Made by a program: the position numbers and the translations under genes. From a virus: DNA of 26,070 nucleotides. The notes under the pieces were generated by a model. The model saw only the letters and a list, made by a program, of their open reading frames with translations, did not search any database and was not told the origin of the DNA. This document shows positions 1-26,070 of this stretch, in pieces (the stretch's first letter is position 1; each line of letters starts with the position of its first letter). The stretch lies in IMG/VR virus record IMGVR_UViG_3300029448_000369, positions 1-26,070 of that record, one strand, 5' to 3'.

Positions 1-1005
1 AAATGTATCTTCATTAAGTTTATTTTCATTTTCTTTTTGTTCAGCCATATCTTTAACAGCTTTATTTTGTAATTCATCTTGATCCATCAAGTATTTAATA
101 AAATCTTGTTGTTCATCTGGTTTTAAAAAATTGTAGATATTGTTTATTTTATTATTATTTGTTTTTTGTCTGCTTAACAATTCTATTGCATCATTACTTG
201 CTTTTTCATCTCTTAATGCTTCTTCTCCACCCGCTCTGAATAAAGTTTTTACAAATTCTTTTCTATAATCTTTAAGATCTTTTTTTAAAACAGCACTACT
301 AATATCGCTTACAAACGCTGCATCATTTAATGTTGTTTGTTTTTTTTTAAATATATCTTGTATCGTTCCTCCATTATCAATGTAGCTATCTATTTCCTGT
401 GGCAAACTTTCTAAAGAAGCTGTAAAAGCAGATGTATATTTTCTTTTTCTATTTTCTACTTCTTGTTTTGCTATATCTTTATAATACTCTTTTAAATATC
501 CACTAGCTGAAACAGAAAGTGTTGATTTTATTTTATTTGATATTTCTGGAAAACCTTGAGTTACATTTGTAAAACCTAAAATAGTTGCATCTAATTGTTC
601 AGCATATTCACTTGGATCAATCTTAGTTGCTTTTGCATTTATTTCTAAAGCAGTAAATGTTCTTGCAGCTTCGGATTCAACATCTAATATCAAACCTTCA
701 AGAGCTTTACTGCGAGCAGCTTTACCTTTTGTTCCGTATCCGTATTTTTTAAGCACATCCTCGCCAGATTGTTGAGCATTAGCTAATTGTTCTAAAGTGA
801 TTGGATTAGCAGCTCCATACGCTTCTCCTTCTTCTACAACCCTTTCCGCCATTTGATCATAGAAAAAACCAGACATAGTATTAAGTAACTTCGTCATTTG
901 ATCTTGTCCGACCATCTGCTGTTCTAAAATACCTACCTCAGTTGCAGCACTTGGTCTGTATCCTGAACTTAATATTGATCTCTTTTGTCTTACTCTTTCA
1001 ACCAT
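1..1005 (-). CDS. Internal virion protein, N-terminal 335 residues (runs off window)
   Basis: The frame is open from ATG at 1005 to base 1 with no stop, so the C-terminus lies outside the window. The start follows the TAG of the upstream gene directly (TAG|ATG), with GGAGG four bases before it. The visible part is hydrophilic, helical and rich in Lys, Glu and Gln, with no membrane segment or recognised catalytic motif. It begins MVERVRQKRS. Its place directly after a gp14-like protein and tail tubular protein B matches the T7 order gp12-(13)-14-15-16, so it is probably a gp15-like ejection or core protein that enters the host envelope with the DNA. The identity rests on position and size rather than on a diagnostic motif. 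Confidence 0.7.
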   Translation of the reverse strand, partial: MVERVRQKRSILSSGYRPSAATEVGILEQQMVGQDQMTKLLNTMSGFFYDQMAERVVEEGEAYGAANPITLEQLANAQQSGEDVLKKYGYGTKGKAARSKALEGLILDVESEAARTFTALEINAKATKIDPSEYAEQLDATILGFTNVTQGFPEISNKIKSTLSVSASGYLKEYYKDIAKQEVENRKRKYTSAFTASLESLPQEIDSYIDNGGTIQDIFKKKQTTLNDAAFVSDISSAVLKKDLKDYRKEFVKTLFRAGGEEALRDEKASNDAIELLSRQKTNNNKINNIYNFLKPDEQQDFIKYLMDQDELQNKAVKDMAEQKENENKLNEDTF

Positions 1006-1587
1006 CTATCCTCCAAACGCTGGTCCTACTCTTGATGATATAGGAACATTTGTTGTACCAGCCTTGCTTACTCCTTGAAATGCACTTGCTGAATAACCAG
1101 AACCTCCACCAAGGCTCATCCCACTAAAAGCACCTGCCAAACCAACTTGAGCAACATTCATAACTAATCCTGTAATCGCTTGAGTTTGAGCTTGTCTAGC
1201 AGCCATAGCTCCTCGGTACTCTAAATTTCTAGCTTCTCTTTCTGATTGTTCAATAGCTAAGAAAGCATCTTGTTCTAATATACCAACATCTAATGCTGCG
1301 GGTCTTAATACTTGTTGTTCGCTAAACACCGCTGCCGATCCTACTTCTGGAAGAACACCACTTGAATATCCTCTGGCAAGATTGCTGGCTAACGCTCTTT
1401 TTGTTCGTCTTAGTATTTCATTGGCACTTTCTTTAGCTTTAACGGCTTCAACTCTACCCTCAAGTCGTTTATTGCGAGCCTGAGCTTCCATTATGGTTTT
1501 TTGTACTTTGCCACTTGTAACAGTTGAGCGATACTGTAAAACAGATCCTAATACACCAAGCCCTCCAAATATTGCTCCTGCACTCAT
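1006..1587 (-). CDS. gp14-like internal virion protein
   Basis: This 193-residue protein is close to T7 gp14 (196 residues). It starts with a glycine-rich hydrophobic stretch (residues 3-16, AIFGGLGVLGSVLQ). A long basic, Ala/Gln/Arg-rich helix follows (about 25-140), then a second hydrophobic segment and a Gly/Ser tail (about 140-193), the usual shape of small podovirus core proteins that insert into the host membrane on ejection. Its ATG overlaps the stop of the tail tubular B gene as ATGA, and its own stop abuts the next ATG, so translation is probably coupled. The call comes from length, composition and gene order. Confidence 0.72.
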   Translation of the reverse strand: MSAGAIFGGLGVLGSVLQYRSTVTSGKVQKTIMEAQARNKRLEGRVEAVKAKESANEILRRTKRALASNLARGYSSGVLPEVGSAAVFSEQQVLRPAALDVGILEQDAFLAIEQSEREARNLEYRGAMAARQAQTQAITGLVMNVAQVGLAGAFSGMSLGGGSGYSASAFQGVSKAGTTNVPISSRVGPAFGG

Positions 1588-3617
1588 TGGCTACCACTTA
1601 CGCTATACTCTAAACTTAACAAAGTAAAAAACAAAGGTTTCGTTTGAGTGATTGATATTTGAGCTTCTTCGCTAAATCCTAAAATCGGAGTTACACGCTT
1701 ACGCCCTGTGAATAATGTTTCAGAAGAATCAAGAGTGTAGGGGAACTGTTTAAGACTCACCTCATTACCATTGATTGCAATATTCTGTGTTTGATTTAAA
1801 ACAGGCGATACCGCCACAATTCTTTTTTTTCTGCCGACCATTGTACCTGAAGCAAGTTTAGGTTCGGCGGGTAGGGTCTTAGCTAATACATCATGATGCA
1901 ACCCTATCTCTACATAAGTGGTAGGAACTTGATCAATTGTAATCGCACCTGATGAAACAGTTTTTTCCCCTAAGAAAATATCATCTCTTACCACTTCAAC
2001 AGTCTTAGCTTCTAAATGACTCAAACCAGAAACTGTTGTGGAGGAGGGTTTGTTACCATCGGCAGATCCGTCAAACAGCTGAAACGATGCATCTGTTGTT
2101 CTGTCATCGTCTAATCGTTCGATATAATGTTTTGTACTACTGTTGATGGTTCTTTTAACAATCACATAAATATCATCAATATCCACCGCACAATCTTCGT
2201 ATGTACCATCGGTTATAAACTCACTTGGAGCCACAACCTTTTGTGATCGGTGTACAGAATACGCTGCCATTGTTCCGTCAGTACCATTGACTATCATAAG
2301 TAAATCGCCATCATCTGTAGAGGTTGCTCTTCTAAAAGCAATCTTAACAGGACTTTTTAGCAAATGACTCGATAGCAAAGAGATATTGTTAGATTGATAG
2401 GATAATTCTGCATCGCTAAATAAAAACTCCCGCAACGCTTTACCGGATCTTTGTAAGAAAATCGTACCGCCTTCAACGGATACAGGCATAATATTAGGTT
2501 TAGATCCAGAAGAAGTTGCAGCTTTAATGGTTAGATTGCCAGGAGTTATCGGTTGCCCTTCACCTTGCTGGACAAAAAATTCATTGCCTGTTGTAAAGAT
2601 TTGCAAATCTCTGCCTGAACGAATGCCCGTAATTGAATTAACAGAATTGTTGCTTAAAATTGCGAATATAGCATCATCGTCTAAACCTTCTGCTTCAAGA
2701 AAATTAAAAAAGTCAGATACCTTTGATCCGAATAAAGCCGAAGGTAAACTCTTCGATCCACCAAAATATAATCGTCCTTCATGAAAGACCCCTGTTTTTG
2801 GAAATCCTTTAGTCGATGAAAATACATCTTCGTATCCCGCTTCGAGTTCCCAGTTTGTTGCTGTGATTGCAGAAGTGTTAAAGAACGGAATCTCTACATT
2901 GACTTTAATAGATGTAGCGGATACAAACTCTACAATTCTTGCTCGACCAAATCCGTTTTTAACATTGATATATTGATTGACATTGCCACTAGAAAAAATA
3001 CTTGCACTTGCTGAGATGGTTGCAGTTCCGTCAATAGAAGAGGGTGTAATATCTCCTGAAGGTTCAGATACCGATTTTGTAAAAGCAAATTTTGGCGAAG
3101 TAATTGATATTGTACTTGCTGTCCAGGTCGTATTATTAGCACCTCTTACAATCGATAACGGAGCTAGATCTTCATGCATCAAAATTAAAGTGTCCGCAGA
3201 TTGTGTAAAGGTAATCGCATCAAAAGAGATATCGCCTAACGATACAGTTAAATAATTATTACCACTTGAATTTATATTGGTCTGCAATACGCCTTGTCTA
3301 AAGACAAACATCTTGGCATTGTTGGTAGTATTCGTTGATAATTTAACAAAGACCAGCATGAACGAATCTACACTTGAAAACTCAAACGGAATCAAACGAA
3401 GTCCTTGTTGAGCCGTAAACGATCCGCCTAAGTCAGAAGATACATCCAGTAAAAATTGTTGTCCTGGCCTTCTTTCAATCGCACCTTGCGGAATACATAC
3501 AATGTTGGTGGCTTTTTCTAAACCCGCCTGATACTGAGTGATGTCCACTCTACCTTTAACAAGCGGATCAAACTCGCCCATAGTGAATGATGATTGATAC
3601 TGAACAATTCGACTCAT
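1584..3617 (-). CDS. Tail tubular protein B (nozzle), T7 gp12-like
   Basis: This 677-residue protein is slightly shorter than T7 gp12 (794). The N-terminus has the signature of this family: SSFTMGEFDPLVKGRVDI, then a QYQAGLEKATN segment and PQGAIERRPGQ (about residues 9-53). The rest is beta-rich with many Thr and Ser, as expected for the beta-propeller nozzle at the tip of a short tail. It overlaps the end of tail tubular A by four bases (ATGA), with GAGG just upstream of its ATG. Together with tail tubular A it would form the tail tube below the portal. Confidence 0.9.
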   Translation of the reverse strand: MSRIVQYQSSFTMGEFDPLVKGRVDITQYQAGLEKATNIVCIPQGAIERRPGQQFLLDVSSDLGGSFTAQQGLRLIPFEFSSVDSFMLVFVKLSTNTTNNAKMFVFRQGVLQTNINSSGNNYLTVSLGDISFDAITFTQSADTLILMHEDLAPLSIVRGANNTTWTASTISITSPKFAFTKSVSEPSGDITPSSIDGTATISASASIFSSGNVNQYINVKNGFGRARIVEFVSATSIKVNVEIPFFNTSAITATNWELEAGYEDVFSSTKGFPKTGVFHEGRLYFGGSKSLPSALFGSKVSDFFNFLEAEGLDDDAIFAILSNNSVNSITGIRSGRDLQIFTTGNEFFVQQGEGQPITPGNLTIKAATSSGSKPNIMPVSVEGGTIFLQRSGKALREFLFSDAELSYQSNNISLLSSHLLKSPVKIAFRRATSTDDGDLLMIVNGTDGTMAAYSVHRSQKVVAPSEFITDGTYEDCAVDIDDIYVIVKRTINSSTKHYIERLDDDRTTDASFQLFDGSADGNKPSSTTVSGLSHLEAKTVEVVRDDIFLGEKTVSSGAITIDQVPTTYVEIGLHHDVLAKTLPAEPKLASGTMVGRKKRIVAVSPVLNQTQNIAINGNEVSLKQFPYTLDSSETLFTGRKRVTPILGFSEEAQISITQTKPLFFTLLSLEYSVSGSQ

Positions 3618-4234
3618 GCTCCTCTAACCTCGGTTAAGAGATACTGAGCAATAACGGGTGGAGTTTCTCCCGCACCATCTAAATTAATGGCGGTTCTAAA
3701 ATAACCTCCTCGGTTATTATCAGCAGCTCCACCGAGTGCGATGTTTTTATAGTATGCTCCTTTTTCTGTTTGGTCAGTAATGGTTTCGGCTAAGTTAAAT
3801 GCTAACATATAAACCAGTAATTGAGTGAAATAAACAGGGAGCTTACCTTCTACAATATCTTGTTGATAATCTACAAAGATTGAAGTGTTATCCGTTAATA
3901 ATGTTTCACCTTGAATTTGCCAATCTGTGATTGTTGATGCTCCTCGATCCTTTGAGTTATAGACCGATCTAGGCACACTATTAATCATGTCTGGTGGTAG
4001 TGAATATTGATATAAAAAATGGGCGGTAGGTGCTGTTGATAATCTAGCTAACTCCGCTTTTTTTAAAGTAAATGTCCAAGGATACATTCCAAGGGTTGTG
4101 GTTTTGACTTTGGGATAGATAATATCTAAAGCATTACCAACCGCTGTTCCGTTAGAGAAACTCGCTATTGTGTCAGAACCCAACAACAAAAGTGCTTGAT
4201 TCGCAATGCTGACTTGAGTATCTCCCGTTGCCAT
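3614..4234 (-). CDS. Tail tubular protein A (adaptor), T7 gp11-like
   Basis: The 206-residue product matches the length of T7 gp11 (196). It opens with MATGDTQVSIANQALLLLGS, followed by a segment with ALDIIYPKV and MYPWTFTLKKAELARL, the typical N-terminal helices of podovirus adaptors that dock under the portal. The start is placed at 4234 because AAAGGA lies seven bases upstream. The longer frame beginning with GTG at 4276 would start inside a terminator hairpin and has no ribosome site. It is separated from the capsid region by that hairpin and is followed with a four-base overlap by tail tubular B. Confidence 0.9.
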   Translation of the reverse strand: MATGDTQVSIANQALLLLGSDTIASFSNGTAVGNALDIIYPKVKTTTLGMYPWTFTLKKAELARLSTAPTAHFLYQYSLPPDMINSVPRSVYNSKDRGASTITDWQIQGETLLTDNTSIFVDYQQDIVEGKLPVYFTQLLVYMLAFNLAETITDQTEKGAYYKNIALGGAADNNRGGYFRTAINLDGAGETPPVIAQYLLTEVRGA

Positions 4235-4246
4235 AAAAAAATCCTT

Positions 4247-4276
4247 TATTAAAAGTGGAGAGCCGAAGCTCCCCAC
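4247..4276 (-). terminator. Rho-independent terminator after the capsid genes (T-phi-like position)
   Basis: Read on the minus strand, GTGGGGAGC pairs with GCTCTCCAC around a TTCG loop: nine base pairs with one G-U wobble, closed as C(UUCG)G, followed by TTTTAATA. It lies 12 bases after the stop of the small post-capsid gene and directly before tail tubular A. T7 has its main late terminator (T-phi) at the same place, after gene 10 and before gene 11. It probably attenuates rather than stops transcription, so that head proteins exceed tail proteins. Confidence 0.8.
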
Positions 4277-4287
4277 AGTTTCGTAAA

Positions 4288-4563
4288 TTAGTCTGCGTCA
4301 GCTACACTAAGTGCTGTTCCGTCACTCACATCGACCACTCCAGAAGCGTTGGATAATACAACGACTAAAGAAGCAGTAGGCGTGTTTGAATCATGAACAT
4401 AAATTAAATCACCGACTTTTACTTCATCAGACACACTATTAAAGTACGCTGATGTATTCATTGTTGCTAGGCTATCCGTAGTGGTATAAGACCACATCTG
4501 GGGTGCAGAACCTCGTTTGCTCATGCCACCAATAGGATTCCATCCTGCTCTTGCAAATGCCAT
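4288..4563 (-). CDS. Small post-capsid protein, possible head decoration protein
   Basis: This 91-residue protein is encoded ten bases after the capsid gene. It begins MAFARAGWNPIGGMSKRG and has APQMWSYTT and KVGDLIYVHD segments. The C-terminal half is a short beta-rich Ser/Val/Asp stretch without Cys or a membrane helix. Similar short proteins sit right after the major capsid gene in other podovirus-like contigs, where they are usually left hypothetical. The position upstream of the terminator implies the same high expression as the capsid. A decoration or capsid-stabilising role is inferred from position only. Confidence 0.75.
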   Translation of the reverse strand: MAFARAGWNPIGGMSKRGSAPQMWSYTTTDSLATMNTSAYFNSVSDEVKVGDLIYVHDSNTPTASLVVVLSNASGVVDVSDGTALSVADAD

Positions 4564-4573
4564 AATTTACCTC

Positions 4574-5428
4574 CTATGATTCTCTACAAGTTACTTTAAT
4601 TAAACCAGCGGTATCGATTGCAACTGCTCCAGCAGAATACATCGCACTTACTAAGAACGAAGTTTTTTCTGGAACATAATTTACCTCCACTTTAGGTGCG
4701 ACACTTACGCCACATCCAATTGCTGATCTGTGATAGAAAAAGGTATTCCGATCTGAACTTCCATCAATGGCAAGCCCGCCCTCATCTCGATCACCGACAA
4801 TATGAAATTGAAATCCCATCATGGTATTAATCTCACCTTGTACTAATGCTCGAATATTTTGGAAATCACCAGAAATTGCCCTTTCATCTCCTAATAGTCC
4901 AGCAATCGAATTCGCATGCACAACTGCATGTCGGTCGTTTGGACTTACATTAGCAGCGTCCATAGCTTTTTTTGCTGCGATGATTTTCCCGATATTTAAA
5001 TCTGAAGCCGCGGCTGAACCTGAGGTTACTATAGTATTTCCTATCGTGGCTCCTGGTGTAGCTGCTTCCATCACATCGATAATAATTTGATCTTCTCTTC
5101 TGGCAATCGCTTTACCCACTACTTGGGCAAGTTCTTGTCTTTCATCAAAGTTTACTTTGCTCTGATCGAAAATATCAGAATATTCCGCTGCAATAAAATC
5201 TTGCATGGTGGCTGTTACTGTGCTGAATTCTGTGTTCAATGGCACAACATCTGTTTGTGGAGTTCTAATCTGTGATACACCTTTTCCAATTTTAGGAAAC
5301 TTGACAGTAGAACCTTGAACATTTGTTCTCATCCTAACACTATTATTCAATACAGATTCGCCTTGATATGCTTGTTTTACCTCCGCTTCAAACAGGGTAA
5401 TAAAAGCTGTTGATAATCCTGTACTCAT
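4574..5428 (-). CDS. Major capsid protein (HK97 fold, T7 gp10-like)
   Basis: The 284-residue product starts MSTGLSTAFITLFEAEVKQ. It contains the typical podovirus capsid N-arm and E-loop region (VQGSTVKFPKIGKG, about residues 33-46) and a P-domain helix with RREDQIIIDVMEAA. The C-terminal strands contain GCGVSVAPKVEVNYVPEK. It lies between the scaffold and tail genes as in T7, and AGGAG precedes the ATG by seven bases. An approximately 200-base untranslated leader with repeats and a palindrome lies upstream and may carry a promoter or processing site. Confidence 0.92.
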   Translation of the reverse strand: MSTGLSTAFITLFEAEVKQAYQGESVLNNSVRMRTNVQGSTVKFPKIGKGVSQIRTPQTDVVPLNTEFSTVTATMQDFIAAEYSDIFDQSKVNFDERQELAQVVGKAIARREDQIIIDVMEAATPGATIGNTIVTSGSAAASDLNIGKIIAAKKAMDAANVSPNDRHAVVHANSIAGLLGDERAISGDFQNIRALVQGEINTMMGFQFHIVGDRDEGGLAIDGSSDRNTFFYHRSAIGCGVSVAPKVEVNYVPEKTSFLVSAMYSAGAVAIDTAGLIKVTCRES

Positions 5429-5615
5429 AATTGTACTCCTGTTAAATAATTAAAATTTTTATTAATCGCTTCGGTTATTGGAAAAAGATCCAGCCAAACA
5501 TATAAGGAATTGCCTTACACAATCTCATTTCTGAGAAGCCAAACCAGCCGAAAAGGTTATTGGTTACTTAATTTATAAACCATGTAAAATAATTTTACAA
5601 GAAAAAAAGTACCTT
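5429..5615 (-). other. Capsid mRNA leader region with short repeats
   Basis: There is no credible gene here. Three short blocks each occur twice: GGTTATTGG (plus-strand 5473-5481 and 5555-5563), AGCCAAAC (5492-5499 and 5537-5544) and CCAGCC (5490-5495 and 5544-5549). A small CTCA/TGAG dyad (5525-5534) lies between the copies. The perfect AT palindrome at 5583-5599 is at its upstream edge. The region may hold a promoter, an RNA processing site or a translation-control structure for the capsid gene, but no -35/-10 pair is convincing. Confidence 0.4.
5583..5599. promoter_or_regulatory. Perfect AT-rich palindrome, possible operator
   Basis: TGTAAAATAATTTTACA is a perfect dyad of two eight-base arms around one central base, in the leader between scaffold and capsid. 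A similar dyad (TATAAATAATTTATA) lies at 13011-13025. Both share an AAATAATTT core, so one DNA-binding protein could recognise both. The RHH, LexA-like or winged-helix proteins encoded here are candidates. AT-rich palindromes also arise by chance. Confidence 0.35.
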
Positions 5616-5822
5616 CTAGCTTTTCTCATAAAAGCGTTTATAAGTTTTTTTAAGAAACTTTTTAATAAAGGCCTTAATCCATGACTTTATATAGAACTTT
5701 GCAATCCGTATGGGGATGAGTAGGGGAGTCGTTAAGATATCAAAAATTAGCAAAACAAGATCAACACTAAAATCAATAATGTTATCCGCATCTTTAAATT
5801 TTTGTTTGATTGTGTTTAAGAT
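5616..5822 (-). CDS. Possible small amphipathic membrane protein with no standard start codon
   Basis: The frame is open from just after a TGA inside the scaffold gene to TAG at 5616. From ATC at 5822 it would give 68 residues. The sequence looks protein-like: a hydrophilic start, a hydrophobic helix (DLVLLIFDILTTPLLIPI), then a basic amphipathic tail (FIKKFLKKTYKRFYEKS). No ATG or GTG exists in the frame, and the only TTG lies within the hydrophobic part. An ATC with AGG six bases upstream, or frameshifting from the scaffold end, would be needed; no classic slippery heptamer is present. It could instead be a fortunate open frame or a decayed gene. Confidence 0.35.
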   Translation of the reverse strand: MLNTIKQKFKDADNIIDFSVDLVLLIFDILTTPLLIPIRIAKFYIKSWIKAFIKKFLKKTYKRFYEKS

Positions 5823-6628
5823 AACTTGCCTGACCTTTCTAACTCAATCATGTCTTTTTCAACTTTTTTTCTAAAGGCTTCATCCGTTGCATATTTAGGA
5901 TCAGCAACCCTAGATAGTACTTCATCCTTGTCTAGGCCATCGACTTGCATATTCATAGTTGGTATTTCTTTTTCGCCTGTCATACCTCTAAAAATATTTA
6001 AGATTCTAATACCTTGAGCAGTACCCCCCATGATTTTAAACTCTTCAAAATCCTCTTTGTTTAAGATTCCCTGACTGACTAACTTTCTACCCCAGTTCGC
6101 CATGCTCTGAATTTTCTCATTTGCATTTTCTCCAAGTTTAGCCAGTTCTTCTTTTTCGTTAATCTCAGCCTGTTGCATATTCTCACCTCTGATCTCTGAT
6201 ATTTTACTGACCAGCTCATTAAAAGATTCTTGCGAGATGTTATTCGCTTTTGCCCAGCCTGATGCAAATTCAACTTCTGGATCATTGTTATCAATACCTT
6301 GTTCTTCTAGTGCTTTTAAATCATACGACTCCGGTGCTTTGCTATTTTTTTTATGATAAGCTTTTTCTAATTCATTATAGCTTTTCATAAGCTTGTCTGG
6401 ATCTGGTCCTTCTTTATCATCCCAGAATTTATCCTGCCAGTGATCAGGCTTTTCAAACTGTACATTATCTAAATCCTCACCCTCGACCACCTGATCTCCA
6501 GGCTTGGTTTCCATGCCCTCATCTTCGCCTGTGGTTTCAGGTTCAAGGGATGCTTTCGCCATTAATCCTTCTGGTTGTTCTGGTGTTTCTTCCGTTTTAA
6601 CTTCTTCTTGATTTTGGACTTCATCCAT
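5816..6628 (-). CDS. Capsid assembly scaffolding protein, T7 gp9-like
   Basis: This 270-residue protein is very acidic and hydrophilic. The first 60 residues are almost all Glu, Asp, Pro, Gln and Gly. There is then a helical middle (PDKLMKSYNELEKAYHKK, about 78-95) and a helical Glu/Lys-rich C-terminal half, as in scaffolds that fill the procapsid and leave before DNA entry. It lies between the portal/Bbp19-like genes and the capsid, the T7 gp8-gp9-gp10 order. The assignment rests on composition and position, which is normal for this fast-changing family. It overlaps the preceding gene by eight bases. Confidence 0.85.
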   Translation of the reverse strand: MDEVQNQEEVKTEETPEQPEGLMAKASLEPETTGEDEGMETKPGDQVVEGEDLDNVQFEKPDHWQDKFWDDKEGPDPDKLMKSYNELEKAYHKKNSKAPESYDLKALEEQGIDNNDPEVEFASGWAKANNISQESFNELVSKISEIRGENMQQAEINEKEELAKLGENANEKIQSMANWGRKLVSQGILNKEDFEEFKIMGGTAQGIRILNIFRGMTGEKEIPTMNMQVDGLDKDEVLSRVADPKYATDEAFRKKVEKDMIELERSGKLS

Positions 6629-6911
6629 TTCTTGCTCTCCTTAGTTTTAAAATTATTTCTCTGATTATAGAATTTTGACCATCTCTAAAATAACCAAATG
6701 AGTGATCAAATCCAGGTGTCCATGCGGGTACATCCAGATAAGTTTTTCTCAAATGAATTAAAAGTTTCTGACCTTGATCGGTGGAAAATACTTGTTGATA
6801 GAGTTTGTCGAGTTCGGTGGGTTCGATCCTTGCATTAGGATCTGGCATTGCATCTAATCCCTCCCAACCAGGACTATTGATCGTTTGTTGCTGTTTGTTG
6901 CTGGGTTTCAT
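6621..6911 (-). CDS. Bbp19-like small phage protein
   Basis: This 96-residue protein is encoded between portal and scaffold. The central motif LDKLYQQVFSTDQGQKLLIHLR and the later DHSFGYFRDGQNSIIREII resemble the Bbp19-like phage family (vFsTpeG..vL, then f.eGqrs...I). The gene overlaps the portal end by 38 bases. That start is chosen because AAGGA lies seven bases before the ATG at 6911. The biochemical role of the family is unknown; its conserved place between portal and scaffold suggests head assembly. Confidence 0.75.
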   Translation of the reverse strand: MKPSNKQQQTINSPGWEGLDAMPDPNARIEPTELDKLYQQVFSTDQGQKLLIHLRKTYLDVPAWTPGFDHSFGYFRDGQNSIIREIILKLRRARNG

Positions 6912-8451
6912 TCATCATTCCTTGTTGCATCTGTTGTTGAGCAACCGCTTGAGCTTGCTCCGCCATCACTTGTTGCATCTGTTGTCGTTCTTCAAATGTA
7001 GTTCTTATAGCTGCGGGTACTGCCATTGCATCTGCGATAAAGTCACATATCTCTTCGATCTTAAAGGTCATTTGTCCTGTTGGACCTAGACTCGATGCGA
7101 TCTGAATATACTGCATAATCTGATTGACCTTTGTCATATTACTTGCCATAGCAATCTCGCCTACGGGTTGAATCTTAACTTGCAATCCATTGACCTTGAG
7201 GGGGAGCTGAATAATACCGAGTGCATCCATAACCTCTAAAGTTCTCTTAACCACAGGATACATGGTTTCATTAATTAATCTTCCGTATGCAGAGCCTAAG
7301 TTCTGTGAAAGTTGTTTCATTCGCTCCGCTACTTCTAAAGCAGTTCGAGCCGACATATTGTCAGGCGGTAAGGATTCATCGAGTAAAATTTTCTTAATGT
7401 TCATACGAAGATCGTTTGTTATAATCTGGCTTAACTGTGGATCTCCTGATCTGGGTAAAGGTTGTAAGTCAGCTCCTCTAGGGCCGCCATTAGAATTTAC
7501 AGGAATGATTGCACCAGGAACAAGATTAATTGAGTTCGGATTAATTACACCTGTATCAACCGCAGTATAGACACCCGCAATGGTTAGCGATGCATTTTTA
7601 AGAGTGAGTTCTAATACTCGGTTTAATGTTTTAATATCGGGTAGTGCGGTGAGAACAGGACCTCGACCATATCTCTCATTTGCTGCTTTCATGTATCTGG
7701 CAATCACCCAAGGAAACGATTTTAAATCTCTATACACCAGTTCGTTTTGTCCTCCTCGATCAATAATCTGATAATGATATCTGCCTGTGTTTTTATCGTA
7801 GTATGTACCTTCTATCAGCTCAACCATCTCACCTTCTCGGTTGGTGTATTTTTGTTTCATATCCTGTGGAATCTTAATGTCTGGAAACTCTTGATCTAGC
7901 ACACCATACGGACGTTTCATTCTACGATAGACCTTATCGACACTACCGAATGGTCCTTCTTCAAAGGTAATCAAAAATGTCGGTACAGCCGTATAGCGAA
8001 TAGGAGTGACTTCATCGCCAGGCTGAATTAACATCACCGCAGTTCCTATGGCTAATTCTAATAAAAACTCTCCCATTGCCTGATCAAAATTAGATTGTCG
8101 CATAATATCAAACATACGATCCGCATAGCTATCAAGGATTTGCTGGGTTTCTATTTTTCGTTCTTCTGGTATTTCTGATCCTGGTATTAGTCGACACCAT
8201 CTGGCAGCGGGTGGAAACAATCCTGATTGTAAACGATTGGCAAATTTTTGTGTCGAATCAATCGCAGTAGAATCAAACACTCTCGACATTTTATCCTGAC
8301 CAGGAACATCGCCATCATAGTACCCGTCATGTAGGTTTCTCATTGGCAGCGAGTACCGATATGCGTCTTCGTATATGGATCGCCAATTATCTTTATGAGT
8401 ATTGTTTTTATCGTATTTTGATTTGAGTTGTTGAGGACTAAGCTTTGGCAT
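6874..8451 (-). CDS. Portal / head-tail connector protein, T7 gp8-like
   Basis: The 525-residue length is close to T7 gp8 (536). The N-terminus has LKSKYDKNNTHKDNWRSIYEDAYRY, then RVFDSTAIDSTQKFANRLQSGLFPP, typical of the podovirus head-to-tail connector family. It continues with NERYGRGPVLTALPDIKTLN and the SARTALEVAERM helix (clip and crown regions), and ends in a Gln/Met-rich tail. AAAGG precedes the ATG by seven bases. It would form the dodecameral gateway for TerL-driven packaging and bind tail tubular A below. Confidence 0.93.
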   Translation of the reverse strand: MPKLSPQQLKSKYDKNNTHKDNWRSIYEDAYRYSLPMRNLHDGYYDGDVPGQDKMSRVFDSTAIDSTQKFANRLQSGLFPPAARWCRLIPGSEIPEERKIETQQILDSYADRMFDIMRQSNFDQAMGEFLLELAIGTAVMLIQPGDEVTPIRYTAVPTFLITFEEGPFGSVDKVYRRMKRPYGVLDQEFPDIKIPQDMKQKYTNREGEMVELIEGTYYDKNTGRYHYQIIDRGGQNELVYRDLKSFPWVIARYMKAANERYGRGPVLTALPDIKTLNRVLELTLKNASLTIAGVYTAVDTGVINPNSINLVPGAIIPVNSNGGPRGADLQPLPRSGDPQLSQIITNDLRMNIKKILLDESLPPDNMSARTALEVAERMKQLSQNLGSAYGRLINETMYPVVKRTLEVMDALGIIQLPLKVNGLQVKIQPVGEIAMASNMTKVNQIMQYIQIASSLGPTGQMTFKIEEICDFIADAMAVPAAIRTTFEERQQMQQVMAEQAQAVAQQQMQQGMMNETQQQTATNDQ

Positions 8452-8764
8452 TTTTATACCTTTCTAGTAAATTCTTTCCTTTACTTGCTAACTTTCTAGC
8501 TGCTTGAGCATTGGTTGGAGCAGATTCTCCCCACGCTCTGGCGGCTAGTGCAAACCGAGTCGGTTCTCCGTTTGGTTTTTTAAATGGGGGAAGGTTTGAC
8601 CGCCCGTAAAACCGACTCAAGAACGATCCTTTTCTTCGCATTTTTTGTGGTGTATTCGCTGCTCCTTTTACACCTGGCTTTAAATTAGATCCTTCTTTTT
8701 TTTTAAAAAATTTTCTACCCGCTTCTGTTAAACCACCTTCAGGATTTTTATGTTTTTTTAGCAT
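8438..8764 (-). CDS. Small basic phage protein (DUF6321-like)
   Basis: The product has 108 residues and is strongly basic (Lys/Arg-rich), with no membrane segment. Motifs GGLTEAGRKFF (10-20), GSNLKPGVKG (25-34) and PTRFALAARAWGE (68-80) match a short phage family that I recall as DUF6321: GLT..GR, G..LK.PV, PTRkALA.R.W. The function is unknown; basic charge suggests nucleic-acid contact. It overlaps the portal start by 14 bases and the preceding small gene by 17 bases, and is part of a packed run between terL and portal. Confidence 0.7.
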   Translation of the reverse strand: MLKKHKNPEGGLTEAGRKFFKKKEGSNLKPGVKGAANTPQKMRRKGSFLSRFYGRSNLPPFKKPNGEPTRFALAARAWGESAPTNAQAARKLASKGKNLLERYKNAKA

Positions 8765-8909
8765 ACTTCATTTTTGATTCATTGACGGACATCTTCATTT
8801 TACCGCCTGTCATCTTAGCAAAATTTTTAGCTTCCATAACGCCTTTAGAATTATACGGAAATTTCTTTTTCATCATCTTATTGTTACTTTTGTACATGAC
8901 TTCTGGCAT
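8748..8909 (-). CDS. Small Lys/Met-rich basic protein, 53 residues
   Basis: This is a short gene. GAGAGG lies about six bases before ATG 8909 and the TAA ends at 8748. The product (starting MPEVMYKSNNKMMKKKF) has many Lys and Met, a FAKMTGGKMKMS middle, and no Cys or membrane helix. It fills the space between the MGGLFS-type gene and the DUF6321-like gene, and it overlaps the latter by 17 bases. The good ribosome site and tight packing support coding. I do not know a function; small basic proteins of this kind are frequent in marine podovirus contigs. Confidence 0.72.
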   Translation of the reverse strand: MPEVMYKSNNKMMKKKFPYNSKGVMEAKNFAKMTGGKMKMSVNESKMKYAKKT

Positions 8910-8951
8910 CTTGATCCTCTCTTTTTTTGGGGTTACGAATATATTTTTTGC

Positions 8952-9197
8952 TCATCCTCTTGGATTCCTCATCGGTCCGAGTGTATTTTGTTCATCTTCT
9001 TCAGGAGTTCTGCTTAGAAAAGAAGTCATCAAACCTTGAGTACCTCTTTTACGAGATCGCTTTCTGGCGGCTACTTCTCTTGATTGTCTGGCTTTTTCTT
9101 CATCCGCTAGTTTTTCTCTTCTGGCAACGGCATCCAGCTCCGCCTGAGAAGGTCCGATATTTGCGGGTGCTTTAGGTGTTGAAAATAATCCGCCCAT
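8952..9197 (-). CDS. Small hydrophilic protein of MGGLFS type
   Basis: This 81-residue product starts MGGLFSTPKAPANIGPSQAE. A charged helical stretch rich in Arg, Lys, Glu and Ala (about 23-52) follows, then a polar tail. AAAAGGAG precedes the ATG well, and the gene starts two bases after the gp13-like gene. Short phage proteins with the same glycine/phenylalanine N-terminus and Pro-rich linker occur in other tail or head modules, where they are usually unassigned. A virion-assembly role similar in place to T7 gp7.3 is possible but only from position. Confidence 0.65.
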   Translation of the reverse strand: MGGLFSTPKAPANIGPSQAELDAVARREKLADEEKARQSREVAARKRSRKRGTQGLMTSFLSRTPEEDEQNTLGPMRNPRG

Positions 9198-9199
9198 GT

Positions 9200-9709
9200 C
9201 TACTCCTTTTCCTGAATCCCGAACAATCGACTCATCATAAAATAATCCGATTTGTCAGGACCAAAACCTTTTAATAATCCTTCTTCTAGAAAATAACATG
9301 ACTTTGCCCATTTGTATGCTAGGTAATTATACCGACTGACATTGATCTGCAATCTATGGATATTGAGTTTCTTAGCAGCGTAATTAAAAAATCGTAGACT
9401 TGCTTTGTGAAATTTAAATTTATGCTCACCTATTTGCAAACATGGAATCAGCCATGCTTCATACACGCCCTCCCAGATCGGTAGCAATCCAAAACAACAG
9501 ACAATCTTTTTACCGACCATGCCTGAGAATGATAATCCGTGCATAGGAAAAGTCCTGAGTCGTTCTGCATAATCATGAAAGCTGTCAAACAATTTTTTTT
9601 CTGCTTCTCTAAATTCCATAAACTTTAAATGTGTATAGTGAAACGGAATTACCTTAGATTCTTCTCCATCGATTCTCATTGCCTGATTAAGTTCTATGGT
9701 TGTAAACAT
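9200..9709 (-). CDS. GNAT-fold phage protein, T7 gp13-like
   Basis: This 169-residue protein shows the outline of a GNAT acetyltransferase fold. Early helices contain KLFDSFHDYAERLRT; central strands contain GMVGKKIVCCFGLLPIWEGVYEAWLIP (about 63-89); late helices and strands contain FNYAAKKLNIHRLQINV and NYLAYKWAKSCYFLEEGLL (about 108-145). The last matches the usual GNAT end (a helix, then a strand with a partner-residue pattern). T7 gp13 and related phage proteins have this fold and act in virion assembly. The acetyl-CoA loop is not clear, so enzyme activity is doubtful. The ATG overlaps the terL stop by one base (TAATG). In T7 the equivalent gene follows gp12; here it follows terL. Confidence 0.7.
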   Translation of the reverse strand: MFTTIELNQAMRIDGEESKVIPFHYTHLKFMEFREAEKKLFDSFHDYAERLRTFPMHGLSFSGMVGKKIVCCFGLLPIWEGVYEAWLIPCLQIGEHKFKFHKASLRFFNYAAKKLNIHRLQINVSRYNYLAYKWAKSCYFLEEGLLKGFGPDKSDYFMMSRLFGIQEKE

Positions 9710-11220
9710 TACGCTAACGGATCAAAGTCGATCTTAGCTACCATCGGTTGTAACTGTCTGGACTTTCCTCTGGTCATGGTACGATATTCAGAACCGAGTA
9801 AACAATACTGAGCTGCATCTCCGATATGCGAATGTTCGTTTTTATTTGGTGTATCCTTAAACCGCTCTTGCCCAGCACCGATTGCCACTCGTTTAAAATG
9901 ATAACCCCCCGCTAAAGATTTTCTTAAACGGACACATTTTCGGTCTATTCTGAATCCTGGTTTGCCATCAATCAATCGAGTCATCGGCATGGCGAGTGCT
10001 TCTCGTCTGGTTTTAAAATTATTAGTCGCACAGGGTTTAGCAAGGATGCCATGAGTTTTTAAATGATCAAACGAAGTATCTTCATTCAAAGTTGATCTTT
10101 GACTACCCGCTGGATCACCAAATACGACAATATCATTTTTAGGAAAAAATCGATTAATATCTTCTTTAAGTAAAATAGCAAAGCGTTCTAATCCCATATC
10201 GTATGTCACAATTTCATGAATCACCCTCCATACGCCTTTGTGATCTCTTTGAGCAAATACCGCAGCGGGTGTTAAACCAAAGTCTAATCCTATCTGCACA
10301 GGCACTCCGTCTAAAATTTCGCAATCTTCAGTCATAGATGAATCGTCAAACTCTGGCGTAACAGGACGACCTTCTTGAACATAAGTAAACTTGCCTTCTG
10401 CATAACAGCGAATCCAATCAAGATTCTTTCCGCCTAGTAATTGTTCGTAATATCCAACGGGAAGATTATTTAAATTTTCTGCTTTATCATTGGTCTGCCA
10501 CCATTTACCGCCACCAAAAACAAATCCCTGAGCTTCAGGCATTTCTTGGGGAACGTCTTGAGCTTCGAATACGCCTGGCGGTTGTCTAAAAAATTTCCAG
10601 GCAAACTTTCCTCTCGGTGGTTCTTTTTCCGATAACCGATAAATGTAGTGATCATCATCTGGAGGGTTGGTATCTAAAATAACACCACGCCAAGTTGGTC
10701 CTCCATCTTCTTTGCTTGGATATCTTCCGACTCTATGCGTTGTTCCGTCAATCACCGCTTTTGGTAATTCTCTACATTCATTAATCCAAGCACCTGTTAT
10801 TTCTAGTGATAATAATTTTCTGGTATCTTTAGGCTGATCGAGTGCCAGAAAGATTACTTCGCAATCTATTCCCGCAGCTCCTTCTCTGGAGGGTAGTTTG
10901 ATGTGGTGTGTAATGGGTGGCGAATGATGAACAGGACCATAGATATGTTCTGGAAATAACTCTAACCAAGTTTTTAGCGTAGTGGTTTTTAACATCGGAT
11001 AGGAGTTTCTTACAATCACAAATCTTGTTCGCTTGATTCCATCTCTTGGACTCGGTTTTTGTTGTATCGCTCTTTTAAAGATCTCAGCACAACAAGCATA
11101 GGATTTACCCGAACCAACAGGACCGATTAATCCTCTGACAAAAGATTTATCCTGTAAAAATTTCCAGATCGTAGGCGATTTGCTAAAGTCAAGTTTAAGT
11201 CCTGGTATGTTATTCTGCAT
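9709..11220 (-). CDS. Terminase large subunit
   Basis: This is the 503-residue packaging motor. Walker A is GPVGSGKS (33-40). The Walker B region ends in ITGAWINECREL with the catalytic Glu at 148. The nuclease domain has QIGLDFGLTP (Asp 313), IVVFGDPAGS (Asp 369) and HSHIGDAAQY (Asp 468), the three acidic positions of an RNase-H-like terminase nuclease. It is T7 gp19-like, slightly shorter than T7's 586. The ATG directly follows the TAG of the nested frame (TAG|ATG), has AGGAG eight bases upstream, and overlaps the methyltransferase end by 11 bases. It works with the portal at 6874-8451 and the small subunit at 12213-12620. Confidence 0.95.
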   Translation of the reverse strand: MQNNIPGLKLDFSKSPTIWKFLQDKSFVRGLIGPVGSGKSYACCAEIFKRAIQQKPSPRDGIKRTRFVIVRNSYPMLKTTTLKTWLELFPEHIYGPVHHSPPITHHIKLPSREGAAGIDCEVIFLALDQPKDTRKLLSLEITGAWINECRELPKAVIDGTTHRVGRYPSKEDGGPTWRGVILDTNPPDDDHYIYRLSEKEPPRGKFAWKFFRQPPGVFEAQDVPQEMPEAQGFVFGGGKWWQTNDKAENLNNLPVGYYEQLLGGKNLDWIRCYAEGKFTYVQEGRPVTPEFDDSSMTEDCEILDGVPVQIGLDFGLTPAAVFAQRDHKGVWRVIHEIVTYDMGLERFAILLKEDINRFFPKNDIVVFGDPAGSQRSTLNEDTSFDHLKTHGILAKPCATNNFKTRREALAMPMTRLIDGKPGFRIDRKCVRLRKSLAGGYHFKRVAIGAGQERFKDTPNKNEHSHIGDAAQYCLLGSEYRTMTRGKSRQLQPMVAKIDFDPLA

Positions 11221-12229
11221 CTATGATACTCCTGAAGATTTGTTCTGCGATTTGTGGCACGATTGAGTTTCCGAGTGATTTGATTCTGTTGGTTCTATCT
11301 GAGTGTAATTCATAGGATACCCCATTAGGAACTCCACAAAGTTCGGATTGAGTCTGCCACCAGCTACGGCATTCAGCGGTTTTGTTTTTCTTTTCATCTG
11401 ACTTGGGTTGCCACTGTTTTTTGAATCTTGAACTGTCGGAGTCGGATACATTCCTTCGGTTTGCAACTTGTTCACCACATCGTTCAGTTTCGCCCCAAAC
11501 TTTGTCTTTGTGTTCTTGCGAGTGACTGTCCATCCACTCTTGTTTTGACTCACTGAGTCTGGTGGCGCTACCACATCCATCTGACAACTCGCCGATGGTG
11601 TTGGATACATCTTGACTGTGTCGGCTAGGTTTAGACTGTGACTGTCCTTGCCGTCCTTGGTCATCCGTCTTGTTCCTTTGTCGTTCAGTACCATGTTCGG
11701 ATGTTCTATCTCTTGAGTCGTTGGTGTTGGATACATTTTCTCCGATGATCCAGATTCTTTTTCTTTGGTGCCAAGCACCGATGCCTGAAGCTGGAATAAC
11801 AAGACATTGGACTTGGAAACCCTCTTTTTCCAAATCTTCTTGTATCTGTCGCAAGATTGTACCATTGGAGATGTTAACAATGCCGTCAACATTTTCTCCA
11901 ATAAACCATTTCGGTTTGCACTCGGCAACAACTCTAATAGTTTCATCCCACAAGTATCTGTCGTCATCTTTGCCTTTTCTTTTTCCAGCAACAGAGAAAG
12001 GTTGGCAGGGAAATCCTCCTGAAATAATGGTAGCTGAACCAAAGTCTTTTCCATTAACTTTCCTTATATCGTCTATGATCGGAACAACGCTCCAATGCTT
12101 TTTTAAAATTTTTTGACAAAATTCATCCTTCTCTACAAACCCTATTGTTTCAATTCCATTTCGTTTAGCACCTAAACTAAAACCTCCTATACCTGAAAAC
12201 AGATCTAATAATTTATGATTTGTCCTCAC
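11210..12229 (-). CDS. DNA (cytosine-5) methyltransferase
   Basis: This 339-residue enzyme has the main motifs of C5 methyltransferases: I, LLDLFSGIGGFSLG (7-20, SAM binding); IV, GGFPCQPFSVAGKRKG (71-86, catalytic Cys 75); VI, ENV (112-114); VIII, HQRKRIWIIG (154-163); X, LGNSIVPQIAEQI (319-331). It would put a 5-methyl group on cytosine in phage DNA, probably to avoid host restriction or to mark the genome. The target-recognition region (about 165-300) is unusually polar and repetitive, with VSNTN, VSNTI and VSDSD, because the same bases encode the nested frame. It starts with GTG at 12229, overlaps the small terminase end by 17 bases and terL by 11. Confidence 0.93.
   Translation of the reverse strand: MRTNHKLLDLFSGIGGFSLGAKRNGIETIGFVEKDEFCQKILKKHWSVVPIIDDIRKVNGKDFGSATIISGGFPCQPFSVAGKRKGKDDDRYLWDETIRVVAECKPKWFIGENVDGIVNISNGTILRQIQEDLEKEGFQVQCLVIPASGIGAWHQRKRIWIIGENVSNTNDSRDRTSEHGTERQRNKTDDQGRQGQSQSKPSRHSQDVSNTIGELSDGCGSATRLSESKQEWMDSHSQEHKDKVWGETERCGEQVANRRNVSDSDSSRFKKQWQPKSDEKKNKTAECRSWWQTQSELCGVPNGVSYELHSDRTNRIKSLGNSIVPQIAEQIFRSIIDAE
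11221..12054 (-). CDS. Nested 277-residue protein inside the methyltransferase gene (YPTP-repeat family)
   Basis: This frame lies entirely within the methyltransferase gene, same strand, different frame. AAGGA lies six bases before its ATG, and its TAG touches the terL ATG. The protein begins MEKTLVQLPLFQEDFPANLS. It has a helical part (GLLEKMLTALLTS, 50-62), then VLLFQLQASVLGTKEKESG, three MYPTP repeats (107, 149, 202), and a C-terminal LNPNFVEFLMGYPMNYTQIEP (235-255). From memory, many phage proteins share the FPAN...ESG...PTP...LNP.WVEWLMGFP pattern, also beside or overlapping cytosine methyltransferases. The last block resembles C5 motif IX (LT..E...LQGFP). Three repeats are conserved by synonymous change in this frame. 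Function unknown; a partner or alternative C-terminus of the methyltransferase is possible. Confidence 0.7.
   Translation of the reverse strand: MEKTLVQLPLFQEDFPANLSLLLEKEKAKMTTDTCGMKLLELLPSANRNGLLEKMLTALLTSPMVQSCDRYKKIWKKRVSKSNVLLFQLQASVLGTKEKESGSSEKMYPTPTTQEIEHPNMVLNDKGTRRMTKDGKDSHSLNLADTVKMYPTPSASCQMDVVAPPDSVSQNKSGWTVTRKNTKTKFGAKLNDVVNKLQTEGMYPTPTVQDSKNSGNPSQMKRKTKPLNAVAGGRLNPNFVEFLMGYPMNYTQIEPTESNHSETQSCHKSQNKSSGVS
11435..11736 (-). repeat. Three in-frame 17-base repeats encoding MYPTP / VS(N/D)
   Basis: Copies at 11720-11736, 11594-11610 and 11435-11451 read ATGTATCCAACACCAAC, ATGTATCCAACACCATC and ATGTATCCGACTCCGAC. They are spaced 42 and 53 codons apart, so all are in the same register. 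In the nested frame each reads Met-Tyr-Pro-Thr-Pro; in the methyltransferase frame they read VSNTN, VSNTI and VSDSD. Confidence 0.85.
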
Positions 12230-12620
12230 TCGGCCCTACCATCTTAATATCAATCACCGCCGGTTTATCCGCATCCTGTTCTGCATCCAGCAACCCAGCC
12301 GACTTTGCTAACATCTGCAACACTCTCACCTTATCAATCATCTCAATATCCAACGTGCCATCCTGTAAAATACGAATCCTCTTAATCGCACCCAACGCTG
12401 ATTTCGGAATATCCTTAATATCCCTGACCTCAGTAATCGTCTTGCCTTCCTCATCCGTACTCCAGGACACAATGTCCGTAATATTCGCAGTTCCTAAATT
12501 AATCAGCTCCTGTGCCAAGGTTTCTCGATTTTGATAAATAACCTCACTTCCTTTGATCCTTCGTTTGATCTGACGAACCGAAGCAAAATTTTTAAGGTTG
12601 GGTAAAACTCTTTTAACCAT
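12213..12620 (-). CDS. Terminase small subunit (Terminase_2-like)
   Basis: This 135-residue protein has the late part of small terminases: TANITDIVSWSTDEEGKTI, then IPKSALGAIKRIRI and MIDKVRVLQMLAKSAGLLD (about 95-113). The pattern 'itDiv.w....p..a..aI..i......ik..dK..aL..La...Gl' is typical of this family. The N-terminus is short and basic. Just before the methyltransferase and terL, it would bind phage DNA ends and pass them to TerL. The ATG directly follows the TAG of the upstream gene (TAG|ATG), with AAGGA 12 bases before it. Confidence 0.72.
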   Translation of the reverse strand: MVKRVLPNLKNFASVRQIKRRIKGSEVIYQNRETLAQELINLGTANITDIVSWSTDEEGKTITEVRDIKDIPKSALGAIKRIRILQDGTLDIEMIDKVRVLQMLAKSAGLLDAEQDADKPAVIDIKMVGPSEDKS

Positions 12621-12872
12621 CTAGTAATCTATTCCTTCCGAGAACCTCTGAGGATTTGGCGAAGGTTGTTGATTATTATTTTCTCTTGGTTTCAGTAACA
12701 TTGCTCTTGTTACCAGCTGACCTCGCTCATTCATCTCAGGCAACGGCAGAGAGTTAAACAGCAAATCCCAGCCACCCGTTTTCTCATTTTTAAAAGCCGT
12801 ACCAATCGTATGCCAGATAGTTTTTCCGTCCTTACCATTGCGAGGACAGGTAATATTCATTCGTTCTTTCAT
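12621..12872 (-). CDS. Small conserved-type protein, possible single-strand binding-like
   Basis: The 83-residue product starts MKERMNITCPRNGKDGKTIW and continues with HTIGTAFKNEKTGGWDLLFNSLPLP, then a polar Pro/Asn/Gln-rich end. Short proteins with 'kdGKtyw..iGtaf.n..gGw...ldslPl' occur in prophages and plasmids, unnamed. The strand-rich core with Trp and Gly could be an OB-like fold, but this is speculation. AGGAG sits five bases before the ATG, whose ATGA overlaps the stop of the frame upstream. It lies between the origin-like region and the small terminase. Confidence 0.7.
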   Translation of the reverse strand: MKERMNITCPRNGKDGKTIWHTIGTAFKNEKTGGWDLLFNSLPLPEMNERGQLVTRAMLLKPRENNNQQPSPNPQRFSEGIDY

Positions 12873-13060
12873 AAAAGCTCCTGGTTAAAAGTTGAAAAAT
12901 ATTTTTGTGGCATCCCCCTACTACTATACGCAGGGGGGGAGGGGTGTATACGCACCGCAAGGCAGCCACTTTTTTTTTCTTGCGATAGCGTTGTTAATCC
13001 GCACGTTCCGTATAAATAATTTATAGATGCTCCTCTACCGTTTATATATTTATTATTCAT
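12869..13060 (-). CDS. Possible 63-residue protein overlapping the origin-like region
   Basis: The frame starts with an ATGA overlap at the initiator gene and ends with an ATGA overlap at the next gene. The same coupling is used throughout this operon, and AGGA lies ten bases before the start. The product (starting MNNKYINGRGASINYLYGTC) has three Cys, is rich in Pro and Ser in the middle (HPSPPAYSS), and has no recognised motif. Its composition comes from G/C runs and dyads in the DNA, which suggests that the DNA sequence itself is what matters. It may be real, or an open frame kept so that ribosomes run through. Confidence 0.4.
   Translation of the reverse strand: MNNKYINGRGASINYLYGTCGLTTLSQEKKSGCLAVRIHPSPPAYSSRGMPQKYFSTFNQELL
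12914..12984. other. Origin-like region with dyads and short direct repeats
   Basis: In 71 bases there are: a CCCCCT/AGGGGG dyad with a 12-base loop (12914-12937), a run of seven G, a TATACGCA direct repeat at 12925-12932 and 12947-12954 (22 bases apart, about two helical turns), and a CGCAAG/CTTGCG dyad (12956-12984) enclosing nine or more T. Such iteron- and dyad-rich tracts directly beside an initiator gene are common at replication origins. No database support is available here. Confidence 0.35.
13011..13025. promoter_or_regulatory. AT palindrome, possible operator
   Basis: TATAAATAATTTATA is a perfect dyad of seven-base arms around one base, just downstream of the initiator gene. It shares the AAATAATTT core with the palindrome at 5583-5599. 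It could be a regulatory site or an AT-rich unwinding element of an origin. Confidence 0.3.
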
Positions 13061-13968
13061 CGATGTATATTCCTGAGTTTTTTAGCTAAGTCTTTAATCA
13101 GTTCAGCTGGCGTTCCCTCTTTCTCATCTAAGGAACTCAGTACCAGTCCAAGAGGATAGCTGGGTAGTTTCTTTTGGTTGCGTTCAAACCTTAATAATAT
13201 TCTTTTGATTGTCTGCATTAAAACTTTACTTGGAATCTTGTACTTCATGATCTTAGTCATTTGACTCCAGTCTTTTTGATTAGGAATAAATTGAGATTTG
13301 TAGACTTCAAAATGTATTACTTTGAACATCCTCATCAATACCATCTCATTAACTTCTTCTTCTCTAATAGAGTTATTTTTATTATTATTAACTGAGTCTA
13401 GTTCTATGAGTCTAGTTCTAGTTGTCCTTTCAACAACTTTTGAGTTGTCCTTTAGACAACTTGTTTGATCTTTTTTTATGTGTTTCATCAAGTGTTTTAT
13501 TGTGTTATTTTCTTCTGCAATTTGCAGCTTTGGATCGTTGTTTAAAGCAATAGATTTAATCTCTTTATCCGATGCAATTGGATCATATAAGATGCGATAG
13601 ATTGATGATTTATGTGTTACATTTTGATAAAGTGGTGATCCTTTTCTGAGTCGTTTAATGTATCCCCAGTCAATAAGTTTAGCGATGACTCTTGAGATAT
13701 TACCTTTGTTACTTTGTGTTTGTCTGGCGATGTAATCGTAAGTGGGAAAGCAGACTCCTGTGTAGTTATCAGCAAGAGAACACAATACAGATAAGACCAG
13801 GTATGTTTGAGGTTTTCGACAGATTCTTTTATCATTCAATGCTCGTCTGGGTACAACTGTAAATGGTCCGCCCTGATAAACAGAAACATCATACTTTCCG
13901 TTGCTGAGTATTTTTCGCTTTCTTTTTTCTTCGTAATCAATGGGTTTATTCATAGCGAGGTTAGACAT
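13057..13968 (-). CDS. Winged-helix protein, probable replication initiator
   Basis: This 303-residue protein has a winged-helix domain around residues 35-125: FTVVPRRALNDKRI, then TYLVLSVLCSLADNYTGVCFPTYDYIARQ and a recognition-helix region with SNKGNISRVIAKLIDWGYIKRL. The 'v.vP...l.D.rls......l..L......g.cfPs...iA......t.sr.i..L...Gyi' pattern is usual in phage and plasmid initiators and replisome organisers. The C-terminal part is basic and helical (ILLRFERNQKKLPSYPLG), with no helicase or primase motif. A tract with repeats follows directly, fitting an initiator/origin pair. A plain transcription regulator is the alternative. It overlaps the upstream gene by eight bases; ribosome site AAAGA is weak, so coupling is likely. 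Confidence 0.7.
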   Translation of the reverse strand: MSNLAMNKPIDYEEKRKRKILSNGKYDVSVYQGGPFTVVPRRALNDKRICRKPQTYLVLSVLCSLADNYTGVCFPTYDYIARQTQSNKGNISRVIAKLIDWGYIKRLRKGSPLYQNVTHKSSIYRILYDPIASDKEIKSIALNNDPKLQIAEENNTIKHLMKHIKKDQTSCLKDNSKVVERTTRTRLIELDSVNNNKNNSIREEEVNEMVLMRMFKVIHFEVYKSQFIPNQKDWSQMTKIMKYKIPSKVLMQTIKRILLRFERNQKKLPSYPLGLVLSSLDEKEGTPAELIKDLAKKLRNIHR

Positions 13969-14197
13969 AATCGGATTCTTTAAGAGTTTTTATAGCGAGT
14001 CGTTCATAGCTTTTGACATGATCGTTTATGAGTTGCTGCAACAAAGCACCATAGCTCAGACAGGTAAGTTCCTGAGAGAGATACCTGGATTGTATTTGCT
14101 GGGCATTAAGATTTTCTTTTTGCATACACCAGTTTAAAAACTCCACCGCTTCGCAGACGATGAGTCGGTAGGTTTCACTATTTTTATTCATCTTCAT
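13961..14197 (-). CDS. Small helical protein of unknown function
   Basis: The start at 14197 is chosen because GGAG lies seven bases upstream; it overlaps the upstream gene by 14 bases. The 78-residue product (starting MKMNKNSETYRLIVCEAVEF) is mostly helical, with LIVCEAVEFLNWCMQKENLN and LSYGALLQQLINDHVKSYERLAI. I recognise no family. It lies directly before the initiator gene in the early operon, so a replication- or regulation-linked job is possible by position only. Confidence 0.65.
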   Translation of the reverse strand: MKMNKNSETYRLIVCEAVEFLNWCMQKENLNAQQIQSRYLSQELTCLSYGALLQQLINDHVKSYERLAIKTLKESDYV

Positions 14198-14531
14198 TTT
14201 TATGCTCCGTATCGCTTGGTAAATCTGTGGAATCATATTGTATAGGACGGACGTTGTTTGCTTCCTGGTGGCTCTTAATTTCGCTTTGTAGACGCATTTG
14301 ATATTGAGCGAGATACCATTGTGATTTTTTTAAATCTTCCAGTTCTTTTTCTTTTCTTTGTGCGGTTGGTAAGTGTTTGTGTTTATGTTTAAATCGATAA
14401 GTATACTTGTAATGTGAACCGAGCAGGAAGCCTTTGAATTCTGAAGTATTTAAACGATCCTCGATAAATTCGATATTGCTGATGCGACCCTGTTGATAGT
14501 GTTTTGGATTGATGTTGTTATTTTTTGTCAT
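14184..14531 (-). CDS. DUF3310-like phage protein
   Basis: This 115-residue protein contains INPKHYQQGRISNIEFIEDRL and SEFKGFLLGSHYKYTYRFKHK, then ELEDLKKSQWYLAQYQMRL. This is the usual DUF3310 pattern: nP.HY..gg.e.id.i......f..G...KY..R...K....DL.Ka.wYl. The first 75 residues hold the domain; the tail is acidic and polar. ATG 14531 is used because AAAGGA precedes it by eight bases; a frame from 14555 also exists but has no site. The biochemical role is unknown. It is encoded between the zinc ribbon gene (ATGA overlap) and a small helical protein. Confidence 0.82.
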   Translation of the reverse strand: MTKNNNINPKHYQQGRISNIEFIEDRLNTSEFKGFLLGSHYKYTYRFKHKHKHLPTAQRKEKELEDLKKSQWYLAQYQMRLQSEIKSHQEANNVRPIQYDSTDLPSDTEHKNEDE

Positions 14532-14671
14532 TGATTCATTCCTTTTGCCAGACATTGATCACAGATAATTTTTCTTTTCGATGTTTTGACCATGCGTAAA
14601 TCATTCATGAGCTGACCTGCATTTTTATAATAGCTTCGTTTTTGACATATACTGCATTTGACATGGATCAT
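14528..14671 (-). CDS. 47-residue zinc-ribbon protein
   Basis: This is a short gene with ATGA overlaps at both ends. The product (MIHVKCSICQKRSYY...) has two Cys pairs: CSIC at residues 6-9 and CDQC at 37-40, separated by 27 residues with many Lys and Arg. This is the usual layout of a single structural zinc site in a small nucleic-acid or protein binding ribbon. It continues KGMNQ after the second pair. It may regulate transcription or help replication, but no family is assigned. Confidence 0.75.
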   Translation of the reverse strand: MIHVKCSICQKRSYYKNAGQLMNDLRMVKTSKRKIICDQCLAKGMNQ

Positions 14672-15003
14672 ATTTCGGTAATTTTAATGTTGTATAATGC
14701 TTCGGTAAGTTTCTTTTTTAATCGGTAAACCGGAGTTTTAAATCCTTTAACATCTTCATAGACAATGTTTCCTGACTGCACATCTTTATACGCAAAGTCC
14801 GCAGAATAATGGCAGATAAATTTATCCTTAACTGTAATTTTAAATTTGGGCTGTAACTCCAGGTAGGCAATAAGGTTTGATGCCTGCATCAGTTTGAGTG
14901 CCTGATAACGGGTCGCTTCTTTTTTGCTGTGAAAAGATACATTATCAACCACAGTAATATGATTGCCGTATTTAGTTTTTGCATTTTTAAAACGACTAAT
15001 CAT
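14668..15003 (-). CDS. DUF1064-like PD-(D/E)XK nuclease
   Basis: The 111-residue product has the DUF1064 pattern: TKYGNHITVVDNVSFHSKKEATRY (10-33), LELQPKFKITVK (48-59), SADFAYKD (67-74) and VYEDVKGFKT (80-89), then a RLKKKLTEALY helix. The Glu of KKEA, the Asp of ADF and E-x-x-K in EDVKG fit a PD-(D/E)XK active site. Such small phage nucleases are thought to resolve branched DNA and would fill the place of T7 endonuclease I. It is overlapped by the upstream gene (eight bases) and by the zinc ribbon gene (ATGA). Confidence 0.8.
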   Translation of the reverse strand: MISRFKNAKTKYGNHITVVDNVSFHSKKEATRYQALKLMQASNLIAYLELQPKFKITVKDKFICHYSADFAYKDVQSGNIVYEDVKGFKTPVYRLKKKLTEALYNIKITEI

Positions 15004-15292
15004 CCAGCTCTCTTTTTTTTAAAAACAAAGGTTTGCCTTTGGGTTCAGGTAAAATAAGTTCATGCAGTTCGTTAATAATATATTGTTGTTTTGGTGTTGG
15101 TTTTTTTTGAAAAGCTTTTCTGGCAGTTGCTTCATCCAGACACAGGTAACCATTAACATTCTTATAGGTTTTTAAAAGTTTTTCATATAACGGAATGGAT
15201 TGATTACAGTTAGATAACCGACCGACATATTTACGCTCGATTGCACCTTCCTGACCGATAAGTAAAAATAAGAACACCGACTCTTTAATCAT
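14996..15292 (-). CDS. Unknown early protein
   Basis: This 98-residue protein begins MIKESVFLFLLIGQEGAIER, a strand-like hydrophobic start too short and polar for a secure membrane segment. The middle has LYEKLLKTYKNVNGYLCLDEAT and the end is basic and Pro-rich. I do not recognise the family. The ATG overlaps the stop of the RHH gene (ATGA), and its end overlaps the DUF1064-like gene by eight bases, so it is probably made together with them. Confidence 0.65.
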   Translation of the reverse strand: MIKESVFLFLLIGQEGAIERKYVGRLSNCNQSIPLYEKLLKTYKNVNGYLCLDEATARKAFQKKPTPKQQYIINELHELILPEPKGKPLFLKKRELDD

Positions 15293-15441
15293 CCTTGTAT
15301 AACTTTTTTAATAACATTTTCGTTAAGACCTTCCTGTACAAAAAAATCAACCAGGCGATTCATCGAGATGCGTTGCTGTTTTGATTTTTCCTTGAGCAAG
15401 TTATAGGTTTTTTCCTCTATGCGAATGTTGATTTGTTTCAT
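15289..15441 (-). CDS. Ribbon-helix-helix DNA-binding protein, 50 residues
   Basis: This is a short gene with ATGA overlaps at both ends. The product begins MKQINIRIEEKTYNLLKEKS, with a strand (KQINIRI) followed by two helices, and SKQQRISMNRLVDFFVQEGL in the second half. This is the Arc/MetJ ribbon-helix-helix layout (strand for DNA contact, 'S.n.lv....r.gl' helix). It probably dimerises and represses a phage promoter, perhaps in the divergent region 15630-15832 next to its operon. Sites there (dyad at 15649-15692) are candidates but unproven. Confidence 0.78.
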   Translation of the reverse strand: MKQINIRIEEKTYNLLKEKSKQQRISMNRLVDFFVQEGLNENVIKKVIQG

Positions 15442-15629
15442 TTACACTCCTGTTTGAAGGCGGTGTAACCATATAAGGTGAGGGCGGGGCGATCCACAAC
15501 TGGAGAGATGCCTTTCCATTTAAACTCACATTCATACTTTGAATTATTCTCAATCGTTTGATTAACAAACTTTATATTGTCGGGGTTGGCTACATTCAGC
15601 ACCATTAAAATTGCAAATAATATGGTCAT
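15438..15629 (-). CDS. Small exported or membrane-anchored protein
   Basis: This 63-residue product starts with a hydrophobic stretch (MTILFAILMVLNVANP), which could be a signal peptide or anchor although it lacks a basic n-region. The rest is polar, with two Cys (YECEF near 34, ECK at the end) that may form a disulphide in the periplasm. AAAGGA lies six bases before the ATG. It is the first gene of the leftward operon. The role is unknown; superinfection exclusion or envelope modification would be usual possibilities for such a protein. Confidence 0.6.
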   Translation of the reverse strand: MTILFAILMVLNVANPDNIKFVNQTIENNSKYECEFKWKGISPVVDRPALTLYGYTAFKQECK

Positions 15630-15648
15630 TTCTATTCCTTTCTCATGT

Positions 15649-15692
15649 GTAGAGAGAATCCAATTACATCATAAGGGGCAGATTCTCTCTAC
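15649..15692. repeat. Perfect 12-base inverted repeat with 20-base spacer
   Basis: GTAGAGAGAATC (15649-15660) and GATTCTCTCTAC (15681-15692) are exact reverse complements, with a 20-base spacer. It lies between the first leftward and first rightward genes, about 450 bases from the serine recombinase start. It can be a protein binding dyad (operator), a recombinase att-like site, or an RNA hairpin in the leftward leader. The adjacent TTTT on the plus strand could give a weak terminator, but no rightward transcript is evident upstream. Confidence 0.6.
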
Positions 15693-15750
15693 TTTTCCAC
15701 CAATAAAAGGTAGGCATAACAGGAAACAAAAAAAAAGTTACATCTACCTC

Positions 15751-15790
15751 TTGTAAATATAGCAAATTAATATAATATTTATAGTAGGTA
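15751..15790 (+). promoter_or_regulatory. Candidate rightward promoter
   Basis: TATAAT (15771-15776) is a full consensus -10 on the plus strand, with TTGTAA at 15751-15756 upstream (14-base spacer, shorter than ideal). The expected start is near 15783, where a TATAGTAGG block begins; the first rightward ATG is at 15833 behind AAAGGA. The same block occurs again at 17802 before another rightward gene. Confidence 0.45.
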
Positions 15791-15832
15791 TTTTTACCGA
15801 CTGGCAATTAAGCCAAAAGAAAGGAAACATAA

Positions 15833-16117
15833 ATGAAAATAGAACAAAAATCAGAGGATGTTGTTTATATTACAATCAAGGGTTGGGTTTATTATATCGA
15901 TGATTCAACTGACGAACAAATAATTCAAAAGTGGAAAAATAAATATTCACAAAAAGATTATGAGATGTTTAAAGAATCACTACAACTTTCTATTACTGCA
16001 CCAAACGAAAAACAAAGTAAACAATGTTTAGAAATTGCAAATGAAATGTCCGACCTTTTTCCAAAAAATATTATAGAAAAAGCAAAAAAAGAAGTTGAGT
16101 TTTATATTAATAACTAA
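15833..16117 (+). CDS. Unknown small protein at start of rightward operon
   Basis: This 94-residue, charged protein starts MKIEQKSEDVVYITIKGWVYY; DDSTDEQIIQKWKNKYSQKDYEMF follows, then a helical Glu/Lys-rich end. No domain or membrane helix is recognised. AAAGGA lies before the ATG. It is the first rightward gene, 29 bases before the recombinase. A role in controlling or aiding the recombinase is possible by position only. Confidence 0.65.
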   Translation: MKIEQKSEDVVYITIKGWVYYIDDSTDEQIIQKWKNKYSQKDYEMFKESLQLSITAPNEKQSKQCLEIANEMSDLFPKNIIEKAKKEVEFYINN

Positions 16118-16145
16118 TTATCGAAAGATAAAGAAGGGAAACATA

Positions 16146-16964
16146 ATGAAAACATTATTTAAAAACACAGAAGGCAAGGAGCATACAGGCGAGTATGTTC
16201 TTTATGGCAGAGTGTCTACGGAGGATCAAGACTGTATGCGACAGATTCATGCAGCAAAAAAATATTTAAATGGAGGAGACTACAAACTTACAATCTTTAC
16301 AGAAAAGCCCATGTCAGGTGCAACCGATCCGTATAAAAGAGAAGAGCTGATGAAGGCCGTTGAGTATTGTGTTGAACATAAAGCAACACTTGTCTTTGCA
16401 GATCTGGAGCGATTATGTCGTAAGATGTGGATGACTCTTCGATTTCTTGATGAAGTGATAGAACAAAATAAAATTAACTTTATTGTCTGCAATGATCCCA
16501 CCATCTCAGAAAATCCTATGCGACTTCAGATGAAGGCAATGTTTTCAGAGTGGGAACGCCAAGAAATTTCTAGGCGAACCAAAGAAACACTTGGTGCATA
16601 CCAGGAACAAATCAAAGAGAAGGGATACTTCACCTCTAAAGATAAAGTTGTTAACAATAAAGTGATCAAAGGTCGCAAGATTAAAAAGCTAGGGGTTCAT
16701 AGTAAGATGGACAAAGCCAGGCAAAAGTCAGGGGAGGTTGCGAGTGCTGAAGCGGATCGTTTTGCTAAAAGTATTTACCTTTATCTGAACGATGCCTATA
16801 CCCATTGTTCTTCTTTAAGTGAGATGAGCGAATTTTTAAATGAGCGTAAAGTTCCCACACCCGCACAACTACGAGAGAAACCAAACAAAAATGCAAAGTG
16901 GTATCCATCGAGCGTAAAAAATATGTTAACACGCTTAAAGATAGGAGAGTATAATGATAACTAA
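16146..16964 (+). CDS. Serine recombinase (short integrase/resolvase family)
   Basis: The 272-residue product has the resolvase domain. YGRVSTEDQ (20-28) carries the catalytic Ser 24 and its Arg 22. The ADLERLCRK segment matches the active-site arginine motif, and an E-helix (FSEWERQEISRRTKETL) follows. The C-terminal part has EADRFAKSIYLYLNDA, LSEMSEFLNERKVPTPAQ and WYPSSVKNMLTRL, like the recombinase domain that reads DNA sites. It is shorter than large serine integrases but longer than Tn3 resolvases. The start at 16146 fits GAAGGG eight bases upstream. It probably integrates and excises the phage; inversion or dimer resolution are alternatives. It overlaps the next gene by 11 bases. Confidence 0.88.
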   Translation: MKTLFKNTEGKEHTGEYVLYGRVSTEDQDCMRQIHAAKKYLNGGDYKLTIFTEKPMSGATDPYKREELMKAVEYCVEHKATLVFADLERLCRKMWMTLRFLDEVIEQNKINFIVCNDPTISENPMRLQMKAMFSEWERQEISRRTKETLGAYQEQIKEKGYFTSKDKVVNNKVIKGRKIKKLGVHSKMDKARQKSGEVASAEADRFAKSIYLYLNDAYTHCSSLSEMSEFLNERKVPTPAQLREKPNKNAKWYPSSVKNMLTRLKIGEYNDN

Positions 16965-17421
16965 CTTTCCACATGGTAAAATCTGGGCAGCATATCTGTC
17001 CGATAAATATGCCAATATTGGATCTGAATCAGATGTATTATGTTCTGGCAAATTTAATGCCCATGAAAAAAAAATACTCAAATATTTTATAACTCCTGCA
17101 AAATTTACAAGCTGGCTATTCATAATGAATAGGTATTATCAAAATATTTTAATTACCAGAAGTGATCTGGAAAAACATACGGCTAATTCGCAATCGACAG
17201 TTTTAAGATTGTGTAATGAATGTGTCGAAGCAGGATATTTAATTGATAAACGTAAGGTTCATCAGAATGTTACGACTTATATTGTGTCAGATGAGATGGT
17301 AAATTTATGGGAAAAATATATTGATTACCGACTCGATCACATCATAAAATTTGAAATGGATCTGTCGATTCGTTTACGAAAAACGGAACAGACAGTATTC
17401 AAAAAGAAGATAGGAAAATAA
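16954..17421 (+). CDS. Winged-helix regulator
   Basis: This 155-residue protein has a MarR-like winged-helix in the middle: KKILKYFITPAKFTSWLF, then NILITRSDLEKHTANSQSTVLRLCNECVEAGYLIDKRKVHQNVTTYIV (about 64-112), and a C-terminal helix with EKYIDYRLDHIIKFEMDLSI that could dimerise. It overlaps the recombinase end by 11 bases. A repressor or recombination-direction factor would fit here; the sequence does not decide which. Confidence 0.68.
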   Translation: MITNFPHGKIWAAYLSDKYANIGSESDVLCSGKFNAHEKKILKYFITPAKFTSWLFIMNRYYQNILITRSDLEKHTANSQSTVLRLCNECVEAGYLIDKRKVHQNVTTYIVSDEMVNLWEKYIDYRLDHIIKFEMDLSIRLRKTEQTVFKKKIGK

Positions 17422-17457
17422 TATGGTTATGCTACATTTTAAAAACAGGAGGAAAAG

Positions 17458-17784
17458 ATGATAAGTGAAAAATATTTACACGCACTTATTAGAGCGGAGA
17501 AGAAATCAAAGTCACAGCAAAACGATGAGGACTATCGAAAGTACCAAAAGTTCATGCGATCAGCCAGTCGGATAACTGTACCTTTGACCAACTTAAAAAA
17601 CATAAAAACCGCTCATGCCATGTTGCAGTTATTAACGGAGGAGCTGGATACAATTATTAAAAGTGACCATAGTATTTTTGAGAAAGTTTTTCTTGCCGGT
17701 TATAGTGTTACGGCTTGTTCCCAGCACTTAAAACAGGCGGCTGATCCCAAGCATCATGGCGAACATTTTAAAGGCACACGCTAG
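17458..17784 (+). CDS. Unknown basic helical protein
   Basis: The 108-residue product begins MISEKYLHALIRAEKKSKSQ and is rich in Lys and Ser, with IKTAHAMLQLLTEELDTII and FEKVFLAGYSVTACSQHLKQA helices. It has no recognised family. An excellent AGGAGG lies before the ATG. It ends just before an approximately 85-base intergenic stretch with a palindrome, so it closes the first rightward sub-operon. Confidence 0.65.
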   Translation: MISEKYLHALIRAEKKSKSQQNDEDYRKYQKFMRSASRITVPLTNLKNIKTAHAMLQLLTEELDTIIKSDHSIFEKVFLAGYSVTACSQHLKQAADPKHHGEHFKGTR

Positions 17785-17794
17785 ATGGACGGCA

Positions 17795-17808
17795 TACTAT
17801 ATATAGTA
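17795..17808. promoter_or_regulatory. Perfect palindrome, possible operator/promoter
   Basis: TACTATATATAGTA is a perfect 14-base dyad upstream of a small membrane protein gene. It runs into a TATAGTAGG block (17802-17810) followed by TCGGTATTTTTT. The block at 15780 (TATAGTAGG then TATTTTTACC) is alike, so the two may be the same promoter or operator kind. Confidence 0.4.
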
Positions 17809-17871
17809 GGTCGGTATTTTTTAACCTCTAGGTGTTGTATAACCCTTAACAAACCAACAAGGAGCAGACTC

Positions 17872-18159
17872 ATGGTGCATTACACCCAGAAACCTTTACG
17901 TAAAGAGTATACCCAACATTATAATATATATTACGAAAAGTCAGTTAAAACAACTACATATAGTAGTTTTACTAACTGGTTAATCAGACCATTTAAACAC
18001 CTAAAATCTTATATTATTACCACACAAAAAACAAGGTTTGCAGAAACTTTATTAGACTGTTTTTCTATAAGTTTAGTTTTTGTTTTATTCTATTTTTTAT
18101 CTATCTTTTTATGTGCGATTGACGATCAATGTTCAGCACTTTACATGGGAGGTGTTTGA
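17872..18159 (+). CDS. Small single-span membrane protein
   Basis: The 95-residue product has a polar, basic N-terminal half (MVHYTQKPLRKEYTQHY...) and one strong membrane helix (LDCFSISLVFVLFYFLSIFL, about 61-81), then a short tail. GGAG lies seven bases before the ATG at 17872. The frame is open further upstream to 17785, but that includes the palindrome and no ribosome site. Its stop overlaps the exonuclease start (TGATG). Function unknown; envelope alteration or exclusion is possible. Confidence 0.62.
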   Translation: MVHYTQKPLRKEYTQHYNIYYEKSVKTTTYSSFTNWLIRPFKHLKSYIITTQKTRFAETLLDCFSISLVFVLFYFLSIFLCAIDDQCSALYMGGV

Positions 18160-19109
18160 TGTCAGCTCCCACAAATAAATATAGCAAAGACGGATTTGAA
18201 ATCGGTGCTTCTAAAGTTCCAACTATTGTTCTCGGTCAAAATGATTTTGGTTTGACACGAGAAGATATAAGAAAAACTTTTGTAGAAATTATAAATAATC
18301 CTGATGTGATTCAGCTTGAAAGTAAACAAAATCAAAACGCCAAAGATCGAGGAAACTATCTGGAGGATGGTATCGCTTATTGGGTATCCGATACTTTAGA
18401 TTTTTTATGTAAAGGTGAAATGACTGTTTCATTTGTGAAACCAAAAGACGCATATCGTTTACCTAAATATAAAATGGCAGCATCGCTTGATGGTATATTA
18501 GAAGTGCATGGCGGATCAATACAATATGACGACCCTCAAACGGGAAAAACTTTTACATTATCTGGCAAAGGTGTCTGTGAAATAAAAACACAAGGCTATA
18601 ACGATCATGTAACCTATGAACATATTCTTCAGCTCCAGGCTCAGATGTTAGTATCTGGATTTAAGTGGGGTGTTATTGGACATCTTGGTCCTCGTTTAAA
18701 AATGCAGATGTTTGTCTTTCAATCAAGCAAAGAAATTCAGGCTAAGATTATTGAGCGAGTCAAAGATTTTTGGCGAAGAGTAGAAAAGAACACACCTTAT
18801 CCAATCATTGCTGAGTCAGAAGAGAAAGTTTTTTCGGATTGGTCAAACGATGATAAAGGATTAACTCAGCTCTCTAATGATTATGATCTTGCTAAAGATG
18901 AAATAGAAAAATGGACGGCTACAAAAAATCAGGTAGGCAACGCCATTAAATCTATACTTAAACAAGAGAACTGTAACTATGTCAAACTTAGAGAAAAGCA
19001 AATAGCCTGTGAACTGATTACCCGAAAAGCCACAGTTGAAAAAATTGTTCCGGCTAAACCCGCAAGTCAATATGAAAAATTAACAGTTAAAGGAATTAGT
19101 CATGAGTGA
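18159..19109 (+). CDS. YqaJ/lambda-exonuclease-like recombination nuclease
   Basis: This 316-residue protein has the PD-(D/E)XK core of phage 5'-3' exonucleases. RGNYLEDGIAYW carries Glu 69, KMAASLDGIL carries Asp 111, and GVCEIKTQGYND carries Glu 141 and Lys 143. The helix YEHILQLQAQMLVSG with Gln 160/162 follows, as in YqaJ enzymes. The last third is helical. GGAGG lies before ATG 18159; the frame upstream to 18129 has no site. It overlaps by eight bases an ERF annealase gene, the classic exonuclease/annealing pair that trims double-strand ends and joins single strands. Confidence 0.88.
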   Translation: MSAPTNKYSKDGFEIGASKVPTIVLGQNDFGLTREDIRKTFVEIINNPDVIQLESKQNQNAKDRGNYLEDGIAYWVSDTLDFLCKGEMTVSFVKPKDAYRLPKYKMAASLDGILEVHGGSIQYDDPQTGKTFTLSGKGVCEIKTQGYNDHVTYEHILQLQAQMLVSGFKWGVIGHLGPRLKMQMFVFQSSKEIQAKIIERVKDFWRRVEKNTPYPIIAESEEKVFSDWSNDDKGLTQLSNDYDLAKDEIEKWTATKNQVGNAIKSILKQENCNYVKLREKQIACELITRKATVEKIVPAKPASQYEKLTVKGISHE

Positions 19110-19878
19110 AAAAACAAAAATAACTCAACCTAAAAGTCTACGAGAAGCACTAAACTTGTTTCAAAAACAAGGAATAGCTGCAAAGAAAGATCAAAACAAT
19201 CCGTTTCATAAAAGTAAATACGCTTCTCTTCAAGAAGTTATTCAGGCGGTAAACGAAGCTGCTCAGTTTGGTCTGTCATTTACACAAAAAATAGATTACA
19301 CAACCTCTGCAACTGAACATGGCACATTCACGGATATGTGGATTGAAACAATAATAAGTTTTAATGGTAGTGAAGAAAAGTTGGTTTCTAAGTATCCTAT
19401 TATTCCTCAAAAAAATATGTTTGATGATAGCAAGCAACTTGGATCAGCCATTACTTATGCTAAAAGATATGCTCTACAATCAATTTATGGCATACCAAGT
19501 GAGGATGATGATGGTAATAAAAACTTTTATCAAAAAGGAACTCCTTACAAGACCACCAGTAAACAAAAGCAAGGCAAGATGACTCCTAATACTCAGGATG
19601 TATTAAACCGAATAGACGAGTCTAATAAGCCTGTTTATACACTTCAGCTTCCTGGCAATCAAAAAAAAGACCATGATTCGCTGAACTCGTTAGGTTTAAC
19701 TTTAAACGATTTAGTTTTACACATTATGAGTGATCCTGAAACCGATAAAACAGACAAACTAAAAAAAATTAAACAAGCTTATACTGTAAATAGCAAAGTC
19801 ATTGAACAATTATCAAGACATGATGCCGAGTTGTTAGACGAAATTGAAAAAAAAATTAAGAGGTTTGAAAATGCCTGA
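19102..19878 (+). CDS. ERF-family single-strand annealing protein
   Basis: This 258-residue protein has the ERF signature: NPFHKSKYASLQEVIQAV (33-50), AQFGLSFTQKI (54-64), KQLGSAITYAKRYALQSIYG (111-130) and SEDDDGNK (133-140). The C-terminal half is polar and helical with Lys/Glu, probably for oligomer or partner binding. It overlaps the exonuclease gene by eight bases. ERF proteins anneal complementary single strands and support recombination, circularisation and replication of phage genomes. Confidence 0.9.
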   Translation: MSEKTKITQPKSLREALNLFQKQGIAAKKDQNNPFHKSKYASLQEVIQAVNEAAQFGLSFTQKIDYTTSATEHGTFTDMWIETIISFNGSEEKLVSKYPIIPQKNMFDDSKQLGSAITYAKRYALQSIYGIPSEDDDGNKNFYQKGTPYKTTSKQKQGKMTPNTQDVLNRIDESNKPVYTLQLPGNQKKDHDSLNSLGLTLNDLVLHIMSDPETDKTDKLKKIKQAYTVNSKVIEQLSRHDAELLDEIEKKIKRFENA

Positions 19879-20086
19879 AGTATATTTAAATAGTGAAAAG
19901 GTTTTAGTCTTTATTAAAGAGTATATGCGAAGAGAAAAGTTTGCACCTTCGCAAGTAGAAATCAAAGAACACTTTAACAAAACTTTATCAGCGATACAAT
20001 TTCATTTAAAAAAACTAGAAGATGAAAAAAAAATTGAATGGGTTAGAGGGAAGGGGAGATCCATTCGATTGCTTGATGATGAATGA
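19871..20086 (+). CDS. LexA-like helix-turn-helix protein without protease part
   Basis: This 71-residue product (starting MPEVYLNSEKVLVFIKEYM) matches only the N-terminal DNA-binding part of LexA: EYMRREKFAPSQVEIKEHFN (first helices), then LSAIQFHLKKLEDEKKIEW (recognition helix and wing) and RGKGRSIRLL. It lacks the Ser-Lys protease part, so it cannot self-cleave. It may repress or compete at a LexA-like site. AAGAGG precedes the ATG, and the start overlaps the ERF gene by eight bases. Confidence 0.78.
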   Translation: MPEVYLNSEKVLVFIKEYMRREKFAPSQVEIKEHFNKTLSAIQFHLKKLEDEKKIEWVRGKGRSIRLLDDE

Positions 20087-20234
20087 CAAGGATTGCTGGA
20101 CAGGACAATTTACTTGCAAGGTTTGTAAAATTGAATATGTAGATTCTATCTATACTACTAAAGACGGAATGGTCTGTAACTTTGGATGTGCAACAAAAAA
20201 ATCAAGCAAGCGATCTCATGATAGTGGCAAGTGA
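20079..20234 (+). CDS. Small zinc-ribbon protein
   Basis: From ATG 20079 (ATG 20076 is also possible) the product has about 51 residues, with CKVC and, 16 residues later, CNFGC: a C-x2-C...C-x3-C zinc site. It overlaps the LexA-like gene by eight bases and has no strong ribosome site, so coupling is likely. Its last 33 bases lie over the end of the endolysin gene on the other strand. Function unknown. Confidence 0.6.
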   Translation: MNDKDCWTGQFTCKVCKIEYVDSIYTTKDGMVCNFGCATKKSSKRSHDSGK

Positions 20235-20630
20235 TTCTGCTCTGGACTTGGTTTGTTTATGCCACCTTGAATCGAGCATTTGATTTGCAGCTTCATCGTA
20301 ATCCTGATTGCCTAATGCTTCCCACATTTTTGCAAATCTACTTACGCCAGTTTTTCCTAACTGAAAGACCATCTCGATAATTACTTCTTTTGCTTTAGGT
20401 AGTACCGGAATTGATCCGATAAGATCTTCTGCACCCTCAAGAGCTTTCATGAAATCAACACTAAAACAGTTCTCTAAAATCTCAATGTCGTAAGACTCAT
20501 CATCCTGCCAGTTTTCATCTGCTAAACATAAATGCCCATAACCTATTGTCTTTTTACCCAGCGAATCTTCGTAGACATGATCTCTAAATCCTTCATGAGT
20601 TTTAATTCTATCTTTTAATTTTTCGTACAT
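20202..20630 (-). CDS. Endolysin, T4-type lysozyme (GH24)
   Basis: This 142-residue muramidase has the T4 lysozyme triad: Glu 13 (THEGFRDHVYED), Asp 22 and Thr 28 (KKTIGYGHL). LPKAKEVIIEMVFQLGKTGV and SRWHKQTKSRAESLATIMRSL follow, as in GH24 enzymes. It has no signal peptide, so it probably needs the holin at 20821-21213. It is a little shorter than T4 lysozyme (164). AAAGGA lies before the ATG; the start overlaps the upstream stop as TAATG. Confidence 0.93.
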   Translation of the reverse strand: MYEKLKDRIKTHEGFRDHVYEDSLGKKTIGYGHLCLADENWQDDESYDIEILENCFSVDFMKALEGAEDLIGSIPVLPKAKEVIIEMVFQLGKTGVSRFAKMWEALGNQDYDEAANQMLDSRWHKQTKSRAESLATIMRSLA

Positions 20631-20812
20631 TACTTATCCTTTAAATGATTAAACAGAGTTTCGACCAGATCGCTTTTACGCAGTCTGCGATCAAGCTCTA
20701 TGCCATACTTTCTGCCTAGATTTTCTAATTGTGATTTAGTCATAATCTGCAAGTGTGTAACTTTTATTTTTTTTTTAGGTTTAACAAAAAGTCTTTTAAA
20801 AAAACTAAACAT
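20630..20812 (-). CDS. Small basic SAP/LEM-like protein
   Basis: The 60-residue product has a basic N-terminal part with FSFFKRLFVKPKKKIKVT, then MTKSQLENLGRKYGIELDRR and RKSDLVETLFNHLKDK. The latter 'tk.qLe.lgrk.GielD.R..K..Lve.l' pattern is a helix-extended-helix (SAP/Rho-N-like) fold common in small phage proteins near holins. It may bind nucleic acid or the membrane. A strong AGGAGG lies before the ATG. Confidence 0.75.
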   Translation of the reverse strand: MFSFFKRLFVKPKKKIKVTHLQIMTKSQLENLGRKYGIELDRRLRKSDLVETLFNHLKDK

Positions 20813-20820
20813 ACGTCCTC

Positions 20821-21213
20821 CTATTTGGTTAATTTATTTTTCTTTTCATAAGTTCGTAAACCACCCAAGCCGAGCATGCCTAACAATACAGTCATTAAGG
20901 TATCCATATCAAAACTTGGCAGATCAACAGTTACACCAAACATTGCTAATATAAAAACTAAGAAAGGTTGTATGATATAATGATACCCCATCGCAATTAC
21001 AGTTATCCATGCAGCCGCTGGTCGCCATCCAGCAATCCACCAACTCCTAGATTTTGCTTCTTCTTTGTTGACTTCAATCTGAGCTTTTGCAATCTCATGT
21101 GATTGTTTCTCAGCCATTGTTGCTATATCATGAGCCAGTTTATTTTTCTGATCTTTGTCCTCTATGAATTTATCTAATAATCCAGCAACAGGACCTATAA
21201 GTGCTTGAAACAT
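20821..21213 (-). CDS. Holin, 3TM phage family
   Basis: The 130-residue product has an amphipathic N-terminal helix with EDKDQKNKLAHDIATMAEKQ. It continues with SRSWWIAGWRPAAAWITVIAMGYHY and FLVFILAMFGV, then LMTVLLGMLGLGGLRTYEK. The W(I/M)aGwRP motif and membrane helices are characteristic of the 3TM holin family. It lies directly in the lysis cassette with the endolysin and would release it through the inner membrane. AAGGAGG precedes the ATG. Confidence 0.88.
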   Translation of the reverse strand: MFQALIGPVAGLLDKFIEDKDQKNKLAHDIATMAEKQSHEIAKAQIEVNKEEAKSRSWWIAGWRPAAAWITVIAMGYHYIIQPFLVFILAMFGVTVDLPSFDMDTLMTVLLGMLGLGGLRTYEKKNKLTK

Positions 21214-21226
21214 TTTACCTCCTTAG

Positions 21227-21700
21227 TTAAATAATTTTAAAAATTTTTCCATAAATTAAACCACACATTGCTATTAAAATAACAAGCAATGAAATGCCAA
21301 TTATCTTTTGAATTTTTTTTCTTTCTTCTATCTGCCTTCTCAGTTCTTCTTTTTTCTTGACTCGTAATCTCGCAATCTCCGCTTGCAAATTCTCCCATTC
21401 CTGTAACCCGTTATCGGCATACAATAAAAACAGTTCTCTGAGTTGTTTCTTTTTATCGGCTAATTCTTTTTTGCGAAGGTAAGCAGCCATCGCATCTTCC
21501 TCAATACTTGACAATCCAAGTTTAGCTAAGATACCGCCTTTACCTTTATTGCTTGCATGAAGATCCAGAGAGCTTTCAGCGTTTGCCCATTTCGATACTT
21601 CTCTAGCCATATCATGTAATTGCTTCCCAGATTTTATACCTCTCTCAATTAAACTTATGCCACTTTTTACTGCTGCAAATGCTGTGAATGGATCAAGCAT
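21227..21700 (-). CDS. Coiled-coil protein with C-terminal membrane helix
   Basis: This 157-residue protein starts MLDPFTAFAAVKSGISLIER and has IKSGKQLHDMAREVSKWANA. A strong coiled coil follows (about 80-132: KKELADKKKQLRELF and WENLQAEIARLRVKKKEELRR), then a C-terminal membrane span (IIGISLLVILIAMCGLIYG, about 134-152). Similar proteins starting 'MLDP..A.a......' occur in marine phages, without a name. A role in lysis (spanin-like) is inferred from the cassette position only. AAGG precedes the ATG. Confidence 0.7.
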   Translation of the reverse strand: MLDPFTAFAAVKSGISLIERGIKSGKQLHDMAREVSKWANAESSLDLHASNKGKGGILAKLGLSSIEEDAMAAYLRKKELADKKKQLRELFLLYADNGLQEWENLQAEIARLRVKKKEELRRQIEERKKIQKIIGISLLVILIAMCGLIYGKIFKII

Positions 21701-21701
21701 T

Positions 21702-21890
21702 TCATCCCTTTATAAAGATCGATATTAAAGCTACAATGACAGCAATGGTATTACCCATAATAACTGTTTCTAATCTTTTGATTCTGGACTTTAGATCTGA
21801 AATATTTTCATGAATATTGTTATATCTTTCCAGACATACTTCCTCATGCTTAGATATCCTTGCTTCATTTTTATCTGCTTTAGTTACCAT
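21702..21890 (-). CDS. XhlA-like holin accessory protein
   Basis: The 62-residue product has a coiled-coil N-terminal part (KHEEVCLERYNNIHENISDL, then KSRIKRLETVI) and one C-terminal membrane helix (MGNTIAVIVALISIFI). This matches haemolysin XhlA-like proteins that aid holins. The gene ends two bases before the coiled-coil gene. Confidence 0.7.
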   Translation of the reverse strand: MVTKADKNEARISKHEEVCLERYNNIHENISDLKSRIKRLETVIMGNTIAVIVALISIFIKG

Positions 21891-21913
21891 AGTCCTATCT
21901 TCTATCGTTTATA

Positions 21914-22069
21914 CTATTTTTTTCTTAACAAATCTTTATCAGCTTTTCTAGCTCCTCCTTTGCCCGTAACAAAAGATTTTACTCTTCCCATACTCCAGGC
22001 ATGTGCTGAAGTTTTTGGTCTTGATCCTGATGAATAGTAAGCTCCAAGTGTATCCCCCGAAGGGGTCAC
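21914..22069 (-). CDS. Second part of split conserved small phage protein
   Basis: Starting with GTG at 22069 (AGGAG six bases upstream), it makes 51 residues. After eight extra residues the sequence GAYYSSGSRPKTSAHAWSM then RVKSFVTGKGGARKADKDLL follows. I recall this 'AYySSGsRPg.sah.WamaRV.sFl.Gk.ga.kaD.DL' pattern as the second half of a continuous small phage family, whose first half is the frame at 22066-22146. The start overlaps the upstream stop as GTGA. It may be separately translated, joined by ribosome bypass or -1 frameshift, or be a broken gene. Confidence 0.6.
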   Translation of the reverse strand: MTPSGDTLGAYYSSGSRPKTSAHAWSMGRVKSFVTGKGGARKADKDLLRKK

Positions 22070-22073
22070 AGTC
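22046..22073 (-). other. UUCG hairpin insert carrying a stop codon at the split site
   Basis: On the minus strand CCCC-TTCG-GGGG forms a GC stem with UUCG loop (22054-22065). The arms extend with one A-A mismatch, a G-U and a TGT/ACA match (to about 22073 and 22046). The TGA stop of the first part (22066-22068) lies within the stem. Taking out about 23 bases joins ...VYRRGL to GAYYSS... without loss. No U-tract follows, so it is not a normal terminator. Confidence 0.6.
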
Positions 22074-22146
22074 CTCTCCTGTATACTTTATTTAAAGTGC
22101 TTTCACTAAATCTTGAAGCTCCTGGTATTTTTGAATATTTACTCAT
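22066..22146 (-). CDS. First part of split conserved small phage protein
   Basis: The 26-residue product MSKYSKIPGASRF...VYRRGL stops at TGA in the hairpin. It is the N-terminal part of a small phage family (kIPgas...S..l.kVYrRGl) that should continue directly with the GAYYSS sequence of the second part. GGAG lies in the upstream gene end (AAGGAGTAAAAAGAA), and the start overlaps the preceding stop as ATGA, so it is translated. Confidence 0.6.
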   Translation of the reverse strand: MSKYSKIPGASRFSESTLNKVYRRGL

Positions 22147-22253
22147 TTCTTTTTACTCCTTAATTTTTTAAGATCTGCTCCAGTAATTTTGTTTCTGGGT
22201 TTGGCAACCGCAGCTAACCGTTTTTGTTTTGAACTGTATTTACTAAATGGCAT
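22143..22253 (-). CDS. 36-residue basic protein
   Basis: This is a short gene. AAAGGA lies seven bases before ATG 22253, and TGA overlaps the next ATG. The product (MPFSKYSSKQKRLAAVAKPR...) continues NKITGADLKKLRSKKK. I have seen the pattern 'KYs.kQKrLA.vA.prnKITgaDlk.Lr' in other marine phage contigs, where it is unnamed. Basic and short, it may bind nucleic acid or be a virion component. Confidence 0.72.
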   Translation of the reverse strand: MPFSKYSSKQKRLAAVAKPRNKITGADLKKLRSKKK

Positions 22254-22257
22254 TTCA

Positions 22258-22458
22258 TTATCCTTTACTTCGTTGTTTACTTATTCTATCCATCATTGCT
22301 GGTGTCAGTTTACCTTGCCTATAAAGTCTAGCAGTTCTCTTAATCTCTGCTTCTCTGGCTTTAGGATTCTTTGCACCAGATACATATTTCTTTGGTACAC
22401 CACCCTTAGTCTTAGCGACAGGATCAAACTTTCGCATTAATGTTCTTTTTGTTCGCAT
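22258..22458 (-). CDS. DUF5872-like small basic protein
   Basis: This 66-residue product has GGVPKKYVSGAKNPKAREAE, then IKRTARLYRQGKLTPAMMDR. This matches a family I recall as DUF5872: vPkKYv.GlKnpkkra.eIkrTa.lY..Gk.....m. It is very basic. The ATG overlaps the stop of the 18-residue frame (TAATG). Function unknown. Confidence 0.75.
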   Translation of the reverse strand: MRTKRTLMRKFDPVAKTKGGVPKKYVSGAKNPKAREAEIKRTARLYRQGKLTPAMMDRISKQRSKG

Positions 22459-22514
22459 TACTTCTTTTTTTTCTTATCCGTCATTTTCTTTTTTTTCCCA
22501 TACTGTCCTGGCAT
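22458..22514 (-). CDS. 18-residue lysine-rich micro-protein
   Basis: The product MPGQYGKKKKMTDKKKKK is behind a very strong AAGGAGG, and its stop overlaps the next ATG (TAATG). Such MPGxYG Lys-rich peptides occur in phage contigs. It may be a real peptide or a leader that couples translation of the DUF5872-like gene. Confidence 0.5.
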   Translation of the reverse strand: MPGQYGKKKKMTDKKKKK

Positions 22515-22526
22515 AGTTCCTCCTTT

Positions 22527-22820
22527 CTACTTAGGATATTTATCTTTGATTGCTTTAATGGTAGCTACCCATTTATCAAATCCATTGTGATACATATCGT
22601 CAAGTTGATCTTCAATAGTTGGGTATTCTTTTTTTCTTTGTTCTTGATATGCTAAAGATGCTTCAACTTTATCCAGCTCGGCTTTCTTTGTTTTGATTTG
22701 ATCAACAGTAATACTGTTAGGATTGCTGTCGTACCATGTAATTTTATCATAATCTTCTGCTTGAACTTTTACTTTTGCATTAGTATCTAAAGCTAAGATT
22801 GCATCTACTATATTAACCAT
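22527..22820 (-). CDS. Tail-fibre-assembly-like small protein
   Basis: The 97-residue product starts MVNIVDAILALDTNAKVKVQ and ends with EYPTIEDQLDDMYHNGFDKWVATIKAIKDKYP, the typical pattern (YP...dQLD.lyh...d.W...i..vK.kyP) of small proteins near phage fibres (XkdW-like, DUF4376-like). The middle forms a coiled-coil. Its ATG directly follows the upstream TAA. It might help fold or attach the fibre proteins, inferred from position. Confidence 0.7.
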   Translation of the reverse strand: MVNIVDAILALDTNAKVKVQAEDYDKITWYDSNPNSITVDQIKTKKAELDKVEASLAYQEQRKKEYPTIEDQLDDMYHNGFDKWVATIKAIKDKYPK

Positions 22821-23381
22821 TTACGCACCCACTTCCATTAGAGTTATGCTAGATGATGTTACTGCTGTTTCTTTGTTGTTATAGTTCTGCCCTCCACCAT
22901 TTACAATTAAGGTTTTAGCAGTTATTGATGAACCAAAATCAAAGATAAAACTTTTTATGTTATAAGTTGTGGCTGATGTTGTATTTGGAGAATCTAAAAA
23001 TATACCTGTAAGTATTTTATCAGGCTGTGTATAATTAACCTGTTCAGTTGCACTATGTGTTTCTCCGACACCTGAATTCCAACTTGATTTATCTCCACTT
23101 CCAATTTCAGTTGAACCTCTGTACATAACTAAACCGAAATGTTTAAGTCCATCTTCTGTTGTACTGACACACAAATTTACTTGAATTAAAACTTTACTTG
23201 AAGTTGCACTTGGGGTAATAGCTTGGCTTAAAACTGTTGCTTGTGCATCAGGGCTAGTATTAGAATAACTTGCATATTGGTCATCATGGTTCTGGACTAC
23301 TTGTAATATTTTTCCTCCACCGCCAGCTGCTTTAATAAGACCACTTTCTCTAGTTAAATTGTCTTTAATAACTCCGCTCAT
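22821..23381 (-). CDS. Tail fibre or receptor-binding-like structural protein
   Basis: This 186-residue beta-rich protein starts MSGVIKDNLTRESGLIKAAG and has GGKILQVVQNHDDQYASYS, LSQAITPSATSSKVLIQVNL, VMYRGSTEIGSGD and a late GIFLDSPNTTSATTYNIKSF. I recall this pattern (GkILQvvq..., ITPsstSSKilv.v, yRgst..ig, flDSP...) in marine phage fibre and tail-tip proteins. It has no enzyme motif. It is between the fibre gene and the assembly-like gene. Confidence 0.72.
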   Translation of the reverse strand: MSGVIKDNLTRESGLIKAAGGGGKILQVVQNHDDQYASYSNTSPDAQATVLSQAITPSATSSKVLIQVNLCVSTTEDGLKHFGLVMYRGSTEIGSGDKSSWNSGVGETHSATEQVNYTQPDKILTGIFLDSPNTTSATTYNIKSFIFDFGSSITAKTLIVNGGGQNYNNKETAVTSSSITLMEVGA

Positions 23382-23384
23382 AAT

Positions 23385-23714
23385 CTACCTTGTTTGATCT
23401 AAATATGAAACAACCACATCAACATCTGCACTTCCAGCCGTAGCAGCGCATAAGTGATCCTCATCCTCTAAAACAATTCTGCCTGTATATTCAAATGTTT
23501 CATTAGCTCCCAACGCCTGATCTGAAAGAATTTCAAAATCAGTTCCACCTCCGCCATCATCAATATATAAATCAAAGGTTTCCGCCGCTCCCGCAGTTTC
23601 ACAAAAAGAAATACTTAAAATAGTGTAAGTGTGACCATTAACTCCATTAATTAAAACACTTTCAGAATTTGTTAATCCTGCTTTTAATGATACTTTTAAA
23701 ACTTCGCTTGCCAT
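23385..23714 (-). CDS. Beta-rich accessory structural protein
   Basis: The 109-residue product starts MASEVLKVSLKAGLTNSESV, then GHTYTILSISFCETAGAAET and FDLYIDDGGGGTDFEIL. It is strand-rich and acidic, with a GANETFEYTGRIVLEDEDHL part. Similar short proteins lie after fibre genes in marine podoviruses and are thought to belong to the virion. AAGGAG precedes the ATG. Confidence 0.68.
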   Translation of the reverse strand: MASEVLKVSLKAGLTNSESVLINGVNGHTYTILSISFCETAGAAETFDLYIDDGGGGTDFEILSDQALGANETFEYTGRIVLEDEDHLCAATAGSADVDVVVSYLDQTR

Positions 23715-23727
23715 AATATCTCCTTAT

Positions 23728-24948
23728 TTAAAATCCTAATACCATTGCTTTGCCCGTTGTTGTAGTAAAGCTGTTCATATCATCTTCCACAGCAACAGTT
23801 AAAGTATCGGTTGCAGAAGCCGTTGTGCTTATACCATTGCCTGCTGCAACAGTTAAAGTATTCCCATTTGTAATCGTTTGGTTAGATCCAGATGTTCCAG
23901 CAACAGTAAAATTTTCCATACTACCTGAGCCATCAGATCCGTCAGCACCAGAATAAGCAAAATGTACACTTAATCCATCTGAATTAGAAAATGTTCCGGA
24001 ACTTGTTAAATGTGTAACAGCTACTTTAGTGTAACCGCTTGCATCTGTAATTGCTCCTGTTACCTTAAAAGTTGCGTAAGTTGCTGGTGTTGATTCTTTA
24101 GTTATAGTAATGACTCCTCTAGCTACTGCATTAGTTACATCATCCCAAGATTGCACAAAAGTTGTAATGTTTGCTCCAGCATCGTCTGCATCATCTACAA
24201 ATAAAACTGACACGCTTGATAATGTTCCGTTGTTAAAAGCAATCTTACCTGCACCTGGATCAGCATCACTTGTTGAATTATTAAACGTCATAGACAATTG
24301 TGGATTAGCACCTAACGAGCCAGTTGCCCCAGTCGCTCCAGTTGGAATACCGAGTGCAAATGTTAAATCATCGCCTGATAAAGTAGCAGATCCTGTGGCT
24401 GATCCTCCAGCCGAAACTGTTGAAGTATTAACTGTAACGCTGTCAATTCCACGTTTTAAAAGCGTTAAAGCAGTACCATTACTATCATAGCCAATTACTT
24501 TATTTGCATTGCTTGAGCTTGTATCATTGTACGGAACAATCAAGCTTGGTGGTGTTGATCCTGTTACAAATTCTGGTAGCTGTAAGGTGCGATCTATTTT
24601 CTCTTCAAATTGCTGTAACACCATGATCGTATTGTCAAAATCTGTTTCTAATGATGCAGCCGTAAAAGACGCTCCTGTTGAATATGCAGATTCTCTCGAT
24701 AAAGGTTTGTTAGCAAGAATGGTAAGTTTCTGTCCTGTGGTCGGAGCTGAAGCATAGTTAACAGTTCCTGTTCCGTTGGTGGCAATTGTTACAGTATAAT
24801 GAGTTGATAAGGATTGAGTCGTTTCACCAAGTATAACTTTTAGTTCAGAATCCGCATTGATCTGAAACGAAAAGGCAAAACTAGTTGTTGAGCCATTGGT
24901 CGTATACTGGACTCTTCTATTGGTATCGTTAATATCAAATGTAGCCAT
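23728..24948 (-). CDS. Tail fibre protein with T7 gp17-type N-terminus
   Basis: This 406-residue protein begins MATFDINDTNRRVQYTTNGS and has FAFSFQINADSELKVIL, GQKLTILANKPLSRES, then DFDNTIMVLQQFEEKIDRTLQLPE (about 107-130), the T7 gp17 N-terminal domain that binds the tail. A short collagen-like IPTGATGATGSLG follows (about 199-211), then beta-rich repeats. It is shorter than T7 gp17 (553). AAGGA lies six bases before the ATG. It probably reads the host surface. Confidence 0.88.
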   Translation of the reverse strand: MATFDINDTNRRVQYTTNGSTTSFAFSFQINADSELKVILGETTQSLSTHYTVTIATNGTGTVNYASAPTTGQKLTILANKPLSRESAYSTGASFTAASLETDFDNTIMVLQQFEEKIDRTLQLPEFVTGSTPPSLIVPYNDTSSSNANKVIGYDSNGTALTLLKRGIDSVTVNTSTVSAGGSATGSATLSGDDLTFALGIPTGATGATGSLGANPQLSMTFNNSTSDADPGAGKIAFNNGTLSSVSVLFVDDADDAGANITTFVQSWDDVTNAVARGVITITKESTPATYATFKVTGAITDASGYTKVAVTHLTSSGTFSNSDGLSVHFAYSGADGSDGSGSMENFTVAGTSGSNQTITNGNTLTVAAGNGISTTASATDTLTVAVEDDMNSFTTTTGKAMVLGF

Positions 24949-24997
24949 AATCGTTCCTTCTACCTTTTATACAATATATATCGATTAATTTCAAACA

Positions 24998-26070
24998 TTA
25001 TTCATTGCCTAAAAAGAAATTAAGTTTTTGTGTTTCTATGTCTGTGCCTTCATATAATTTATCTCTTGCTTCTTTTCTTTTGGTTGATAAAACTGCATTA
25101 AGTATGTCAAATTTTTGGCTAGGATCTTTAAGTTCTACATAAGAACGACCAATTGAACCTTCTCCGTTTATAATATTTTCTAATGTTGGAATTAATGATT
25201 GATTATAGTTATATCCATCATCTCCAAATACTCTTCCTCTATTATCAATAGAATTAACATTTTTAATATAAGTATTATATAACGGAGCTGACAATTCAAC
25301 TCGTTCTTTACCCGCCATAAAAACAAATGGATGATTAGAAAAAACCCTTCCCGATGTATTCGCAATATCTATTAATTCTTTTTCAAGTTGTGTTTCTTGT
25401 CTACTTGTAGTTCTCCTAAAAGGATTAAAATATTCATCAAAACGACCTTCAGTTTGTGTTAATTCTTCTCCCCAAAAATTTAACTGTGGTAATAAATCAT
25501 CACTAAATCTAGGGTTACGAGATTTTGCTTGTTGTAAAGCAGTATAGAATCCTCGCATAAAAGATGGTAATAGTCTTATTTCTTCAAGATCTTCTAGACG
25601 ATATACTTGACTCTTTCTAGGATCTTGTACTCTTTCAAGCGTTGCGGTAAAAGATGAACTGCTTGGGGGTATAGGGAAATAAGCATCTTCTGTATATTCA
25701 GCTAAATAATCTTGCATTGGTCCTGTTACAGGACCGACAGTTCTTCCGATTGTGGTTGCAACATTCCCAACTTTTTGACCTACAAACTTTGATATGGTGT
25801 CTACACTTCGCAACGGATCGCTTTTAATATCTCCAAATGCTTTAGTAAGATCAGACACCCCTTGTAAAAAAGGTAATTGTCCAGCATAATCAAATATACT
25901 TACAGTTAAAGCGTTCATGACACCTTGAATTAAATCTGGGTTTTTTTCATTTTGAATGTAATAAGCTGCATCAGCAGACATCGCTAATATTCCTGATATT
26001 GGATCAAACCTTGAATAACTTGTCCATTGATAACTGCCATCCTCTTGTCTAATACCTATACTATATTGGG
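24998..26070 (-). CDS. Large internal virion protein, C-terminal part (start outside window)
   Basis: The frame has no stop from 26070 to TGA/TAA near 24998, and the ATG at 25981 is only an internal Met: upstream codons encode YSRFDPISGILAMSADAAYY without a stop. About 356 residues are visible. The part contains LPFLQGVSDLTKAFGDI, VGNVATTIGRTVGPVTGPM and a polar C-terminal half. The 'YsR.DPi....' segment is known from large phage polyvalent/ejection proteins. Next to the fibre gene, it matches T7 gp16. Probably a DNA-ejection protein. Confidence 0.72.
   Translation of the reverse strand, partial: QYSIGIRQEDGSYQWTSYSRFDPISGILAMSADAAYYIQNEKNPDLIQGVMNALTVSIFDYAGQLPFLQGVSDLTKAFGDIKSDPLRSVDTISKFVGQKVGNVATTIGRTVGPVTGPMQDYLAEYTEDAYFPIPPSSSSFTATLERVQDPRKSQVYRLEDLEEIRLLPSFMRGFYTALQQAKSRNPRFSDDLLPQLNFWGEELTQTEGRFDEYFNPFRRTTSRQETQLEKELIDIANTSGRVFSNHPFVFMAGKERVELSAPLYNTYIKNVNSIDNRGRVFGDDGYNYNQSLIPTLENIINGEGSIGRSYVELKDPSQKFDILNAVLSTKRKEARDKLYEGTDIETQKLNFFLGNE

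Follow-up and report, generated by a model that had tools for sequence, protein, structure and literature searches.

M.EcoHK31I (YGGCCR) carries motifs I to VIII and motif X in its larger chain and motif IX in its smaller one, and its predicted target-recognition domain has been placed in the larger chain (PMC3404938). M.AquI (CYCGRG) also consists of two chains, split in the variable region (PMC3404938). The multispecific C5-methyltransferases of the Bacillus phages SPbeta, phi3T, rho11, and H2 have several target-recognition domains in tandem between motifs VIII and IX and protect against several restriction systems (PMC12707154; PMC8936443).

The locus described here lies in a viral window of 26,070 nucleotides (the whole stretch of DNA that we analyzed; IMG/VR record IMGVR_UViG_3300029448_000369, positions 1 to 26,070), in which the gene for a C5-cytosine methyltransferase chain, alpha, contains the gene for a second chain, beta (Table 1). 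Compared by description rather than by sequence, the two chains have the same motif division as M.EcoHK31I: motif IX stands alone in the second chain, motifs I to VIII and X are in the first, and the second chain is encoded in another frame of the first gene. In M.EcoHK31I, too, the small-chain gene is nested, in another frame, within the gene for the large chain; M.EcoHK31I was not reached by a plasmid search. Our locus differs from it in that the nested chain holds the recognition region, which takes the form of a cassette array. Three variant loci (L184, L188, and L239) resemble M.AquI in that their second chain carries both motif IX and motif X, whereas the window has motif X back in alpha, with beta nested. 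Between motifs VIII and IX, the locus has an array of cassettes of about 40 residues that match the TL motif in part and that, if they are recognition domains, would work like those of the Bacillus phage enzymes; those enzymes hold array and catalytic motifs in a single polypeptide, whereas here the array is in the nested, dual-coded beta and the catalytic core in alpha. The entries for PHROG_1008 and PHROG_363, which match beta and alpha, respectively, are silent on any partner-chain relation, and the literature search, with most subscription papers outside its reach, found no description of a nested cassette-array arrangement in phages.

Motifs divided between two chains

Alpha starts with a GTG codon inside the 3' end of terS. 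It matches PF00145 (E 5e-56), PHROG_363, also named DNA methyltransferase, and M.HhaI, the last both in a sequence search and in a fold search with the predicted model. Beta matches PHROG_1008 ('DNA methyltransferase', E 1e-28), and searches of Pfam families and PDB profiles with it gave no match. As the sequence-only reading of this DNA had described, the 277-codon frame lies wholly within the methyltransferase gene on the same strand, in the +1 register; the AAGGA six bases 5' of its ATG and the TAG abutting the terL ATG, which follows immediately, are both seen in the sequence. A 148-aa frame with a TTG start runs antisense to the pair (11670-12116, plus strand) and is probably a by-product of constrained codons.

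Table 1. Features of the alpha/beta locus and its neighbors, in window positions
Feature	Positions	Strand	Details
terL, terminase large subunit, downstream neighbor	9709..11220	minus	PHROG_2, E 3e-27
alpha, C5-cytosine methyltransferase chain	11210..12229	minus	339 aa; motifs I-VIII and X
beta, nested chain	11221..12054	minus	277 aa, ATG..TAG; N-terminal region, putative recognition cassettes, motif IX
alpha motif X (NRIKSLGNSIVPQIAEQI)	11237..11290	minus	sequence motif; pLDDT up to 95
beta motif IX (GRLNPNFVEFLMGYP)	11314..11358	minus	sequence motif
alpha passenger linker, residues ~185-304	11317..11677	minus	alpha reading of beta cassettes and motif IX
beta cassette 3 (MYPTPTVQDSKNSG...)	11353..11451	minus	alpha reading VSDSDSSRFKK...
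beta cassette 2 (MYPTPSASCQMDVV...)	11452..11610	minus	alpha reading VSNTIGELSDG...
beta cassette 1 (MYPTPTTQEIEHPN...)	11611..11736	minus	alpha reading VSNTNDSRDRT...
beta N-terminal region	11737..12054	minus	overlaps alpha motifs IV-VIII; both constrained, alpha dominant
alpha catalytic core	11741..12208	minus	pLDDT mostly 80-98 (AlphaFold2)
alpha motif VIII	11741-11782	minus	sequence motif
alpha motif VI (ENV)	11879-11905	minus	sequence motif
alpha motif IV (PCQ)	11972-12025	minus	sequence motif
Shine-Dalgarno site AAGGA	12061..12065	minus	six bases before beta ATG; sequence ATATAAGGAAAGTTAATG
alpha motif I	12170-12208	minus	sequence motif
terS, terminase small subunit, upstream neighbor	12213..12620	minus	PF03592, E 5e-6

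The hallmark motifs of PF00145, namely I, IV (PCQ), VI (ENV), VIII, and X, are all in alpha. Motif IX, also expected of a PF00145 enzyme, is present in beta, and a search of alpha for a motif IX string found none. In 79 diverse betas, the L, P, L, M, and P of this motif (LNPNFVEFLMGYP) are invariant. The resemblance to motif IX that had been noted at the nested C-terminus is thus borne out, and motifs VIII and X, assigned earlier to the methyltransferase frame, are both located in alpha. In the AlphaFold2 model of alpha, residues 1-184 are mostly confident, residues 185-187 and 189-304 fall under a pLDDT of 50, and values climb to 95 at the motif X end; the linker of about 120 residues is predicted to be disordered. 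Beta modelled alone reached a pLDDT of 60.8, and Foldseek found no fold match for that model.

In the three variants mentioned above (L184:2486-3472, L188:2449-3525, and L239:2465-3574), the beta frame encodes motif IX and then motif X, alpha terminates once motif VIII is complete, and stops abound where the alpha frame crosses the cassettes. PHROG_363, the alpha family, matches the motif-X-bearing C-terminus of the L184 beta (E 8e-9), and a Pfam search of these three betas returned nothing. From these loci we conclude that the alpha frame is kept open in order to reach motif X and that, with high probability, the LMGYP of beta is a genuine motif IX. The three loci may be intermediate between two types of split, that of M.AquI and that of M.EcoHK31I. 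In a different set of loci (L046:789-2033, L096:1699-3066, and also L125, L139, and L151), beta extends about 400 nt beyond alpha. These extended betas have an extra C-terminal domain 3' of motif IX, M(F/Y)RTPTAMD... and then ...KIEHWFR...SYPSI.DW..., for which there was no Pfam match.

We consider it likely that the locus encodes one C5-cytosine methyltransferase in two chains, of which beta carries an exchangeable cassette array. That the two products could form one enzyme, or that the nested one could alter its DNA target, had been raised from the sequence, and the relatives point to a single enzyme of both products in which the DNA target is set by the nested one. In such an enzyme, alpha would give the AdoMet-binding and catalytic core (motifs I to VIII) and the returning motif X helix, and the roughly 120 residues between them would be a disordered linker, with its sequence dictated by beta. 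Beta, initiating within alpha at its own Shine-Dalgarno site, would give the target-recognition region and motif IX, that is, the small domain, and the two chains would assemble into a single enzyme. Since the array in the window has three cassettes, the enzyme would probably methylate more than one target sequence, and the phage DNA would be shielded from several host restriction enzymes.

The cassette array of beta

The variable region of beta is an array of units of about 40 residues, each with an opening (W/Y)PTP motif. The ESG...MYPTP repeats had been singled out as a nonrandom feature; it had been overlooked that they are exchangeable cassettes of many types. Cutting by regular expression and single-linkage clustering, a rough procedure that over-merged cluster 0 and split one type (clusters 13 and 16), gave 784 cassettes in 250 nonredundant betas (0-7 per beta, mostly 2-4), which fall into 143 clusters. 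The 245 betas compared gave 205 distinct cassette strings, and both orders were seen for 31 pairs of cassette types. The same type occurred twice in one beta in 5 cases, versus 19 +- 3.9 expected (cluster 0 excluded).

Exchange of cassettes is visible at the DNA level. Between the window and locus L001, the DNA of the beta N-terminal region is 97% identical and that of cassettes 2 and 3 is 96-97% identical; cassette 1 is of a different type. For the window's cassette 1, a counterpart with 96.8% nucleotide identity is found in L002 and L003, and the beta N-terminal region of L002 is only 81% identical to that of the window. The joins of the swaps are located at ATGTAYCCAACACCA, and the backbone of the window is common to L006, L010, L011, and L057, the arrays of which differ. 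Judged from these alignments, phages exchange cassettes at a conserved DNA seam; the swaps would occur by recombination at this seam (ATGTAYCCAACACC), with both frames held in phase. The phage in the window encodes ERF- and RecE-like recombination proteins, which could drive the swaps.

The place of the cassettes between motifs VIII and IX, their spacing to motif IX (10-50 residues from the last cassette in 94%), and a partial match to the TL motif of target-recognition domains (motif taken from PMC2413257; P[STCA]PT core in 37% of cassettes) all suggest that the cassettes are target-recognition domains. The (W/Y)PTP motif may correspond to the TL motif, and we infer one cassette per DNA target. 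A two-chain enzyme whose array forms a single composite recognition surface, or acts as a spacer varying for immune or structural reasons, would fit with the partial TL match and with the cassettes having no structural match in a PDB profile search or in Foldseek. We regard this alternative as unlikely, however, given the placement of the array between motifs VIII and IX with regular spacing to IX, the swapping of cassettes on a constant backbone, and the avoidance of same-type repeats, as multi-target arrays would show. If the cassettes are individual target-recognition domains, recombination at the seam, which swaps them with both frames in phase, would let phages change their methylation targets stepwise. 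We lean toward the broader view of a phage-spread, dual-coded enzyme family. Its specificity chain would be a combinatorial library of recognition cassettes concealed in the nested frame, and targets would be changed cassette by cassette via seam recombination.

Start of beta and selection on the two frames

Nesting recurs across homologues recruited with either frame. Among the matches listed, beta lay inside alpha in a single register in all 70 IMG/VR loci recruited with beta, at identities from 85% down to about 30%, and beta was present, again nested in that register, in 79/79 loci recruited with alpha instead. A distant profile reached at least 80 viral and at least 80 GTDB loci, and 157 of 160 of these (again among the matches listed) were nested in the same +1 register; since the searches were partly beta-recruited and some contigs are common to several sets, these counts are not estimates of prevalence. 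The GTDB loci come from Bacillota, Bacteroidota, Pseudomonadota, Synergistota, Verrucomicrobiota, and others, so we reject confinement of the arrangement to a single marine lineage. The nested frame is not riddled with stops, unlike the third frame, which served as a control and has 8.4 stops per 100 codons (77 loci); the beta frame just upstream of the beta start has 8.8. When codons were resampled among alpha synonyms, the beta N-terminal region stayed open in 1.4% of trials, and when they were resampled among beta synonyms, alpha was open across the variable region in 0.86%. The alpha frame through the variable region has 2 stops in 36,077 codons.

A Shine-Dalgarno match of at least 5 nt precedes the best beta start in 169/240 loci, versus about 26/240 controls, which agrees with the earlier view that a separate ribosome-binding site serves the nested gene, and the best start is ATG in 199/240 loci. 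Beta is also open and constrained for about 100 codons ahead of its first cassette (median 104). This constrained lead and the Shine-Dalgarno enrichment favor translation of beta from its own internal start over frameshifting. A programmed frameshift, which would fuse the N-terminal half of alpha to the recognition half of beta in a single polypeptide without separate initiation of beta, would suit the constant +1 register across loci, and a shift after motif VIII would give back the canonical motif order. Yet a shift at that point has no need for the constrained lead, the Shine-Dalgarno site, or the start of beta, and motif X would be regained only by a second shift, so we find this explanation very improbable and prefer internal initiation.

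Divergence at codon positions also distinguishes the two frames; it was taken from position counts over sequence pairs, which are not independent, without a likelihood model. In the part of alpha upstream of the overlap, divergence at codon positions 1/2/3 follows the usual pattern (0.18/0.14/0.40). In the beta N-terminal region, beta positions 1/2/3 (equal to alpha positions 2/3/1) give 0.08/0.22/0.17, and since the third position of alpha is slowed here, both frames appear constrained, with alpha dominating. The cassettes (0.20/0.15/0.43) and the motif IX stretch (0.15/0.18/0.50) show the pattern of an ordinary beta gene. Alpha is thus the dominant frame over motifs IV to VIII; dominance passes to beta in the variable region and motif IX and returns to alpha at motif X. 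Constraint is therefore not confined to the methyltransferase frame, and the suggestion that both frames are conserved over more than 800 bases holds as dual constraint in the N-terminal part, although that constraint is unequal and the variable region is under constraint in beta alone. The VSN(T)-rich stretch of alpha had been read as a conserved recognition region. This does not stand, since the stretch evolves as a beta-only gene and has pLDDT below 50, which together rule out a true recognition domain in alpha; by its codon-position pattern, it is a passive reading of the beta array, and alpha is a passenger through the cassettes and motif IX, yet is required to stay open.

Chance does yield long alternative frames in coding DNA, but an accidental open frame without a product has a negligible probability here and is essentially refuted by the codon-position result, beta being open and conserved in hundreds of homologues, with beta-type third-position divergence and its own start sites, and the alpha frame decaying where alpha need not reach motif X. 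The nested protein is, as first supposed, not random, and on these comparisons beta is a real nested gene.

Genomic setting and annotation

We compared the terS-terL interval (window counterpart 11210-12229) in L318, L322, L324, L326-L329, and L333. Near relatives with 88-94% identical terS and terL have no gene between the two or have other cargo. The terminase genes abut in L318, L327-L329, and L333; L324 has a 379-aa TET-associated glycosyltransferase in the slot (PF20691, E 6e-40), a DNA-modification gene, and L326 has an insert that matches that of L324 in length and start. With these contents, the slot has the look of a DNA-protection site at which genes are exchanged, in keeping with an anti-restriction role. 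Elsewhere in the window (16095-16964, plus, and 23728-24948, minus) are a resolvase/invertase-type serine recombinase (PF00239, E 7.5e-24) and a tail-fibre-like gene, and an invertible segment is possible.

Almost full-length nesting on the same strand is rare, and it recurs here in phages and many bacterial phyla, with a change of the constrained frame along the overlap. If our interpretation is correct, many genes named 'DNA cytosine methyltransferase' encode half an enzyme; such chains should be inactive when expressed alone, and the annotated chain does not reveal specificity. The swappable cassettes would then be a source of DNA-recognition modules, and phage escape from restriction would become directly testable.

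Annotation of just one of the two chains is common among deposited records. Both nested genes are annotated in Paenibacillus phage Tadhana (TADHANA_54 and 55), and a single chain is annotated in BcepC6B, Erwinia phage 59, and Vibrio phage Marilyn. Standard annotation can miss beta, as on the chromosome of E. coli ST131 (NZ_CP103557.1), where alpha is annotated (WP_077635079.1) and a 269-codon open beta is unannotated (L317:692-1501). That locus sits between ninE and ninF, and a related locus occurs in 68/5426 E. coli genomes. In a further record (L072; KT997847.1, ~16128-16964), the deposited annotation shows alpha as a short 5' fragment with beta after it, although both frames are open throughout.

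Follow-up and report, generated by a model that had tools for sequence, protein, structure and literature searches.

A phage cytosine-C5 DNA methyltransferase gene overlapped in the second frame by a gene that probably encodes its exchangeable specificity subunit

The gene for the small chain of the two-polypeptide cytosine-C5 DNA methyltransferase M.EcoHK31I lies inside the gene for the large chain, in another reading frame. The larger chain of this enzyme (YGGCCR) bears motifs I-VIII and X, the smaller one bears motif IX, and the predicted recognition domain (TRD) has been placed in the larger chain (PMC3404938). In M.AquI (CYCGRG), motifs I-VIII form one chain, and the distal variable region together with motifs IX and X forms the other (PMC3404938). 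Solved C5 enzymes make their specific DNA contacts through a small domain that comprises motif IX and the variable region (PMC3404938). C5 methyltransferases of Bacillus phages carry tandem recognition domains and thereby address several targets (PMC8936443).

The locus described here lies in a stretch of viral DNA of 26,070 nucleotides (IMG/VR record IMGVR_UViG_3300029448_000369, positions 1 to 26,070), which is referred to as the window. In it, a phage DNA-cytosine methyltransferase gene (alpha) is overlapped by a second gene (beta) in the other frame (Table 1). Judged from sequence, the locus is laid out like a single-chain C5 methyltransferase, except that the recognition region and motif IX are read in the +1 frame, behind an internal start, and the first frame continues to motif X.

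The two reading frames and the start of the nested gene

Alpha carries motifs I-VIII and X of the C5 cytosine DNA methyltransferases (PF00145), including the invariant PCQ and ENV. It departs from the usual monomeric C5 form in that motif IX and a recognition domain are not found in the same chain: alpha residues 170-309 are mostly unalignable among relatives, and motif IX sits in beta. AF2 models alpha with confidence over most of residues 1-169 and over about 320-338, and pLDDT stays below 50 between residues 170 and 309. The best fold match, M.HhaI, concerns the large domain only, with 166 alignment columns of a 327-residue chain. The phase of the overlap is such that alpha codon position 1 corresponds to beta position 3, alpha 2 to beta 1 and alpha 3 to beta 2. 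A Pfam search returned no family for beta; the window protein matches phrog_1008 ('DNA methyltransferase') over most of its length (E=9.8e-29, that is ~1e-28; profile positions 34-289 of 329).

Table 1. Features of the alpha/beta locus in the window.
Feature	Position	Strand	Evidence
Alpha, catalytic subunit, 339 aa, GTG start, C5 cytosine methyltransferase motifs I-VIII and X	11210..12229	(-)	PF00145 E=5e-56; phrog_363 E=3e-72; M.HhaI fold match 166 of 327 residues
Beta, putative nested subunit, 277 aa, +1 phase relative to alpha	11221..12054	(-)	phrog_1008 match; open phase in relatives; downstream selection
Shine-Dalgarno-like AAGGA, 6 nt 5' of beta ATG	12061..12065	(-)	sequence and relatives
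Alpha motifs I-VIII (catalytic core)	11735..12214	(-)	conserved columns; high AF2 confidence for most of alpha 1-169
N-terminal domain of beta (residues 1-102), in the overlap with alpha motifs IV-VIII	11749..12054	(-)	conserved in 54 sequences; weak match (profile 63-103) to free-standing beta of L174
Beta cassette type 3 (MYPTPTTQEIEHPNM...SHSLNLADTVK)	11611..11736	(-)	17-base header 11736-11720; 44 loci with the same cassette
Beta cassette type 4 (MYPTPSASCQMDVV...FGAKLNDVVNK)	11452..11610	(-)	header 11610-11594; 32 loci with the same cassette
Beta terminal cassette type 0	11362..11451	(-)	header 11451-11435; type-0 cluster, 76 members
Beta motif IX: GGRLNPNFVEFLMGYPMNYT (beta 232-251)	11302..11361	(-)	invariant or almost invariant columns; alignment to the motif IX that single-chain phage methyltransferases have in frame
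Alpha 170-309, read-through linker, predicted disordered	11303..11722	(-)	pLDDT <50; residues hardly constrained over most of it; frame kept open
Alpha motif X (RTNRIKSLGNSIVPQIAEQI)	11237..11296	(-)	invariant columns, 40 sequences

With beta as the query, a scan of IMG/VR yielded 70 new loci, and a second scan with alpha as the query yielded 79 (149 in all, with some contigs common to both). The IMG/VR loci, phage records and the window gave 126 distinct genes; L001, in which alpha is interrupted, was left out. In every one of them (126/126) the beta frame is open and lies in the same +1 phase. Under alpha-synonymous codon shuffling beta stays open in 0.2% of cases, with a mean of 5.5 stops. 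Beta-synonymous shuffling of the cassette region leaves alpha open just as rarely (0.2%, mean 6.6 stops) and alpha must therefore also be kept open in this region; the shuffles in both directions rule out chance as the explanation of the open frame. Beyond the viral records, alpha and beta overlap in the same phase at 77 of 80 loci from bacterial and archaeal genomes. A plasmid search brought up only five weak places, and among 395 genomes of the class to which a Flavobacteriales MAG (L174, see below) belongs, beta matches occur in four besides its own.

Several phage records (L254-L260) annotate alpha only, e.g. Synechococcus S-H1, Bacteroides BKO1-TP3, Podoviridae ctgrD200 and Rhizobium RHph_N2, and a beta-phase frame of 219-357 residues is open inside the alpha genes of these phages. 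In Paenibacillus phages both frames are annotated as DNA-cytosine methyltransferase; the nested gene has thus been noticed by annotators. In L001 (KT997847.1), a frame change, for which sequencing error and decay are both possible, interrupts alpha near its N-terminus; beta is intact there and annotated 'putative cytosine-specific methyltransferase'.

Relatives carry AAAGGAG, GAGGAGG and similar sequences before the beta start, and between subfamilies the location of this element shifts together with the start. A Shine-Dalgarno-like element precedes the beta start in 94 of 110 genes, compared with 62.9 expected from alpha-synonymous reshuffling and with a frequency of 26% at other ATGs. These signals bear on the possibility that beta is made without separate initiation, by a programmed frameshift in the alpha message that would lead the chain from motif VIII into the cassettes and motif IX. 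The order of the elements in the DNA (I-VIII, cassettes, IX, X) is indeed colinear with a single-chain enzyme. We nevertheless consider a frameshift improbable, since a start codon with a Shine-Dalgarno sequence stands before beta in most relatives, a second shift back would be required to reach motif X, and a shift at motif VIII would skip the beta N-terminal domain, which is conserved and weakly matched in a free-standing gene. According to the preferred reading, ribosomes would also initiate at the internal ATG with its own Shine-Dalgarno sequence and translate beta in the +1 frame.

Constraint on the two frames, the 17-base repeat and the cassettes

Rates of change were compared in 37 non-overlapping pairs of relatives with 68-97% nucleotide identity, aligned as DNA blind to frame. 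At alpha codon positions 1/2/3 they amount to.069/.045/.173 in the alpha-only N-terminal part,.059/.025/.105 in the overlap over motifs IV-VIII,.273/.177/.176 in the cassette region (motif VIII to LNP),.097/.035/.055 in the motif-IX zone (LNP to the beta stop) and.096/.045/.202 in the alpha-only C-terminal part. In the cassette region, the rate at position 1 exceeds that at position 3 in 30 of 34 informative pairs. By these rates, the alpha reading is the more constrained one as far as motif VIII and the beta reading from there to the beta stop, and alpha through the cassette region is kept open and nearly unconstrained in its residues. The original prediction that the nested protein has been kept, at least over the repeat motif and perhaps more than the methyltransferase reading, holds in the relatives; beta does not dominate everywhere, as alpha does so over motifs IV-VIII.

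That prediction started from three copies of a 17-base repeat on the minus strand, at 11736-11720 (ATGTATCCAACACCAAC), 11610-11594 (ATGTATCCAACACCATC) and 11451-11435 (ATGTATCCGACTCCGAC). The beta reading is MYPTP in all three, and the alpha readings are VSNTN, VSNTI and VSDSD, respectively. The outer copies differ at exactly three bases, all of them beta third positions (CCA/CCG, ACA/ACT, CCA/CCG) and at the same time alpha first positions, where they turn N-T-N into D-S-D. The description of these differences as silent in the nested frame and replacing in the methyltransferase frame is exact in positions and bases; the middle copy has one extra difference at base 16 that is replacing in beta (T to S) as well as in alpha (N to I). 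They had also been put forward as direct evidence, within one sequence, for selection on the nested protein. For this purpose three differences are weak, because all of them would fall on beta third positions by chance in about 1 in 27 cases, even with the frame chosen beforehand, and because the repeat had been picked out for being conserved. The inference itself is decisively confirmed by the relatives.

When repeat copies are compared within genes, 67 of 111 differences are at beta third positions in 35 representative genes with at least two copies (P = 7e-9), and 197 of 326 in all 101 genes. At the PTP sites of 46 non-overlapping pairs, alpha-replacing/beta-silent changes reach 0.305 per weighted site (104 changes) and alpha-silent/beta-replacing changes 0.072 (22 changes), in support of the claim that over this motif selection preserves the nested protein more than the methyltransferase frame; the pattern that would speak for the reverse, PTP changing freely with VSN kept, was not seen in these pairs. 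Sites picked by the alpha motif V[SA][ND], a choice that biases in the opposite way to that of PTP, point in the same direction (0.314 vs 0.105). The alpha residues found under PTP are all those that the beta codons permit, namely N, D, Y and H at one position and S, T, A and P at another. PTP itself occurs 2.75 times per beta on average, compared with 0.09 in residue-shuffled betas, and downstream of alpha codon 150 there are 325 fuzzy matches to the 17-mer in the beta frame versus 5 in the other two phases.

As judged by its distribution in beta, the 17-base repeat is the header of interchangeable cassettes. From LFQL to LNP, beta consists of modules that each start with (M/L)(Y/W/F)PTP and follow one another at distances of 25-55 residues, the common types being 29-53 residues long. 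Clustering of 579 modules gave recurring types, which appear in the order 3-4-0 in the window. The clustering is rough (single linkage, boundaries set by regular expression) and the count of different architectures is therefore an upper estimate. Type 3 was found at 44 loci in differing positions and neighbourhoods, with an identity of 0.73 in the beta frame versus 0.39 in the alpha frame, and in all six cassette types tested the beta reading is better conserved than the alpha reading. Among 312 gene pairs with catalytic cores at least 93% identical, which are not independent of one another and give a result of clear direction, 286 differ in cassette order, and different orders occur even among pairs whose core protein sequences are identical (100%). 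The cassettes are, on this evidence, swapped between relatives, as expected of target-recognition modules. One relative (L057, ORF 1498-3010) has a beta of 504 residues with a helix-turn-helix-like insert (IKTLSEQTNIKKTTIEHWFR) between cassettes. Elsewhere in the window, at 16095-19878 (+), a serine recombinase (DNA invertase family), a RecE-like exonuclease and an Erf-like annealing protein are encoded.

A repeat that heads exchangeable cassettes, in a phage with RecE-like and Erf-like recombination proteins, might also be a DNA-level element, i.e. a recombination site between cassettes, with protein conservation as a secondary effect. A DNA site would keep all positions alike, yet in the header the beta third positions vary freely (0.305 per site) and the beta-replacing sites do not, which makes this explanation very unlikely. 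In its preferred role as the start of each protein cassette the repeat may still help recombination, and short-homology recombination by the phage's own proteins could help cassette exchange.

Motif IX, natural controls and the proposed enzyme

The motif IX of beta can be compared directly with that of single-chain phage methyltransferases, with which the beta profile aligns over 17 columns at 47% identity. The mycobacteriophages Fushigi and Papez have motifs I-VIII, the EFYEWLMGLPRGW form of motif IX and motif X in one chain, and they lack a long beta-phase frame. In the relative L161, alpha stops after motif VIII, and beta continues in frame via motif IX into motif X; Pfam did not find motifs IX-X in this fused chain. 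L174 contains a free-standing beta downstream of alpha, in addition to a shortened nested beta. The free-standing copy, known from this one MAG contig, carries the first cassette type of the window, type 3 (PTPTTQENEHNNIVLNDKFRRVSKNGVTHSLNLADTV), and the alpha-phase frame there holds many stops. By its arrangement it is a natural control for the overlap. The nested remnant (L174:2097-2628) has kept the N-terminal half and lost the cassettes, the alpha linker being correspondingly short, which looks like a relocation of beta to a gene of its own.

These arrangements bear on the question whether beta could be a real protein that is not a methyltransferase subunit, for instance an unrelated overlapping protein. 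Its lack of a recognised fold would be compatible with such a role. Motif IX, though, is present on beta, absent from alpha and in frame in single-chain relatives, in L161 beta and motif X form one chain, and phrog_1008 is annotated as DNA methyltransferase, so that we hold an unrelated protein to be highly unlikely. That the nested frame is a functionless by-product of the alpha sequence, as its lack of a Pfam family and the many records annotating only alpha might suggest, is scarcely credible and refuted as far as sequence allows by openness, start signals, cassette conservation, the inversion of the codon-position rates and the existence of a free-standing copy.

The explanation that we regard as likely is a two-polypeptide phage cytosine-C5 DNA methyltransferase resembling M.EcoHK31I, with both subunits encoded by one DNA stretch. 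Cofactor binding and catalysis would fall to alpha, with motifs I-VIII and X, and beta would contribute motif IX and the series of cassettes between its N-terminal domain and motif IX. Together the two would form the active enzyme, which would methylate phage DNA, probably as a protection against host restriction. In the cassette region the alpha frame would mainly need to stay open to reach motif X; the differences between repeat copies would be beta-silent and alpha-replacing because the alpha residues there follow the requirements of beta.

By position, the beta cassettes would replace the variable recognition region of C5 enzymes, and beta is probably the swappable DNA-recognition (specificity) subunit. 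The cassettes are the most likely candidates for the target-recognition modules, because no part of alpha is folded where a recognition domain would be expected and because cassettes are exchanged between genes with near-identical catalytic cores. Modelled alone with AF2, beta gives a poor structure (pLDDT 59.6), with pLDDT about 88 over residues 161-200 in cassette type 4; Foldseek with this model returned nothing usable and no structural neighbour, and sequence and profile searches of the PDB with beta gave no relatives. Since the model is poor and lacks a structural neighbour, the proposed recognition role is drawn from position and exchange and not from fold. The chances appear about even that in a widespread phage methyltransferase an exchangeable recognition-cassette array lies wholly in the second frame of the catalytic subunit and that phages rewrite their methylation targets by swapping cassettes; the catalytic frame would then be an open disordered linker, and one enzyme could counter several restriction specificities at once.

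Comparison with described enzymes

The locus is an unusually clear case of DNA shared by two frames, in which the dominant constraint passes from one to the other at motif VIII, and it offers a free-standing copy as a control as well as single-chain relatives for comparison. Our findings suggest that a gene often missed by annotation sets the specificity of a common phage methyltransferase family. Should the cassettes be recognition modules, the nested gene could serve both to read off methylation targets and to test them. Literature searches that covered few subscription journals brought up no paper on a conserved nested overlap or on cassettes in phage cytosine methyltransferases. The methyltransferase passages of an article on frame transitions (PMC3711429) do not concern this overlap.

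The phrog_1008 entry does not say that its members nest in alpha. With M.AquI the window system has in common that the catalytic motifs I-VIII are on one chain and motif IX is on the other; it differs in that motif X, located on the small chain of M.AquI, is part of alpha, and only the relative L161 has an M.AquI-like partition. To our knowledge, the multispecific Bacillus phage enzymes described are single chains read in one frame. They resemble the window system in having tandem modules at the place of the recognition domain, the window modules being putative recognition modules, and differ from it in that the window modules lie in a nested gene.

In motif partition the window system is like M.EcoHK31I, as motifs I-VIII and X are found on alpha and motif IX on beta, and the small-chain gene is likewise nested in the large-chain gene in the other frame. 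The predicted recognition domain of M.EcoHK31I is in its large chain, whereas here constraint and conservation reside in beta and the corresponding stretch of alpha is predicted to be disordered. In addition, an array of cassettes and their exchange are not reported for M.EcoHK31I in PMC3404938. Because the placement of the recognition domain differs, the window system is best described not as a proven member of the M.EcoHK31I type but as a new variant similar to it.
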